In this document: one piece after another, positions 1 to 64,000 of the stretch
Position numbering within the stretch: the first letter of the stretch is position 1
Layout of the letters: the number at the start of each line of letters is the position of its first letter
Translations under genes and position numbers: made by a program
Notes under the pieces: model-generated
Seen by the model: only the letters and a program-made list of their open reading frames with translations
Database searches by the model: none
Told to the model about the DNA's origin: nothing
Source of the DNA: Pseudomonadota bacterium
GTDB taxonomy: Bacteria > Desulfobacterota > Desulfovibrionia > Desulfovibrionales > Desulfovibrionaceae
DNA: 64,000 nucleotides
Assembly: GCA_018817515.1 (NCBI GenBank)
Contig: JAHIUD010000024.1
Coordinates: forward strand, 1 to 64,000
Direction: 5' to 3'

Positions 1-545
1 GCCGCCGCGCCCAGGACATCAGCCAGGTCATGAACGTCATCAACGACATCGCCGACCAGACCAACCTCCTGGCGCTCAACGCCGCCATCGAGGCCGCGAG
101 AGCTGGCGACGCCGGGCGCGGCTTCGCCGTCGTGGCCGACGAGGTGCGCAAGCTGGCCGAAAAGACCATGACCGCCACCAAGGAAGTGGGCGATACCATC
201 CGCGGCATCCAGGACGTGTCCAACCGCAACATTCACAGCATGGAGGAGGCCGGCCGGGCCATCTCCGAATCCACGGACCTGGTGCGCCAGTCCGGCGAGG
301 CCCTGGAGCAGATCCTGCACATGAGCGAGGACACGGCCATGCAGGTGTCGAGCATCGCCACCGCCGCAGAAGAGCAAAGCGCCGCCAGCGAGGAGATCAA
401 CGAGGCCGTGGATCAGATCAACGCCATCGCCACCGAGACCGCCAACAGCATGCAGCAGACAACAGCCGCCATCCACGAACTGGCCGAGCAGGCCGAAAAC
501 CTGCGCACCCTGGTGGGCGACCTGAAGCGCGAAGGCTCGGCGTAA
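1..545 (+). CDS. Methyl-accepting chemotaxis protein, C-terminal part (5' end outside window)
   Basis: The frame is already open at the first base, so this is the tail of a longer gene. It encodes the cytoplasmic hairpin tip of a chemoreceptor, with the highly conserved stretch [20 protein letters not shown] followed by [18 protein letters not shown]. This tip binds CheA and CheW in the receptor array. The C-terminal stretch has the Ala/Glu/Gln-rich heptads of a methylation helix ([16 protein letters not shown]). The tip is almost identical to those of the receptors at 30750 and 60340. The sensor domain is not visible, so the ligand cannot be guessed. A dispersed hairpin element begins directly after the stop codon. 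Confidence 0.93.
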
Positions 546-552
546 GATAAGA

Positions 553-884
553 GCCTCCGGCGGCCAGGGGCGCTGCCCCTGGACCCCGCCAAAGGGCCTG
601 AGGCCCTTTGGAATCCCCATAACGCCAAAAGGGCTGTTTCAGGAGGAACCTGAAACAGCCCTTTCGGCGTTCTTTGGGGCAGCCACGGGAGAGTATCTTT
701 CTCTCGGTCTTTCAACAAAGGCTCTAAAAAAGGGCCAACCGTGCGCGGAATATTCGAGGGTCTTCCCTCGAATATTCCGCGCACATTGCCAGGGCCAGCC
801 CAGCCAACGCCTCTGCCCCAGCCACCCCTGGCCCGGTCCATACGGGGATTCCCAAGGGCCTCAGGCCCTTGGGCCGCCGGAGGC
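553..884 (+). repeat. Dispersed 3' hairpin element, copy A
   Basis: A non-coding block fills the gap between the receptor stop and the convergent asnB. It is bounded by a 12-bp inverted repeat (GCCTCCGGCGGC at 553-564, its complement at 873-884). Inside are a palindrome around 590-612, a 23-bp stem with one mismatch (arms 621-643 and 649-671, loop AGGAA), a pyrimidine-rich stretch, and a perfect 20-bp stem (741-760 and 765-784, loop TCTT). The same order recurs at 32484-32845, and in part, inverted, at 19601-19870. In each case it lies directly 3' of a gene in the same sense. It probably acts as a terminator or 3' RNA element; a MITE-like origin is possible. Confidence 0.75.
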
Positions 885-891
885 ATCTCGC

Positions 892-2799
892 CTACTTGGC
901 CCGGCTCCACAGAGCGAGCATGAGCAGTCGCCAGAGCATGTTCTTGCGGTTTTTGCCGTCCGCGTGTTCGCGGGCGATGTCTTTGGCCGCGTCCATGTTG
1001 ATGTGCGCGGCCAGGGCGGGGTCGGCGGAGGAGAGCGCGTCCATGACGAAGCCGTGCATGGGTCCGGCCATCCATTCGCGGATGGGCAGGTCGAAGCCCT
1101 GTTTGCGGCGGTAGAGGATGTCCTTGGGCAGCACGCGCTCGGCCATTTTTTTAAGCAGGTGCTTGGTTTCGCCTTTGCGCACCTTGAGGCTGGCGGGCAG
1201 GGCGGCGAAGAGCTCGATGAGCTTGTGGTCGAGCAGGGGCGAGCGCACCTCCAGGCTGGCGGCCATGCTGGCTATGTCCATCTTCACCAGCAGGTCGTCG
1301 GGCAGGCAGGTGGCGTTGTCGATGTAGAGCATGCGCTCCAAGGGGTTGGCGGCGTGTTCGAAGGACCGGCCAAGCCAGGGCAGGAACCAGTCGGCGTAGG
1401 CTCCGGCCAGGCGCGTGCGGGCTTCGGGCGTATAGAGCCGGGCCTTGAGCGGCCAACCGCGCGGTTCTGTTTTCAAAAGCGGTTTGGTTTCCGGCCAGAC
1501 GTTGGCGGCCAGGAACTCCCGCCGGGCCCGCGCGGCGCGGTTGCGGGCAGTGGCGAGCCTGCGCAGGCTGGAGTCCTTGGGTGGCGAGAGCGGCAGCACG
1601 GCATGGATGGCCGAGGCCACTTTAGCATGGCGATAGGTGGGGTAGCCCAGGGCCAGCTCGTCGCCGCCGTCGCCGCCGAGGGCCACGGTGATGTGCCGTC
1701 TGGCCATGCGCGAGAGGAACAGCGAGGGCAGGGCCGAGTCGTCGGCGTAGGGCTCGCCGTAGCGCAGGGCAATCTCGGGCAGGGCCTCCAGGGTGGCGGG
1801 CGGCATGATCTCAAAGGTCAGGTTGAGCCCCAGGTGCTGGGCCACGGCCTGGGCGTGGGGCAGCTCGTTGTATTTCTTCTCGTCGAAGCCGATGCAGAAG
1901 GCGCTCGCCTGTCCGGGGCAGAGGTCGGCCAGCACGGCGGCCACGAGGCTTGAGTCGACCCCGCCGGAGAGCAGCAGGCCCAGCGGCACGTCGGACTCCA
2001 GGCGCAGGCGCACGCTTTCGCGTAGGCAGTCCCAGGCCAAATCCAAGGCCTCGGCCTCGCCCACGTCGATTTTTTCGCGGTAGTCCACGTCCCACCAGCG
2101 CCAGAGGCGCAGGCCCGAGGCGTCGTACACGGCGCAGTGGGCGGGCGGCAGCTTGGCCACGCCGGAAAGGATGGTCCTGGGCGCGGGCACGTAGCCCAGG
2201 CTCAGGTAGAGGTCGAGCGCCACGGGGTCCAGGCCCTCGGCCGAGCCCTGGGCGGGGCAGAGCGGGTGCGCGCGCAGGGCGCGTATCTCCGAGGCGAAGA
2301 CCAGCCCGTGGGGGCCGTCGAAGTACACCAGCGGCTTCTTGCCCAGGCGGTCGCGCGCCAGAAAGAGCTCGCGGCGGCCCGCGTCCCAAAGGGCGAAGGC
2401 GAACATGCCGCGCAGCATGGGCAGGCAGTCGCGGCCATGCCGGCGGTACAGGGCCAGGAGCACCTCGGTGTCGCCGGTGGTGCGGAAGACCTCGCCCTGG
2501 GCTTCAAGCTCGGCCTTGAGGGCGCGGAAGTTGTAGATCTCGCCGTTGAAGACGATGACGTTGCCGGTGTGCGGGTCGTGCATGGGCTGGCCCGCGCGCG
2601 GGTCCAGGTCCAGGATGGACAGGCGGGTATGGCCAAGGGCCACGGCCCCGCTGTGTTCAAGCCAACTGTCGGTCTGGTCCGGGCCGCGGTGGCCCAGAAG
2701 CGCCAGCATGGGCGCCAGGCCGCCGGGGGCGGGTGCTCCCTGGCCTGCGCCCGCACCGCCGCCGACGTTCAGGCGGACGTGTCCGCAGATGCCGCACAT
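892..2799 (-). CDS. asnB: Glutamine-hydrolysing asparagine synthetase
   Basis: Makes asparagine (or amidates a related acceptor) from aspartate, glutamine and ATP in the cytoplasm. The protein of 635 residues starts MCGICGH, so Cys2 is exposed after Met removal as the class II glutaminase nucleophile. The N-terminal 220 residues are the glutaminase domain (RLSILDLD, GEIYNFRAL, GDTEVLL). The ATP pyrophosphatase motif LSGGVDSS lies near residue 277. It starts 16 bp after the UDP-glucuronate decarboxylase stop on the same strand, so the two are probably co-transcribed. Asparagine synthetase homologues are frequent in surface-polysaccharide loci, and that context suggests a role there, but plain asparagine synthesis cannot be excluded. 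Confidence 0.93.
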   Translation of the reverse strand: MCGICGHVRLNVGGGAGAGQGAPAPGGLAPMLALLGHRGPDQTDSWLEHSGAVALGHTRLSILDLDPRAGQPMHDPHTGNVIVFNGEIYNFRALKAELEAQGEVFRTTGDTEVLLALYRRHGRDCLPMLRGMFAFALWDAGRRELFLARDRLGKKPLVYFDGPHGLVFASEIRALRAHPLCPAQGSAEGLDPVALDLYLSLGYVPAPRTILSGVAKLPPAHCAVYDASGLRLWRWWDVDYREKIDVGEAEALDLAWDCLRESVRLRLESDVPLGLLLSGGVDSSLVAAVLADLCPGQASAFCIGFDEKKYNELPHAQAVAQHLGLNLTFEIMPPATLEALPEIALRYGEPYADDSALPSLFLSRMARRHITVALGGDGGDELALGYPTYRHAKVASAIHAVLPLSPPKDSSLRRLATARNRAARARREFLAANVWPETKPLLKTEPRGWPLKARLYTPEARTRLAGAYADWFLPWLGRSFEHAANPLERMLYIDNATCLPDDLLVKMDIASMAASLEVRSPLLDHKLIELFAALPASLKVRKGETKHLLKKMAERVLPKDILYRRKQGFDLPIREWMAGPMHGFVMDALSSADPALAAHINMDAAKDIAREHADGKNRKNMLWRLLMLALWSRAK

Positions 2800-2815
2800 G
2801 TCCGGTCAGCCCGCG

Positions 2816-3763
2816 CTAGAGTCCCAGGGTCTGGCGGAAGAAGGCGATGGTCTTGACCAGGCCGTCCTCAAGCTTCGTCTGGGGCTCCCAGCCGATGACC
2901 TGCCGGGCCAGGGTGATGTCCGGCTGGCGCTGTGTGGGGTCGTCCTGGGGCAGGGGGTTGTGCACGATGCGCGAACTGGAGCCTGTCATGCGGATGACGG
3001 TCTCGGCCAGTTCCAGGATGGTGAATTCGCCGGGGTTGCCCAGGTTCATGGGGCCGGTGAAGTCGTCCGGGGTGCCCATGAGCCGGATGAAGCCCTCCAC
3101 CAGGTCGTCCACGTAGCAGAAGGAGCGAGTCTGGCTGCCCTCGCCGTAGACGGTGATGTCCTCGCCCTTCAAGGCCTGGACGATGAAGTTTGAGACCACG
3201 CGCCCGTCGTTGATGGCCATGTTCGGGCCATAGGTGTTGAAGATGCGCGCGACCTTGATGCGCAGCTTGTGCTGGCGGTGGTAGTCGAAAAACAGGGTCT
3301 CGGCGCAGCGCTTGCCTTCGTCGTAGCAGGCGCGCGGGCCGATGGGGTTGACGTTGCCCCAGTAGCTTTCGACCTGGGGGTGGATGCTCGGGTCGCCGTA
3401 AACCTCGCTGGTGCTGGCCTGCATGATCTTGGCCTTGATGCGTTTGGCCAGGCCGAGCATGTTGATGGCCCCGTGCACGCTCGTCTTGGTGGTCTGCACC
3501 GGGTCGTGCTGGTAGTGGATGGGCGAGGCCGGGCAGGCCAGGTTGTAGATCTCGTCCACCTCGACGTAGAGGGGGAAGGTCACGTCGTGGCGCAGCATCT
3601 CAAAGCAGGGGTGGGGCAGAAGGTGGCGGATGTTCTCCTTGCTGCCGGTGAAGTAGTTGTCCACGCAGAGCACGTCATGCCCAGCCTCGAGGAGTCGCGC
3701 GCAGAGGTGCGAGCCCAAAAAACCTGACCCGCCGGTAACGAGGATGCGCTTGTTCTGGGCCAT
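2816..3763 (-). CDS. UDP-glucuronate decarboxylase (UDP-xylose synthase), extended SDR family
   Basis: Converts UDP-glucuronate to UDP-xylose, or to the 4-keto pentose intermediate, with bound NAD. The 315-residue protein begins [20 protein letters not shown], giving the Rossmann GxxGxxG fingerprint. The catalytic Tyr-Lys pair is in CYDEGKR near residue 143, and STSEVYGD supplies the Ser/Thr. Signature segments include NTYGPNM and [19 protein letters not shown] chose the ATG at 3763 because AGGAG sits six bases upstream; a longer frame to 3796 adds 11 residues without a good ribosome site. It is the first gene of a pair with asnB. A sigma-54-like box lies about 45 bp upstream. Confidence 0.92.
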
Positions 3764-3808
3764 GAACTCTCCTGTGGCTAGAGGTGTCTCGATCACGCCG
3801 GATATGTA

Positions 3809-3824
3809 TGCAAATTAAGGGCCC
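3809..3824 (-). promoter_or_regulatory. Possible sigma-54 promoter for the UDP-glucuronate decarboxylase/asnB pair
   Basis: On the minus strand the sequence reads GGGCCC, five bases, TTGCA. This fits the -24/-12 pattern TGGCAC-N5-TTGCA with the invariant GG and GC at correct spacing and two mismatches in the -24 part. It would start transcription about 35 bases before the ATG at 3763. No activator site was found. The rest of the 3764-4084 gap is AT-rich, contains no credible gene, and should hold the nuo promoter, which I could not place. Confidence 0.4.
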
Positions 3825-4084
3825 AGCACAAGACCGCGAAGGGGGGATTCTGGCCCGATTCCGGTTCGCGGGGGTGGAGTTTGAGGGCCAATTTGCGAAA
3901 AAAAATAATGTGCAATTCTGATTGTTTGTGCAACACCAGTAATGCAGTAGCAGGGCAACAAAGGCGCGAAAATCCGGAACAGGGGTTGACGTCTTTGGCA
4001 AGTCCGGGCAAAAGAGGGCATCATTTTCAAATTTTGGTCCAAGGCCCGGTTTTTCGGGACGAATTTGTCGAAGGGGGAGGGGCT

Positions 4085-4462
4085 ATGGTCTTCAGTTGGC
4101 TGCATTTGGCCATCATCCTGTTCCTGATCGGGGGCCTGCTCTTCGCAGGCGGTCCGCTCATCCTGTCGTACCTCGTGGCGCCCCGGGCGCGCGGCGGCGA
4201 CATGGGCATGCCGTACGAGTGCGGCATGCGCCCTTACGGCGGCTCCTGGACGCGGTTTGGCATAAACTACTACGTGTACGCCCTGCTCTTTTTGGCGTTC
4301 GACGTGGACGTGCTGTACCTGTTCCCCGTAGCCACGGTGTACCGCGCAACTGAGGGCTGGCTGCCCTTCCTGGAGATGTTCATCTTCCTGTTTGTGCTTG
4401 CTCTTGCCATTATCTACTTCTGGGCGAAAGGGGTGTTCACATGGCCGCGCAAAATCTCCTAG
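4085..4462 (+). CDS. nuoA: NADH-quinone oxidoreductase (complex I) subunit A
   Basis: Small membrane subunit of complex I at the junction of the peripheral and membrane arms. The 125-residue protein has three hydrophobic segments and the family signature [11 protein letters not shown] (residues about 41-51) and [10 protein letters not shown]. The frame stays open upstream to 3881, but the ATG at 4085 follows a strong GGGGGAGG site and matches the usual NuoA length. The stop overlaps nuoB by 22 bp, showing translational coupling. It is the first gene of a 12-gene run on one strand ending at 15657. Confidence 0.96.
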
Positions 4463-4989
4463 CGCAGAAACCCGACGTCATTGTCGCCGATCCGATCCTG
4501 AATATCGGGCCGGCCAAGCAGATCGTCGACATCTGCCGCTCCATGTCCCTGTGGCCCATGACCTTTGGTCTGGCCTGCTGCGCCATTGAGATGATGTCCG
4601 TGGGCATGGCCAGATGGGACATCGCCCGCTTCGGCGCCGAGGTCTTCCGTCCCTCCCCGCGCCAGAGCGACATCATGATCGTGGCCGGCACCGTGACCAA
4701 GAAGATGGCCCCGGCCGTGGTCCGCCTCTACGAACAGATGCCCGCCCCGCGCTGGGTCATCGCCATGGGCAACTGCGCCATCTCCGGCGGCCCCTTCAAG
4801 TTCAAGAACCAGTACGGCATCATCGAAGGCGTGGACAACCTGATCCCCGTCGACGTGTTCGTGCCCGGCTGCCCGCCCCGGCCTGAGGCGCTCCTGGAAG
4901 GCCTGTTCAAGCTCCAGGAGAAGATCAGCGGCAAGCGTTTCTGGCCCAATGCCCCCCTGACCGGGACATTAAGCGCGGAGGGCAAGTAG
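4441..4989 (+). CDS. nuoB: Complex I subunit B (N2 iron-sulfur subunit)
   Basis: Carries the terminal [4Fe-4S] cluster N2 that reduces quinone. The four ligands are visible: the tandem C46-C47 in [11 protein letters not shown]112 in [10 protein letters not shown] and C144 in GCPPRPEA. The length of 182 residues is typical. The start overlaps the nuoA end, and nuoC begins on the base after its stop. All ligands are intact, so the subunit should be active. Confidence 0.97.
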
Positions 4990-5538
4990 ATGGAAGCGCT
5001 CTTCACCGGACTGGGTGCGCTGTACCTGGCCAAATGCGACGCCGCCAAGACCGGGCAGGCCTTCCAGGCCTTCCTGCCTGCGGGGTCCCTGGTGCGCGCG
5101 GCCGAGCGGCTGCTCAAGGCGAACTACTACATTGAAGACATCTGCGCCGTGGACTGCGTCGAGGGCTTTATCGTGGTCTACCACTTCGACCACTTCGAGG
5201 CCCCCGGCCGCCTGACTCTGCGGGTGCTGGCGCCCCACGCCGCGCCCACGCTGCCCTCCATCGCCAACATCTTTGACGGCGCGGAATGGCACGAGCGCGA
5301 AACCAGGGACTTCCACGGGGTGGTCTTCGAGGGCAACCCGAACCTGATCCCCTTGTTGATCGACCCCGAAATGGCCGACTGCTTCCCCCTGCGCAAGGAG
5401 GAAAAGGCCCGGGCCAAGGCCAAGGACATGCTGGAGGCGGGCGAGGTCATCTACTGCCACCCCTCCTTCACCCTCATGACGCCTGACGCGCCAGCCGAGG
5501 TCAAAGAGTCCAGCGGCGACCAGCCGGCCACGGCATAA
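4990..5538 (+). CDS. nuoC: Complex I subunit C (30 kDa subunit)
   Basis: Peripheral-arm subunit that packs against NuoD and the quinone site. Its 182 residues contain the conserved block NIFDGAEWHERETRDFHGVVF, reduced here to the fragments AEWHERETRDF and GNPNLIPLLI, followed by a charged tail. It starts directly after the nuoB stop and ends 20 bp before nuoD. NuoC and NuoD are separate genes, unlike the fused NuoCD of Escherichia coli. The last 30 residues are low in conservation. Confidence 0.94.
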   Translation: MEALFTGLGALYLAKCDAAKTGQAFQAFLPAGSLVRAAERLLKANYYIEDICAVDCVEGFIVVYHFDHFEAPGRLTLRVLAPHAAPTLPSIANIFDGAEWHERETRDFHGVVFEGNPNLIPLLIDPEMADCFPLRKEEKARAKAKDMLEAGEVIYCHPSFTLMTPDAPAEVKESSGDQPATA

Positions 5539-5558
5539 ACCAGGACAGCGGCACGCCT

Positions 5559-6725
5559 ATGACAACCAATCCAATCATCGATCACCTGGCGGGCGATTTC
5601 TACACCCAGAATTTCGCCAAGACGGCTGGCGAGGGCAACCTCATCCTGAACCTCGGGCCGCAGCACCCGTCCACCCACGGCGTCTTGCGCGTGGTGGTCG
5701 AGCTCGACGGCGAGTACATCATGCGTGCGGAGCCGGTGCTCGGCTACCTGCACCGCATGCACGAGAAGATGGCCGAGGTGAAGACCGCGGCGCAGTTCAT
5801 TCCCAACATGGGCCGCGTGGATTACGGCCATGCCCTGGGCTGGAACTGGGCCTTTGTGGGCGCGGCGGAAAAGGTCGGCGGCATCGAGGTGCCGGAGCGG
5901 GCCGAGTACATCCGCGTCATCACCTGCGAGCTCAACCGCATCGCCTCCCACCTCCTGTGGTGGGGCGCGTATCTGCTTGACCTCGGTGCCTTCACGCCCA
6001 TCATGTACGCCTTCGACGACCGCGAAAAAATCCTCGACATCCTGCAGATCCCCACGGGCTCGCGGCTCACCTACAGCTACTTCCGCATCGGCGGCGTGGC
6101 CCAGGACCTGAACGCGGAGTGCATCCGCCTGATCCAGGAGTTCATCCCCTGGTTCCGCGCGCGCCTGCCTATGTACAAGGACCTGGTCTCGGACAACATC
6201 ATCCTGCGCAAGCGCATCGAGAACATCGGCGTCATCGAGCAGGAAACCTGCCGCCGCTTCGGGGCCACCGGCCCGGTGGCCAGGGGTTCGGGCATCAACT
6301 ACGACGTGCGCCGCGCCGTGCCCTACTCGGTCTACCCCAAGCTCGACTTCGAGGTCCCGACCTCGGATCTCAAGTGCGCGCGCGGCCGCTACGACGTGCG
6401 CATGATCGAGATGGAGCAGAGCCTGCGCATCATTGAGCAGGCGCTGGAGATGATGCCCGAGGGCGAGATCCTGATCAAGGGCGCGCCCAAGCCTTCCTGG
6501 AAGGTCCCCAAGGGCGAGGGCTACTTCGCCGTTGAGGGAGCGCGCGGCAAGATCGGCGCCTACGTGGTCAGCGACGGCGGGAAGAACATCTACCGCACCA
6601 AGCTGCGCGCGCCGGGCTTCTGCAACTTGAGCCTCTTCGCCGAGGTTTCCAAGGGCACCATCCTGGCCGATGCGGTGGCCATCCTGGGCAGCCTTGACCT
6701 GATCATCCCGGAAATCGACAGGTAG
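5559..6725 (+). CDS. nuoD: Complex I subunit D (49 kDa subunit)
   Basis: Forms the quinone-binding cavity with NuoB. The 388-residue protein contains LGPQHPSTHGVLR near residue 30, GYLHRMHEKMAE, ELNRIASHLLWWGAYLLDLG and the C-terminal DLIIPEIDR. It lacks the CxxC nickel ligands of the hydrogenase large subunit, which separates it from Ech or Mbh hydrogenases. It sits between nuoC and nuoH with short gaps. Confidence 0.96.
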   Translation: MTTNPIIDHLAGDFYTQNFAKTAGEGNLILNLGPQHPSTHGVLRVVVELDGEYIMRAEPVLGYLHRMHEKMAEVKTAAQFIPNMGRVDYGHALGWNWAFVGAAEKVGGIEVPERAEYIRVITCELNRIASHLLWWGAYLLDLGAFTPIMYAFDDREKILDILQIPTGSRLTYSYFRIGGVAQDLNAECIRLIQEFIPWFRARLPMYKDLVSDNIILRKRIENIGVIEQETCRRFGATGPVARGSGINYDVRRAVPYSVYPKLDFEVPTSDLKCARGRYDVRMIEMEQSLRIIEQALEMMPEGEILIKGAPKPSWKVPKGEGYFAVEGARGKIGAYVVSDGGKNIYRTKLRAPGFCNLSLFAEVSKGTILADAVAILGSLDLIIPEIDR

Positions 6726-6733
6726 GAGAAGTA

Positions 6734-7714
6734 ATGAGCGCCATACCTGCAGAATTATTGCATATCATCATCGGTCTGGTGGCGGTTGCCGCCAGCGTGG
6801 GCTTGATCGGCCTGGTCATGGTCTGGGTGGAACGCAAAGTCGCGGGCCACATCCAGCGCCGTCCCGGCCCGTATGAGGTCGGCCCCAGCGGCGTGCTCCA
6901 GCCCTTGTGCGACGCGCTGAAGCTGGTGGGCAAGCAGCTGTTCATGCCCACCGGAGCGGACCCGATCCTGTTCTGGCTGGCCCCGGTGCTGGCGTTTTTG
7001 CCGGTGCTGCTGCTGTTCCTGCCCCTGCCCGTGGGCGACGGCCTCATGGCCCTGGACGTAAACCTGGGCCTGCTCCTTATCCTGGCCTTCTCCGGGCTGG
7101 CGGTGCTCTCGGTGCTGCTGGCGGGCTGGGCCTCCAACAACAAGTACGGCCTGCTCGGCGCCGCCCGCGCGGTGGCGCAGTCCGTGGCCTACGAGATCCC
7201 GCTGCTTCTGTCCGTGCTGGCCGTGTCCTTCGTGGCCGGCAGCCTGGACCTGGCCCAGGTGGTCAAGGGACAGGGCACCTGGCCCTGGAACTGGAACATC
7301 ATGACTCAGCCCCTGGCCTTTATCATCTACTTCGTCAGCGCCCTAGGCGAGACCAACCGCGCCCCCTTTGACCTTCCCGAGGCCGAAAGCGAGCTCACCG
7401 CCGGTTTCCACACGGAATACTCGGGCATGGGCTTCGGTATGTTCTTCCTGGCGGAATACGCCAATATGGTTGTGGTCTGCTCCGTGGCCACGGCGCTGTT
7501 CCTGGGAGGCTGGCACGGGCCGGTGCTGCCCGGACCGTTGTGGTTCGTGCTCAAGGTTTCGGCTCTCATGCTGCTCATGGTCTTCGCGCGCTGGACGTAT
7601 CCCCGCGTGCGCTTCGACCAGCTCCTGGTGATCAACTGGAAGTGGCTCTTGCCCCTGGCCGTGGCCAACCTGCTGCTGACGGCCTTCTTCGTGAAGCTGG
7701 CCCAGTTCGCCTAA
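6734..7714 (+). CDS. nuoH: Complex I subunit H
   Basis: Membrane subunit connecting the quinone cavity to the proton-pumping arm. The 326 residues form about eight transmembrane helices. Family signatures are ERKVAGHIQRRPGPYEVGP near residue 35 and ETNRAPFDLPEAESELTAGF near residue 210, the acidic quinone-side loop. The start ATG lies eight bases after the nuoD stop with GGAGAAG as ribosome site. Confidence 0.97.
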   Translation: MSAIPAELLHIIIGLVAVAASVGLIGLVMVWVERKVAGHIQRRPGPYEVGPSGVLQPLCDALKLVGKQLFMPTGADPILFWLAPVLAFLPVLLLFLPLPVGDGLMALDVNLGLLLILAFSGLAVLSVLLAGWASNNKYGLLGAARAVAQSVAYEIPLLLSVLAVSFVAGSLDLAQVVKGQGTWPWNWNIMTQPLAFIIYFVSALGETNRAPFDLPEAESELTAGFHTEYSGMGFGMFFLAEYANMVVVCSVATALFLGGWHGPVLPGPLWFVLKVSALMLLMVFARWTYPRVRFDQLLVINWKWLLPLAVANLLLTAFFVKLAQFA

Positions 7715-7731
7715 GACGGTGGTGTAAAGGT

Positions 7732-8289
7732 ATGATAAAAGAAGCCCTGAATACCATGTCCGACCTGTGGAGCCTGATGGTGGGCCTGCGGGTGACCAAG
7801 GATTACTTCCTGGAGCCCCAGGTGACGGTGCGCTATCCCTGGGTGGAGGTGAACAACATCGCCTCCTTCAAGGGGCACCTGGAGCTGGTCAGCGCGAAGG
7901 CGCCCGGCAAGCCCAAGTGCATCTCCTGCGGCATGTGCGCCCTGGCCTGCCCCAGCAACTGCCTGACGGTGGTCAAGCGCAAGGCCCCCAAGCCCACTCC
8001 CGAAGAGGAGCAGGCTCTGGCCGAGGCCAAGGCCAAGGGTGAGAAGCCCAAGGACAAGACCCCCAAGGACCCGGAAAAATTCCTGTACGACTACACCCTG
8101 TGCAGCCTGTGCGGCACCTGCATGGAGAACTGCCCGGTGGGCGCGTTGTCGTTCACCGGCAGCCCCTACCTTGCAGGCTACAGCCGCGACGATTTCCACT
8201 TCGACCTGGTGCAGGTTTTGAAGAACCAGGCCGGACTTGAGGGCATGGACGCATCCGTCGCCCCCGAGGCCGGGAAGAGCGAGGCTTAG
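7732..8289 (+). CDS. nuoI: Complex I subunit I (2x[4Fe-4S] ferredoxin-like) with a lysine-rich insert
   Basis: Carries clusters N6a and N6b, which pass electrons to N2. Two complete motifs are visible: C63/C66/C69/C73 (CISCGMCALACP) and C124/C127/C130/C134 (CSLCGTCMENCP). Between them is a charged linker rich in Lys, Pro and Glu (residues about 80-118) that is longer than in typical NuoI. The frame is open back to 7540, but the ATG at 7732 gives the usual 185 residues and follows nuoH by 17 bp. With nuoEFG absent, this subunit is the likely entry point for a soluble donor such as ferredoxin; that is inference. Confidence 0.95.
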   Translation: MIKEALNTMSDLWSLMVGLRVTKDYFLEPQVTVRYPWVEVNNIASFKGHLELVSAKAPGKPKCISCGMCALACPSNCLTVVKRKAPKPTPEEEQALAEAKAKGEKPKDKTPKDPEKFLYDYTLCSLCGTCMENCPVGALSFTGSPYLAGYSRDDFHFDLVQVLKNQAGLEGMDASVAPEAGKSEA

Positions 8290-8290
8290 C

Positions 8291-8800
8291 ATGGAAAACC
8301 TGGCAAAATTCGTCTTCGGCTTCTACGCGCTCATCATTTTGAGCGGAAGCATACTGGCGGTCGGGGCCAAGAGCCTGGTCCGGGCCATGGTCGGACTCAT
8401 CGCCACGCTGCTGGGCGTCGCGGGCATGTACATGCTCCTAAACGCCCAGTTCCTGGCCCTGATGCAAATCCTGATCTACGTGGGCGCGGTCTGCGTGCTC
8501 ATCTTCTTCGCCATCATGCTCACCCGGGCCGATGCCGGTGGTGAGGAGGCCGAAAGCGCTCCCCTGCGCCAGAACCTCCTGGCCCTGACGGCGGTCCTGT
8601 CCGTGGGCGGAATCCTGGGCTGGCTGGTGATGACCAGGCCCCAGGCCACAACGGGCGTGCCCACCGAGGTGCCCATCGAGCAGATGGGGCTGGGGCTGCT
8701 TGGCCCCTACGGTCTGGCCTTCGAGCTTATCTCGGTGGTGCTTCTGGTGTCTATGGCCGGGGCTGTGCTCCTGGCCTGGGAGAGGAGGAACGGCAAATGA
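8291..8800 (+). CDS. nuoJ: Complex I subunit J
   Basis: Membrane subunit of 169 residues with five hydrophobic helices. The conserved third-helix segment QILIYVGAVCVLIFFAIMLT (residues about 58-77) is the region of the pi-bulge that couples quinone reduction to pumping. The start lies one base after the nuoI stop; the stop overlaps nuoK in an ATGA junction. Confidence 0.95.
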   Translation: MENLAKFVFGFYALIILSGSILAVGAKSLVRAMVGLIATLLGVAGMYMLLNAQFLALMQILIYVGAVCVLIFFAIMLTRADAGGEEAESAPLRQNLLALTAVLSVGGILGWLVMTRPQATTGVPTEVPIEQMGLGLLGPYGLAFELISVVLLVSMAGAVLLAWERRNGK

Positions 8801-9105
8801 GCGAGCTTACGCTCTATCAATTGGTGGCCCTGATCCTGCTTATGGCGGGGCTTTTTGGAATCTCCCAGCGCAGGAGCCTGGTGGGCATGCTCATCAGCGT
8901 GGAGCTCATGCTCAATGGTGCGGGACTCAGCATCGTGGCGGCTAGCCAGCTTACCCCGGCCAACGCCATGATGGGTCAGCTGGGCACCTTGTTCGTCATG
9001 GGTCTTGCGGCGGCGGAGGCGACCCTGGTCCTGGCCATCATCGTGGTGGTCGCCAGACGTTTCGGCACCACCAAAACCAGTGTCGTTTCGACTCTGAAGG
9101 GATAG
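8797..9105 (+). CDS. nuoK: Complex I subunit K
   Basis: Small three-helix membrane subunit of 102 residues related to MrpC. The family block VGMLISVELMLNGAGLS (residues about 28-44) carries the conserved membrane Glu of helix 2, and AAAEATLVLAIIV has the second conserved Glu in helix 3. It overlaps nuoJ by four bases and is followed four bases later by an antiporter-like gene rather than the usual nuoL. Confidence 0.95.
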   Translation: MSELTLYQLVALILLMAGLFGISQRRSLVGMLISVELMLNGAGLSIVAASQLTPANAMMGQLGTLFVMGLAAAEATLVLAIIVVVARRFGTTKTSVVSTLKG

Positions 9106-9109
9106 CGCC

Positions 9110-10603
9110 ATGACCGGGATCATTGAAAGCGCACGCGTGCTCCTGCCCATCGCGATCACCCTGGTAGCGCCACTGTTCATCTGGCTCTATCGGAATGATC
9201 AGAACAAGCGCGAGGGCGTCTCCTTCGCCGCTGGCGGGCTCACCTTCATTTCCGTATTGTCCCTGGCGCCGCAGGTGCTGGCAGGCAACATCTGGAAGTA
9301 CACCCTGTTTGACATCATGCCCGGCATCACGGTGACCTTCTGCGCCGACGGGCTCTCGCTGATCTTCGGCCTGGTGGCAAGCTTCCTGTGGATGTTCGCC
9401 ACCAGCTACAACATCGGCTACATGCGCACCTTAAACGAGCATGCGCAGACCCGCTATTACGTCTGCTTCGCGGTGGCCATCTTCGGCGCCGAGGGCGTGG
9501 CCATGAGCGCCAACGTGTTCACGCTGTACCTCTTCTACGAGGTCATCACCGTGTTCACCTACCCGCTGGTCGCCCACCACCAGGACGAGACCAGCTTCAG
9601 CGGTGCGCGCAAGTACATCGTCTACCTCATGGGTACCTCGAAGCTGTTCCTCCTGCCCGCCATGGTCATGACCTACGTGCTGCTCGGCACGCTGGACTTC
9701 CACCTGGGCGACATCGTCACGGGCATGTTCCCGCCCGAGGTCGTGGCGGCGCACCCCCTGGCCGTGACCATCACCTACGTGCTGTACATCGCGGGCATCG
9801 GCAAGGCCGCGCTCATGCCCTTCCACAACTGGCTGCCTTCGGCCATGGTCGCGCCCACGCCGGTCTCCGCCTTGCTGCACGCGGTGGCGGTGGTCAAGGC
9901 GGGCGTGTTCTGCGTCTGCCGCATCATGCTCTCCGGCTTCGGCGTGGACGTGATGCACCAGCTTGGCCTGGGCATCCCCACGGCGGCCGTGGCGGCCTTC
10001 ACGCTCACGGTGGCCAGCTTCATCGCACTCACCAAGGACGACCTGAAGGCGCGGCTGGCCTACTCCACCGTGGCCCAGCTCTCCTACATCGTCTGCGGCG
10101 TGGCGCTCTTGACCCCCATGGCGGTGCAGGGCGGCATGGCCCACATCGCGCACCACGCCTTCTCCAAGATCACGCTGTTCTTCGCGGCGGGCGCCATCTA
10201 CGTGGCCACGCACCTGAAGCAGATCAGCAAGATGGACGGCCTGGGACGCAAGATGCCCTGGACCTTCGGGGCGTTCGCCATCGCCTCGCTGTCCATGATC
10301 GGCATGCCGCCGGTCTGCGGTTTTGTCAGCAAATGGTACATCGTCAACGGCGCGCTGCAGGCCGGTCAGCTCATCATCTTCCTGGCCTTCATGCTCTCCA
10401 CGGCGCTCAACGCGGGCTACTTCCTGCCGGTGATCTACCGGGCCTTCTTCAAGGAGCCGCTGCCTGATCCGCACTTCCATCATTATAAGGAAGCGCCGCT
10501 GACCATGGTGATCCCGCTTTGCGCCACCGGCGCCATCTCCGTGATCCTGGGCCTGTATCCGGCCCTGTTCATGGATTTCGTCAGAATCTTTGGCAAGTTC
10601 TAG
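9110..10603 (+). CDS. Antiporter-like complex I subunit 1 (MrpD/NuoM-type, additional copy)
   Basis: A 497-residue membrane protein of the proton-conducting transporter family with about 14 helices. Diagnostic pieces are ADGLSLIFGLVASF, the helix-5 glutamate in YLFYEVITVFTYP, the lysine region GIGKAALMPFHNWLPSAM, TPVSALLHAVAVVKAG and HAFSKITLFFAAG. It resembles MrpD and the NuoM group more than canonical NuoL and lacks the long C-terminal lateral helix. Canonical complex I has three such subunits; this operon has four, so either this gene or the next antiporter gene is the additional one. Confidence 0.88.
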   Translation: MTGIIESARVLLPIAITLVAPLFIWLYRNDQNKREGVSFAAGGLTFISVLSLAPQVLAGNIWKYTLFDIMPGITVTFCADGLSLIFGLVASFLWMFATSYNIGYMRTLNEHAQTRYYVCFAVAIFGAEGVAMSANVFTLYLFYEVITVFTYPLVAHHQDETSFSGARKYIVYLMGTSKLFLLPAMVMTYVLLGTLDFHLGDIVTGMFPPEVVAAHPLAVTITYVLYIAGIGKAALMPFHNWLPSAMVAPTPVSALLHAVAVVKAGVFCVCRIMLSGFGVDVMHQLGLGIPTAAVAAFTLTVASFIALTKDDLKARLAYSTVAQLSYIVCGVALLTPMAVQGGMAHIAHHAFSKITLFFAAGAIYVATHLKQISKMDGLGRKMPWTFGAFAIASLSMIGMPPVCGFVSKWYIVNGALQAGQLIIFLAFMLSTALNAGYFLPVIYRAFFKEPLPDPHFHHYKEAPLTMVIPLCATGAISVILGLYPALFMDFVRIFGKF

Positions 10604-10613
10604 GGGGCCAGTT

Positions 10614-10874
10614 ATGAGCTTGTTCGGGATGTTGTTGAATGAACTACGGGCCAGGCGGGGCGTCTTCGGCGTCCTGTTCTTCCTGGGCCTGGCGGGTCTT
10701 GTCGGGGCCAACGTGTTCCTCCGGCCTCACGAGGTGGAGTTCGTGTACGACGCGTACGCCGGGTTCTGGGCCGTGTTCGGCCTGGTCGTTGGCCTGGCCC
10801 TGGTCATCGTCATGAAAAAGATCGTTCAGCCCATGATCAGCCGCGGAGATGACTACTATGAGCGCAACAGCTAA
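10614..10874 (+). CDS. Small two-helix membrane protein inside the nuo operon
   Basis: An 86-residue protein with two hydrophobic segments (about residues 16-35 and 50-70) joined by a short acidic loop HEVEFVYDAYAG, and a polar C-terminus. I do not recognise the family. It lies between two antiporter-like genes, starts after TAGGGGG and overlaps the next gene, so it is translated with the complex. The simplest reading is an accessory membrane subunit. I chose the ATG at 10614; an upstream start would overlap the previous stop. Confidence 0.75.
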   Translation: MSLFGMLLNELRARRGVFGVLFFLGLAGLVGANVFLRPHEVEFVYDAYAGFWAVFGLVVGLALVIVMKKIVQPMISRGDDYYERNS

Positions 10875-12642
10875 CTTCTTCGTCCACCCGAGCGTGGGCT
10901 TCTTCGCCCTGGCGCTGATCTTGCCGTTCATCGGTGGCAAGGGCTGGAAATGGCTCTTGATCGTGCCGTCCCTCATCGCCATCTGGAGCGTCATGACGGT
11001 CGCGCCCGGGAACTACGGCGAGCTCAACTACTTGGGCCAGGTGCTGCAGTTCGGCCGGGTGGACAAGCTCTCGCTGATCTTCGCCCAGGTTTTCGCGGTC
11101 ATGAGCCTCATCGGCATGGTCTACGCCATGCACGTGGATGACAAACTCCAGCACATCATGGCCTGCGTCTATGTGGGCGGCGCGTTCGGCTGCACCTTCG
11201 CGGCGGACTTCCTGACCTTGTTCATCTTCTGGGAGTTCATGAGCATCGGGTCCACCTTCCTGGTGTGGCTGGCCAGAAACCCCGAGTCCACCAAGGCCGG
11301 CTTCCGCTACTTCATGTACCACACCATCGGCGGCCTGTTCCTCCTGATCGGCCTGCTCCTGCGGTACAAGGCCGTGGGCAACTTCGCCTTCGACGCGGTC
11401 TCGCCCGCGCATATGATGACCTATGACTGGATGATCCTGCTCGGCTTCTGCGTCAACGCGGCGGTGGTTCCCCTGCACGCCTGGCTGCCCGACGCGTACC
11501 CCCAGGGCACCGTCACCGGCTCGGTGTTCATGTGCGCCTTCACCACCAAGACGGCGGTGTACGTGCTCCTGCGCGGCTTCCACGGGGTCGAGGCCCTGGC
11601 CATCGCGGGCACCATCATGTGTGTGTACGGTGTGCTCTACGCGTGCATCGAAAACAACGCCCGGCGCATTCTGTCCTACCACATCGTGTCGCAGGTGGGC
11701 TACATGGTGGCCGGCATCGGCATCGGCACGGCCATGACCATGAACGGCGCGGTGGCCCACGCATACGCGCACATCTTGTACAAGGGCCTGCTCTTCATGG
11801 GCACTGGCTGCATCCTGTACGCCGCTGGCACCACCAAGCTCGACAAGCTGGGCGGCCTGGTGCACCGCATGCCCTGGGTCATGGTCTTCTACATGGTGGC
11901 GGCCCTGTCCATCTCCGGCATGCCGCTGTTTAACGGCTTCATCTCGAAAACCATGACCATCACCGGCGCGGCCGAGGCGCATCGCACCTGGCTGGCCATC
12001 GGTATGGAGATCGCTGCGGTCGGTACGTTCCTCTCAGTGGGCATCAAGCTGCCGTACTTCGCCTTCTGGGCCAAGCCAGCCAACGACAAGATGGAGCTTA
12101 AGCCCATCCCCGTGAACATGTACGTGGGCATGGCCATGGGCGCGGCGCTGTGCATAGCCCAGGGCCTCTACCCGGACATGCTCTACCGCTACCTGCCTTT
12201 TGAAATGGAGCACGTCTACCACCCCTGGACCGCTTGGCACGTGCTGCAGTCCCTGCTGCTCCTCGGATTCTCCGGGCTGGCCTTCTACCTGACGCGCGAC
12301 ATCATCACCCCGCACGCCAAGACCAACCTGGACTTCGACTTCTTCTACAGGCTCATTGGCCGGGGCATCATGGCCCTGGTCTGCAAGCCCCTGGCCTGGA
12401 TCGACGACCGCTGGACCGAGGCCTACAGGGCCGCTGGCCTGGCTGGCCTGATTTCCCTGGCGCGGGGCACGGTCTGGTTTGACACCAAGGGAATCGACAC
12501 AGTGGTGGACGGCTCGGCGTACACGGTCCAGAACGTTGGCGTGCTCGGCGCAAAGGTGCAGACCGGCAGACTCCAGGATTATCTGGGCCTGGCGGCGACC
12601 CTTGCGCTGTGCGTGTTCGCCGCGGTCTGGTATTTCGCCTAA
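10858..12642 (+). CDS. Antiporter-like complex I subunit 2 with NuoL-like C-terminal tail
   Basis: A 594-residue proton-conducting transporter family protein. The helix-5 glutamate is in FIFWEFMSIGS, the helix-7 region is VVPLHAWLPDAYPQG, and helix 8 has FTTKTAVYVLLRGFHG. After the 14-helix core there is an extension of about 150 residues ending AKVQTGRLQDYL and a last helix. This QTGxxQxY ending is typical of NuoL, whose extension forms the lateral helix along the membrane arm. ATG at 10858 is preferred over 10849 because GGAG is nine bases upstream of the former and touches the latter. Confidence 0.85.
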   Translation: MSATANFFVHPSVGFFALALILPFIGGKGWKWLLIVPSLIAIWSVMTVAPGNYGELNYLGQVLQFGRVDKLSLIFAQVFAVMSLIGMVYAMHVDDKLQHIMACVYVGGAFGCTFAADFLTLFIFWEFMSIGSTFLVWLARNPESTKAGFRYFMYHTIGGLFLLIGLLLRYKAVGNFAFDAVSPAHMMTYDWMILLGFCVNAAVVPLHAWLPDAYPQGTVTGSVFMCAFTTKTAVYVLLRGFHGVEALAIAGTIMCVYGVLYACIENNARRILSYHIVSQVGYMVAGIGIGTAMTMNGAVAHAYAHILYKGLLFMGTGCILYAAGTTKLDKLGGLVHRMPWVMVFYMVAALSISGMPLFNGFISKTMTITGAAEAHRTWLAIGMEIAAVGTFLSVGIKLPYFAFWAKPANDKMELKPIPVNMYVGMAMGAALCIAQGLYPDMLYRYLPFEMEHVYHPWTAWHVLQSLLLLGFSGLAFYLTRDIITPHAKTNLDFDFFYRLIGRGIMALVCKPLAWIDDRWTEAYRAAGLAGLISLARGTVWFDTKGIDTVVDGSAYTVQNVGVLGAKVQTGRLQDYLGLAATLALCVFAAVWYFA

Positions 12643-12669
12643 ACCTCGCAACGAGACGGAGAGCGAGCC

Positions 12670-14208
12670 TTGGAATTCGGATACCCAGTTTTAACGACAC
12701 TGATCGTCTTTCCGCTTCTGGCCGCAGCGGGGCTTTTCTTCATCAAAAGCCCGCAGGTTGCCCGCGCCTATACAATGGGAGCGTCCATCCTTGAGCTGAT
12801 TCTGGCCATCCCTCTCGCCACCTTCAAACACAACGCCGAATGGCAGTTTGTGGAGCGCGCGCACTGGGTGCCGCAGTGGGGGCTGGAATACCACCTCGCT
12901 GTGGACGGCATCAGCTACCTCATGGTGGTGCTCACGCTGGCCATTCTGCCCTTGTGTGTCATGTGCTCCTGGACATACATCAGCAAGCGCGTGAAGGAGT
13001 TCCACTTCTGCCTGCTGTTCATGACCGCGGCCTGCGTGGGCGTGTTCTCGGCACTGGACTTCGTGCTCTTCTATGTGTTCTGGGAAGCCATGCTCATCCC
13101 CATGTACCTGCTCATCGCGGTCTGGGGCGGCGATCAGCGCCGGTACGCCTCGCTGAAGTTCTTCCTGTTCACGCTGGCGGGCTCCACGCTGCTTCTGGCG
13201 GCCATCGTGGCCTTCCGCATCACGGGCGGCACCTTCTCCATCCCGGAGTTGATGCAGTTCCCCTTCACCTTCCAGTTCCAGTTCTGGGCGTTTCTGGCCA
13301 TGGCGCTTGCCTTCGCCATCAAGGTGCCCATGTTCCCGTTCCACACCTGGCTTCCGGCAGCCCACGTGCAGGCGCCATCCGCCGGCTCGGTCATCCTGGC
13401 CGCGGTGCTGCTCAAGATGGGCACCTACGGCTTCCTGCGCTTCTGCCTGCCCCTGACTCCGCAGGCCAGCGAGTACTTCGCGCCCATGATGATCGCCATC
13501 TCCATCGCCTCCATCCTGTACGGCGGGGCCATCGCCCTCGGCCAGGAGGACATCAAGAAGCTGGTCGCCTACTCGTCGGTGGGCCACATGGGCTTCGTGA
13601 CGCTGGGCATCTTCCTGTTCAACCTGCGCGGAGTCGAAGGTGCGCTGTTCCAGATGCTCAATCACGGCATCATCACCGGCGCGCTGTTTATGATGATCGG
13701 CGCGGTGTATGAACGCAGCCACAGCCGCCTCATCAAGGACAACATGGGCCTGGGCAAGTACCTCCCGGCCTTCATGGGTTTCTGGGGCCTGTACGCCCTG
13801 GCGAGCTTCGGCTTCCCGGGCACCAACGGGTTCGTGGGCGAGATGCTGGTCTTCACCGGCGCCTTCCAGAAGAGCTACATCGTGGGCGCATTCCTGGTGC
13901 CCGGCGCGCTTCTGGGTGCGGCCTACATGTTCCGCGTATCGCTCAAGATGGCCTGGGGCCAGCCTGCAAGCGCTAAGACCTGGCGTGACCTGAACACCCG
14001 CGAGTGGGCCTACCTGCTCGTACCTGCGGTGTTCGTGTTCTACATCGGCCTTGCGCCTGGTCTCATTTTCAAGCTCATCGATCCTTCAGTTGAGAAGCTC
14101 GTGGGCGACTTCAAGCAGCGCAACACGGTGGAGCAGAAGGTGACGGCCGAGGCCGTTCCCGCTGCGGTGGCCGCCGTTGTTGTCCCTGCCGAACCGGTCA
14201 ACAATTAG
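12670..14208 (+). CDS. nuoM: Complex I subunit M
   Basis: Proton-pumping antiporter-like subunit of 512 residues. The family signatures are YHLAVDGISYLMVVLT, the helix-5 glutamate in VFWEAMLIPMYLLI, KVPMFPFHTWLPAAHV with the helix-7 lysine, and AYSSVGHMGFVTLGIF. It starts with TTG at 12670, preceded by GGAGAG at a good distance; no ATG fits the conserved N-terminus. The C-terminus has an Ala/Val/Pro-rich tail of about 25 residues. Confidence 0.95.
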   Translation: MEFGYPVLTTLIVFPLLAAAGLFFIKSPQVARAYTMGASILELILAIPLATFKHNAEWQFVERAHWVPQWGLEYHLAVDGISYLMVVLTLAILPLCVMCSWTYISKRVKEFHFCLLFMTAACVGVFSALDFVLFYVFWEAMLIPMYLLIAVWGGDQRRYASLKFFLFTLAGSTLLLAAIVAFRITGGTFSIPELMQFPFTFQFQFWAFLAMALAFAIKVPMFPFHTWLPAAHVQAPSAGSVILAAVLLKMGTYGFLRFCLPLTPQASEYFAPMMIAISIASILYGGAIALGQEDIKKLVAYSSVGHMGFVTLGIFLFNLRGVEGALFQMLNHGIITGALFMMIGAVYERSHSRLIKDNMGLGKYLPAFMGFWGLYALASFGFPGTNGFVGEMLVFTGAFQKSYIVGAFLVPGALLGAAYMFRVSLKMAWGQPASAKTWRDLNTREWAYLLVPAVFVFYIGLAPGLIFKLIDPSVEKLVGDFKQRNTVEQKVTAEAVPAAVAAVVVPAEPVNN

Positions 14209-14220
14209 GGAGTGGCGGCC

Positions 14221-15657
14221 GTGGTTTTCAATCCCATCCAGATTGTCCCGGAATTATACCAACTGTTGTTGATCCTCGCCCTGTTCTTCCAGAGCCTGGG
14301 CGATGGCTCCGATACCCCTCCTGCGGAGCGCTGGCTTCCGTTCTTCGCTGGCTTCGGCATCTTCGTGGCCATCGTGTCCTGGGGGGCGGAGGGCCTCATC
14401 TTCGGCGGCGCCTACAAGCTTGACGCGCTCTCGCAGTTCATGAAGCTGGCCATTTCCGCCGGTTTCTACGTGACCGTGCTGAACGCCTCGCGCCAGCCCT
14501 CCCTTGAGGAGCGCAAGCGCCCGGACTACTTCATGTTCCTGGCCCTCTCGGCCTGGGGCCTGATGATCTTGTCCTCTGCCGTGGAGCTCATCACCATCTA
14601 CCTGGCGCTCGAGATCTCCTCCTACAGCCTGTATGCGGTCATCCCCCTGCGCACGACCAACGGCGTGGGCGCAAAGGGCGCAGCCGAGGCGGGCATCAAG
14701 TACATCCTCTTCGGCGCGGTGGCCACGGCCCTGGCGCTGTACGGCTTCTCCTACATCCTGGCCAGCCAGCACACGAGCTACATCTCGCAGCTGGCTCTGC
14801 GCACCTGGACCTGGGACGGCGCGCCCATGGCTGTCGTCGGCCTGTCGCTGTTCCTGGGCGGCATGTTCTACAAGCTGGCGCTCTTCCCCTTCCACTTCTG
14901 GTGCCCGGACGTCTACCAGGGCGCGAGCAACGAGACCGCAGGCTTTGTGGCCACCCTGCCCAAGCTGGGCGCGGTGGTGGTGCTGGTGCGTCTGGCCGTG
15001 CTGCTCAAGCCCGGCCTTGAGATCACCACGTTGCTGGCCATCCTGGGCGCCTGCTCCATGACCTACGGCAACCTCTGCGCCCTGGCCCAGAAGGACCTGA
15101 AGCGCCTGCTCGGCTTCTCCTCCGTGGCCCACGCTGGTTACATCATGGTCGGTCTGGTCTCCGGCACGGCCATGGGCCTGTCGGCTGCGGTGTTCTACGC
15201 CCTGGCCTATCTGGTCATGAACCTGCTCTGCTTCTGGGTCATCAGCCGCGTGGCCTCCGATGGCCGCAACCTGCAGCTCGACGACTTGAACGGCCTGTAC
15301 AAGCGCGCTCCGGCCCTGGCTTTCGCCCTGGGCGTGGGCGCCTTCGCCCTGGTCGGCCTGCCGCCCACCATCGGCTTCATGGGCAAGTTCTTCCTCATCA
15401 CCTCGGCCTGGGACCATGGCTACAACTGGCTGGTCATCACCCTGGTGCTGAACAGCGCCATCGCCATCTACTACTACTTGAGCCTTGTGCGCCACGCCTA
15501 CACCCACGAGGCCGACGAGACCCTGGCCGCCCCGGACAACAGCGCCTTCAGCATCGCCGGAGCCAGCCTGCTGGCTGCCCTGGTGCTGGTGCTGGGCCTT
15601 GTGCCGGGCCGCGTGTTCGACTTCGCCATCATGGCGGGCAAGCAGCTCATCCCGTAA
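14221..15657 (+). CDS. nuoN: Complex I subunit N
   Basis: Last pumping subunit and last gene of the operon, 478 residues. Signatures are ELITIYLALEISSYSLYAV with the helix-5 glutamate, YKLALFPFHFWCPDVYQGAS, QKDLKRLLGFSSVAHAGYI and LVGLPPTIGFMGKF. It begins with GTG: AGGGAG ends eight bases before the GTG at 14221, whereas the GTG at 14212 lies inside that site. A strong terminator follows 24 bases after the stop. Confidence 0.95.
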   Translation: MVFNPIQIVPELYQLLLILALFFQSLGDGSDTPPAERWLPFFAGFGIFVAIVSWGAEGLIFGGAYKLDALSQFMKLAISAGFYVTVLNASRQPSLEERKRPDYFMFLALSAWGLMILSSAVELITIYLALEISSYSLYAVIPLRTTNGVGAKGAAEAGIKYILFGAVATALALYGFSYILASQHTSYISQLALRTWTWDGAPMAVVGLSLFLGGMFYKLALFPFHFWCPDVYQGASNETAGFVATLPKLGAVVVLVRLAVLLKPGLEITTLLAILGACSMTYGNLCALAQKDLKRLLGFSSVAHAGYIMVGLVSGTAMGLSAAVFYALAYLVMNLLCFWVISRVASDGRNLQLDDLNGLYKRAPALAFALGVGAFALVGLPPTIGFMGKFFLITSAWDHGYNWLVITLVLNSAIAIYYYLSLVRHAYTHEADETLAAPDNSAFSIAGASLLAALVLVLGLVPGRVFDFAIMAGKQLIP

Positions 15658-15680
15658 TCCGCCTTCCCCTGAACTCCACG

Positions 15681-15709
15681 AAAGGCCCGCTCGCGCGGGC
15701 CTTTTTTTT
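15681..15709 (+). terminator. Rho-independent terminator of the nuo operon
   Basis: A perfect 10-bp stem AAAGGCCCGC/GCGGGCCTTT with loop TCGC is followed by a run of T. It lies 24 bases after the nuoN stop and marks the end of the complex I transcript. Confidence 0.9.
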
Positions 15710-15767
15710 ACGCCTCTTGACTTCCCGGCCCAAGCCTTTAGCGTAAAACTATAATTCAGGAGGCGGT

Positions 15768-16370
15768 ATGCACGAAGTCAGCCTCGGCGGCATGCTCACG
15801 GACTACCTCAGCGGAGAGTCCATCGAAGAGACCACCTACGAGGAATTCCGCCAGGCTCTGGCGAAGTTTCTGGTGGAGGAGAAGGGCTACCCCAAGGACA
15901 GCCTCAGGGCCAAGGTGCCGCTGGTCTTCCAGATCGACGGCCAGGACACGGGCAGGCACATCGACCTGGTGGCCTATGACCCGTCTGGCCGACCGCTGCT
16001 GCTGGTGATCTTTTGCGCCGGGGATGTGGGCAGCTTTGAGCGCGAGACCGTGAGCTGCGCCCGGCTGTTCCCCGGCGGGCCCGTGCCCGTGGCCATCGCC
16101 TCGGATTCCATCGGCGCCAGCGTCCTGGACACCGCCACGGGCGATCCTCTGTCCCATCCGGTTAGCGGAGCCTCTGGCGTGCGCGCCATTCCCGCCTGGG
16201 ACGAGCTGCGCGCCCTGGTCGCCGCCAGCGACGCCAGGACCGGGCGCAAGCCCCTTTCCGAGGAGCGACGCCGCAAGGAGGAGCGCATCCTGCACGCCTA
16301 CAACGGCTTCCTCTACGGCACCTGCTGCAGCGAATCCTGCCGTGTGCCCCCCAAGGTCGGGGACGCGTAG
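15768..16370 (+). CDS. HsdR N-terminal-domain (PD-D/ExK nuclease-like) protein
   Basis: A 200-residue soluble protein resembling the type I restriction R-subunit N-terminal domain found as a stand-alone protein in Desulfovibrio. The visible core is EEFRQALAKFLVEEKGYPKDSLRAKVPLVF, represented by QALAKFLVEEKGYP, then RHIDLVAYDPSGRPLLLVIF, where Asp and a hydrophobic strand match the nuclease fold. The expected ExK is replaced by VIF near residue 83, so activity is doubtful. A Cys-rich end (CCSESC) is present. AGGAGG precedes the ATG. It is followed by fapA after three bases. Confidence 0.7.
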   Translation: MHEVSLGGMLTDYLSGESIEETTYEEFRQALAKFLVEEKGYPKDSLRAKVPLVFQIDGQDTGRHIDLVAYDPSGRPLLLVIFCAGDVGSFERETVSCARLFPGGPVPVAIASDSIGASVLDTATGDPLSHPVSGASGVRAIPAWDELRALVAASDARTGRKPLSEERRRKEERILHAYNGFLYGTCCSESCRVPPKVGDA

Positions 16371-16373
16371 CAG

Positions 16374-18299
16374 ATGAGCGACGCCAGCGCTGATTGCCCC
16401 AACGCCGACGCAACCTTGCGTTTTGGCGGCTCGCCGGACCGCATGAAGGTCGGCGTGAGCCGCTATGCCCCGGCCAAGGGCTCGGGGCGTCCCCTGACCG
16501 TGGACCTGCTGCGCAAGTCCCTGGCCGAGGCGGGCATCGTGGCGCGTATGGACGAGGAGCACGCCGCCGAGGTCGTGCGGCTGTTGCTGTCCGGCAAGGA
16601 CGCCAGCCATATAGTGGTGGCGCGCGGCGTGCGACCGCACAATGCCCAGGACGCCTGGCTGGAGCTGGCCTGTGCTGTGGAGTGGCCGGTGCTGCCAGGC
16701 CAGGTCATCGGCAAGCTGCACCCGGCGGTGCCTGCGCAAGAGGGCCAGGACGTTGCCGGAAACATCGTGCCCCCGACGGAGGCGGACGAGCCCCGCGTGC
16801 TGGCCGTTGGGCCCGGCATTGCCCAGGACCGCGACGGCGTGCTGACGGCGCAGGTGGCCGGGCTGGTGCGCGTCAGCGAGCTGCGCATCGAGCTTGCACC
16901 CCTGGTGCTCGTCTCCGCGGACAAGCTCCAGGCAACGGCGACGCTGTACCACCGCGACGCCCTGAACGCCGAACTCACGCCCGAGGGTGTGGTGGTGGCC
17001 CTGGCCGCGCAGGGCATCTCCTGCGGCATCCAGCTGGATCGCATCGTGGTGGCCCTGGCCCAGGCTCGGGACACGCACAAGCCCGTGCTGAACGTCCTCC
17101 TCGCCCAGGGGCAGGCCCCGGTGCATGGCGAAAACGGACGCCTGGAATTGTTGTGCGGGAACCACGGCTGCACAGAGCCGCTGGAGGAGAACGCGCGCAT
17201 CGATTACCGCGAGCGGGGGATGTTCCCGGTGGCCGAGGTGGGCAACACCATCGCCCGGCTGCACCCGCCGACCAAGGGCGTCCCTGGCCGTGACATCTAT
17301 GGCATCGTTGTCGTCGCCCGCGATGGAACGCCTCTGCGTGTGGTGGCTGGCAAGAACGTGGAGGTGCTGGAAGGCGGTACGTCCTTCAGCGCCAAGATCG
17401 CCGGGGTGGTGCAGGCCAGCAAGGGCGCCCTGGACGTGTCGGAGCTGCTAAGCGTCCCCGGTGACGTTGACTACGGCACCGGCAACATTGAGCTTTCCCA
17501 GGGGTCGTTGCGTTTGGGCGGAACGGTGCGCACAGGGTTCACCGTCAAGGTGCCGGGCCAGGTCTTGGTGGAGGGCATGGTGGAGAGCGCGCGCGTCATT
17601 GCCGGGGGCGACGTCATCGTGCGCGGCGGCATCTTCATGTCCGGCGACGAGGCGGCTTATGTGGAGGCTGGCGGAAACGTTACAGCCGCCTTCACCCACA
17701 ACGCCATGATCCAGGCGGGCGGCGATGTCACCGTGACCATGTCCATGGTCGGCAGCAAGAGCAACAAGGGCTCGCGCGTGACCTGCGCAGGTTGTCTGCG
17801 CGTCACGGACCCCAAGGGCCGCATCATGGGCGGCACCGTGGTCAGCGGCAGGGGCATAGAGGTGTTCGACGCCGGGAGCGATCGCGGCATGGCCACGATC
17901 CTGGCCCTGAGCCACGAGACCCCGGAAATCTCCGCCCTGATCAAGGAACTGCGCGAACTCAAGGCCCTGAAGGACCGGGCCATGTTTGTGGTGGGCGAGG
18001 GTGATGGCACAATGGCCCTGTCCAGGCTGCGCAACGAGCGCCGCGCAGAGGCCGAGGATCTCCTGTCACGGCGCGACAGCATCGACTCGCGCATCAAGCA
18101 GATCCAGCGCCGCCTGGCCGAGATGGCCCAGGAGCACCTGGAACGCGTGGCCTCGGCGCGCATCATCGTGCGCGGCACGACCTACCAGGGCGTGGCCATC
18201 AAGATGGGCGGCCGCTCCCTGTATGTGGAACGTCCCCTGGAGCGCTGCGTCTTCTCCTGGGATGTGCAGAACAAGGAAATCGTCACCGGAAGTATTTAG
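16374..18299 (+). CDS. FapA family polymer-fold protein (DUF342)
   Basis: A 641-residue protein of the FapA/DUF342 family, which occurs in many motile or sporulating bacteria and whose biochemical role is unsettled. The middle (residues about 280-480) is built of short beta repeats rich in Gly and Val, such as GAGGDVIVRGG-like turns (IAGGDVIVRGGIFMSG, EAGGNVTAAF, QAGGDVTVTM), which predicts a beta-helix. The C-terminal 130 residues form a coiled coil, then a short beta segment. It follows the HsdR-N gene closely. Its stop overlaps the convergent MFS gene by four bases. Confidence 0.85.
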   Translation: MSDASADCPNADATLRFGGSPDRMKVGVSRYAPAKGSGRPLTVDLLRKSLAEAGIVARMDEEHAAEVVRLLLSGKDASHIVVARGVRPHNAQDAWLELACAVEWPVLPGQVIGKLHPAVPAQEGQDVAGNIVPPTEADEPRVLAVGPGIAQDRDGVLTAQVAGLVRVSELRIELAPLVLVSADKLQATATLYHRDALNAELTPEGVVVALAAQGISCGIQLDRIVVALAQARDTHKPVLNVLLAQGQAPVHGENGRLELLCGNHGCTEPLEENARIDYRERGMFPVAEVGNTIARLHPPTKGVPGRDIYGIVVVARDGTPLRVVAGKNVEVLEGGTSFSAKIAGVVQASKGALDVSELLSVPGDVDYGTGNIELSQGSLRLGGTVRTGFTVKVPGQVLVEGMVESARVIAGGDVIVRGGIFMSGDEAAYVEAGGNVTAAFTHNAMIQAGGDVTVTMSMVGSKSNKGSRVTCAGCLRVTDPKGRIMGGTVVSGRGIEVFDAGSDRGMATILALSHETPEISALIKELRELKALKDRAMFVVGEGDGTMALSRLRNERRAEAEDLLSRRDSIDSRIKQIQRRLAEMAQEHLERVASARIIVRGTTYQGVAIKMGGRSLYVERPLERCVFSWDVQNKEIVTGSI

Positions 18300-19507
18300 C
18301 CCGCCCGGCCCTGGTTCAGATGTCCCGTCCAGCCCCTGCGCTGGAACAGGATGCTCAGGGCCACCCCTCCAAGATTCGCCACCAGGCCCACGGCCAGAAA
18401 TCCAGCATGCCCGGCCAGCCCCACGGCCAACCCGCCAAGCAACGGCCCAACGAGATTTCCAGCCTGCAGAGCCATGACCATGAGGTTGGAGTTGACGGCC
18501 TTGAGCGGCGGCTCGGAAAGGGCGTACATCAGCGCGTTGAGCGACGGCGGGCCCACGCCCATGCCCAGGCCCAGCACCAGCGCCGTGGCCACCACCATGC
18601 CGTGGGACTGGGCGCACCACAGCATGGCGAAGCCCAGGCCCGTCAGCGCATAGCACCACAGAATGAGCAGGGGCTTGCTGACCTCGTCGAAAAGCCTGTT
18701 GGCAGCCAGCCGCACCAGAAGCATGAGCGCGGTCTGGATGCTGAAAAAGACGCCGACGCTGCCCAGGCCCCGGCTGGCGAAGAGGCTCTTGGACAAGAAG
18801 AACAGGGCCGAAAAGTTGATGTAGTACACTGAGTTGAGCAGCAGCAACAGGCCGGTTGAGGGCACGCGCACGCTGGCCAGCATGGCCTTGAAGCCGACAC
18901 CCTGCCGGGATGGCCGCGCACTTTGGGCGGTGGGTGCCTGGCGCTGACGCAACAGGAACAGATTGACCAGCGCGGCGGGCGCCAGCGCCAGAGACATGAG
19001 CGCATATCCGTAGGCCGTGCCGGGCAATAGCCCGCCCAGGTGTTCAAAAGTGAAGGGCACGATGGAATAGGGCAAAAGCATGGCCACGGAGTAGAAGCCA
19101 AAGGCCTGGCCGCTGCGCTCGGGCGGAATGTGCGCCACCAGAAGCGTCATGGCCGCGGCAGAAAGCAGGGCGATGCCCGAGCCGTTGATAAGACGCAACG
19201 CGAGCATGCCCGCAGTGCTCGTGGCGAAGAGATAGCCCAGGCCGCAGGCGATGAGCAGGGCGATGCCCACATACACCGCGCGCGGAGCGTTGTGCACGCT
19301 CAGGCGTGGGGTGACGTACAGGAAGGCGAGCATGGTCGACAGGGCCGAGGCGCTGAGAATAGGCCCGCGCCAGGCCTGCGCGATGCCGAGCTGCTCCAGA
19401 TAGGTGTAGAGGCTGTAGAAAACCGAAGTGTTGCAGTAGGCCAGCAGGGTAAGCAGGCACAGCGACAGGAAACGGACGGTGAACAGGGGCGGGCGCGGTG
19501 AGCTCAT
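18296..19507 (-). CDS. MFS family transporter
   Basis: A 403-residue membrane protein with about 12 hydrophobic helices and the loop-2/3 pattern of the major facilitator superfamily (SALSTMLAFLYVTPRLSVHN, short form LYVTPRLSVHN). It probably exports a small molecule; the substrate cannot be inferred. The start ATG has no clear ribosome site, so it may lie slightly inside. It ends overlapping fapA tail to tail. Confidence 0.82.
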   Translation of the reverse strand: MSSPRPPLFTVRFLSLCLLTLLAYCNTSVFYSLYTYLEQLGIAQAWRGPILSASALSTMLAFLYVTPRLSVHNAPRAVYVGIALLIACGLGYLFATSTAGMLALRLINGSGIALLSAAAMTLLVAHIPPERSGQAFGFYSVAMLLPYSIVPFTFEHLGGLLPGTAYGYALMSLALAPAALVNLFLLRQRQAPTAQSARPSRQGVGFKAMLASVRVPSTGLLLLLNSVYYINFSALFFLSKSLFASRGLGSVGVFFSIQTALMLLVRLAANRLFDEVSKPLLILWCYALTGLGFAMLWCAQSHGMVVATALVLGLGMGVGPPSLNALMYALSEPPLKAVNSNLMVMALQAGNLVGPLLGGLAVGLAGHAGFLAVGLVANLGGVALSILFQRRGWTGHLNQGRAG

Positions 19508-19600
19508 TTATGCAAGCGCCTAGCCCCCGCCGAACGTCAGGTCAAGAGGTGAGCACCTGCATACCAGGGCGCTGCCTTTAGGCTCCGTGCGGCTTGGGAC

Positions 19601-19870
19601 GCCTCCGGCGGCCTGAGCCTGGGACGCCTCCGGCGGCCAAAGGGCCTGAGGCCCTTTGGAATCCACGTATGGCCCCCTTCCGGGGGAGGAGTGTACGTGG
19701 AGGGATGGAGCTTTGGGGTGTGCGGTGGAGCGAATTTGAAGCGAACCTGAAGACCATGAGAAAGGCGCTCTCCCGTGACTTCTCCCAAAGAAAGCCGAAA
19801 GGGCTGCTTCAGGATCCTCCTGAGGCAGCCCTCTCGGCGTACTGGGGGGCTGGGGGCCTCAGGCCCGCAG
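19601..19870 (-). repeat. Dispersed 3' hairpin element, copy B (inverted, partial)
   Basis: This non-coding block follows the minus-strand ferredoxin gene in the same sense. Read on the minus strand it shows the same opening stem as copies A and C (arms 19819-19831 and 19801-19813, extended outward by GCCGA pairs), then the TTCTTTGGG and ACGGGAGAG remnants. The second stem is replaced by another hairpin (CCACGTA at 19663-19669 with TACGTGG at 19694-19700, inner CCCCC/GGGGG). Two GCCTCCGGCGGC copies lie at 19601-19612 and 19626-19637. No gene is present between 19508 and 19877. Confidence 0.65.
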
Positions 19871-19877
19871 CAAGAAA

Positions 19878-20147
19878 TCAGTAGAACTCTTCAGTCCAGC
19901 CTTCGGCGGTGATGCAGCGGCGCGGGCACAGGCTGATGGCTTCGCGGACCTCGTCGTGGGTGGCGAACTGGCGCTTCAGGCTAGGCCGCCCGAGGTCGTC
20001 GTCCCACTCGAAGATCTCCGGGCAGATGTCGCAGCAACCGGAGCAGGCGTTGCATTCCGAGGGGTCGACGAGGACCTCGTGGAGTGTGCTGGCCTCATCC
20101 GAAGGGCTCTGCTGGGCGCTTGTCTGCTGTGCAGCGGGCTGAAGCAT
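19878..20147 (-). CDS. Single-cluster [4Fe-4S] ferredoxin
   Basis: An 89-residue electron carrier. The motif CNACSGCCDICPEIF followed by a distal CPRRC matches the CxxCxxC...C pattern plus distal Cys-Pro of Desulfovibrio ferredoxin I (CxACxxCxxxCPxxF). An extra Cys lies at the position of the fourth spacing. The first 28 residues are Gln/Ser/Ala-rich and not conserved. Such ferredoxins feed oxidoreductases, and here a link with the NuoEFG-less complex I is possible but speculative. The hairpin element copy B lies directly downstream. Confidence 0.88.
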   Translation of the reverse strand: MLQPAAQQTSAQQSPSDEASTLHEVLVDPSECNACSGCCDICPEIFEWDDDLGRPSLKRQFATHDEVREAISLCPRRCITAEGWTEEFY

Positions 20148-20201
20148 GGTCTGGCCTCCGAAGGTCTTGCGACACTTCCGGCACGGCGCAGGCCGGAGGC
20201 G

Positions 20202-21215
20202 TCAGACGTTGAACCGGAACTCTATGATGTCGCCGTCTTGAACATGATAATCTTTACCTTCTAGTCTGGCAAGGCCCAGCTCCTTCGCTTTCTTGAAATC
20301 GCCGGCCTTGAGGAAGTCGTCGTAGCCGATGACCTCGGCGCGGATGAAGCCCTTCTGGAAGTCCGTGTGGATGACTCCGGCGGCCTCGGGGGCTGTGGCG
20401 CCCACGCGCACCGGCCAGGAGCGCACCTCCGGCGGCCCGGCGGTGAGGAAGCTCATGAGGCCGAGGAGCTTGTAGGTGCGGGAGATGACCATGGACAGGG
20501 CGCTTTCGCTGAGGCCCAGGTCGGTCAGGAACATGGCCCGTTCCTCGGGGTCCTCGATGGCCGCGAGTTCGCGCTCCAGGCGGGCGGACACGGCCATGTG
20601 CATCTGGCTCAGGCCGTCGGCGGGCAGTTCATAGGAGCCCATGTCCTTCTCGGCGATGTTCCAGGTGTACAGGATGGGCTTGGCCGTGAGGAAGCGGTAG
20701 CCGCGCATGCAGGGCTCGCTGCACAGCGCCGGATCCACGCGCAGGGGCTTCTCGTCCTCGAGCAGGGCGCGGGCCTTGGCCAGGCATTCCTCCTCCTTGG
20801 TGTCCACCAGGTCCTTGTTCTTCTTTTTGTCGCTGGCCATGCGTTCCATGCGCTTTTCGATGACCGCGAGGTCGCTGACCAGCAGGTCGGCCTCCACCGC
20901 GCCATACTGCTGCTTGGGGTCGGCCAGGCCGCTGAAGGCGTCGAGCACGCAGAGCAGGCAGTCGTACGGGCGAATGTCGTTGAGCACCTTTTCGCCCAGG
21001 CCGTGGCCTTTGCCGCCGCCTCCGGGCACGTCGAGGTACTCGATCTCGCTTAGGGTGACTTTCTTGGGGGTGAACAGCTTGATGAGCGGGTCCAGGCGCG
21101 GCTCCGGCACCTTGACCATGGCGCGGTTGCCGGCGGTGGCGGCCTTTTCGCCGGACAGGGCGGCGAACATGTCGGTCTTTCCAGAGCCGGAAAAACCGAA
21201 GATGGCGGTTTTCAT
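20202..21215 (-). CDS. YchF/Obg-related NTPase (DUF933 C-terminal domain)
   Basis: A 337-residue P-loop protein. The G1 motif is GFSGSGKT at residues 7-14, unlike the GxPNVGKS of true YchF. DVPGGGGKG is the G3 region, and YTWNIAEKD carries the NxxE pattern that replaces NKxD in YchF and favours ATP over GTP. The end KGFIRAEVIGYDDFLKAG with VQDGDIIEFRFNV matches the DUF933/TGS-like domain. The ATG at 21215 has AAGGA upstream and begins directly at the G1 strand; a frame reaching 21398 adds 61 residues without similarity. Confidence 0.85.
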   Translation of the reverse strand: MKTAIFGFSGSGKTDMFAALSGEKAATAGNRAMVKVPEPRLDPLIKLFTPKKVTLSEIEYLDVPGGGGKGHGLGEKVLNDIRPYDCLLCVLDAFSGLADPKQQYGAVEADLLVSDLAVIEKRMERMASDKKKNKDLVDTKEEECLAKARALLEDEKPLRVDPALCSEPCMRGYRFLTAKPILYTWNIAEKDMGSYELPADGLSQMHMAVSARLERELAAIEDPEERAMFLTDLGLSESALSMVISRTYKLLGLMSFLTAGPPEVRSWPVRVGATAPEAAGVIHTDFQKGFIRAEVIGYDDFLKAGDFKKAKELGLARLEGKDYHVQDGDIIEFRFNV

Positions 21216-21378
21216 GAGGATTCCTTGTGTTGTCAATGCCGGGTGGCGTGTCTCGCAGGGGCAGGAGTGTAGGCGGGAACCGGGCCGGAGGCAAGCCCGG
21301 CCTGGGCCCGGGCGCGCGTTTGAATCCCGGCGGAAATTGCCGTAGGGTTGGGGTGCATGAAATTCGAGGGGGATATCC

Positions 21379-21936
21379 ATGTCGGGCGAGGCGAACATCT
21401 ATCTCATCGGCGCGCGGGCCTGCGGCAAGACAACCCTGGGCCGCAGGCTGTCGGCCAGGCTCAAGCGGCCCTTTGTGGACACGGACCAGCGCGTGCTTTT
21501 GCGCACGGGCAAGACCGTGGCCCAGCTCGTGGCCGAGGGCGGCTGGGCGGCCTTCCGCGAGGCCGAGACCCTGGCCCTGTCCGAGGTGGCCGTGTTTACC
21601 GGCCAGGTGGTGTCCTGCGGCGGCGGCATCGTGCTGGAGCAGGAGAACCGCGACCTCCTGGCCGGGGGCCGGGTGTTCTACCTCAAGGCTCCGGTGGAGG
21701 TGCTGGCCGGGCGGCTGGAGCGCGCGCCGGGCCATGCCCAGCGGCCCACGCTCACGGGTGCGGACATCGTGTCCGAGGTGCGCCAGGTGCTGGCCGAGCG
21801 CGAGGCCCTGTACCTGGGCTGCGCCAAGGTCGTGCTGCGCGCGGATCTACCTCTGGGGGCCCTGGTGGACGAAGCCCTGGCCGAGATCGACCGCCTTGAG
21901 GGGCGCCAGAAGAAACAGGCGCCGGACCAGGGCTAG
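21379..21936 (+). CDS. aroK: Shikimate kinase
   Basis: Phosphorylates shikimate at the 3-hydroxyl in the chorismate pathway. The 185-residue protein has the P-loop GARACGKT (residues 11-18), FVDTD for magnesium and shikimate binding, the FREAE arginine region and VSCGGGIV, the shikimate-site GGG. GAGGGGGAT precedes the ATG. Chorismate synthase lies 6 kb further in the same orientation, and the GAK cluster lies between them. Confidence 0.92.
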   Translation: MSGEANIYLIGARACGKTTLGRRLSARLKRPFVDTDQRVLLRTGKTVAQLVAEGGWAAFREAETLALSEVAVFTGQVVSCGGGIVLEQENRDLLAGGRVFYLKAPVEVLAGRLERAPGHAQRPTLTGADIVSEVRQVLAEREALYLGCAKVVLRADLPLGALVDEALAEIDRLEGRQKKQAPDQG

Positions 21937-22048
21937 GGATCGAGGGCGAGATTGGGGGCGGCGTTGCCAGGGCCGCGCGAATCCCGTAGCATGGTTTTGG
22001 CTGGGAAGGCTGCGGCATTCGCCGAGCAGAGCGGGCAGAGGAGTGCGC

Positions 22049-22702
22049 ATGGGTTCATGGAAAATTGAGCAGGAGCTCGCCGCCGCTGGCTTGCCGCAGT
22101 TCCTGCGGGACTTGGCCACCGCCCTGGAGTCTGGCGCTGCCGGGGACATTTCCGGCGGCGTTCTGAGCGGCCTGCCCCTGGACGACCTGCGCAAGCTGGT
22201 GCTGGTGGCCGAGCGTCGTAGCGGCGCGATCACGCTGAAGCTCAAGGCCAAGCGCAGCGGCGAGGTCCGCGTGCCCACCAAAGCCAAGGCCGCCCACAAG
22301 CCCGCCCACATGTCCGCCCACATGTCCGCCAGCAAGGCCACGCCTCCGCACAAGGTCCCGGACAAGGACAAGGACAAGGCCCAGGCCGCGCGTGAGAAGT
22401 ACCGCCAGCTCAAGAAGACCCTGCAGACCGACTTCAAGGCCATGCAGGCCGCAGCAGGCGAGGGGCGCCTGCCGGGCGGCGAGACGCTGGAGAGCTTCCT
22501 CTGCCTGGCCGAGCTCATGGCCCAGGGCGAGCAGCCGGTGAGCGGCGCGGCCCTGGCGGAGATGGCCCCGGCCAACACGGCATTTCTGGACGACTGCCAG
22601 GCCTTGCGCCGGGCGCATTCGGCGCGCGATGCCGCGGCCCTGGGCGCGGCGCTGGAGCGCCTGGCCCGGCGCAAGTCGGCCTGCCACGCGCAGTTCCGCT
22701 GA
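22049..22702 (+). CDS. GAK-system XXXCH-type protein
   Basis: A 217-residue soluble protein whose C-terminus ends with a Lys-Ser-Ala-Cys-His segment (KSACHAQFR), the Cys-His signature for which this family is named. Around residues 75-115 lies a Lys/His/Pro-rich linker including a 12-bp direct repeat (GCCCACATGTCC twice) and DKDKDK. The N-terminal 65 residues look like a short regulatory domain resembling the amphi-Trp type. GAGGAG precedes the ATG. It opens a run of six same-strand genes to 27964. The function is unknown; the Cys-His end could bind metal or heme. Confidence 0.72.
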   Translation: MGSWKIEQELAAAGLPQFLRDLATALESGAAGDISGGVLSGLPLDDLRKLVLVAERRSGAITLKLKAKRSGEVRVPTKAKAAHKPAHMSAHMSASKATPPHKVPDKDKDKAQAAREKYRQLKKTLQTDFKAMQAAAGEGRLPGGETLESFLCLAELMAQGEQPVSGAALAEMAPANTAFLDDCQALRRAHSARDAAALGAALERLARRKSACHAQFR

Positions 22703-22717
22703 AAGGAGCGAGAGAGC

Positions 22718-23878
22718 ATGCATCGAGACGACAGCGGCGCGGCTTGCGCCAGCCCCGTGGCAACGCACAGCCTGACCCCGGAGATCACCGAGGCCGACGA
22801 GCGGCTGTTCGCGGCCATCACCTCCACCGAGCTGGACGAGGCCGCGCGGGTGCGCATCACCACGCCCGCCATGGTCCAGCCGAACCAGGAGGCCGTGCTG
22901 GCCGTGCACTGGCACCCGGAGTTCGTGCCCATGGAGCTCATCCGCACGCGCATCGAGGCCACGTACCCGGCCATGCGCACGCAGCTCATCATCCCCACCC
23001 AGCACAACGAGCTTCTGGAGTATGGCCCGTACACCGGGGTCGAGGCGGACTGCTACTCGCGCGGGTTCAACCAGAAGGTGCAGATACTCTTGCACTTCCG
23101 CACCGAGCGCCTGAAGGACGCCGGGGTGCTTCGCAGCATGCTGGCGCACACTCTGAATTACCGCTCCACACAGCTCTTCGACTACCTGCAGGCCGTCACC
23201 GGCGAGGACGACGCCATCCTCTCCGCCAGCGCCCGCGAGACCGGCATCGAGGAGGAGATCGTGGCCCTGGCCCGGCTGCTCTGCCGCAAGCTTTCGCTGC
23301 TGCTGGACAAGAACGGCGACCAGTTGGCCCAGGATGCCTTCAAGAACAAGCTGGTGCGCAATTTCGTGGACGGCTACCGGGGGCTTTTGGGCGACCGGCT
23401 GGTGAACCGCGCCCAGGTCTTCCTCAAGGCCGTGAAGCAGCTGGTCAAGGCCCAGTTCCCGCTGACCTATTTCTATCGCACCACGGAGTTCATCGAGGAG
23501 GCGCGGGCCCTTGGCGGCGGGGTGGTCATCCCGCACCCGGAGCAGTTCTGGCCCATCCTGCTGGCGGAGTACGACGTGGACGGCTACGAGGTTTGGAACC
23601 CGCAGTCCCAGCGCTACACCGAGTTTCTCATCAACGTGCTGCACGAGAAGAACCGCCGCCGCAGCGCGGGCGCGCGTCGCATGCTGGTGTTCATGGGCGA
23701 CGACACGCACATGGGCGAAAAGACACTGGCCCCGGGCAACGGCGACTCGTCCAAGCTGCGGCGCGAGATAGGCCTGCAGCCCGCCTGGGACGACCTGTCC
23801 ATCGGCAAGAAGCTCATCGTGGCCGACATGGACCGGGTGCGCGTCATCGAAGAATACACCGCGCGGCTTGACGGCTAG
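22718..23878 (+). CDS. Conserved hypothetical protein of the GAK-type cluster
   Basis: A 386-residue soluble protein that I cannot place in a family. Visible features are AVHWHPEFVP near residue 65 and IPTQHNELLEYGPYTGVE near residue 100, which together could form a metal site reminiscent of PHP phosphoesterases, and a C-terminal FMGDDTHMGEKT. A helical middle part has charged segments. AAGGAG precedes the ATG, and the gene is 15 bases after the XXXCH stop. Its fixed place in the cluster suggests a catalytic partner of the kinase and ATP-grasp genes. Confidence 0.7.
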   Translation: MHRDDSGAACASPVATHSLTPEITEADERLFAAITSTELDEAARVRITTPAMVQPNQEAVLAVHWHPEFVPMELIRTRIEATYPAMRTQLIIPTQHNELLEYGPYTGVEADCYSRGFNQKVQILLHFRTERLKDAGVLRSMLAHTLNYRSTQLFDYLQAVTGEDDAILSASARETGIEEEIVALARLLCRKLSLLLDKNGDQLAQDAFKNKLVRNFVDGYRGLLGDRLVNRAQVFLKAVKQLVKAQFPLTYFYRTTEFIEEARALGGGVVIPHPEQFWPILLAEYDVDGYEVWNPQSQRYTEFLINVLHEKNRRRSAGARRMLVFMGDDTHMGEKTLAPGNGDSSKLRREIGLQPAWDDLSIGKKLIVADMDRVRVIEEYTARLDG

Positions 23879-23902
23879 CGCATTCATTCCTGGGGGGGAA
23901 CA

Positions 23903-24175
23903 ATGGGCCATGATCAGCGGTTTGTCTTTGAATCCATGCAGGATGCGCAGAGCATCCGCAAATATCTGGAGGCCGTCATGGAGGGCCTGGACAAGGGCCG
24001 CCTGGTGGTGACCACCGGCAGCGAGGAGTTCGTGCTGGAGCCTGCCGGGCTCATGAACTTCATCGTGAAGGCGCGCCGCCGGGGCGGCGAGGGACGCCTG
24101 TCCCTGTCCATCACCTGGAAGTGCCCGGAGGCCGAGTCGCCCAGGTCCGACGAGACCTTGAGCATCAAGGCTTAA
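23903..24175 (+). CDS. Amphi-Trp domain protein
   Basis: A 90-residue protein with the pattern of the amphi-Trp family: FESMQDAQSIRKYLEAVMEGL, shown in part as SIRKYLEAVMEGL, then GRLVVTTGSEEFVLEP, MNFIVKARRRGGEGRLSLSI and the terminal Trp in ITWK. The domain is known from GAK-system neighbourhoods; its role is not established. GGGGGGA precedes the ATG, and the next gene follows seven bases after the stop. Confidence 0.8.
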   Translation: MGHDQRFVFESMQDAQSIRKYLEAVMEGLDKGRLVVTTGSEEFVLEPAGLMNFIVKARRRGGEGRLSLSITWKCPEAESPRSDETLSIKA

Positions 24176-24182
24176 GGCAGTC

Positions 24183-25844
24183 ATGTTCGCCCTGGAGGGA
24201 CTTGAGGAGAATTTCCGCTTCCTGGTGCTTGAGGTCACAAGCCAGGTCAGCGAGACCCGCGCCTTCTTGTTTGCGCCCAGTCACGAGGGCTACGACAAGG
24301 TCGTCTCGCGCGACGACTACATCGACAACCTGAAGAACATCGTGGAGGAGAAGTGCTTCTCCAAGATCCACAACGAGCGCGGGCTGTCCAAGCGCGACAT
24401 CGACCGCATCCGGGGCCTGCAGATCATCTCCGGCAACCTGGAGCGCATCGCCGACTACTGCGTGAACATAGCCGGCCAGGTGCGCTACCTGACGGACAAG
24501 AACCTGCTGGCACGCCGCGATCCGGGCCCGCTGTTCGACATCATCGAGGAGAGCCTCTCGCGCATCCTTGAGGTGCGCTCCCGGGCCGAGGTGGCCGGGG
24601 CGCTCGGCATCTGCCGCTCCGAGTTCGAGCTGGACCGGCTCTACAAGGACGCCTTCGACCATTTCATGAACGACTTGCGGCGGGGCCGCGAGGTCGAGAA
24701 CTGCATCACCGCCATCTTCATCTTCCGCTACCTTGAGCGCATCGGCGACTCGCTTCTCAACATCGGCGAGGCGCTGCTCTTTTCGGTCATCGGCGAGAAG
24801 ATCAAGATCGAGCAGTTCCAGGCCCTGCAGCAGAACCTCTCCCAGTCGGGCTTTGAGGGCGACGTGGGCGACATCGACTTCCGCTCCATCTGGGGCACGC
24901 GCTCGGGCTGCCGCATCGGCCGGGTGACCTCGCGCGACGCCGCCCCGGACCCGGCCCAGAGCGGCATCTTCAAGGAGGGCAACCTGAAGAAGATGCGCCG
25001 CGAGCGCGAGAACATCGAGTTCTGGGCCAAGATCTCGCCCGGCACCGGCCCGCGCATCTTCAGCTACAACGAGGACGGCGACAGCGCCTCCATGCTCGTG
25101 GAGTTTCTGCCCGGCTGCACCTGGAACGAGGTGGTGCTCACGGCGGAGTGGGACATCCTGGAGGACGCCATCTTCGTCTTCGAGCAGACCGTGGGCGACA
25201 TCTGGCGCTCCACCCTGGAACGCGGCCCCCTGGCCGTGGGCTACATGGCCCAGCTGGACGGCCGCCTGGCCGCCGTGCGCCACGTGCACCCGGACTTCTT
25301 CCGCAAGGAGCGCCACCTGGGACATGTGCGGCTGGCCTCCACCGAGGAGCTGTTCCAGTCCTGCCGGGAGATCGAGCCCGCGCTTTTTGCCCCCATGACC
25401 GTGCTGCTGCACGGGGACTTCAACGCCAACAACATCGTCTACGACCACGCGGCCCCGCGCGTGCACTACGTGGATCTGCACCGCTCCCGCCGGGGCGACT
25501 GGGTGGAGGACGTCAGCGTGTTTTTGGTGTCCTTCTTCCGCATGCCCATTTTCGAACCCGCCCTGCGCGGGCGCATCAACCACATGATCGCCTCGTTCTT
25601 CGCCCACGCCCACGTCTTCGCCGACGACATCGGCGACGGCACCTGGCAGGCCCGGCTGGCGCTGGGGCTCACGCGGTCGCTGTTCACCAGCACGCGCTTC
25701 GAGCTGAACTACGACTTCGCCCGGGAGATGTCCCTGCGCGCCCACTACCTCATGGAGGGGCTGGCGGAGCACCGGGCCCTGCACGAGCAGGCGGGCACGC
25801 CCTGGGAGGATTACCATTTGCCCAAACCCGTGCTGTTCACCTAG
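24183..25844 (+). CDS. PhoU-like domain fused to an aminoglycoside-phosphotransferase-like kinase
   Basis: A 553-residue two-part protein. Residues 1-215 are all-helical with two PhoU-like repeats (GNLERIADYCVNIAGQ and YLERIGDSLLNIGEALLF). Residues about 270-553 are a kinase of the APH/choline kinase fold: the catalytic loop LLHGDFNANNIVYD (HGDxxxxN) and the metal-binding YVDLHRSRRGDWVED (D in place of DFG). Known PhoU proteins sense phosphate status; APH enzymes phosphorylate small molecules. The fusion implies a kinase controlled by a PhoU module. It sits inside the GAK-type cluster between the amphi-Trp and ATP-grasp genes. Confidence 0.82.
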   Translation: MFALEGLEENFRFLVLEVTSQVSETRAFLFAPSHEGYDKVVSRDDYIDNLKNIVEEKCFSKIHNERGLSKRDIDRIRGLQIISGNLERIADYCVNIAGQVRYLTDKNLLARRDPGPLFDIIEESLSRILEVRSRAEVAGALGICRSEFELDRLYKDAFDHFMNDLRRGREVENCITAIFIFRYLERIGDSLLNIGEALLFSVIGEKIKIEQFQALQQNLSQSGFEGDVGDIDFRSIWGTRSGCRIGRVTSRDAAPDPAQSGIFKEGNLKKMRRERENIEFWAKISPGTGPRIFSYNEDGDSASMLVEFLPGCTWNEVVLTAEWDILEDAIFVFEQTVGDIWRSTLERGPLAVGYMAQLDGRLAAVRHVHPDFFRKERHLGHVRLASTEELFQSCREIEPALFAPMTVLLHGDFNANNIVYDHAAPRVHYVDLHRSRRGDWVEDVSVFLVSFFRMPIFEPALRGRINHMIASFFAHAHVFADDIGDGTWQARLALGLTRSLFTSTRFELNYDFAREMSLRAHYLMEGLAEHRALHEQAGTPWEDYHLPKPVLFT

Positions 25845-25856
25845 GGGGGCGGGGAG

Positions 25857-26795
25857 ATGCGCATCGCTGTCGTGGGCATACCCGGAGGCTGGTCTTCGGA
25901 GGCATTGGCGGACGCCGTGGGCAAGGCCACGGGGCAGCGCCTGCTGGTGGACCTGGACGCCGCCCGGCTTGATCTGGCTGCGGGCAGCGTGCTCTGCCCC
26001 TGCACCGGCGCCGCTCCCGGCCAAGGTCTGGTGGACCTCTGCCGACTGGACGCCGTGCTCATCAAGAAGGCCGCGCCGCAGTATTCGCCGGACATGCTCG
26101 ACCGTCTGGAGATCCTGCGCTTCGTGGCCGGGCGCGGTGTGCCCTGCTTTTCCGATCCGACGCGGATCCTGCGCCTGGTGGACCGCCTGGCCTGCACGGT
26201 GACCTTGTCCCTGGCCGGGCTGCCCCTGCCGCCCACCACCATCACCGAGGACCCCGCCTGCGCGCTCGACGCCGTGCTGGGCTATGGCCGCGCGGTCTTG
26301 AAGCCCCTGTTCACCTCCAAGGCGCGCGGCATGGTGCTGCTGGACGCCGCCAACCAGGGCCGGGACGCGGCGCGCGTGGTTCTGGAGCGTTTCCATGCCT
26401 CCAACAAGGTCATGTACATCCAGCAGGCGCTGGACCTGCGCGGCCAGGACCTGGGCGTGTGCTTTCTGGGCGGCGAGTATCTGGGCACCTACGCCCGGCG
26501 CAAGAACGTCAGCCCTGACTCGGGTGGCGAGGTCTCCTGGAGCACCAGCACCGAGAGCGGCGGCCGCTACGCCGCCTTTGACCCGCCCCGGGAGATCGTC
26601 GAGCTGGCGGCGCGCGCCCAGAAGCCCTTCGGCCTGGACTTCACCTGCGTGGACGTGGCCCTCACCGACAGCGGGCCGTATGTCTTCGAGGTCTCGGCCT
26701 TTGGAGGCTTCAAGGGGCTCAAGCAGGCCTGCGGCATCGACGTGGCCGAGCTGTTCACGGCCCACGTGCTGCGCCGCCTGGAGCAGGGCCGGTAG
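25857..26795 (+). CDS. GAK-system ATP-grasp enzyme
   Basis: A 312-residue ATP-grasp ligase related to RimK. GRAVLKPLFTSKARGMVLL is the ATP-binding lysine strand, QALDLRGQDLGVCFLG and ARRKNVSPDSGGEVSWS form the grasp loops, and GLDFTCVDVAL with YVFEVSAFGGF gives the magnesium-binding acidic residues. Such enzymes ligate a carboxylate to an amine or thiol through acyl-phosphate. GGGGCGGGGAG precedes the ATG. It belongs to the cluster with the HprK-related kinase nine bases downstream. Confidence 0.85.
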   Translation: MRIAVVGIPGGWSSEALADAVGKATGQRLLVDLDAARLDLAAGSVLCPCTGAAPGQGLVDLCRLDAVLIKKAAPQYSPDMLDRLEILRFVAGRGVPCFSDPTRILRLVDRLACTVTLSLAGLPLPPTTITEDPACALDAVLGYGRAVLKPLFTSKARGMVLLDAANQGRDAARVVLERFHASNKVMYIQQALDLRGQDLGVCFLGGEYLGTYARRKNVSPDSGGEVSWSTSTESGGRYAAFDPPREIVELAARAQKPFGLDFTCVDVALTDSGPYVFEVSAFGGFKGLKQACGIDVAELFTAHVLRRLEQGR

Positions 26796-26803
26796 CCCCG
26801 GGC

Positions 26804-27964
26804 GTGAGCCTGCCGCCGGTCCAGGGCGCTTTCGCCGACCTGGCGCGGGGCTACGGCGAGCGGTATCCGGCGCGCTTCTCCCTGCGGTTGCGCCTGGAGG
26901 AATTGACCCTTGACGTACGCAGCAATTCCGAGGCCGTGGCGAACGACCTGCGCGGCTACTTCGGGAGCTTTGCGGAAGCCGGCCCTTCTGGCGCAGGCGT
27001 TCCGGCGGACCTGGAGTTCCTGCTGCTGGAGGCCCCGGTGCAGGAGCCGCCCGTGGCCCTGGCGGTGAAGCCGCATGCGCCGGGCAAGCGGGCGGACAAG
27101 GAGCGGTTTGCCGATCTGCCAAACGATGGCCCGGGCGACGGCGGTGGCCGCGTGGTGCGCAAGCAGGCCACGGGCATGCTCTTCCTGTTCGGCGGAGACC
27201 GCAATATTGCTGTGGGCCCGTGCGCGGCCAACCGCAACCAGCTGGTGAACTTTCTCTGTGCGCGGTACATGGAGCGCCGCCTGGCCCAGGGCTGGATGCT
27301 CGGCCACGCCGCCGGGGTGGCGCGGCCTGGGCAGAATGGCAAGGGGCTGGCCCTGTGCGGGTTCGCGGGCATGGGCAAGTCCACCCTGGCCTTGCACCTG
27401 GTGGCGCGCGGCCTGGATTTCGTGAGCAATGACCGGGTGCTGGTGGAGCCCGCCAGCGGTGCGCGGGCAGCCATGCTGCACGGCATCCCCAAGCACCCGC
27501 GCCTGAACCCCGGCACGGCGCTGGGCAACCCGGCCCTGGCCGCGCTGTTGTCCCCTGTGCTGAGCGCCGCCTTGCCCGAGGCCGCCCGCAGCGCTTACGC
27601 CGACCTCGCGCCCGAGGCCCTGCGCGAGGTGGAGGACAAGTACGACGCGTCCATCGACGCCTGCTTCGGCCCGGGCAGGTTCCGGCTGGCCGCGCCGCTC
27701 TCCGGGGTGGTGGTGCTCAACTGGACCCACGGCGGCGGGGCGCTCGTGCCCCGGCGGGTGGACCTGGGCCAGCGCCCGGACCTGCTGGAGGCCCTGCGCA
27801 AGGCCCCGGGGCTGTTTTACCTGCCGGGGGCCATTGCCGGGCGCGCGCGTTTGACGACGGAGCAGTGCCTGGAGGCGCTTGCTGGCGTCCCGGCGTTGGA
27901 GCTTGGCGGCGGGTCGGATTTCGAGGCTGCGGCCATGCTCTGCGAGGAATTTCTGGGCGCCTGA
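26804..27964 (+). CDS. HprK-related kinase B (GAK cluster)
   Basis: A 386-residue P-loop kinase related to HPr kinase/phosphorylase. The Walker A motif GFAGMGKS is at residues 186-193 and is followed by LALHLVARGLDFVSNDRVLVE, whose SND segment matches the HprK metal site. The N-terminal 150 residues are a separate domain. It starts with GTG at 26804 and has only a weak ribosome site, so it is likely coupled to the ATP-grasp gene. The substrate is unknown; no HPr-like gene is nearby. Confidence 0.83.
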   Translation: MSLPPVQGAFADLARGYGERYPARFSLRLRLEELTLDVRSNSEAVANDLRGYFGSFAEAGPSGAGVPADLEFLLLEAPVQEPPVALAVKPHAPGKRADKERFADLPNDGPGDGGGRVVRKQATGMLFLFGGDRNIAVGPCAANRNQLVNFLCARYMERRLAQGWMLGHAAGVARPGQNGKGLALCGFAGMGKSTLALHLVARGLDFVSNDRVLVEPASGARAAMLHGIPKHPRLNPGTALGNPALAALLSPVLSAALPEAARSAYADLAPEALREVEDKYDASIDACFGPGRFRLAAPLSGVVVLNWTHGGGALVPRRVDLGQRPDLLEALRKAPGLFYLPGAIAGRARLTTEQCLEALAGVPALELGGGSDFEAAAMLCEEFLGA

Positions 27965-28016
27965 TGCGCCCGACGAGTCCGACGACTTTTTTACAAGGCA
28001 ACAAGGACGGTAGCAC

Positions 28017-29075
28017 ATGAGCGGCAACACCTTCGGCACCCTGTTTCAACTGACCACCTTCGGCGAATCCCACGGCCCGGCTGTGGGCGGCGTGGTGGAC
28101 GGCTGCCCGGCGGGCATCCCCATCAGCGAGGCCGTCATCCAGACCGAGCTCGACCGGCGCAAGCCCGGCCAGGGCGGGGTGGCCTCCACGGCCCGCCAGG
28201 AGGACGACGCCGTGCGCCTGCTCTCCGGCGTGTTCGAGGGGCTGACCACGGGCACGCCCATCGGCTTTCTCGTGGAGAACCAGGACCAGCGCTCGCGCGA
28301 CTATTCCAAGATCATGGACGTGTACCGGCCCGGCCACGCGGACCTGACCTTTGACGCCAAGTTCGGTCGGCGCGACTACCGGGGCGGCGGGCGTTCGTCC
28401 GGCCGGGAGACCATTTCCCGTGTGGTCGGCGGGGCCATCGCCCAGGAGCTGCTGGGGGCGCTTGGCATCCACGTGCAGGCGGCCACGGTGGAGCTGGGCG
28501 GCATTCCGGCCACCCTGCGCGATTTCGGCGGGGCGCTGTCGCGGCCTTTCTTCAGCGCGGATGAGCATGTGGTGGAGTCCTGGGAGGACCGGGTGCGCCA
28601 GATAAAGGCCGGGGGCGACACCCTGGGCGGCGTGGTGGAGCTGCGCGCCACGGGCGTGCCCGCGGGCCTGGGCGAGCCGGTGTTCGATAAGCTGGACGCG
28701 CGCCTGGCGTACGCGCTTATGGGCGTGGGCGCGGTGAAGGCCGTGGAGATCGGCGCGGGCTGCGGGGCTGCGCGCAGCCTGGGCAGCGAGAACAACGACC
28801 AGATCACGCCGGAGGGCTTCTCCTCGAACAACGCCGGGGGCATCCTGGGCGGCATGGCCAGCGGGCAGGAAATCGTCGCGCGCGTCTACGTCAAGCCCAT
28901 CCCGTCCATCGGCAAGGAGCAGCAGACCGTGAACAGCAAGGGCGAAGCCGTGCGCCTGAGCATCGGCGGACGCCACGACATCTGCGCCATTCCGCGCATC
29001 GTGCCGGTCTTGAAGGCCATGGTGCTCTTGACCCTGGCGGATTTCGTGCTGTTGCAGAGGCGGTTGGGGAGGTAG
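28017..29075 (+). CDS. aroC: Chorismate synthase
   Basis: Makes chorismate from EPSP with reduced FMN. The 352-residue protein starts with the family sequence FGTLFQLTTFGESHGPAVGG (fragment TTFGESHGPAVGG), has RRDYRGGGRSSGRETISRV and ends with SIGGRHDICAIPRIVPV. Signature histidines and arginines are intact. AAGGA lies upstream. It follows the kinase after 52 bases and precedes a convergent CDF gene. Confidence 0.96.
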   Translation: MSGNTFGTLFQLTTFGESHGPAVGGVVDGCPAGIPISEAVIQTELDRRKPGQGGVASTARQEDDAVRLLSGVFEGLTTGTPIGFLVENQDQRSRDYSKIMDVYRPGHADLTFDAKFGRRDYRGGGRSSGRETISRVVGGAIAQELLGALGIHVQAATVELGGIPATLRDFGGALSRPFFSADEHVVESWEDRVRQIKAGGDTLGGVVELRATGVPAGLGEPVFDKLDARLAYALMGVGAVKAVEIGAGCGAARSLGSENNDQITPEGFSSNNAGGILGGMASGQEIVARVYVKPIPSIGKEQQTVNSKGEAVRLSIGGRHDICAIPRIVPVLKAMVLLTLADFVLLQRRLGR

Positions 29076-29093
29076 AACAGGTCTGCTTGGTTG

Positions 29094-30554
29094 TTAGACC
29101 AGCGGCGGCAGCTCGGCCTCAGATATCTCCGGCTCCATGTGGATGGTCACGCGGACCAGCTCCGGCAGGCGCGCGCGCAAGCTCGCCTCCAGGGCCACGG
29201 TCAGGTCGTGGGCGCGGGTGATGGGCGTCTCGGGGTGCATGCGGCAGTGGAACGAGGCACCGAAGCGCGCGCCTGAGCGGTGCAGCGTGAGGTTGTGCAT
29301 GTCGCACACCCCGTCCGTTTCCTCCACGATGTCCTTGATGGCCTGCCGAAGCTCCTGGGCCGCCTCGCCCTGTTCCGGCATGGGCGCTGGGTGCGCGCCC
29401 TCGGGTTCGATGTGCGTGACAACGCTGAGCACCGGCCCAAGCTCGCGGCGTAGGGCCTTTTCCATGTCCGTGACGCGGGCGTGGGCCTGGGCCAAAGAAA
29501 GCGCGCCCGGCACCTCGGCGTGCAGGTCGAGGCTCAAGCCCTCTTCCAACTGGCGCACCTGGATGTCGTGCGCGCCCAGACCGGACAAACCGGCCACTGC
29601 CCGCACGCGTTCCAGGAGCCCGCTGGCCCCTTCCTCCTGCGGCTTCACCTCGACCATGACATCCGCATCGTGCAAAAGTTCGCGCACGGCCTCCCGCGCC
29701 TCCTGCGCCACCTGAGAGGCCTCGCCGGCATCAAGCCCTGGCTGCACCAGGAGGCGCATGTCCACGAAGCTGGCCGGACCGCTCTGGCGCACGCGCACGC
29801 GGCGCACGCCGGTAACGCCGGGCAGGGCCAGCATGGCCCGCTCGATCTGGCCCGAGGCCTCCTGCACCCCGGCGTCCAGGAGCACGTCGATGGCCTGGGC
29901 GCCGAGCCTCCAACTGACCCAGAGCACGATGCCGCTCACCGCCAGGGCGGCCAGGGAGTCGGCCCGCAAGAGCCAGGGCTTGAGCGCTGAGGCCGGGCCA
30001 AGCGTATCGGCCAGGAACAGCGCGCCCAGGCCCGCCAGCACCACCAGCGACGACCAGATGTCCGTGGAGAAGTGCAGGGCGTCGGCCTCCAGGGCCTGGC
30101 TGTTGTGCTTCTTTGCCACGGCGAGCAGCATGCGCGAACGCGAGAAGTCCACCACGATGGACACCACCATGACGCCCACGGCCCAGAGCGAGGCGTCGAC
30201 CTCGCGCGGGTTGAAGAACAGCCGGTCCACGGCTTCGTAGATGATCCACACGCAGGTGAGCAGCAAGAGCGCGGTTTCGGCCAGGGCCGAGAGGTTCTCG
30301 ACCTTGCCGTGGCCGTAAGGGTGCTTGGCGTCGGCCGGCGCGGCGGAGAGGCGCACGGCAAACAGCGTGACCCCGGCGGCCACAAGGTCCAGGCCGCTGT
30401 GGGCCGCCTCGGACAAAATGCCCAGGCTGCCGGTGTACAGGCCAGCACCGAGCTTCATGCCCGTGAGCAGCAGCGCGGCCAGCACAGAGGACAGCGCGGC
30501 GCTGTTTTTTTCCTTGGAGGCCTCGGCGTCAGTGGTGTGCACGGTTTCAACCAT
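29094..30554 (-). CDS. Cation diffusion facilitator with three C-terminal dimerisation-type repeats
   Basis: Exports divalent metal ions such as zinc, iron or cadmium in exchange for protons. The 486-residue protein has six helices in the first 220 residues with [13 protein letters not shown] (HxxxD site) and HPYGHGKVE. The region after residue 230 holds about three successive repeats resembling the cation-efflux dimerisation domain, ending with [20 protein letters not shown] and similar segments. Typical CDF proteins have about 300 residues and one such domain. It diverges from the chemoreceptor-hemerythrin gene. Confidence 0.9.
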
Positions 30555-30630
30555 GCATGGACTCTACGGCCGGGAGTGCTCCGCGTCAACGGGCGTGGAG
30601 GAATGCGGCTGGCCAGGGGGCAGGCCATCT

Positions 30631-30657
30631 TAAGCATTGTATCCCGAGGGCCGATGA
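30631..30657 (+). promoter_or_regulatory. Sigma-28 (FliA) type promoter for the chemoreceptor-hemerythrin gene
   Basis: TAAGCATT, eleven bases, GCCGATGA matches the FliA consensus TAAAGTTT-N11-GCCGATAA at the -10 part in seven of eight bases with exact spacing. Transcription would start near 30665, 85 bases before the ATG at 30750. Flagellar sigma factor control of a chemoreceptor gene is expected. Confidence 0.55.
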
Positions 30658-30749
30658 GGTATAGATGCCAAGTGTGGAAATGCCCCGCGCAAAAGTACAA
30701 ACGGATCGGTGAAGTGCCTCCTCTTCCTAGAATCCGGCAAGGAGCCCTC

Positions 30750-32477
30750 ATGTCTCAGCAGTCCTCGGCAAGCATCAAAACCCGACTGGCCGCCTCCGGC
30801 TTCGCCCTTGTGGGTGCGGCTTGCGCCCTTTTTGTCGCTGGTTTCTGGCCCGACGCTTCCTTCACCCTGCGCTTGTGTCTGTTCGTCCTGGCCTTGCTTG
30901 GCGCGGCGGCCCTGCTCTGGACCGTGCACAGCCAACTTGTGCTGCCGCTCGACGCCCTGCGCGTCTATGCCCAGGGCATCGCCAAGGGCGCTCCCGCCGC
31001 CTGCCCGATCCAGGCCATGCCTGCCGAGTTCGCCGACCTGCGCGAGGCTCTGTGCAACCTGGTGGAGAGCCTGAACAAGGCCGCCGAGGCCGCGCGCGAG
31101 AAAGAGGCCCAGGCCGCGCGCGAGGCCGCCACCAGCATGACCGCCCTGGCCGAGAGCCGCGAGAAGGAGACGGCCATGGCCGAGCTTCTGGAAAACATGC
31201 GTGCCGCCTCGGCCAAGGCCAAGATCTCCGCTGAGCGCATCTTCGGGGCCGTGCGCGAGCTGAACTCGAACATGGAGCAGGTGGGCAGCGACGTGCAGGT
31301 GCAGACCGAACGCGTGGACGCCACCACCACGGCCATGGAGCAGATGAACGAGGCCATTCTGGACATCGCCCGCAATACCGGCGACGCCGCCCAGAGCGCC
31401 GACCGCGCCAAGGGCAACGCCCAGACCGGGGCCAAGGGCGTGCGCGAGGCCGTGGGCTCCATCGAGCGCGTCAAGGACCGCATCCTGGCCCTCAAGGAGA
31501 CCATGACCACCCTGGGCAACCAGGCCGAGAGCATCGGCCAGGTGCTGGGCGTCATCTCCGACATTGCCGACCAGACCAACCTGCTGGCGCTGAACGCCGC
31601 CATAGAGGCGGCGCGCGCGGGCGACGCCGGACGCGGCTTCGCCGTGGTTGCCGACGAGGTCCGCAAGCTGGCTGAAAAGACCATGACCGCCACCAAGCAG
31701 GTGGGCGACTCCGTGCGCAGCATCCAGGAGCGCGCCCGCGAGAACGTCGTGGCCGTGGACGCCGCCGCTTCGGACATCATCGAGAGCGCGCGCGTGGCCG
31801 AGGAATCCGGCCACTACATGGAAGAGATCGTGAACATCGTGCAGGAGACCGCCATGGAGGTGGCCTCCATCGCCACGGCCAGCGAGGAACAGTCCGCCAC
31901 GAGCGAGGAGATCAACCGCTCCGTGGCCGAAGTGAACCAGGTGGCCCGCCAGACCGCCGAAAGCGTGGACCGCTCCACCCGCGTGGTGGTCGAGATCTCC
32001 GGCCTCACCGAGGAGCTGGACTCCATCATCCAGGGCATGGCCAGCGGCAAGCTCGCCAACGTGGCCTCGGACAAGCTCATGACCTGGAGCGACGACCTGT
32101 CCGTGGGCATCCGCCTCATCGACGAACAGCACAAGGTGCTCCTGGGGCTCATCAACGAGCTGCACGCCGCCATGCGCTCGCGCAAGTCCGATGCGGTGCT
32201 CGTGGGCGTGGTGGAGCGCCTCAAGGAATACACCGTGAAGCACTTCGGCCAGGAGGAGGAATACTTCGACCGCTACGGCTACCCGGAAACCGCCCAGCAC
32301 AAGGAGTACCACCGCAAGCTGGTGCAGCAGGTGCTGGAGTTCGAGGCGGGCCTGAAAAGCGGCAAGGCCAAAGTGACCATGGAGATCATGCGCTTCCTGA
32401 AGGACTGGCTCATCGGACACATCCAGGGCACCGACAAGAAGTACACCACGTTCCTGAACAGCAAGGGCATCCGCTAA
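30750..32477 (+). CDS. Methyl-accepting chemotaxis protein with C-terminal bacteriohemerythrin (DcrH-like)
   Basis: A 575-residue membrane chemoreceptor for oxygen or redox. Two adjacent helices at residues about 12-60 have almost no periplasmic part. The signalling domain (residues about 170-430) has the conserved tip [20 protein letters not shown]. Residues about 447-575 are a complete hemerythrin with all diiron ligands: [19 protein letters not shown] (HxxxE), AQHKEYH and GHIQGTD. This arrangement matches DcrH of Desulfovibrio, where the hemerythrin binds oxygen. AAGGAG precedes the ATG at 30750; the frame is open far upstream but that part is non-coding. Copy C of the hairpin element follows the stop. 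Confidence 0.93.
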
Positions 32478-32483
32478 GCGAAG

Positions 32484-32845
32484 ATGCCAGGGGCGCTGCC
32501 CCTGCACCCCGGCAGGGTCTCTGCCCCTGGACCCCGCCGGGGGCAGCGGCCCCCGGACCCCCATCATACGCCGAGAGGGCTGTTTCAGGAGGAACCTGAA
32601 ACAGCCCTCTCGGCTTTCTTAGGGAAACCAGGGAAAAGTGTCTTTCTCTTGTCTTTCGGCTTCGCTCCAAAACGGGGCCAACCGTGTTCGGAGTATCGAG
32701 GGTCTTCCCTCGAAACTCCGAACACATTGCCAGGGCCAAGCCCAGCCGACGCATCTGCCCATGCCGCCCCAGGCCCAGGCCCTATGGGGAGTCCAGAGGG
32801 CCTTGAGGCCCTTTGGCGGGGGTGCCGGGGGCAGCGCCCCTGGCC
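32484..32845 (+). repeat. Dispersed 3' hairpin element, copy C
   Basis: This block follows the chemoreceptor-hemerythrin gene in the same sense. It contains G/C palindromes, a perfect 20-bp stem (32570-32589 and 32595-32614, loop AGGAA), the shared pyrimidine stretch, and a 19-bp stem with one mismatch (32684-32702 and 32707-32725, loop TCTT). Sequence around the second loop is conserved with copy A while several stem bases change on both sides. No gene is present here. Its end overlaps the 3' end of the convergent HdrD-like gene. Confidence 0.72.
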
Positions 32846-34080
32846 TATTCGTCCAGGTCCACGGCCTCGGCCAAGTAGTGGCTGAACAGGTGCACCTGGG
32901 CCGGGACCTCGTGGGCCTTCAGGCCGTCGCGGATGCCGTCCTCGCAGTTGTGGCAGGCGACAACTGCGATTTCGGCCCCGGTGGCGCGGATGGCCTCGGC
33001 CTTGGCCTTGGCTGTGGCGAGGCGCTTCTGCTTGTACTCGCTCATGAGCCCGTGGCCGCCGCCGGAGCCGCAGCAATAGGTGTGGTTGCCGTTCGGGTGC
33101 ATTTCGCGGAAGTCCGCGGCCACGTGGCGCAGCAGCAGGCGCGAGTCCTCGAAGTGCCCGGCGTTGCGGATGAAGTTGCAGGAATCCTGGAAGGTTGCGG
33201 GCTCCTTGTGAAAGTGCTGCTTGAGCTTCAGCTTGCCAGCGCGGAAGAGGTCGGCCCACATCTTCATGGGGGCCACCACCTCGAAGGGGAAGTCTCGTTT
33301 CAGCCAGTTCGGTCCCTCAAACTTGAGGGCGCGGATGGAGTGCCCTCACTCGGCTGAGAGGATCGTCTTGACCCCCAGGTTTTCGCCTGCGGCGACGACG
33401 CGCCCGGCCAGTTCGGCGGCTGCGGGGTCATCGCCCGCGAAGAGCCCGATGTTGGTGGAGTCCCAGCCCTTGGAGCTGGTGAGGGTGAAGTCGATCCCTG
33501 CGGCGTTGTAGAGCTTGAGGTAGTTGTACAGGTTCTGGGGGTAGAACTTGATGTCGCGCGGGTGGAAGGTGACGAGCACCTCCGCGCCTTTCTTGTCCAT
33601 GGGCGCACGTGCATCAGGCATCTCGCCCTGGAGTTCCTCCAGCTGCCACTCCACTGTTTCGAGGTAGTCCTCTTCGCTGATGCCGAGGTTGTTGCCGAAC
33701 TCCAGCGCGTTGGCCAGGCCCGAAGCCAGGCCCTGCGGGGTCATGCCCTGACTGACGGCCAGGGCGCGCGTGGCGCGCACCAGGAAGGCGATGTTGATGC
33801 CGTGCGGGCAGAACATGGAGCAGCGCTGGCACATGGTGCAGGTGCCGTAGACCGTGTCCACCAGCTCCTGCATGAAGGCCTCGTCGACGTTGCCTTTGCG
33901 GCGCATGAGCTCGGCCAGGGGCTTCAGGCGGTAGGCGGGCACATGTTCGGGCCGGGGATCGGACTGGTAGAAGTGGCAGCCCTGGGCGCACAGGCCGCAG
34001 CGCGCGCAGATCTCCATCCAGAGCTTGAGGCGCGCGCCGCTGCGCGAGGCCAGGGCTTTCTTGAGGATGTCTAAGTCCAT
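32845..34080 (-). CDS. HdrD/DsrK/TmcB-like iron-sulfur protein, probable selenoprotein (Sec245)
   Basis: Redox protein of 411 residues that would work with the membrane cytochrome b encoded just upstream. Two [4Fe-4S] motifs (C25/28/31/35 and C81/84/87/91) are followed by two CCG-type domains; the second is complete (C301, C336-C337, C376/C379). A UGA at 33346-33348 interrupts the frame at codon 245, yet the protein continues in the same frame for 166 residues. Homologues, as I recall them, have Cys in this ECGHS context, so the codon probably specifies selenocysteine. A SECIS-like hairpin follows. The ATG at 34080 has GAGGAG upstream. A simple nonsense mutation is the alternative. Confidence 0.8.
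33314..33329 (-). promoter_or_regulatory. SECIS-like hairpin of the HdrD-like gene
   Basis: Read on the minus strand, CCCTCA-AGTT-TGAGGG forms a 6-bp stem with a four-base loop whose second base is G. The loop begins 22 bases after the UGA at 33346-33348, within the range known for bacterial SECIS elements (about 16-37). Confidence 0.6.
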
Positions 34081-34097
34081 TGCGTCTCCTCGCGAGA

Positions 34098-34757
34098 TTA
34101 CCAGGCGCCCACGTTGCGCTTGCCGAAGTCGCTGCCGGTGACGGCGCGCGAGACGAAGAACAAGACGGCGTGGGAGAGCTTGGTGAAGGGCACGGCGAGC
34201 AGCATCAGATTGCCCGAGAGCACGTGCAGGGTGATCATGAGGTCGTAGTCGCCCCACTGGCGATAGGCCATGAGGCCGGTGAGCATGGGCAGCGTAGTGA
34301 GCGCCAGCACCAGCCAGTCCGAGGCGGTGGTCAGCGCGCGCACGTGGGGCAGCTTGACCCGCCGCCAGGCCAGGAACGCCGCCGAGGCCAGGAACAGGTA
34401 GGTCAGCCAGTCGGCGGCCTCGTCGGGCAGGGTGGGCCAGGACACGTTCCAGGCCAGGTCCACCAGCACCACGTGGGCCGAGAAGCAGAGCGCCACGCCC
34501 ATGAGCGCCAGGTGGAAGGCGAAGCCTGCGGCGGTGGTGAGCGCGTTTTCCCGCGCGGTGATGTTGGCGGGGATGAGCCAGTGCAGGATGCTTTTGAGCG
34601 CCCAGGCCGGGCGGAAGCCGCGCAGGGCGGCGGGGTCCGCGGCGCGGGCCAGGAGGAGGAAGCGCAGCACGCGCCAGCCTGAGCCCAGCAGGAACACGCT
34701 GAAGGAGAAGGCGAAGAGCGGTCCGGCGGCGAAATCATACAGGCGAAGCAGGGTCAC
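34098..34757 (-). CDS. NarI/DsrM-like membrane cytochrome b subunit
   Basis: A 219-residue protein with about five hydrophobic helices. Histidines placed in or near helices (ILHWLIP, FAFHLALMG, SAHVVLVD, ITLHVLSGNL, KLSHAVLF) fit heme b ligation as in NarI, DsrM and TmcC. It probably moves electrons between the quinone pool and the HdrD-like protein encoded 17 bases downstream. It starts with GTG at 34757 after GGAGG; the frame remains open upstream to 35075 but without helices or similarity. Confidence 0.83.
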   Translation of the reverse strand: MTLLRLYDFAAGPLFAFSFSVFLLGSGWRVLRFLLLARAADPAALRGFRPAWALKSILHWLIPANITARENALTTAAGFAFHLALMGVALCFSAHVVLVDLAWNVSWPTLPDEAADWLTYLFLASAAFLAWRRVKLPHVRALTTASDWLVLALTTLPMLTGLMAYRQWGDYDLMITLHVLSGNLMLLAVPFTKLSHAVLFFVSRAVTGSDFGKRNVGAW

Positions 34758-34873
34758 GGGTCCTCCATGCGGGGGCAGGCGGAAGTGAGCGTGGGTGCGG
34801 CCTGCCGGGTGCGCCTTCTGCCTAGCAGAACTCGCGGCGCAGGGCAATTCCCCTTTTGGGGTGGGGATTGGAT

Positions 34874-36454
34874 TCACCCCCCAGGCGCGTTCACCCGGTC
34901 CATGGTGCGGAAGTTGATGGCCTCGGCCAGGTGCGGGATCTCGACGTTTCCTGCGTCCTCCATGTCGGCGATGGTGCGGGCGATGCGCAGTACGCGCGTG
35001 TAGGCCCGGGCCGAGAGGCCGAGGCGGCGCACGGCCTGCTCCAGAAAGCTGTGCTCGGCCTCGCCCACCTTGCACCAGCGCTCCAAGAGCGAGCCCTGGA
35101 GGTCGGCGTTGAGCCGGATGCCTGAGCCCTGGTAGCGCTCGGCCTGGACGCCGCGCACCTTGACGATGCCAGCGCGCATGGTGGCCGAGTCGCGGCTGCC
35201 GCGCGGGGCCTTCAGGTCCTCATACGGCACGGCGGGCACCTCCACCTGCATGTCGATGCGGTCCATGAGCGGGCCGGAGATGCGCGAGCGGTACTTGAGG
35301 ATGGACAGCGGCGAGCAGGTGCAGGTGTGCCGGTCGTCGGTGAGGTAGCCGCAGGGGCAAGGATTCATGGCCGCGACGAGCATGAAGTCCGAGGGGTAGG
35401 TCAGCGACTGTGCCGCGCGGGAGATGGTCACCCGACCGTCTTCCAGGGGCTGGCGCAGCACCTCCAAAACGTGCTTTTTGAACTCCGGCAGTTCGTCGAG
35501 GAACAGGACGCCACGGTGGGCAAGCGAAACCTCGCCGGGCCGGGGGTTGACCCCGCCGCCGATGAGCCCCGCGTCGCTGATGGTGTGGTGCGGCGAGCGG
35601 AACGGGCGGCGCACCACCAGCGCGGCGTCGCGGTCGAGCATCCCGGCCACGGAATAGACCTTGGTGACCTCCAGGGCCTCGTCAAAGGTCAGCGGCGGCA
35701 GCACGGTGGGGATGCGCTGGGAGAGCATGGTCTTGCCGCTGCCCGGAGGCCCGACGAACAAGAGATTGTGCCCGCCAGCGGCGGCGATCTCGATGGCCCG
35801 CTTGGCGTGGTCCTGGCCCTTGACCTCGGCGAAGTCGCCCTCGGCCCCGGCCTGGCCCGCCCACAGCGCGTCCACGTCCACCACGGCGGGGGCTGGCGTG
35901 TCCTCGCCGGTGACGATGCGCACGGCCTGGCTCAGGCTTTCCACGCCATAGACGGAGAGCCCCTGCACCACGGCGGCCTCGGCGGCGTTCTCACCCGGCA
36001 CGATGAGCCCGGTGGCGCCCTGGTCGCGGGCCAGGATGGCCAGGGGCAGGATGCCCGGCACGGGCTTGAGCGCGCCGTCCAGCGACAGTTCCCCGGCCAG
36101 GAACCAGCCGCCCGGACCGGTGGCGCTGTCGTCCGGGTCCAGCATCCCGGCCAGGCATTCGGGCGCAATGGACTCACTGGCCGCCAGCAGGCACAGGGCC
36201 AGCGGCAGGTCGTAGGCGCTGCCCTCCTTGCGCAGGTCGGCCGGGGCCAGGTTCACGGTGATGCGGGCGGGCGGCAGCTTGTACCCGGCGTTCTTCAGCG
36301 CCGCGAGCACGCGCTCCTTGGCCTCGCGCACCGCGCCCTCGGCCAGGCCCACCAGGGTGAAGGCGGGCATGCCGGAGCGGGTCAGGTCGACTTCCAGGGA
36401 CACGGGCAGGGCTTCGATGCCGAGCAGGGCGGCGGTGCGGACTTTGGCGATCAC
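34874..36454 (-). CDS. comM: YifB/ComM family Mg-chelatase-like AAA ATPase
   Basis: A 526-residue AAA+ protein. ComM is a branch-migration helicase used in natural transformation in some bacteria; the role here is unproven. The N-terminal Lon-like domain begins MIAKVRTAALLGIEALPV and contains VREAKERVLAALKN. The Walker A motif GPPGSGKTM is near residue 236, PFRSPHHTISDAGLIGGG and GEVSLAHRGVLFLDELPEF are family hallmarks, and CPCGYLTDD with CTCS gives a zinc-type Cys set. It is complete. Confidence 0.93.
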   Translation of the reverse strand: MIAKVRTAALLGIEALPVSLEVDLTRSGMPAFTLVGLAEGAVREAKERVLAALKNAGYKLPPARITVNLAPADLRKEGSAYDLPLALCLLAASESIAPECLAGMLDPDDSATGPGGWFLAGELSLDGALKPVPGILPLAILARDQGATGLIVPGENAAEAAVVQGLSVYGVESLSQAVRIVTGEDTPAPAVVDVDALWAGQAGAEGDFAEVKGQDHAKRAIEIAAAGGHNLLFVGPPGSGKTMLSQRIPTVLPPLTFDEALEVTKVYSVAGMLDRDAALVVRRPFRSPHHTISDAGLIGGGVNPRPGEVSLAHRGVLFLDELPEFKKHVLEVLRQPLEDGRVTISRAAQSLTYPSDFMLVAAMNPCPCGYLTDDRHTCTCSPLSILKYRSRISGPLMDRIDMQVEVPAVPYEDLKAPRGSRDSATMRAGIVKVRGVQAERYQGSGIRLNADLQGSLLERWCKVGEAEHSFLEQAVRRLGLSARAYTRVLRIARTIADMEDAGNVEIPHLAEAINFRTMDRVNAPGG

Positions 36455-36546
36455 AGGGGGGATGCTCCTTTTCTGCGGGTGTGCCTATAGAGTATGCCCT
36501 GCCTGCGGCGGTTTGTCGAGGAAGCCAGGGGGAATGCGCCTGCCAA

Positions 36547-36580
36547 GCGCCTGCCAAACGTCTGCCGGGGCGGCAGGCGC
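36547..36580 (-). terminator. Possible terminator after the M6-like gene
   Basis: The arms GCGCCTGCC and GGCAGGCGC (36547-36555 and 36572-36580) form a 9-bp stem just beyond the minus-strand stop at 36589. There is no T run, so termination is uncertain. Confidence 0.3.
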
Positions 36581-36588
36581 AGGCCCGG

Positions 36589-37830
36589 CTACCGACCGCG
36601 CTCGATGGAGATCCTGTAGGAACTGCCGACCTTTTCCAGGATTTTGATGCGGATGTTGTTTGGCGCGTCCTGGAACACGGCGTTGCCGCCAACGTCAAAG
36701 GCCGCGCCCTCCAGGTGCGGAATCGCGGGATTGGCGTCCACCAGCTTGACCGGAGAGCGTCCGAAGCGGCATTCGGCCACTGCGTCGTCGGCGCGCATGA
36801 TCAACACGCCGCTGCCGGGCAGGAACTTGTCGAAGCCCAGGGGCTGGCGGTTTTCCACAAGATAGGAGGTGGACCCGGAGAGCGGCAGCCGGATGGCCAG
36901 GGTTTCCGAGGCCGCGTCTTCCAGCGGGCCGAGGAGCACTTCCATCGACTGTCCGGGCGGCACGACCCTGACCTTGGCCGGGTCGAGCCAGCCCAGGCGC
37001 AGCTTGGTCCAGGAGGAAATGCCCGGCGGCGGGAGCTCGCGCTTGTAGAAATGGCAGGACATGGGGTCCCAGAAGCCCATGTTGATGATGGAGCTGAGGA
37101 AGGTCTCCCGCATGGGGCCGGGCTTGGCCTGCATGTCGTGGTCGTACAGGCAGGGCGCCGCGCGCCTGCCCCCCTGCACCCCGCCGAGGATGTGCGCGAC
37201 ATCATGGAAGAGCGTCCCCAGGTGCGCCTGGCTGGTGAAGATGGCAACCCCGCCGCGCACCTCCCGGCCGCTTGTTGTCCGGTAGGCGTCCTCGGTGCTC
37301 CAGCCGAGCATGCCCGGATAGCCGCACAGCCCGACCATGCCGTAGTCCGACACCTTTGCGCCCAGCATCAGCGCGATGAAGTCGTACTGGGCGAGGTCCA
37401 CGTCCTTGCCCAGGGCGTCGAGGGCGTCATTGATGAGCTTGTGGACCCGGGACTTGTCCACCTCGAGGTTGCGCGGCGAGATCCGGTAGCGGTCGACAGG
37501 TTCCGGCAGCGTGTGCCACACGGGGGTCACGTCGATGCTCAGCGCCACCTTGCCGTAGGACATTTCCCGGACATAGCTGTTCAGATGCCCGGCGAAGCGC
37601 GTGCGCACAAAATCCCTGTTCCCGTCATGCTGCACGTCCGGGAACTGCGCCAGCACCACAAGGCCGCGCTTGAGGTCCACCCCGGCGCTGGCGGGCGCGG
37701 GCATGTCGCTGGCGGCTGCCGTGGCCGACGGGAAAACGAGCGGCCAGGCAAACAGGGAGACAAGCAGGGAGACGAGCAAACGCAGGGGGCAGGTTCTCAA
37801 GAGCGCGGGGCGGAGTGCGATCCAGTTCAT
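36589..37830 (-). CDS. M6-like secreted metallopeptidase homologue with an altered HDxxH site
   Basis: A 413-residue exported protein: residues about 1-40 form a signal peptide (LLVSLLVSLFAWPLVF, cleavage near ATAAA). The middle has the layout of M6 peptidases such as immune inhibitor A: FHDVAHILGG near residue 205, then a CLYDHD segment and GFWDPMSCH, which replaces the usual WDIM Met-turn. The catalytic Glu of HExxH is Asp here, so activity may be reduced or absent. The ATG at 37830 has GGAGG upstream, whereas the frame start at 37908 does not begin a signal peptide. Confidence 0.68.
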   Translation of the reverse strand: MNWIALRPALLRTCPLRLLVSLLVSLFAWPLVFPSATAAASDMPAPASAGVDLKRGLVVLAQFPDVQHDGNRDFVRTRFAGHLNSYVREMSYGKVALSIDVTPVWHTLPEPVDRYRISPRNLEVDKSRVHKLINDALDALGKDVDLAQYDFIALMLGAKVSDYGMVGLCGYPGMLGWSTEDAYRTTSGREVRGGVAIFTSQAHLGTLFHDVAHILGGVQGGRRAAPCLYDHDMQAKPGPMRETFLSSIINMGFWDPMSCHFYKRELPPPGISSWTKLRLGWLDPAKVRVVPPGQSMEVLLGPLEDAASETLAIRLPLSGSTSYLVENRQPLGFDKFLPGSGVLIMRADDAVAECRFGRSPVKLVDANPAIPHLEGAAFDVGGNAVFQDAPNNIRIKILEKVGSSYRISIERGR

Positions 37831-37962
37831 GGGCTGGCCTCCAGAGGGGAGCGGCGGGGAAAGAAGCGTCTGCGCGCGGCTGACCGCATCTTTTCCGCCT
37901 GTCTGCAAGCATGCCCGACAGGGCGCGTCCTGTCCAGAAATGCGGTTTTGCCGGGGCTCCTG

Positions 37963-38811
37963 TCAGGCGGTTTGGGCGGGCCTTGCCAGCGCGCCGGACA
38001 TCCCGCGCAGCGTCACCGCGCCAAGCACCACGGCCCCGCCGATGAGGGACCACAGCCCGGGGATCTCGCCGTAGCCCAGGGCCACCCAGACGGGGTTCAG
38101 GATGGGCTCAAGGGTCATGATGAGGATGGCCTCCAGCGCGCCCAGGCGCTTGATGGCCCAGGCGTAGAGGCCCATGGACAGGCCCTGCTGCACGATGCCC
38201 AGATAGGCCAGGCCAAGCCACCCGGAGGCGTCGGGCAGGCCCTCCCAGAACAGGAACGGCAGGCCGATTGCGGCCGTGATGAGGTTGCCCAGCACCACGG
38301 ATTCCAGGGGCGAGGCGTCCTTCTGGGCGCGCATGGACAGGGTGAAGGCCGCGTAGAACATGCCCGTGCCCACGGCGATGATATTGCCCCAGAACCCCAT
38401 AGTGGAGACGCGGTCGAGGAAGAACAGCACCATGCCGCAAAGCATGACCAGGACGAACAGCCAGTCGCGCGGGCGGGTGGGCTCGCCCAGCAGGCGCGGG
38501 GCCAGGAGCGCCACATACATGGGCGCGGTGTAGGCCAGCAGGATGGCGTTGGCCGCGGTGGTCATCTTCATGGCCACCACGTAGCCCAGCAGCAGCCCGG
38601 CGTAGCAGAAGGCGGCGGTGAGGCGCGCGGGCGTGGGGCGAAGGTTGAGCGCGCCGCGCGTCATGAGCAGGATGGTCAGGGCGGAGATGGCCCCGCGCAC
38701 GCCGGTGATGGCCATGGGGCTCACGTCCACCAGCTTGACGGCCAGACCGCCGGAGCTCCAGATGAGCGCCGTGGCCACCAGCAGCAGCGTTGCCCGCGTG
38801 CTCTCCTTCAC
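37963..38811 (-). CDS. DMT (EamA) family transporter
   Basis: A 282-residue membrane protein with ten hydrophobic helices in two EamA halves, typical of drug/metabolite exporters (start TLLLVATALIWSSGGLAVKL in part, second half NLITAAIGLPFLFW). The substrate is unknown. It follows lepB by 21 bases on the same strand and is probably part of the lepA-lepB transcript. Confidence 0.88.
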   Translation of the reverse strand: MKESTRATLLLVATALIWSSGGLAVKLVDVSPMAITGVRGAISALTILLMTRGALNLRPTPARLTAAFCYAGLLLGYVVAMKMTTAANAILLAYTAPMYVALLAPRLLGEPTRPRDWLFVLVMLCGMVLFFLDRVSTMGFWGNIIAVGTGMFYAAFTLSMRAQKDASPLESVVLGNLITAAIGLPFLFWEGLPDASGWLGLAYLGIVQQGLSMGLYAWAIKRLGALEAILIMTLEPILNPVWVALGYGEIPGLWSLIGGAVVLGAVTLRGMSGALARPAQTA

Positions 38812-38832
38812 AGCAAGGCAGCCTTGCCGGGG

Positions 38833-39552
38833 CTAGTGGAGCATGCGGCCGATGCGCTCCCAGCGGACGTTGGAGGGGCCGGTCCAGGACCAGTAGATGA
38901 CCAGGGCCTTGCCCTTGATGGCGGAGCGGTCGACAAAGCCCCAGAAGCGGGAGTCGAAGGACTCGTCGCGGTTGTCGCCCATGCAGAAGTACTTGCCCTC
39001 GGGCACGGTGATCTTGGGCATCCAGTCGCGCTTGGAGCGGCACTCGGTGCTCACGTCCTCGCAGTGGTCGAAGTAGGCCTTGGGATCCACGGTGACCTCG
39101 GGGTGGCCCTCGGGCAGGGGGCTTTCCTCAATGTCGTCCCGCGTGTGCTGGACGTACGGGGCGGTGACGCGCTTGCCGTTGACGTAGACTTCCTTGGCGC
39201 GGATCTCCACCGTGTCGCCGGGGATGCCCACGATGCGCTTGACGAAATCGACGTCCTTCAGGTTCGGGCGGCTGGCGTCGAGTTTCTCGTTGAAGGGGTA
39301 TTCAAAGACCACGATGTCGCCGCGCGCGGGCTCGTACACGTTGACGAGCACGGTGTCGGTGAAGGGCATGCGCAGGCCGTAGTGGAACTTGCTGACGAGC
39401 AACTGGTCGCCGATCTGCAGGGTCTCAAGCATGGAGCCGGTGGGGATCTTGAAGGCCTGCACCACGAAGGCGCGGATGACCAGCGCCAGCACCACCGCGA
39501 CCAGCAGCGCCTCCACATATTCCTTGAGCGTCTTGAGCCATCTGGGATTCAT
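38833..39552 (-). CDS. lepB: Signal peptidase I
   Basis: Membrane serine protease that removes signal peptides. The 239-residue protein has one N-terminal helix (residues about 12-32), the catalytic Ser40 in PTGSMLETL, Lys105 in VDFVKRIVGIPGD, and MGDNRDESFDSRFWGF. An insert with two cysteines (CEDVSTEC) lies in the periplasmic part. The ATG at 39552 fits the family start. It lies 68 bases downstream of lepA, an arrangement known in many bacteria. Confidence 0.95.
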   Translation of the reverse strand: MNPRWLKTLKEYVEALLVAVVLALVIRAFVVQAFKIPTGSMLETLQIGDQLLVSKFHYGLRMPFTDTVLVNVYEPARGDIVVFEYPFNEKLDASRPNLKDVDFVKRIVGIPGDTVEIRAKEVYVNGKRVTAPYVQHTRDDIEESPLPEGHPEVTVDPKAYFDHCEDVSTECRSKRDWMPKITVPEGKYFCMGDNRDESFDSRFWGFVDRSAIKGKALVIYWSWTGPSNVRWERIGRMLH

Positions 39553-39620
39553 GCGTGTTCCTTCTCTCTCTGCGGCGGTGAGCCTGCCGCGGGGTTGGTC
39601 GTCGTGACTGGCCGTGTCGG

Positions 39621-41429
<1,809 letters not shown>

Positions 41430-41600
41430 GGTCTCGCACGTGCTGTCCGGAAGTTGCCCGGGCTGCGTTCTGAGGATTACCCCCGTCTGAGGGCGAGAGC
41501 CCTTGTACGGCATAATTGCCCGGCTGTCTAATGGCGCGAGTGGTCTTGACGCGCGGCGCGCGGCTTGCCCTCTGCCCTGATTGCGCGTACCTACCGGATC

Positions 41601-42533
41601 ATGCGTACTATCATTCTCGGCGGCACAGGATTCATCGGCAAGGCGCTGGCGCGGCTGCTCTCCGGGCAGGGGCATGAGATCGTCGTGCCCTCGCGCAGGC
41701 CGGACAAGGTGCCGGCCGTCCTTGGCCTCGGCGCGCCCGGTGCGCGTATCGTCGGCGCGCCCTTTGACGGCGTCACCGGCGCGGGCTGGGCCGAATTCAT
41801 AGACGCGGACACGGCCATCGTGAACCTGGCGGGCGAGAACATCGCCGACGGCCGCTGGACCCCGGACAAGAAGCGCCGCATCCTGGACAGCCGTCTGGAC
41901 GCCGGGGCCGCGGTCGTGGACGCCATCCGCCAGGCCGGGGTGCTCCCGGCGGCGCTGGTGCAGGCCTCGGCCGTGGGCTATTACGGCGCGCGCGGACCGG
42001 AGAGCGTGTCCGAGGACGCCCCGGCGGGCACGAATTTTCTGGCCCAGGTGGCCGGGCGCTGGGAGGCGTCGACCCTGGAGGCGGAGGCGCTCGGCGTGCG
42101 GCGGGTCGTCGTGCGCACGAGCATGGTCCTGGGCCGGGGCGGGGCCCTGGCCAAGATGCTGCCGCCGTTCCGCTGGGGTCTGGGCGGGCCGCTGGGCGCC
42201 GGGACCCAGATGCTGCCCTGGATTCACCTGGACGACGAAGCCGGGGCCATCGCCTTTCTGCTGCAGACGCCCGGCCTGTCCGGTCCGTTCAACCTGGCCG
42301 CGCCCGAGGCCGTGGACTCGCGCGGGTTTGCCCGCGCCCTGGGCCGCGCCCTGGGCCGCCCGGCCTTTCTGCCCGCGCCGGGTTTCGCGCTGAGGCTTCT
42401 GCTGGGCCAGATGGCCGAAGAGGTGCTGCTCTCTGGCGTGCGCGCGGAGCCGACGCGGCTTCTGGCCGCAGGCTACAGGTTCAAGCACCCTGGCCTGGCC
42501 GGTGCCCTTGCGGACGTGCTGGGCCGGGTATAG
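41601..42533 (+). CDS. TIGR01777 family NAD-dependent epimerase-like protein
   Basis: A 310-residue extended SDR-like protein. It begins [20 protein letters not shown] with the GGTGFIG nucleotide motif, then [33 protein letters not shown] and [16 protein letters not shown], the hallmarks of TIGR01777. Such proteins are related to the cell-division effector SulA in cyanobacteria, but the reaction is unknown. The ATG at 41601 begins at the first strand; the upstream frame start at 41565 adds 12 residues. Confidence 0.88.
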
Positions 42534-42561
42534 TGATTTGCGGGATTTCGAGGGAGCATTG

Positions 42562-44031
42562 ATGCACAAAGGCAGAATTCTGGTGGTGGAGGACGAGACC
42601 ATTGTGGCCCTGGGCATCCAGTCCAACCTGGAGCGCCTGGGCTACGAGGTCGTCGGGCGGGCGAGCACGGGCCGCGAGGCCCTGGACCTGGCCGAGTCCT
42701 CCAGGCCGGACCTGGTGCTCATGGACGTGATGCTTGGGGGCGGCGGCATGGACGGCATCGACACCGCCCTGGAGCTGCACGAGCGCTTCAGCCTGCCGGT
42801 GGTCTATCTCTCCGCCGCCACCGACGAGAAGACCCTGGAACGCGCCAAGCGCACCGACCCCTTCGGCTACATCACCAAGCCTTTCAGGGACCACGATTTG
42901 TCCCTGGCCATTGAGGTGGCCCTGTACAAATACCGCACCGAGGCCAAGCTGCAGGAGAACGAGCAGCTTCTGTCCACCACCCTGGGCAGCCTTGCCGAGG
43001 CCGTCGTCTCCACGGATGTCGAGGGCCGCGTGACCTACCTGAACCCCGCGGCGGCGGCCATGCTGGGCGTGGAGCCGGAGCAGGCCCTGGGCCGGGAGCT
43101 TGCCGCCGTGTTCACCATCCTGGAGCAGGACACACGCCTGCCCGTCACCGGGTTGGAGGAGATCTGCTGCCCGCGTTCCGCGCAGCCCATGTGCGAGGAC
43201 ATGCTGCTGCGCACCCAGGCCGGCCTGGAGATCCCGGTGGGGCTGTCGGTCTCGCCGGTGCGCGGCCAGCGCGGCGACTTCCGGGGCCGCGTGCTGGTGC
43301 TGCGCAACGTGGCCCAGCGCAAGCAGGACGAGGCTGAACGGCTGGAGAGCATGCAGGCCCTGCGCACCGCCTTCCGGCAGACCGTGCGCGCCCTGGCCAG
43401 CATGGCCGAGAAGCGCGACCCCTACACCGCCGGACACCAGCAGCGCGTGGCCCGGCTGGCCTGCGCCATCGGCCAGGAGCTGGGCCTGCCCGTGGAGACC
43501 CTGGAGGGGTTGGAGGTGGCGGGCACCCTGCACGACATCGGCAAGGTCTACGTCCCGGCGGAGATATTGTCCAAGCCCGCGCGTCTGTCGCACATGGAGA
43601 TGGGCATCATGAAGAGCCACTCCGAGGTGGGCTTTGAGATCCTGCGCGAGGTGAATTTCCCCTGGCCCGTGGCGCGCAGCGTGCTGGAGCACCACGAGCG
43701 CCTGGACGGCTCCGGCTACCCCGGCGGGCTCAAGGGCACGGAGATCTCACGCGAGGCGCGCATCCTGGCCGTGGCCGATGTGGTGGAGGCCATGAGCTCG
43801 CACCGGCCCTACCGCGCCGCCCTGGGCCTGCCCCTGGCCCTGGAGGAGATACGAAACGGGCGCGGGCGCATCTATGATTCCGAGTGCGTGGACGCCTGCC
43901 TCTCGCTCATGAACGGCGGCGGCTTCACCTTCGAGGGCCTGGATGTTTTCTGTCCGGCCGGGGCTGGCCCGGCCCCTTCCCCGGGCTCCGCGCCCGTGCC
44001 GCCCAAAGCCGCTGCCGAGATGGAGGAATGA
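42562..44031 (+). CDS. Response regulator with PAS and HD-GYP domains
   Basis: A 489-residue signalling protein that probably hydrolyses cyclic di-GMP. Domains: receiver 1-125 with acidic E10-D11-E12, phospho-acceptor D55 (LVLMDVML) and ITKPF; PAS about 130-250 ([21 protein letters not shown] in part); HD-GYP about 275-450 with HDIGK and the diagnostic [13 protein letters not shown]. All HD-GYP residues are present. GAGGGAG precedes the ATG. Its stop overlaps the next response regulator gene, so the two are coupled. Confidence 0.92.
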
Positions 44032-45512
44032 TGAGCGAGCGTGCCCGCATCCTGGTGGTGGACGACGAGTCCGGCATCCGCTTTTCCCTGAAGGGCATTC
44101 TGGAGGACGAGGGCTTTGCCGTGGCCGAGGCCGAGACCGGAGAGGCCGGGCTTGCGCTGCTGGACTCCGGCGAGGCCTTTGACCTGGTGTTTCTGGACAT
44201 CTGGCTGCCCGGCCTGGACGGCCTGGAGGTGCTCTCGCGCCTGCGCGAGGACCGGCCCGAGCTGCCCGTGGTCATGATCTCCGGACACGGCACCATCGAG
44301 ACCGCGGTGGGGGCCATCAAGCTCGGGGCCTTTGACTTCATCGAGAAGCCCCTGTCCCTGGAGAAGGTCCTGCTGGCCGCCAACAAGGCCCTGGAGTTCT
44401 CGCGCCTGAAGCAGGAGAACCTGGCCCTGCGCCATTCCCTGGGCGAGACAGAGGTGCACCTCACCGGGGCCTCCCCGGTCATGGACTCCTTGCGCGAGAT
44501 GATCAGCCAGGTGGCCCCCACCGACGCCTGGGTGCTCATCACCGGCGAGAACGGCACAGGCAAGGAGATCGCCGCGCGGCTGCTGCACGCCCAGAGCCGC
44601 CGGGCGGACCTGCCCTTTGTGGCCGTGAACTGCGCTGCCATCCCCGAGGAGCTCATCGAGAGCGAGCTTTTTGGCCACGAGAAGGGCGCCTTCACCGGCG
44701 CGGACAAGGCCCAGATCGGCAAGTTCGAGCTGGCCCACAAGGGTACGCTCTTCCTGGACGAGATCGGCGACATGAGCCTCAAGACCCAGGCCAAGATTTT
44801 GCGCATCTTGCAGGAGCAGCGCTTTGAGCACGTGGGCGGGCGCAAGACCATCAGCGTGGACGTGCGCGTGCTGGCCGCCACCAACAAGGACCTGCCCGCC
44901 GAGATACGCGCCGGGAACTTCCGCGAGGATTTGTACTACCGGCTCAAGGTCTTTCCGCTCACGGTGCCGCCCCTGCGCGAGCGGGCGGGCGACATCGCGT
45001 TGTTGATCGAGGACTTTGTGGAGACGCTTTCGCGCCGGGGCGGGTGCAAACGCGCCAGCTTCAGTCCGGAGACCCTGGCCGTGCTCATGACCTACCCCTG
45101 GCCGGGCAACGTGCGCGAGCTGAAGAACTTCGTGGAGCGCATGCTCATCCTGGCGGGCGGGCGCGACATCACCCCGGACCGCCTGCCGCCGGACATCACC
45201 AGCCGGGCCACGGTCTCGGCGACCTCCAGCCAGACTTTGACCCCGCCGTCTTCGAGCGTGCAGTCTACGACCACGCCGCTTGCGGGCACACTCTCGGCCC
45301 CTGCCTCCGGTCCAGACGATGACGACATCCCCGACACCTTCCAGGCCGGGCCGCTGGACCTCAAGACCGCGCGCGCGGCGTTTGAGGCGCGCTTCCTGGA
45401 GGCCAAGCTGAAGGAGTTCGGCGGTAACGTCACCAGGCTCTCCGAGGCCGTGGGCCTGGACAGAAGCTCGCTGTACCGGAAACTCAAGGGGTACGGGATT
45501 CAGGCGGAGTAG
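44031..45512 (+). CDS. NtrC-family sigma-54-dependent response regulator
   Basis: A 493-residue transcription activator: receiver 1-120 with D11-D12 and D56, AAA+ about 140-370 with GENGTGKE (Walker A), the sigma-54 contact loop GAFTGADK, and DEIGDM (Walker B), and a Fis-type helix-turn-helix at the end (NVTRLSEAVGLDRSSLYRKL). A Ser/Thr-rich linker of about 45 residues precedes the DNA-binding part. The ATG at 44031 is four bases after GGAGG and overlaps the previous stop. Confidence 0.93.
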   Translation: MSERARILVVDDESGIRFSLKGILEDEGFAVAEAETGEAGLALLDSGEAFDLVFLDIWLPGLDGLEVLSRLREDRPELPVVMISGHGTIETAVGAIKLGAFDFIEKPLSLEKVLLAANKALEFSRLKQENLALRHSLGETEVHLTGASPVMDSLREMISQVAPTDAWVLITGENGTGKEIAARLLHAQSRRADLPFVAVNCAAIPEELIESELFGHEKGAFTGADKAQIGKFELAHKGTLFLDEIGDMSLKTQAKILRILQEQRFEHVGGRKTISVDVRVLAATNKDLPAEIRAGNFREDLYYRLKVFPLTVPPLRERAGDIALLIEDFVETLSRRGGCKRASFSPETLAVLMTYPWPGNVRELKNFVERMLILAGGRDITPDRLPPDITSRATVSATSSQTLTPPSSSVQSTTTPLAGTLSAPASGPDDDDIPDTFQAGPLDLKTARAAFEARFLEAKLKEFGGNVTRLSEAVGLDRSSLYRKLKGYGIQAE

Positions 45513-45526
45513 CTGCGGAGTAGCTG

Positions 45527-45616
45527 CGGCGCAACTACGGCGTGGTACCGCAGGAGACCATGCTCTTCTCCGGCAGCATCTACGACAACCTCACTTCAGC
45601 ACACTCGCATGTCAAT
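45527..45616 (+). pseudogene. Remnant of a peptidase/ABC exporter ATPase gene
   Basis: The sequence encodes GVVPQETMLFSGSIYDNL, which matches the segment after Walker A in the ATPase of type I secretion exporters (the Q-loop, then LFSGSIxDNL). Neither Walker motif is present and the frame leaves this similarity after about 27 codons. It is a short fragment that marks the border where sequence turns AT-rich, just after a duplicated GAGTAGCTGCG. Confidence 0.65.
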
Positions 45617-45729
45617 GCCATAGCTGTGAGGCAGATGATGCTTTTTGATTTGAGAGGAACGGGCCTGCACTTGCAGACGATGTTGGATACGGCATATAGG
45701 TCGGAAAAGTTCAGGGTTTTGGGGGCCAC

Positions 45730-46239
45730 ATGCCGATCATTTTGAGAAATTTCAGCTACCGGTTCGCAGAGCAAGTGATCAACAGTAGCTTGGCTATACG
45801 CCAGGAGATTGAGGCCGTTCTTACGGATCCCTCCCTCCCGATTGCAGAATTATCCCGCCCCAGGTTTAATGAAGAGCTTGAGACCCGTTTTGTCGCAAGA
45901 GGTTGGGAATCACAGCCGCTTGTGTTTGGGGAACCAGGTGAGCCTATGGCTAAGATGGATTTCCTAAAGAACCGCGTCGGCGTAGAAGTTGAGTTTGGGC
46001 ATGCATCGTTCATCGGCATAGATCTCTTAAAGATGCAAATCGGATCGTATTCAGGTTTGGACAAGATTGATATCGGCGTCTATGTCGTGACAACTCTTTC
46101 GTTTCAAAAGAAAATGAAGCAATTACACGGCCTCAATTGGGAAGGTTCTCTAAATTTTGAAAAAGTTGTTAAGTACCTTCCGCATCTCAAGAGCGCGATA
46201 CAAGTCCCTGTGTTGGTTTACGGAATAGATATTGCCTGA
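45730..46239 (+). CDS. BglII/BstYI-like restriction endonuclease
   Basis: A 169-residue protein resembling the BglII family. The core MAKMDFLKNRVGVEVEFGHA (Asp, then ExE in place of ExK) with FIGIDLLKMQIGSYSGLDKI and the late VKYLPHLKSAIQVP are family features. Base composition is clearly AT-richer than all neighbours (below half G+C by eye), indicating transfer. No DNA methyltransferase or specificity gene is nearby. It is shorter than BglII (223 residues), so it may be a partial or solitary enzyme. Confidence 0.7.
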   Translation: MPIILRNFSYRFAEQVINSSLAIRQEIEAVLTDPSLPIAELSRPRFNEELETRFVARGWESQPLVFGEPGEPMAKMDFLKNRVGVEVEFGHASFIGIDLLKMQIGSYSGLDKIDIGVYVVTTLSFQKKMKQLHGLNWEGSLNFEKVVKYLPHLKSAIQVPVLVYGIDIA

Positions 46240-46259
46240 CGCGCTTTTCATCCACAAAA

Positions 46260-46287
46260 AAGGCCGGGAGCTTCCGCCCCCGGCCTT
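46260..46287 (-). terminator. Terminator of the CBS-domain gene
   Basis: Arms AAGGCCGGG (46260-46268) and CCCGGCCTT (46279-46287) form a 9-bp stem. On the minus strand it is followed by a T run, so it serves the CBS gene; it may also stop the endonuclease gene transcript. Confidence 0.8.
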
Positions 46288-46310
46288 CTCTCTTTCAGTA
46301 GCCCTGGGCG

Positions 46311-46961
46311 CTAGACCCAGTAGATGACCTCGAAGCTCTTCTGCATCTCGGCCTTGAGCGCGTTCATGGAGGTCTTGTCCATGTCGCGGATGCGCAGGTA
46401 CACGTCGCGCATGCCCACCTCCGGCGGCTCGCAGGCCGTGAGCAGGCTCATGAGCCGCGCGCCGTGGTCCTTCAGGTAGTCCAGCACCGGCACCAGGCCG
46501 CCGGGTTCGTTGGACAGCCGCACGCCTATCTGCACGCCGCCCTCCAGTACGCCGGTGATGCGCACCAGCACCTTGAAGATGTCCGAGTCGGTGACGATGC
46601 CAACGACCTTGTTCTGCTCATCCACCACCGGCATGCCGCCGATCTTGTGCTCGAGCATGATGGCCGCCGCGCTGTCCACGGTCTCGCCGGTTTTGATGGT
46701 CACGACCTTCTTGGTCATGATGTCCTTCACCTTGATCTCCGAGAGCAGGTAGTACAGCTCGTGCATGTCCAGCGTCGTGGCCTTGGAGGGCGAGGCGTCC
46801 TTGACGTCCCGGTCGCTCACGATGCCCACGAGCACGCCCTTGTCGTCCACCACGGGCAGACGGCTGACGTTCTTTTCCTTCATGATCTTGGAGGCCTTCA
46901 TCATGGAGGTCTCCGGGGTCGCGGTCACGACATCCTTGGTCATCCAGTTTTCGATGAGCAT
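46311..46961 (-). CDS. CBS domain protein with C-terminal ACT-like domain
   Basis: A 216-residue soluble sensor protein. Two CBS motifs are visible: MTKDVVTATPETSMMKASKI followed by RLPVVDDKGVLVGIVSDRDV, and DIMTKKVVTIKTGETV followed by GMPVVDEQNKVVGIVTDSD. The last 70 residues have the pattern of an ACT domain (GGVQIGVRLSNEPGGLVPV). CBS pairs usually bind adenine nucleotides. AGGAGA precedes the ATG at 46961; the target is unknown. Confidence 0.9.
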   Translation of the reverse strand: MLIENWMTKDVVTATPETSMMKASKIMKEKNVSRLPVVDDKGVLVGIVSDRDVKDASPSKATTLDMHELYYLLSEIKVKDIMTKKVVTIKTGETVDSAAAIMLEHKIGGMPVVDEQNKVVGIVTDSDIFKVLVRITGVLEGGVQIGVRLSNEPGGLVPVLDYLKDHGARLMSLLTACEPPEVGMRDVYLRIRDMDKTSMNALKAEMQKSFEVIYWV

Positions 46962-47152
46962 GCAAGTCTCCTGTGCTTCGTCCCGTTCCGGGGCAGAGCG
47001 GGGCGGTGGTGTCATTTTCGTTTATGATATCCAAGCCTGAGCAGGTTGGCTAGTGGAATTTTACAGGAAAGCGGCTGCCCGCTTGGGCCCGAAGGATGTT
47101 CGGCGCGGCCGTGCTGCGCCCAGGCTTTACCTTCTGCGCGCCACAAGATAGC

Positions 47153-48064
47153 ATGCCGCCCATGTATGTAGTGGTGAATGTAGACGATCTGGGCCTGCAC
47201 ATGGCCGTGCGCCGCGCCGTGGAGGACTTGGCCGGGCTGGCGCGCGTGAGCTCGGCCACGCTGCTCGTCAACGGGCCGGACGCTCCCGCCGCGGCAAGAT
47301 TGTTCGGGCAGGGCCTCTCCTCAGGGGCCGGGGCCCTTGGCATCGGCGTGCACCTGAACATTCTTCGGGGCCGCCCCGAAAGCCCGGCCCACGAGATTCC
47401 GGGTCTGGTCGGGCCGCAGGGCCTGTTCTTGGGCGATTATGTGGAGCTCTTCAAACGCTACCTGGGCCGCGCCTTCACCCCGGCGGACGCCGAGCGCGAG
47501 TGGACGCGCCAGGTGGAGCGCGCCCTGGAGCTTGGGGTGCACCCCACGCACCTGGACTCCGAGAAGCATATCCATGTGTGGCCCGGCCTGTTCGAGGCCG
47601 CCTGCCGCGTGGCGGAAAGGTTCGGCATCAGCTGGGTGCGCAGGCCGGTGGAGCTGGTCTCCCCGCTGCGCTGGGACAAGGGCGGCCGCCGCGCGCGCAT
47701 TCTGAACACCTTCGCCCTGTGGCACCAGGTGCCCAAAGAGGGCCGGGTGGCCTGCCCGCATTCGGTGTTCGGCGTGGCCGACCAGGGCGCGGACTTGTTG
47801 CCGGGGCGGCTTGGTGCGTATATGAAGCGGGTGCGGCCAGACGTGCTGGAGCTGGTCTGCCACCCCGGCGCGCCCATGAAGGATGATGGCCCGCTGCCCC
47901 CGGAGTACGGCCCCATGCGCATCAGCGGCCAATGGCGGGCCGAGCGCGACGCCCTGGCAGCGCCCGGCTGGGAGGCTGCCCTGGCCGAGGCCGGGGCCCG
48001 GCTTGTGCACTACGGCCAGCTTGATCCGGCCACACGGGCCCTGCGCCCCGAATTTCGCCAGTAA
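47153..48064 (+). CDS. YdjC/ChbG/HpnK family carbohydrate deacetylase
   Basis: A 303-residue metal-dependent deacetylase. Signature residues are NVDDLGLH near residue 9 (Asp-Asp), THLDSEKHIHVWPG (His/Asp set) and LVCHPGAP. The family removes acetyl groups from amino sugars; the HpnK branch acts in hopanoid modification. The ATG at 47153 is chosen with a second ATG three codons later as an alternative. The glycosyltransferase 35 bases downstream suggests joint action on a lipid-linked sugar. Confidence 0.87.
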   Translation: MPPMYVVVNVDDLGLHMAVRRAVEDLAGLARVSSATLLVNGPDAPAAARLFGQGLSSGAGALGIGVHLNILRGRPESPAHEIPGLVGPQGLFLGDYVELFKRYLGRAFTPADAEREWTRQVERALELGVHPTHLDSEKHIHVWPGLFEAACRVAERFGISWVRRPVELVSPLRWDKGGRRARILNTFALWHQVPKEGRVACPHSVFGVADQGADLLPGRLGAYMKRVRPDVLELVCHPGAPMKDDGPLPPEYGPMRISGQWRAERDALAAPGWEAALAEAGARLVHYGQLDPATRALRPEFRQ

Positions 48065-48099
48065 CCTGCTTAGACGTTAGGAACTACGGGATATCACGC

Positions 48100-49203
48100 A
48101 TGTCACGATCCGACCTGAACTGCCCCAAGAACGACCCCCTCGCCCAGGCCGGAACCGGTCGGCCCTTGAACCCCGAAGGGGGGTGGCCGCCCGAAGGGTT
48201 ATGGCCGGTTGAAGTCAGCATCGTCACGCCCATGCACAACGAGGAGCTCTGCGTTCGCGAGTTCCACAGCCGCATCGGCGCGGCGCTTGCGGGCATGGGC
48301 GCCAGCTACGAGATAGTCCTGGTCAACGACGGCAGCACGGACTCGACGCCTGCGATCATTCGCGAGCTGGCAGGCACCGACCCGCACCTGGTGGGCGTGT
48401 TCCTGGCGCGCAACCGCGGCCAGTGCACGGCCATCTTCGCGGGCATCCAGCATTCGCGCGGGCGCTACGTGGTCATCATGGACGGCGACCTGCAGCACCC
48501 GCCCGAGGAGGTCCCAAGCCTCATCGAGAAGATTCGCGAGGGCTATGAACTGGTCAAGGGCGTGCGCCAGAAACGCCAGGAATCGCTGCTGCTGCGCCGC
48601 ATCCCGAGCCTCATCGCCAACTACCTCATGCGCGCCACCAGCAAGTGCGATATCCACGACATGGGCGGGCTGTCCTGCCTTGACGGCGACCTGGCGCGTT
48701 CGCTCAAGCTGCGCGAGGGCCAGCACCGGCTCATCCCGGCCCTGGTCTACGGCCTGGGCGGGGCCGTGTGCGAGGTGCCCACAAGCGCGCCGCCGCGCTT
48801 CGCCGGAAAGAGCCACTACGGCATCGGCCGCAGCATCGACGTGCTCTTCGACATCGTGCTCCTGTGGTTCCAGAACTCCTACAAGCAGCGGCCCGTGTAC
48901 CTTTTCGGGCGCATCAGCCTGTGGCTGTTCGCCCTGGCCACGCTGACCATGCTCTGGCTGCTGTACGAGAAGCTTTTCCTGGGCGTGCACATGGGCACCA
49001 GGCCGCCGTTTCTGGGGGCAGTGCTGTTCTACCTGTCGTCGCTTGGGTTCATGAGCACCGGGCTGATCCTTGAAGTGCTGGTGAACACCCACGACGTGGC
49101 CAGCGGCAACGTGCCCTACAAGGTGCGCGAGATCGTGCGCGGAGACTTCCCGGAATCGAACCCGGGCTCTCTGCCCGGCTCCATGGCCGACCCCCGCGAC
49201 TAA
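48100..49203 (+). CDS. ArnC/DPM1-type family 2 glycosyltransferase
   Basis: A 367-residue membrane glycosyltransferase. It has the GT-A core VSIVTPMHNEELCVREF in part (TPMHNEE), NDGSTDST, ARNRGQ and DGDLQHPPEEVP with the metal-binding DxD, followed by GKSHYG. Two helices lie near residues 265-320. Such enzymes transfer sugars to polyprenyl phosphate. The first 30 residues are a non-conserved Pro/Gly-rich extension. It follows the YdjC-type deacetylase directly. Confidence 0.88.
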   Translation: MSRSDLNCPKNDPLAQAGTGRPLNPEGGWPPEGLWPVEVSIVTPMHNEELCVREFHSRIGAALAGMGASYEIVLVNDGSTDSTPAIIRELAGTDPHLVGVFLARNRGQCTAIFAGIQHSRGRYVVIMDGDLQHPPEEVPSLIEKIREGYELVKGVRQKRQESLLLRRIPSLIANYLMRATSKCDIHDMGGLSCLDGDLARSLKLREGQHRLIPALVYGLGGAVCEVPTSAPPRFAGKSHYGIGRSIDVLFDIVLLWFQNSYKQRPVYLFGRISLWLFALATLTMLWLLYEKLFLGVHMGTRPPFLGAVLFYLSSLGFMSTGLILEVLVNTHDVASGNVPYKVREIVRGDFPESNPGSLPGSMADPRD

Positions 49204-49228
49204 CAGGCCGCCAGGCCAGGAACACGCC

Positions 49229-50989
49229 ATGCGCACCGGCTCGCTCCACATCGGCCTCTTGCAGATCAACCCCGTGGTGGGCGACATCAAGGGCAATGCG
49301 GCGCGCGTCGAGGCCGCCTACGCCACGGCCGCCGGGCAGGGTGCGGACCTCTGCCTGACCCCGGAGCTGGCGCTCACCGGCTATCCCCCCCGCGACCTGC
49401 TGCTTTACGACGGCTTCTGCCGGGCCGCCTTTGCCGAGGCCGAGGCCCTGGCGCGCCGCCTGTTCGAGCGCTTCCCGTCCGGTCCGGCCCTGGTGCTGGG
49501 CTGCCCGGAGCCAAACGCCACCGGCCAGGGCAAGTCCCTGTTCAACGCCGCCCTGTGGTGCGAGTCCGGGGCCATCCGCGCACGCATCCGCAAGTCCCTG
49601 CTGCCCACCTACGACGTGTTCGACGAGGCCCGCTATTTCGAGCCCGGCGATGTGTCCGGCGGGGCCAACGTGGTGGAGTACCGGGGCCGCAGGTTCGGGC
49701 TGAGCATCTGCGAGGACCTCTGGAACGACAAGGACTACTGGCCGCACCGGCTGTATCCCGTGGACCCGGTGGAGGCCGCCTGCGCTGCCGGGGCGGACGT
49801 GCTGCTCAATCTTTCGGCCTCGCCCTTCAGCCTGCGCAAGCAGGCGCTGCGGCAGGACATGCTCTCGGCCATCGCCAAGAAGCGGGGCCTTGCGCTTGTG
49901 TACTGCAACCAGGTGGGCGGCAACGACGAGCTGGTCTTTGATGGCCGCAGCGTGGTCTACGGCCCGGATGGCGCTGTCTTGGCCCGGGCTGCCGGGTTTA
50001 AGGAGGACGTGCTGGTGGTCGATCTGGCCGCCGCAGGTTCCGCTGGTCCAGACGAGCCTTCGGTCAACACAGAGCCTTCGGTCGACGAAGAGCCTTCGGT
50101 CAACGCAGAGTCTTCGGGCAGTCCGGAATCTTCGGGCAGTGCGGAGATCTGGCAGGCGCTGGTGCTCGGCACGCGCGACTATCTGCGCAAGTGCGGCTTT
50201 ACCAAGGCGCTGCTCGGCCTGTCCGGCGGCATCGACTCCGCCGTGGTGGCGGCGGTGGCCGTGGAGGCCCTGGGCGCGGCCAACGTGCTCGGCGTGCTCA
50301 TGCCCTCGCCCTGGTCGAGCCAGGGCAGCATCGACGACTCCCTGGCCCTGGCGAGGAACCTCGGCATGGAGACGCGCACCATCCCCATCCAGCCGCTGAT
50401 GCAGGGCTTCGACGCGGCGCTGGGCGAAAGCTTCGCAACGCTGGCGCCGGGGCAGGGGCCGGGCACCACCGAGGAGAACATCCAGTCGCGCATCCGGGGC
50501 AACCTGCTCATGGCGCTGTCCAACAAGACTGGCGCGCTGCTCCTGACCACGGGCAACAAGAGCGAGCTGGCCGTGGGCTACTGCACCATCTATGGCGACA
50601 TGTCCGGCGGGTTCGCGCTCATCAGCGACCTGCGCAAGACCCAGGTCTACGCCCTGGCCCGGCACCTGAACGCCCTGCGGGGCGAGGTCATCCCCCAGGC
50701 GGTCATCGACAAGGCCCCGTCGGCGGAGCTGCGGCCCGACCAGACCGACCAGGACAGCCTCCCGCCCTACGATGTTCTGGACGCCATCCTGGCCCTGCAC
50801 GTGGAGAAGAACCAGACCGCTGCGGAGATTGTCGCGGCTGGCTTTGATGCGACGGTCGTCGCGCGGGTGTGCAGGCTGGTGAAGTTCGCCGAGTTCAAGC
50901 GCAGGCAGGCCGCGCCGGGCATCAAGATCGCTTGGCGCAGCTTCGGCTCGGGCTGGCGCATGCCGCTGGCCGCCGCAGCGCTGCCGTAG
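49229..50989 (+). CDS. nadE: Glutamine-dependent NAD+ synthetase with a repeat linker
   Basis: Final step of NAD synthesis. The 586-residue enzyme has an N-terminal nitrilase-like glutaminase (residues 1-265, nucleophile C161 in LSICEDLWND, TPELALTGYPPRDLL in part) and a C-terminal synthetase (residues about 310-580) with LGLSGGIDSAVVAAV, GNKSELAVGYCTIYGD and DQTDQDSLPPYD. The linker at residues 276-305 is an array of five 6-residue units (EPSVNT, EPSVDE and so on), encoded by an 18-bp tandem repeat at 50054-50143. Confidence 0.95.
   Translation: MRTGSLHIGLLQINPVVGDIKGNAARVEAAYATAAGQGADLCLTPELALTGYPPRDLLLYDGFCRAAFAEAEALARRLFERFPSGPALVLGCPEPNATGQGKSLFNAALWCESGAIRARIRKSLLPTYDVFDEARYFEPGDVSGGANVVEYRGRRFGLSICEDLWNDKDYWPHRLYPVDPVEAACAAGADVLLNLSASPFSLRKQALRQDMLSAIAKKRGLALVYCNQVGGNDELVFDGRSVVYGPDGAVLARAAGFKEDVLVVDLAAAGSAGPDEPSVNTEPSVDEEPSVNAESSGSPESSGSAEIWQALVLGTRDYLRKCGFTKALLGLSGGIDSAVVAAVAVEALGAANVLGVLMPSPWSSQGSIDDSLALARNLGMETRTIPIQPLMQGFDAALGESFATLAPGQGPGTTEENIQSRIRGNLLMALSNKTGALLLTTGNKSELAVGYCTIYGDMSGGFALISDLRKTQVYALARHLNALRGEVIPQAVIDKAPSAELRPDQTDQDSLPPYDVLDAILALHVEKNQTAAEIVAAGFDATVVARVCRLVKFAEFKRRQAAPGIKIAWRSFGSGWRMPLAAAALP
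50054..50143 (+). repeat. 18-bp tandem repeat in nadE
   Basis: Five copies of an 18-bp unit starting GAGCCTTCGGTC or its variants. The first three encode EPSV units and the last two ESSGS units. The array remains in frame and lies in the inter-domain linker. Confidence 0.9.
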
Positions 50990-51059
50990 GGGACCTCTGC
51001 CTCAATAAGAATCACACATAGACTTCGGCTGGGGCGAAGGCACAGAAAAGTCCAGAAAG

Positions 51060-51076
51060 GGACGAATTCTGCGTCT
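51060..51076 (+). promoter_or_regulatory. Dyad site 1 (GGACGAANNNTGCGTCC type)
   Basis: GGACGAATTCTGCGTCT matches the dyad found at 51090 and, inverted, at 52591. It is 30 bp from the next copy, i.e. three helix turns. Likely binding site of the adjacent sigma-54 activator. Confidence 0.55.
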
Positions 51077-51089
51077 CTGGCCTTGTTGT

Positions 51090-51106
51090 GGACGAAAAAT
51101 GCGTCC
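51090..51106 (+). promoter_or_regulatory. Dyad site 2 (GGACGAANNNTGCGTCC type)
   Basis: GGACGAAAAATGCGTCC, just downstream of the 3' end of the activator gene. It matches site 3 in reverse orientation except in the centre. No promoter is evident nearby, so the purpose of this location is unclear. Confidence 0.6.
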
Positions 51107-51118
51107 CTTGCGTGGCGG

Positions 51119-52513
51119 CTAGCTCACGGCTTGGCTGCCCATGTCCAGAGGCTCGTCTGCCTGGCCGGGTTCTCCCCGGCTCAGGATGCGCCGCAGGGTG
51201 TCCTTGCTGATGCCCAAGTCGCGGCAGGCGGCGTTGCGGTTGCCGCCATTGCGCTCCACGGCCTCCAAAGCCCCCCGGTAGCGGATGTCCTCCATGGTCG
51301 GTGGACGGTATGCGCCCGCGCCCAGGTGCTCGCAGGCGCGCACGTCGGCAGGCAGGTGCTCCACCTGGATGAGCCCGCCGGTGCAGAGGATGCTGGCGTA
51401 TTCGATGATGTTCTCCAGCTCGCGGATGTTGCCGGGAAAGGGGTGGGCCATGAGCAGGCGCAGGGCCTCGGGCGAGAGGTCCTGGATGTCCTTGCCCCCG
51501 GCCTGCCTGCGCCGTTTCAGGCAGTTGTCGATGAGCAGCGGGATGTCGTCGCGCCGGTCGCGCAGGGGCGGCAGGGTCATGCGCACCACGTTGAGGCGGT
51601 AGTAGAGATCCTGGCGGAAGCTGCCCTCGGCCACCATGCGATCCAGGTCGCGGTTGGTGGCGGCGATGATGCGCACGTCCGCGGCCACGCCCTCCACCCC
51701 GCCCAGGGGCTCGAACATGCGCTCCTGCAGCACCCGCAATATCTTGCCCTGCAGGGCCAAAGGCAGGTCGCCGATCTCGTCGAGCAGGATGGTGCCGCCC
51801 TCGGCCAGCTGGAAGCGGCCGGGCTTGTCGCGCCGGGCGTCGGTGAAGGCCCCTGCCTTGTAGCCGAAGAGCTCGGACTCCATGAGCAGGGCGGGCAGCG
51901 CCCCGCAGTTGAGCGCCACGAAGGGCCCCTCGCTGCGCGACGAAAGGTTGTGGATGGCCCGGGCGAAGAACTCCTTGCCCGTGCCGGACTCGCCCAGGAG
52001 CAGCACCGTGGCCTCGCTCTGGGCCACCTGCGGCAGGATGCGCAGGATCTCCTCCAGGTTGGGGTCGCGCGAGCAGAAGCCTTCGGGCGTGCCCTGGCCT
52101 CCCTTCTGGCCATTGGGCCGCTTGCCCGCCGAGCCACAGGAGATGTCGCGGAAGGTCTCCACCCCGCCGATGACCTTGCCGTGCTGGTCCTTCAAGGGCG
52201 CGGCGCTGACGCTCACCGGGATGCGCACTCCGTCGGGCCGCTCCACAATCATGATGCGGCCCGCGATCTTGCGGTCCTCTTCGATGCAGGCGCGCAGCAC
52301 GCAGTTCTCGGCGCAGCCCTCGGTGCGGAAGACCTCCCAGCACTTGCGGCCCACGGCCTTGTCCGGGTCCACGCCCACGATGCCGCCTGCGGAATTGCTG
52401 AAGAAGATGATGTTCCAGTCGCGGTCGACCGTGAACAACCCGTCGCCCACGGAGTCGATGATGAAGGAGCACAGCGAGGTGCAGGGGAAGGGTTTTTCAA
52501 GGGCGTGATGCAC
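51119..52513 (-). CDS. Sigma-54-dependent PAS-domain activator (GAFTDA variant)
   Basis: A 464-residue enhancer-binding protein. The N-terminal PAS-like domain (residues about 15-130) has a cluster of cysteines ([15 protein letters not shown]) that could bind a metal or sense redox. The AAA+ part has GESGTGKE, the loop GAFTDA in place of GAFTGA, DEIGDL and the arginine segment [11 protein letters not shown] Fis-type helix-turn-helix ends the protein ([20 protein letters not shown]). It begins with GTG after AAGGGG. It diverges from the gene at 52774, whose promoter region has a matching dyad and a -24/-12 box, so it probably controls that gene. Confidence 0.92.
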
Positions 52514-52590
52514 TGTGATTTCCCCTTGTTGCGGAATTGCGGACTGCGCTTCGGACTTTGCCCTGCCCCGCGGCGGAGGTCAACCGGGGC

Positions 52591-52607
52591 GGACGCATAT
52601 TTCGTCC
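52591..52607 (-). promoter_or_regulatory. Dyad site 3, probable upstream activator site
   Basis: On the minus strand GGACGAAATATGCGTCC. The centre lies about 97 bases upstream of the predicted start of the sigma-54 promoter at 52670, the usual distance for enhancer sites. It matches sites 1 and 2 at 51060 and 51090. Confidence 0.65.
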
Positions 52608-52669
52608 GCAGCGGGCCCTCCGTGTCGTGTGTACATTATAAGGTTTGATATTCAAGTGTGTTGCGAACG

Positions 52670-52685
52670 TGGCACAGGAGTTGCG
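52670..52685 (+). promoter_or_regulatory. Sigma-54 -24/-12 promoter
   Basis: TGGCACAGGAGTTGCG matches TGGCAC-N5-TTGCA with one difference at the last base and exact GG/GC spacing. Transcription would start near 52696, 78 bases before the ATG at 52774. Confidence 0.85.
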
Positions 52686-52773
52686 AAAGACAGGGCAAAT
52701 GGCCACCGGGGCGCACAAGGGGCGCGCACCGCAAGAGCCACCTGAAAAGAGAACAACCCACCGGAGGCAACTC

Positions 52774-53343
52774 ATGGAACTCAACTTCACCATCTACGGA
52801 CGCTGCTGCGACCTGGCTCTGCACCCCGTTTCCCAGGCCACCGCCGACAAGATCCGGACCCAGGGGCGCGACATCTACAAGCAGAAGTATCTGGAGTGGT
52901 GGCGCCGGGGCAACACCTGCACCTGCGGCATGAAGCTGGGTGAGGAGTCCGTGGTCGAGGTGACCCTGGACGACCAGCCGGTGGACTTTGATCCCATCCC
53001 CGTGAAGGAGGCCGCAGTGCTGCTGCGCCGCCGCATGTACCTGGACAGCAAGGCCAAGTACCTGGCGCTCATGGGCTACGATGACGAGGTCTGCTCGCTG
53101 ACCTGGCATTGGGCCAATGTGCGGGACTTCGACGCCAGGAAGTTCGATTTCTTCGTACACCGCTGGGACCGCCTGCTCCACGAGGACAATTTCTACATCG
53201 TGGACGACATCCGCTACAACGGCCGCTTCTCGGACGACCAGTCCTGGGGCGAGCGCAACGGCCACAGCATGATCGACCCCGTGGTCATCGACCTCGACAG
53301 TGTACGCCGGGAAGTGCAGGGGGGCGACATTCGCGTAGCCTAG
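52774..53343 (+). CDS. Conserved hypothetical protein under sigma-54 control
   Basis: A 189-residue soluble protein with no recognised domain. It has a Cys pair early (YGRCCDLAL), a CTCG motif near residue 49 that might bind metal, and an acidic, aromatic-rich second half (RWDRLLHEDNFYIVDD). GGAGG precedes the ATG. It has its own sigma-54 promoter and a strong terminator, so it is a single-gene unit controlled by the divergent activator, upstream of the sulfur-carrier operon. Confidence 0.78.
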   Translation: MELNFTIYGRCCDLALHPVSQATADKIRTQGRDIYKQKYLEWWRRGNTCTCGMKLGEESVVEVTLDDQPVDFDPIPVKEAAVLLRRRMYLDSKAKYLALMGYDDEVCSLTWHWANVRDFDARKFDFFVHRWDRLLHEDNFYIVDDIRYNGRFSDDQSWGERNGHSMIDPVVIDLDSVRREVQGGDIRVA

Positions 53344-53372
53344 CCCCAGCGCGAGCTGCTCCCCAGGCCACT

Positions 53373-53410
53373 GGGCCGTCTGGCAACCCCTTTCGCCGGA
53401 CGGCCCTTTT
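53373..53410 (+). terminator. Rho-independent terminator
   Basis: A 12-bp stem (53373-53384 with 53395-53406, one G-T pair) is followed by TTTTCATTTTT. It separates the 189-residue protein gene from the operon at 53554. Confidence 0.88.
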
Positions 53411-53476
53411 CATTTTTAGAAAAGCGCCATCACACAATCAACTTCGCCTAGTATATCAGAATGCTGTGCCAGTCCT

Positions 53477-53506
53477 TTGATAGGTAGCCTGAATATTTAC
53501 TATCAC
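53477..53506 (+). promoter_or_regulatory. Possible sigma-70 promoter of the sulfur-carrier operon
   Basis: TTGATA, 18 bases, TATCAC lies in AT-rich sequence between the terminator and the gene at 53554. Four of six bases match the -10 consensus. Weak on its own; supported only by position. Confidence 0.3.
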
Positions 53507-53553
53507 CAATCCGCATGCTAGGGCTCTCCCGTCAGCGGAGGTGACCAAAGCCC

Positions 53554-53811
53554 ATGCGTGAGACCTATCCCGAGCACTGGGAGTTTGAGGACGAGTTCGA
53601 CGGCGGCGAGGAGACCTGCGGCCGGGTGATCATCAACCTCTACACCTACCTGAAAAGGGCGGAGCCCGGCACCCGCGTGCTGTTGATCAGCCGCGACGCC
53701 GCCGCGCCCATCGAGTTCCCGTCCTGGTGCCGCATGACCAGAAACACCCTGCTGGAAATGGCCCACCCCTTCTACCTCATCGAATACAAACCCGAACTCA
53801 AAGGAGTCTGA
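53554..53811 (+). CDS. TusA-like sulfur carrier protein
   Basis: An 85-residue protein of the SirA/TusA fold. The C-terminal hallmark RVLLISRDAAAPIEFPSWC is followed by the usual helix and FYLIEYK. The active cysteine is C22 (ETCGR), but the CPxP of true TusA is replaced by CG, and a second Cys is C59. TusA proteins pass persulfide sulfur; some members of this family in deltaproteobacteria are selenoproteins. GGAGGTGA lies upstream, and dsrE-like follows one base after the stop. Confidence 0.82.
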   Translation: MRETYPEHWEFEDEFDGGEETCGRVIINLYTYLKRAEPGTRVLLISRDAAAPIEFPSWCRMTRNTLLEMAHPFYLIEYKPELKGV

Positions 53812-53812
53812 C

Positions 53813-54178
53813 ATGGCCGGAACCTTCTGCGTCACCATCGCCCATTGCCGCACCGACGGCGACAAGGCCACCCTCGGCTTTGTCGTGGCCAACGCCGCCC
53901 AGGGCAGCGAAAAGGAGACCATGGTCTTTTTGTCCACCGACGGCGTTTACTGCGCCATCAAGGGCGAGGCCGAGAAGATCGACGAGGGCGCGCCCTTTGC
54001 CCCGCTCAAAGAGCTCATCAACAAGTTCATCGGCGCGGGCGGCAAGGTCTATGTCTGCACCCCCTGCCTCAAGAAGCGCGGCCTCACCGAGGCCGACCTC
54101 ATCGAGGGCGCGGTGCCCGCTGGTGGCGCGGCCCTGGTGGAATGGCTGGCCAACGGCAGCCCCTGCGTGGCCTACTAG
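53813..54178 (+). CDS. DsrE-family sulfur-transfer protein
   Basis: A 121-residue protein of the DsrE/DsrF/TusD fold. It has FLSTDGVYCAIKGEAEKI and the cysteine pair C82/C85 in VCTPCLKKRGL, the position of the active cysteine in DsrE-like proteins, plus a late PCVAY. It probably accepts or donates persulfide from the adjacent TusA-type proteins. Tight spacing to both neighbours shows an operon. Confidence 0.88.
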   Translation: MAGTFCVTIAHCRTDGDKATLGFVVANAAQGSEKETMVFLSTDGVYCAIKGEAEKIDEGAPFAPLKELINKFIGAGGKVYVCTPCLKKRGLTEADLIEGAVPAGGAALVEWLANGSPCVAY

Positions 54179-54181
54179 CCT

Positions 54182-54952
54182 ATGAGCGGGAAGCTTGCGC
54201 CGCCGCCGGGGACGACTGCCGATGTCGTTTTCGACGGCGGCGATCTGGACTGCGGCTCGGGCCTGGTGCTCATGATCCGCGAGCACATGCTGCTGGTGCC
54301 TGTGGGCGGCGTGCTGGAGATGAAAAGCAGCGAGCCCACCGTGGGCGACGACCTGCCGCCCTGGTGCCGCATGGCCGGGCACGAGTACCTGGGCCGCATT
54401 GACGGTGCCAGCCCGGGCCAGGCTCCTGGCGTCGTCCGCTACTTTGTGCGCCGGGGCGCCCAGGAGCAGGCCGCCAGCGAGGCCAAGGCCCTGGCCGACG
54501 ACAAGGCCAAGGCCAAGGACTACGTCTGGCGCCTGCGCACCCGCGCCACCGGGCACCAGAAGGCCACGGTATACTGCCGCAACTTCTCCTGGGTGCTGGG
54601 GCAGAGCGCCAGCTTCGAGGAGAAGGACGCCCACCCGAGCGCGGTGGAGGCCCTGCTCGGGGCCCTGGGCGGTTCGCTGGTCACGGCCTTCGCCACCCAG
54701 TGCGCCCGCCGGGGCATCGAGGTGGACGATATCGAGCTCACCGTGTCCGGCAAATTGCACAACATCCTGGCGCACCTGGGCCTGGAGGAGGGCGACCCGT
54801 CCTTCGCCGGCATCGAGGTCAAGTGCTACGCCTCCACCCTGGACGACGAGGCGGCTGCGCGCGCGGTCTTCGAGGACGTGGTGGCGCGCTCGCCCATTGC
54901 GGCCACGCTGGCCAAGGCCACAACCCTCACAATCAAATTCGCGGTGGTGTGA
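54182..54952 (+). CDS. TusA-like/OsmC-like fusion protein
   Basis: A 256-residue protein. Residues 1-75 resemble TusA: GGDLDCGSGLVLMIRE with C24 and DDLPPWCRMAGHEYLG. Residues about 110-256 are OsmC-like (HPSAVEALLGALGGSLVTAF, VSGKLHN). OsmC and Ohr proteins usually have a reactive Cys where this sequence has GGS, so peroxidase activity is doubtful; C169 and C216 are the remaining candidates. A TusA-OsmC fusion suggests sulfur transfer coupled to a thiol-handling domain. It is followed by the MetE-like gene after three bases. Confidence 0.82.
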   Translation: MSGKLAPPPGTTADVVFDGGDLDCGSGLVLMIREHMLLVPVGGVLEMKSSEPTVGDDLPPWCRMAGHEYLGRIDGASPGQAPGVVRYFVRRGAQEQAASEAKALADDKAKAKDYVWRLRTRATGHQKATVYCRNFSWVLGQSASFEEKDAHPSAVEALLGALGGSLVTAFATQCARRGIEVDDIELTVSGKLHNILAHLGLEEGDPSFAGIEVKCYASTLDDEAAARAVFEDVVARSPIAATLAKATTLTIKFAVV

Positions 54953-54955
54953 CTT

Positions 54956-56173
54956 ATGACGACGCCCTCTCAGACGACCCTCTTTCAAACAACGCAGGTG
55001 GGCTCCTGGCCCCGCTCCAAGACCATGCTGCGCGCCCTGCGCGACCGTCGCGTGGGCGAGCTGAGCCGCGCGGCCTTCGACGCCGTGGCCGATGAGGAAG
55101 TGCGCCGCACCGTGCGCATCCAGGAGGAGGCCGGGCTCGACATCGTGGTGGACGGCGAGCACCGGCGCGACAACTTCTATTCCTTCATCACCGAGAAGGT
55201 GGAAGGCACCAAGCTCATGAGCCTGGCCGAGATGCTCGACGAGGTGGAGGACAAGAGCGGGTTCGAGGAGATGCTGACCACGCTGGATGTTCCGGCCTCG
55301 GCCATCCGCAACCCCACCTGCATTGGCAAGCTCAAACGCCGGGAGCCCCTGGCCCTGAACGACTTCCGCTTCGTAAAAAGCCTCACGGACAAGCCGGTGA
55401 AGATCACCCTGCCCGGGCCGTACCTCCTGAACCGCTCCATGTGGGTGGGCGCGTACACGGGCAAGGTCTACGAGAACCAGCAGGCCCTGGGCGACGACGT
55501 GGTGGCCATCCTGCGCGCGGAGTTGATCGAGCTGGCCGAGGCGGGCTGCGAGTTCGTGCAGTTTGACGAGCCGGTGCTGACCGAGATCGTCATGAGCCAG
55601 GAGTGCGGCCGACGAACCTTCATGTGAGCGACCTTAGCTACCCGCCGGGACGCGGGTGAAGAACTTCGGTACGCGGCCAGCCTCATCAACAGGATCATTG
55701 ACGGGGTCTTCGACCCCACGGGCAGGACCGGGCCGCGCATCGGCCTGCACATCTGCCGGGGCAACTGGAGCACCAAGGAAGAGGTGCTGCTGACGGGCGA
55801 CTACACCGCGCTTCTGCCCGCGCTGGAGCGCATGCACGTACGCCAGTTCGTGCTGGAATACGCAACCCCGCGCGCAGGCGACATCGGCGTGGTGGGCCGG
55901 GCCTTGTCCGGCAACATCCCTGGCACGGAGTTGCCGCACGAGCTGGGCCTGGGCGTGGTCAACCCGCGCACGGTGGAGGTGGAGACGCCGGAATTCATCG
56001 TGGAAAAGGCCGAGGCCGCGCTCCAGTTCTACCGGCCGGAGCAGGTGTTCCTGAACACGGACTGCGGGTTCGGCTGTTTCGCCAACCGCTGCGTCAACGT
56101 GGAGGACATCGCCGCCGCCAAGCTGAAGAGCATGGCCGCTGCGGCGCGGATCTTGAGGGAGCGGCACGGGTAG
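54956..56173 (+). CDS. MetE-like (cobalamin-independent methionine synthase II family) methyltransferase, probable selenoprotein (Sec224)
   Basis: A 405-residue protein of the C-terminal MetE fold. It starts FQTTQVGSWPRSKTML and has EAGLDIVVDGEHRRDNF, QFDEPVLTEIV and the zinc ligands H265 and C267 (GLHICRGNW) and C370 (TDCGFG). A UGA at 55625-55627 (codon 224, after RRTFM) breaks the frame, but the same frame continues for 181 codons to the normal end. Homologues I recall have Cys here (FMCxAL), which points to selenocysteine. A SECIS-like hairpin follows. Last gene of the sulfur-carrier operon; the methyl acceptor is unknown. Confidence 0.8.
55640..55657 (+). promoter_or_regulatory. SECIS-like hairpin of the MetE-like gene
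   Basis: ACCCGC-CGGGAC-GCGGGT forms a 6-bp stem with a six-base loop whose second base is G. The loop begins 18 bases after the UGA, the same distance as in Escherichia coli fdhF. Confidence 0.6.
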
Positions 56174-56190
56174 CCGCGTCCCCGCACGTT

Positions 56191-57036
56191 CTACTTGCTC
56201 TCGCCCGGCGGCGGGCAGTCGGCTGGATCGAGCCGCTGCACGCCGCTTTGCGTTGTCACCAAGACCTCGGTGTCGCTGGTGGGCACAATGGGGCCGGTCA
56301 CTGGCGCGGAAAGCGGGCAGCGGTTCGTTTCGCGCAGGCGTCCGTCCCGGAGCTCCACCACCCGCAAGGCCGTGCGCGCGGCGTCCGGCACCAGCAGCCG
56401 CGCCCTCCCGCCCAAGGTCGCAATGGCGGACAGGCGCAGCTCGGGCGTGCCGTAGATGTGGTTGGAGAAGCCGGGCAGGGCGGCCAGTTCCTTCAGTATG
56501 CGGCCTTCGCGGCGATAGACCTTGAGGGTGCCGCCGATGTGCGGGGTGAGGACCGCGGCGATCTCGGATACGCCGTCGCCGTCCAGGTCGGCCACGCCCA
56601 CCGGGTTCAGCCAGCGCCGGGCCTTGCCCGTGGGGGCGGAGCGCGCCACCATGACCAGGCGGCCGTTATCTGCTCCGAGCAGGGCCAGGGCCGAGCCCGT
56701 GGCGCGGTTGCTGACGATGGCCAGCAGGAATGCCGGGCCTGCGGCGGTCAGGCGCACCAGGCGCGGGGCCACATCCTCGAAGACGTCATCTTGCGGAAGG
56801 GTGAGGGTCAGCTTCACGCCTGCCGTGGTCTCGGCCTCCACCCGCGCGTATTCGTGCGGGCGGCCCGGCGCGAAATGCCCGTAGCGTTCCACCGGTTCGG
56901 CGTAGCGCGCGGAGGCGAGGTTGTCGCCCACGGCCCCGTAGGCCAGCGTCGAAATGAGACACAGCGCTATCGCGCACGCGGCCAGCGTGCGGAGATGCAG
57001 ATGGGCGGTTCCGCGCCTGGACTGCGGCGTTGGCAT
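56191..57036 (-). CDS. Exported protein with a VCBS/FG-GAP-like repeat
   Basis: A 281-residue protein with an N-terminal signal-type helix (LAACAIALCLISTLAYG, residues about 19-35). Near residue 155 VGVADLDGDGVSEIAAV is a calcium-binding VCBS/FG-GAP-type loop, and several similar beta segments suggest a propeller-like fold. Its role is unknown. ATG at 57036 has GGGGGAA upstream. It lies directly downstream of a membrane protein gene. Confidence 0.72.
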   Translation of the reverse strand: MPTPQSRRGTAHLHLRTLAACAIALCLISTLAYGAVGDNLASARYAEPVERYGHFAPGRPHEYARVEAETTAGVKLTLTLPQDDVFEDVAPRLVRLTAAGPAFLLAIVSNRATGSALALLGADNGRLVMVARSAPTGKARRWLNPVGVADLDGDGVSEIAAVLTPHIGGTLKVYRREGRILKELAALPGFSNHIYGTPELRLSAIATLGGRARLLVPDAARTALRVVELRDGRLRETNRCPLSAPVTGPIVPTSDTEVLVTTQSGVQRLDPADCPPPGESK

Positions 57037-57061
57037 CGCTTCCCCCTTTTCTTTGGAGCCT

Positions 57062-57910
57062 TCAGTCTTCAAGCGGCCCCTGGGCCGGGCTTGCTGCCGT
57101 CTCCGCCGTTTGCGCCTTCTCGAGGTCGCCCCGGACGATGATCCGCTGGTAGGAGAAGGCCAGCACCGCCGCGCCCAGGCAGCTCATGAGGCCCGACAAG
57201 CCCGCGTCGAAGAGGAACCAGGGCGCCAGGCCAACGAACCCGAGGTTGCGCTCCAGCACCGGTCCGAGCAGCTCCATGGGCACGGTCACGGCGATGATGG
57301 CCAGGTAGGGCAGGAACAGCGCGCAGCCGATGCGCCACAACCTGCCCTTGGTCTCGCCGAAGGCCGTGCGCACGGGCATTCCCTCGCGCCGGGCCACCAC
57401 GATGGACAGGTAGAAGAACCGGGTGAGGTAGTAGAACATGACGCAGGTCAGAACGATCAAGCCGAGGACCAGCACGATAACGGCGGCGCCTGTCGGCTTC
57501 GCGCCCTTGTCCAGGCCGACGGTGAGCGCCACCAGCGCCAGCATGGCGCCGCCAAAGGGCAGCAGCACGGCCAAAAACGCCTTGATTCCAGCCCAGAAGA
57601 ACTGCAGCAGCCGCCAGTCCAGGTAGAGGTCCGCCAGCGTGGCGCGGGGCCTGCTGTTGCCCAGGATGAGATCGTAGATGAAGAACTCCGCGGGCAGGAA
57701 CAGGAGGCCGAACAGGCGCGGCGAGTAGGCCTGGGGGACGTCCTTGGGGTTGAGCGTGTAGGTGACGCCGAAGGACGCCAGAGCGATGCAGGCCAGGGTG
57801 ATGCAGAGCACCGTTCCCAGGAAGCTTGTGCGCAGCAGGGCGTTTTCGTTCAGGGCTTGCCTCACGAAACGAAAGCTTGCCCGCAAGAGTCCCGGTTCGT
57901 TTTGCGTCAC
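57062..57910 (-). CDS. Polytopic membrane protein of unknown function
   Basis: A 282-residue protein with about six hydrophobic segments (for example FLGTVLCITLACIALASFG, ALVALTVGL, AAVIVLVLGLIVLTCVMFYY). No family was recognised; the layout resembles DUF-type glycerophosphoryl or YciC-like membrane proteins. GTG at 57910 is preceded by GAGGGGGG; a longer frame to 57994 begins with a non-hydrophobic region. It is co-directional with the exported protein at 56191. Confidence 0.7.
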   Translation of the reverse strand: MTQNEPGLLRASFRFVRQALNENALLRTSFLGTVLCITLACIALASFGVTYTLNPKDVPQAYSPRLFGLLFLPAEFFIYDLILGNSRPRATLADLYLDWRLLQFFWAGIKAFLAVLLPFGGAMLALVALTVGLDKGAKPTGAAVIVLVLGLIVLTCVMFYYLTRFFYLSIVVARREGMPVRTAFGETKGRLWRIGCALFLPYLAIIAVTVPMELLGPVLERNLGFVGLAPWFLFDAGLSGLMSCLGAAVLAFSYQRIIVRGDLEKAQTAETAASPAQGPLED

Positions 57911-58111
57911 GCTGCCCCCCTCTGAGAGTTCTGCACGGTTAGCGTACATGTTCCTGTCAGGACAATGGATACATGCGCCGCTGTGTCGGGTCAACCACCC
58001 GATATTCTTTGGCGCTTCTGCCGCCGCCCCCCTTCACAAATCCCGAAAAATCCCGCACAACATGCCAGGGCCGCGAGCTTTGCGCGCCCAATTCCCCGTG
58101 AGGTGAGTCGC

Positions 58112-59365
58112 ATGCTCCACAGCGCCCTGGGTCTGGTGGCCCTGATGGTTATCGCCTGGCTGTCCAGCGCCGAGCGAAGCCGAATTTCCCGTTTGCCCTG
58201 GCGCATGGTCGTGGCCGGGCTGGCGCTGCAGTTCGGCATCGCCGGGCTGGTGCTCAAGGTCCCGGCCTTCAAGGCCCTGTTCATGGGCTTGAACGGCGTG
58301 GTCCACGCCCTGGAGGAGGCCACCCGCGCGGGCACCAGCTTCGTCTTCGGCTTTGTGGGCGGCGGGCAGGCGCCCTTCGCCGTGACCAACCCGGCGCTGA
58401 CCTTCAGCCTGGCCTTCCAGGCCCTGCCGCTGGTGATCCTCATCGCGGCCCTGGCCTCGCTGTTTTTCTACTGGGGCATCCTGCAACGCGTGGTGCGGGT
58501 GTTCTCGCTGCTGCTGGAGAAGGCCATGGGCATCGGCGGTGCGCTGGGCGTGGGCGCGGCGGGCTGCATTTTTCTCGGCATGATCGAGTCGCCGCTTTTG
58601 ATCCGCCCGTATCTTGTGGTCATGACCCGCAGCGAGCTCTTCGCGCTCATGGCCACGGGCATGAGCTGCATCGCGGGCACCATGCTGGTGCTCTACGCCT
58701 CGGTGCTCACGAACGTCATCCCCGACGCCCTGGGGCACATCCTCACGGCCTCGGTGATCCACGCGCCTGCGGCACTGCTGGTGGCGTCGTTGATGATCCC
58801 CGAGCGCGGCTCGCCCACCCTGGGCCATGACATGCCCAAGTCCGCCGCCACGGGCTCGGTGGACGCCCTGTGCCGGGGCACCTGGGAGGGCCTCCAGCTC
58901 TTCTGGAACATCGTGGCCATGCTCATCGTGTTCGTGGCCGTGGTCAAGCTGGCCAACATCGGTCTGGCGGCCCTGCCGGATGTCTCCGGCGCGCCCATGA
59001 CCCTGCAGCGCGGCCTGGGCGTGGCGCTCTCGCCCGTGGCCTGGCTCATCGGCGTGCCCTGGGCCGAGGCCCAGACCGCCGGGTCGCTGCTTGGCACCAA
59101 GGTCATCCTCAACGAGTTTCTGGCCTTCATCGACCTGGCGGCCCTGCCCGTGGACGCGCTCTCGGCCCATTCCCGGCTCATTCTGACCTACGCCATGTGC
59201 AGCTTCGCCAACTTCGGCAGCCTGGGGATCCTCATCGCCGGGCTGGGCACCCTGTGCCCGGAGCGCCGCAGCGAGATCACGAGCCTGGGCCTGCGTTCCC
59301 TGCTGGCCGGGGTCATCGCCTCGCTCATGACCGGCTGTGTGGTGGGCATCATCGCGTCCTTGTGA
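58112..59365 (+). CDS. CNT-family nucleoside transporter (NupC-like)
   Basis: A 417-residue membrane protein with about ten helices. GAAGCIFLGMIESPLLIRPYL, shortened here to IFLGMIESPLLIRPYL, matches the nucleoside-binding helix hairpin with Glu and Ser, MATGMSCIAGTMLVLYASVL is the gate region and LNEFLAFIDL with SFANFGSLGIL forms the second half. It imports nucleosides with sodium or protons. GAGGTGA precedes the ATG at 58112. Confidence 0.88.
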   Translation: MLHSALGLVALMVIAWLSSAERSRISRLPWRMVVAGLALQFGIAGLVLKVPAFKALFMGLNGVVHALEEATRAGTSFVFGFVGGGQAPFAVTNPALTFSLAFQALPLVILIAALASLFFYWGILQRVVRVFSLLLEKAMGIGGALGVGAAGCIFLGMIESPLLIRPYLVVMTRSELFALMATGMSCIAGTMLVLYASVLTNVIPDALGHILTASVIHAPAALLVASLMIPERGSPTLGHDMPKSAATGSVDALCRGTWEGLQLFWNIVAMLIVFVAVVKLANIGLAALPDVSGAPMTLQRGLGVALSPVAWLIGVPWAEAQTAGSLLGTKVILNEFLAFIDLAALPVDALSAHSRLILTYAMCSFANFGSLGILIAGLGTLCPERRSEITSLGLRSLLAGVIASLMTGCVVGIIASL

Positions 59366-59410
59366 ATCGATAAGCGTGAGCCGCCCAGTGTGAGCAGTAA
59401 GGAGACACCC

Positions 59411-60238
59411 ATGGACGAGACAGCGCCGCATTGCCAACCTCATATCCAACCCCATATCCAAGTCGACCCCGCGCTCTGCGACCGCGACGGACTGTGCATC
59501 AAGGAATGCGCGTTGAGCCTCCTTTCCTTCGGCCCGGATGGCCTGCCCGTCAGCATCCCGGAAGCCGCCGAGCGCTGCATCATGTGCGGGCACTGCATAG
59601 CCGTGTGCCCCAAGGCCGCGCTGACCCTGGCCGGCCTGCCCCCGGAGGTGCTGCCAACCGTGGACAAGGGGCTCCTGGCCCCGCCGGAGGCCGCGGAGCA
59701 GCTGCTGCGCTCGCGCCGTTCGGTGCGCCATTTCAGGCGGGCTCTGGTGGACCGCGAACAGCTGCTTCAGTTCATCGACACCGCGCGCTACGCACCCTCG
59801 GGCATGAACGCCCAGCCGGTGCACTGGCTTGTGGTGGAGGGCCGGGAGCGCATGCTGGAGCTGGCCGGGCTGACCGCGAAGGCGCTGCGGCGGTTGCCGT
59901 ACTTCCTGGCCTTCCTTGAGGCCTGGGACAGGGGCGAGGACGTGATCCTGCGCGGCGCGCCGAACCTGGTGGTGGCCCACGCCCGGACCACGGGCTTCGA
60001 CCACATCGTGGACGGGGCCATCGCCCTGACATATTTCGAACTGGCGGCCCATGCGCACGGCGTGGGCACCTGCTGGGCCGGGCTGCTCATGCTGGCGGCC
60101 AAGGACTCGGCGGAGCTGCAGGCCGCCCTGGGCCTCCCCGAGGGCCACCAGGTTTTGGGCGCGCTCATGGCCGGATACCCGAGACATGGCTTCAAGCGCC
60201 TGCCCCCGCGCAAGGCGGCCAAGGTGCGCTGGCTGTAG
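59411..60238 (+). CDS. Nitroreductase with N-terminal 2x[4Fe-4S] ferredoxin domain
   Basis: A 275-residue flavoprotein. The first 75 residues hold two cluster-type motifs, CDRDGLCIKEC and CIMCGHCIAVCPKAAL; the first has altered spacing. The rest is a nitroreductase with RRSVRHFRRALVDREQL, ARYAPSGMNAQPVHWLVV (FMN site) and HGVGTCWAGLLML. Such fusions reduce nitro or quinone compounds with ferredoxin-type electrons. The ATG at 59411 has GGAG upstream. A nearly direct repeat encodes PHIQ twice near the start. Confidence 0.9.
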   Translation: MDETAPHCQPHIQPHIQVDPALCDRDGLCIKECALSLLSFGPDGLPVSIPEAAERCIMCGHCIAVCPKAALTLAGLPPEVLPTVDKGLLAPPEAAEQLLRSRRSVRHFRRALVDREQLLQFIDTARYAPSGMNAQPVHWLVVEGRERMLELAGLTAKALRRLPYFLAFLEAWDRGEDVILRGAPNLVVAHARTTGFDHIVDGAIALTYFELAAHAHGVGTCWAGLLMLAAKDSAELQAALGLPEGHQVLGALMAGYPRHGFKRLPPRKAAKVRWL

Positions 60239-60274
60239 CTTTTCGCCGCATCACCTTCCGAGGCATCGGACGCG

Positions 60275-60318
60275 GCAAGGCCGCCAGGAGGGGGCTTTCC
60301 CCTGCCTGGCGGCCTTGC
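60275..60318. terminator. Bidirectional hairpin between convergent genes
   Basis: A perfect 14-bp stem (60275-60288 with 60305-60318) lies between the nitroreductase and the chemoreceptor genes. No T run is visible on either side, so it may slow or protect transcripts rather than terminate cleanly. Confidence 0.55.
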
Positions 60319-60339
60319 TGCGGGCGTGCCTGGGCGCGC

Positions 60340-62220
60340 CTAGGAGTACATCTTCTCCAGGTCCTCGATCTCGTCTTGCAAGGCGCGCGCGGCGCTGGAG
60401 GTCTTGGCTACGGCGTTGGCCGCAGAGGAGGTGTTGTCCAGCGCCACCTGAGAGGCGGAGCGGACCTTGCCGATGACCCGGTCGATCTCCTCGCTGGCGG
60501 CGGACTGCTCCTCCGAGGCCGTGGCGATGGAGCGCACCTGGTCCGAGGTGCCGCCCACGAGCCGCACGATGCTCAGCAGCGCCTCGCCGGACTCGTTGGC
60601 ATAGGCGGTGGCCTGCTCCACGGCCTGGGAGGCCGAGTCCACGCTGCCCATGTTGACCTTGGCCGCGCCCTGGATGGCGGTGACGGCCTGGGCCACCTCC
60701 TTGGTGGCGTTCATGGTCTTCTCGGCCAGCTTGCGGACCTCGTCGGCGACAACGGCGAAGCCCCGCCCAGCGTCGCCCGCGCGCGCGGCCTCGATGGCCG
60801 CGTTCAGGGCCAGCAGGTTGGTCTGGTCGGCGATGTCGGAGATGACGCCCATGATCTGCCCGATGCCATCGGCCTGGGTGCTCAGCTCCGCCATGTTGGT
60901 CTTGAGCTGCGCGGTGAGCTGGTGCACGGTGTTGATGGCCTTGACCGAACTCTCCACGACCTTGGCGCCGCTCTCGGCGCTCTGGCGGGTGCTCTCCGCG
61001 CCCTGGGCCGCGTTCCCGGCGTTCTTGGCCACCTCAAGCACTGTGGCGGTCATCTCGTCCATGGCCGTGGCCACTTCGGAGATGTGTCCCATCTGCTGCT
61101 CGGATTCGTTGTGGATGTCTTCGATCTCCATCATGGCCGTGGTGACCGAGGAGAGCACATCCTCGCTTGAGCCCTTGAGCTTTTCCACGATGGCGGCGAC
61201 GGCGGCCTTGGTCCGGGCCTTGGCCTCTTCCTCGGCGCATTGCAGGGCCGCCAGCGTCTTCTCGCTCTCGCAGGTTTTTTCCGCCGCGATGGCCTCCTGC
61301 TTCTTGGCGATGGCGATCTCTTCCTTCAGGTGCGCCACCATGAGGGTGAGCGAGTCCTTGAGTTCGCCGAGTTCGGCGTGGTAGCTGCCCTCGATGACGG
61401 CGTCGAGCTTGCCCTCCGCCACCTTCAGGGAATAGCCCACCAGCCGCCCCAGGGGCCGGGTGATGCCGAGCAGGATGAGCAGGGTCAGCACTGCCGCGGC
61501 CAGGGCCACCACGCCCACCACGCCCAGGACGATGAGGCGCATCCCGGCCACCTCGGCCTGCACGTCGTCCACGTAGACGCCGGTGCCGACGACCCAGCCC
61601 CACTCCTTGTCCAGCTTGACGCAGGACTCCTTGGGGAACATCTCGGTGGTGACGCCGCCGCCGACCTTGGGCTTGGGCCAGTTGTAGGTGACGTAGCCCA
61701 TGCCGTCCGGGCTCTTGCCGGCCACCTGGATCATGGTCTGGAAGAGGTTGCCCTTGCCGCCGGGGATCTCCGTGACCACCCACTTCCCGTCCGCGTCACG
61801 GTAGCGCATGCTGGTGGCCGTGGCGAACTTCGGGTCCACGATGGGCTTGCCGTTTAGGGCAGGCACAGTGGGGTGCATGATCATCACCGGCGTGGCGTCG
61901 CTGCTGTTGACCCAGAAATAGTCCTTGCCCTGGGGGCCGTAGCGGTGCTTGGCGATGAACTCCAGCGCCTTGGCCTTGGCCTGCTCGGGCGAGAATTCCT
62001 CCTTGCTTGCACGCTCCTGGAAGTCGTCCACTTGAGCCATCTCAACGCGCACGAGGTTGGCCAGCATGACGCGCTTCTCCTCCATGAGCTTGTCCGCCAT
62101 GAGCGGCAGGAAGCCGTAGAGGGTGGCCAGCACGAAAAGGAGGATGGTCACCGCAGAGATGGTCCAGATCTTGACGGAGATCTTGGCCCTGCCTATGGCG
62201 TTCAGGAAGTTCAGCGACAT
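60340..62220 (-). CDS. Methyl-accepting chemotaxis protein with Cache sensor domain
   Basis: A 626-residue receptor. A signal helix (residues about 15-38) precedes a periplasmic single Cache domain with [18 protein letters not shown] (part YFWVNSSD), [13 protein letters not shown] and conserved Gly/Asp of the sCache_2 type, known from receptors for small carboxylates. A second helix (about 215-240) is followed by HAMP, and the signalling domain has [20 protein letters not shown]. No CheR-docking pentapeptide is seen at the end (LEKMYS). Probable sigma-28 control is given separately. Confidence 0.93.
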
Positions 62221-62278
62221 GGAGGCTCCTCGTGTCCTGGCTGTGGGTCACAGGTTCGTTGTTCAGGGGGCAGTCACG

Positions 62279-62305
62279 TTTTCGTCATAGCGTACTATTA
62301 TCTTA
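62279..62305 (-). promoter_or_regulatory. Possible sigma-28 promoter of the Cache chemoreceptor
   Basis: On the minus strand TAAGATAA, eleven bases, GACGAAAA. Six of eight -10 bases and the spacing match the FliA pattern. It starts about 70 bases before the receptor ATG at 62220. Confidence 0.4.
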
Positions 62306-62406
62306 AGGGGAAGCTTGCCTTGGCCCTTGGCGAAGCGCTATTGTGTGCGTGTGCTCACTCATTCTCGTGTTGTTTCTGCGCTGTACAACCAACGGAGGTC
62401 ACTCGC

Positions 62407-62706
62407 ATGGCAAGGATGAATTGTTGGGAATTCAAGAAGTGCGGCCGCCAGCCCGGCGGGGCCAAGGTGGCGGAACTGGGGGAGTGCGTGGCGGGAAAGA
62501 GCACGAAGGCCGACGGCGTGAACCGGGGCAAGATGGGCGGGCGCAGCTGCTGGGCCCTGGCGGGCACCCTCTGCGGCGGCAAGGTCCAGGGCTCGTTTGC
62601 CCAGAAGGCCGCCAACTGCATGGAGTGCGATTTCTACAAGCTGGTGAAGAGCGAGGAAGGCGCAAACTACTTGGGCACCAAGGAACTGCTCAAGAAGCTT
62701 GTCTGA
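62407..62706 (+). CDS. Two-CW domain protein
   Basis: A 99-residue soluble protein with the paired Cys-Trp pattern NCWEFKKCGRQPGG and SCWALAGTLCGG, then NCMECDFYKLV with two more Cys. Such domains are found alone or inside chemoreceptors of deltaproteobacteria and are thought to bind a metal or cluster. GGAGGTC precedes the ATG. It diverges from the Cache chemoreceptor gene, which may indicate a sensory link. Longer open sequence upstream is the antisense of the receptor. Confidence 0.85.
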   Translation: MARMNCWEFKKCGRQPGGAKVAELGECVAGKSTKADGVNRGKMGGRSCWALAGTLCGGKVQGSFAQKAANCMECDFYKLVKSEEGANYLGTKELLKKLV

Positions 62707-62811
62707 GGGGAGCCGCAGGCCATTGCCCTCACCGCCTTGCCTCGTGTAGGCTTGGGAAAAGAACAGCCCGGCCGGGTCCGGGCGCCAAGGGGTGGAGAAA
62801 TGGGGGATAAG

Positions 62812-63261
62812 ATGAAGCATGCATGCGCGGTGATTGTTTTGGGCCTTGCCCTGCTTTGGGGCGCACCGTCGGCCCTGGCCCAGATCAAGCCCCCGGCCAA
62901 GACCGCCGGGCCGTCCTTCAAGGCCATGGACGCCGACAAGAGCGGCCACCTGACCCTGGACGAGGTGCTGGCCTATGCCACGAAGAAGAGCTCGGACGTC
63001 AAGCCCTTCCGCATCAGCGACGCAGACCTGGACGGCGACGGCGTGCTCACGGTGGAGGAGCAGCACAAGGCGGGCATCACCGGGCTTGAGCAGTTCGGGG
63101 CCGTGAACCTGAAGGAGCTGGACCAAAACGGCGACGGGTACATCAGCAAGGAAGACCTGGACGAGTATTTTCGGCGCAAGAACCGGGAGGCCTATGCCCG
63201 GGCCGACGCCGACAAGGATGGCGCGCTCAGGCCGAGCGAGTTCGCCCTTTTCCGCTTCTAG
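62812..63261 (+). CDS. Exported EF-hand protein
   Basis: A 149-residue protein with a signal peptide (ACAVIVLGLALLWGAPSALA, residues 4-23) and four EF-hand-like loops: DADKSGHLTLDE, DADLDGDGVLTVEE, DQNGDGYISKED and DADKDGALRPSE. It would bind calcium in the periplasm. The ATG at 62812 has GGGGGAT upstream; the one at 62800 is an alternative that adds four residues. A terminator follows the stop. Confidence 0.82.
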   Translation: MKHACAVIVLGLALLWGAPSALAQIKPPAKTAGPSFKAMDADKSGHLTLDEVLAYATKKSSDVKPFRISDADLDGDGVLTVEEQHKAGITGLEQFGAVNLKELDQNGDGYISKEDLDEYFRRKNREAYARADADKDGALRPSEFALFRF

Positions 63262-63300
63262 CGCTGCCCCTTGCGGGCATGTCTTTGAGCCGAAAAAGAA

Positions 63301-63330
63301 GGCCGCCCGGGTTGTCCTGGGCGGCCTGTT
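63301..63330 (+). terminator. Rho-independent terminator of the EF-hand gene
   Basis: An 11-bp stem (63301-63311 with 63316-63326, one G-T pair, loop TTGT) lies 40 bases after the stop and is followed by a T-rich TGTTTGTT. Confidence 0.75.
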
Positions 63331-63458
63331 TGTTGGGGTCTGTAGGGCCGGTTGCATTTCCAAAGGGGAACCAGCTCGACATCGTTTATTTGTGTTCGTT
63401 TCCGGGGCCTGGTCGCGGCGTCTGTTTGCAGGGGTGCTGCCTTGCCCGTGGCTGCGTT

Positions 63459-63864
63459 TTACGCGTCCGGGCTGCTCTTGAGCCGCCTGTTCGGCCTCCT
63501 GGTCGGAACCTGTATTATGTTCTGCATCGGGACTGCGGCCAGTTTCTTTTCAAGCCTGCAGTTCTCCTCCACGATGGCAGCTCTGTCGGGCGTGGTCCCG
63601 GCCTTCTCCTTGATGATGGCCTTGCGGGCCGCTTGGTCAAAGTGGTCTTTTCGCACCGCGCCTTGCGGCTCCTTGCCTGGGCGCATCTTGCAGGTTTCCG
63701 GCGTCAGATCCCGTTCTCCGGGGGACCTCTGTTCGTTGGAATCCTTGAATGCCTGACCGCTGGCTGCCGGCTTTTGGCCCGCAACCGCGTGAACGCGGCA
63801 GGGCGGAAGCAGAACGGAGCACGGGCCGGTCAGGTGCCACTTGCTAGCGATTGGACTGGTCCAT
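63459..63864 (-). pseudogene. Frame-disrupted small gene of unknown family
   Basis: A good ribosome site (AGGAGG) and ATG at 63864 start MDQSNR and then hit TAG. A shift of one base opens a frame that runs to 63459 and encodes an acidic, helical stretch with AIIKEKAGTTPDRAAIVEE and ENCRLEKKLA, which looks coiled-coil. A promoter-like pair lies upstream. It may be a frameshift pseudogene, or the sequence may contain an error. I did not recognise the product. Confidence 0.35.
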
Positions 63865-63912
63865 TGGAGTGTCCTCCTCTTTCATGCGTTGAGGAAAGAT
63901 TCCTACAATGCC

Positions 63913-63940
63913 AGGATACGCCTTGGGCAGGGCATGTCAA
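63913..63940 (-). promoter_or_regulatory. Possible sigma-70 promoter of the frame-disrupted gene
   Basis: On the minus strand a perfect TTGACA, 16 bases, TATCCT. Transcription would begin near 63905, about 40 bases before the ATG at 63864. Confidence 0.35.
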
Positions 63941-64000
63941 CAATGTTGCCCAGAAAAATATCCAGTGGGTCGAGGTGGTTCCAAAAAATCTTTGGGCTCG

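Follow-up and report, generated by a model that had tools for sequence, protein, structure and literature searches.

The window analysed here, a whole stretch of 64,000 nucleotides from contig JAHIUD010000024.1, belongs to the 3.6 Mb draft genome of a member of the Desulfovibrionaceae and carries, at 54956..56173 on the forward strand, a MetE-family gene of 405 codons plus a stop, with an in-frame TGA at codon 224 (55625..55627, same strand) that we read as selenocysteine (Sec). This gene is the last of a likely operon lying on one strand, in which it follows a TusA-like gene (53554..53811; TusA E 7.8e-5, below the Pfam cut-off, with two conserved cysteines), a gene for a DsrE-family protein with a conserved CTPC motif (53813..54178; DsrE 8.9e-17; 76-96% identity across Sec loci) and, directly upstream, a gene for a TusA-like/OsmC fusion protein (54182..54952; OsmC 3.4e-11) that is present in all 45 distinct Sec loci. 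The first gene of the likely operon (52774..53343, forward strand, start codon inferred) encodes an unknown protein whose conservation does not extend beyond two near relatives, L011 and L012; its ORF, scanned from 52681, has no Pfam match. Ahead of it lie a sigma-54-type -24/-12 promoter-like site (52670..52685, forward strand; TGGCACAGGAGTTGCG), which is the best match in the window, and a divergent ORF on the reverse strand (51119..52513) that appears, by sequence reading and with no domain scan, to encode a PAS/AAA+ sigma-54 activator. The same combination precedes the operon in L011 and L012, where the site has counterparts and the ORF has orthologues. At the junction of the last two genes (54950-54956), the TGA that ends the TusA/OsmC gene is in frame with, and two codons before, the MetE start; we take it as an ordinary stop because its spacing to that start varies among homologues.

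Beyond codon 224, the same frame continues for 181 more codons to a TAG, so that readthrough would give a 405-residue MetE-type protein containing the zinc-ligand motifs HIC (265/267), E301 and C370. With the TGA taken as a residue, the protein is recognised by the Pfam model of the MetE catalytic domain (PF01717) at 101 bits against a cut-off of 21 (E 8.5e-29). A structural model built with 16 homologues (mean pLDDT 76) aligns with MetE of T. maritima (PDB 1xdj) at Z 34.5 and rmsd 2.5 over 333 residues with 25% identity, and membership of the PF01717 superfamily is thus met both by the Pfam match and by the fold, the latter as predicted by the model. The barrel fold, zinc ligands and homocysteine-binding residues are shared with the C-terminal catalytic domain of the T. 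maritima enzyme, whereas the present protein lacks the N-terminal folate domain, contains an unaligned stretch that includes residue 224, and is linked to TusA, DsrE and OsmC. It also falls far under the MetE family cut-off (95.5 bits against 929.95 for TIGR01371). The residues S17, E68, D204, H265, C267, E301 and C370 are kept in all 71 sequences compared and correspond to those whose roles in binding homocysteine and zinc in MetE are described in PMC7857596; the zinc ligands H, C, E and C (265, 267, 301 and 370) and the homocysteine residues S, E and D (17, 68 and 204) are therefore all in place.

Homologues are uniform at codon 224, beyond what chance would give. The codon is TGA in each of the 15 full-length homologues that a pattern scan of genome contigs recovered. 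Whole-genome searches of the window's class (348 genomes) and of a second class (258 genomes) each turned up 22 genomes with the Sec-type gene, with a single in-frame TGA in each gene wherever the site was covered. Relatives without a TGA at codon 224 occur in a third class, in 33 of its 148 genomes. Once duplicates were removed, there remained 45 distinct TGA genes, drawn from two classes of one phylum, and 26 distinct relatives at 41-49% identity: codon 224 is TGA, at exactly the same codon, in 45/45 of the former and Cys (TGC or TGT) in 26/26 of the latter, each of which is one continuous ORF, and no third codon occurs at this position in either set. A candidate relative from the Dehalococcoidia (L024) was left out of these counts because its frame is broken near codon 224. 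The Sec genes form a single clade in the tree (support 99/99), and therefore one change between Cys and Sec suffices to explain the distribution; the closest named relative found is a Humidesulfovibrio MAG, at 93% identity.

Just downstream of the TGA lies a SECIS-like hairpin (55640..55657, forward strand), in which a 5' arm ACCCGC (55640-55645), starting 12 nt after the TGA, and a 3' arm GCGGGT (55652-55657) close six pairs around the loop CGGGAC (55646-55651), 18 nt after the TGA. The DNA of this element is near-invariant, with the consensus ACCCGC-CGKGAY-GYGGGT in Sec genes, of which 41/45 can pair the stem over its whole length and 45/45 over its five inner positions; the full hairpin is found in 0/26 of the Cys genes checked. 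Synonymous entropy was compared over the 112 codons whose amino acid is invariant and at least fourfold degenerate; its three lowest values belong to codons 230, 229 and 234, all of them stem codons (CGC in 45/45, ACC in 44/45 and GGT in 41/45 Sec genes, respectively), while the adjoining codons 225-228 vary freely at synonymous sites. Recoding with each gene's own codon usage would be expected to retain the full hairpin in about 2% of synonymous versions on average. Folding energy gives no such support and was rejected as evidence, being unremarkable in this GC-rich DNA for the window's hairpin against dinucleotide shuffles (z -0.31) and not significant against synonymous recoding (mean z only -0.72); the case for the hairpin rests on conservation, not on energy. 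Its loop size, position and loop G agree with the bacterial SECIS described in PMC1088965, and the criterion of a conserved hairpin just 3' of the UGA with a G in a small apical loop is met. The original prediction, made from sequence alone, had placed the UGA at codon 224 with 181 in-frame codons and the zinc-ligand motifs behind it, had expected a Cys at this site in an FMCxAL motif, and had described a 6-bp stem beginning 12 bases after the UGA with its loop after 18: the reading frame and the hairpin geometry held exactly, and the Cys relatives do read FMCAAL or FMCGAL. Its further observation of GG in the loop holds for the window without being general, about 40% of homologues having CGTGAY.

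The machinery for Sec insertion is present in the window's own genome, with SelB at 381 bits and tRNA-Sec at 83.6 bits. SelB was found in 36 of the 41 Sec genomes tested, the remaining five being incomplete or fragmented drafts, and in all 25 Cys genomes tested, so the idea that the Cys form belongs to organisms without Sec machinery is rejected. Compared with four near relatives, dN/dS is 0.11-0.21 before the TGA and 0.15-0.25 after it, which shows that the second half of the gene is under purifying selection. On the strength of the codon-224 pattern, the single Sec clade, the conserved hairpin, the Sec machinery and the selected second half, we conclude that the gene very probably encodes a selenoprotein with Sec at residue 224, an inference from sequence without direct proof of selenium. 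SelB and the Sec-tRNA would decode UGA224, aided by the hairpin just downstream, and the product would be a 405-residue MetE zinc-binding catalytic barrel without the N-terminal folate domain. The earlier proposal of a probable selenoprotein is thus supported by the family alignment, and neither of the results named in advance as refuting it was obtained: relatives have Cys or Sec at the site without exception, and a truncated 223-residue product alone would leave unexplained the purifying selection on the second half, where all the zinc ligands lie.

Two other readings of the codon deserve consideration. Were the UGA an ordinary stop, the gene would encode a 223-residue protein or be a pseudogene; a standard gene caller would end it there, and the hairpin energy is, as noted, not exceptional. 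Against this stand the identical TGA kept in 45 distinct genes from two classes, the conservation of a second half that holds every zinc ligand, and the single continuous ORF of the Cys relatives, which together all but exclude it. Alternatively, UGA224 could be read through as another amino acid, Cys or Trp, and insertion of Cys would, by inference, be tolerable, as relatives have Cys there; the Sec machinery in the genome and the conservation of a SECIS-like hairpin at the expected place make this very unlikely.

The TusA/DsrE neighbourhood, which the first reading had also remarked upon, is real and conserved. The four genes lie on one strand in all 16 of the first loci as far as their contigs reach, and the operon is present in every Sec locus, the later ones included, that has enough flank. 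DsrE keeps its CxxC and the TusA-like domains keep two cysteines each, with CPxP replaced by C-G-x-G or C-G-R. In the Cys branch, three loci have a single ORF of 511-533 residues that joins TusA to the MetE domain (L127:9369-10955, L128:9091-10626 and L136:9322-10923) with a DsrE gene upstream, the TusA part scoring above the Pfam cut-off (31.4 and 30.8 against 28.6 for L127 and L136). Cys loci of the L042 type have an OsmC gene downstream of MetE. Rhodanese genes are neighbours in L129, L130 and L131, and in the last of these a YedF-like TusA-DsrE fusion (L131:7950-8567) lies close to the Sec-MetE operon.

How the enzyme works can only be inferred. Only three columns are Cys or Sec in all 71 sequences, namely 224, 267 and 370, and the latter two are zinc ligands. 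Since residue 224 is Cys or Sec in every family member, as are only two zinc-binding positions besides, Sec224 is likely to be a catalytic residue. It falls between D204, the substrate Asp, and the zinc ligand H265, in a stretch without an aligned counterpart in known MetE structures, 3rpd included; the structural model is unreliable over residues 206-231 and gives no usable distance from Sec224 to the zinc. We propose that the TusA-like, DsrE and TusA/OsmC proteins encoded in the same operon are the working partners of the enzyme, direct contact with TusA being supported by its fusion to the enzyme in Cys-type relatives. In the reaction we favour, a small thiol such as homocysteine would be bound and activated by zinc, with Sec224 taking sulfane sulfur from, or giving it to, the TusA/DsrE carriers. 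This inference from neighbours and conserved residues leaves the reaction unproven, and although we know of none more likely, we hold it with slightly more doubt than confidence. In a bolder version, the zinc site of MetE has been converted to sulfur chemistry in an enzyme that depends on selenium: sulfane sulfur would pass from the TusA/DsrE carriers to Sec224 and be exchanged there with a zinc-bound thiol such as homocysteine. This we consider on balance rather more apt to fail than to hold. Two observations count against a sulfur relay: the window's TusA-like domains are below the Pfam cut-off and lack the usual CPxP motif, and Cys loci of the L042-L044 type have, within the flanks seen, no TusA or DsrE beside the gene and only OsmC adjoining.

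The main rival to the sulfur-exchange reading accepts the same selenoprotein and makes it a folate-independent (core) methionine synthase, in which a corrinoid protein would donate the methyl group to zinc-bound homocysteine, Sec224 would have an assisting or protective part, and the sulfur carriers would either supply sulfide for homocysteine or be incidental; the methyl transfer is itself inferred. In its favour, all the homocysteine and zinc residues are retained, there is no folate domain, as in the core enzymes of PMC7857596, and three genomes (G813, G837 and G868) lack a PF02574 domain and have the Sec gene as their only PF01717 match. By these profiles, no other methionine synthase is found in the three, and theirs is either the Sec MetE protein or unrecognised; a MesB enzyme could, however, have escaped PF01717. 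A MetH-type synthase (C59) is encoded in the genome of the window itself, so that the Sec protein cannot be its only methionine synthase, and full MetH is present in the Cys-branch genomes tested. At 166 against 406 bits, the protein also stays far under all the cut-offs that NCBIfam sets for methionine synthases, and a TusA fusion would be unexpected for a methyltransferase. A core synthase remains possible.

Set against known systems, the protein resembles the core methionine synthases MesA-MesD (PMC7857596), which have a single catalytic domain and the same functional residues. The best PDB profile match for the combined Sec and Cys alignment is MesD (3rpd, E 7.4e-36), in which, however, Sec/Cys224 has no aligned counterpart, and a sulfur-carrier neighbourhood is undescribed for the Mes families. 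With the known bacterial selenoprotein families it has in common the UGA, the downstream hairpin, the Cys homologues and the SelB/tRNA-Sec machinery, yet no PF01717/MetE family is among the 119 prokaryotic families listed in a May 2026 review (PMC13188914); the DsrE and OsmC selenoproteins on that list are not the proteins found here. The TusA/DsrE sulfur carriers of PMC4175335 and PMC3397948 are related small proteins with a conserved Cys as partners; here they stand beside or fused to a MetE-type enzyme and not to sulfur-oxidation enzymes. No NCBIfam model of June 2026 is passed by the MetE-like protein, and the literature searched contains neither a description of a Sec MetE family nor a paper joining TusA with a MetE-like or selenoprotein family, while an unpublished or subscription-only report is not excluded. 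Within this incomplete coverage, the Sec MetE-type protein is in all likelihood a selenoprotein family missing from current lists.

Other in-frame TGA codons were noticed. Within the window, the reverse-strand gene at 32845-34257 has a TGA at 33346-33348 and encodes an HmcF/TmcB/DsrK-like Fe-S protein reading SAE-U-GHS, which resembles a listed selenoprotein family (Fe-S oxidoreductase-like, UGH motif); it is probably the first selenoprotein implied when the MetE-like protein was originally called a second. Elsewhere, a distant MetE paralogue (L047; G198:C197:17832-18659) has a TGA exactly at the zinc-ligand Cys, reading FGIHL*RGN against HLCRGN in paralogues, and an 8-bp hairpin (z -2.24) lies after it. 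This may be a second, independent Sec in the MetE superfamily or a sequencing error.

The Sec MetE protein would add a selenoprotein family to the MetE-type zinc alkyltransferase superfamily, where none is listed, and dozens of such genes of sulfate reducers would otherwise be mis-called as truncated. Sulfur amino-acid metabolism is only partly known in these bacteria, and here the conserved operon and the TusA-MetE fusions tie an active site of the homocysteine type to sulfur carriers. If the sulfur-chemistry reading is true, both the reaction, within the MetE superfamily, and the role of Sec would be new, and the distant paralogue L047, should its TGA at the zinc-ligand Cys prove to be an independent second Sec, would extend the picture.
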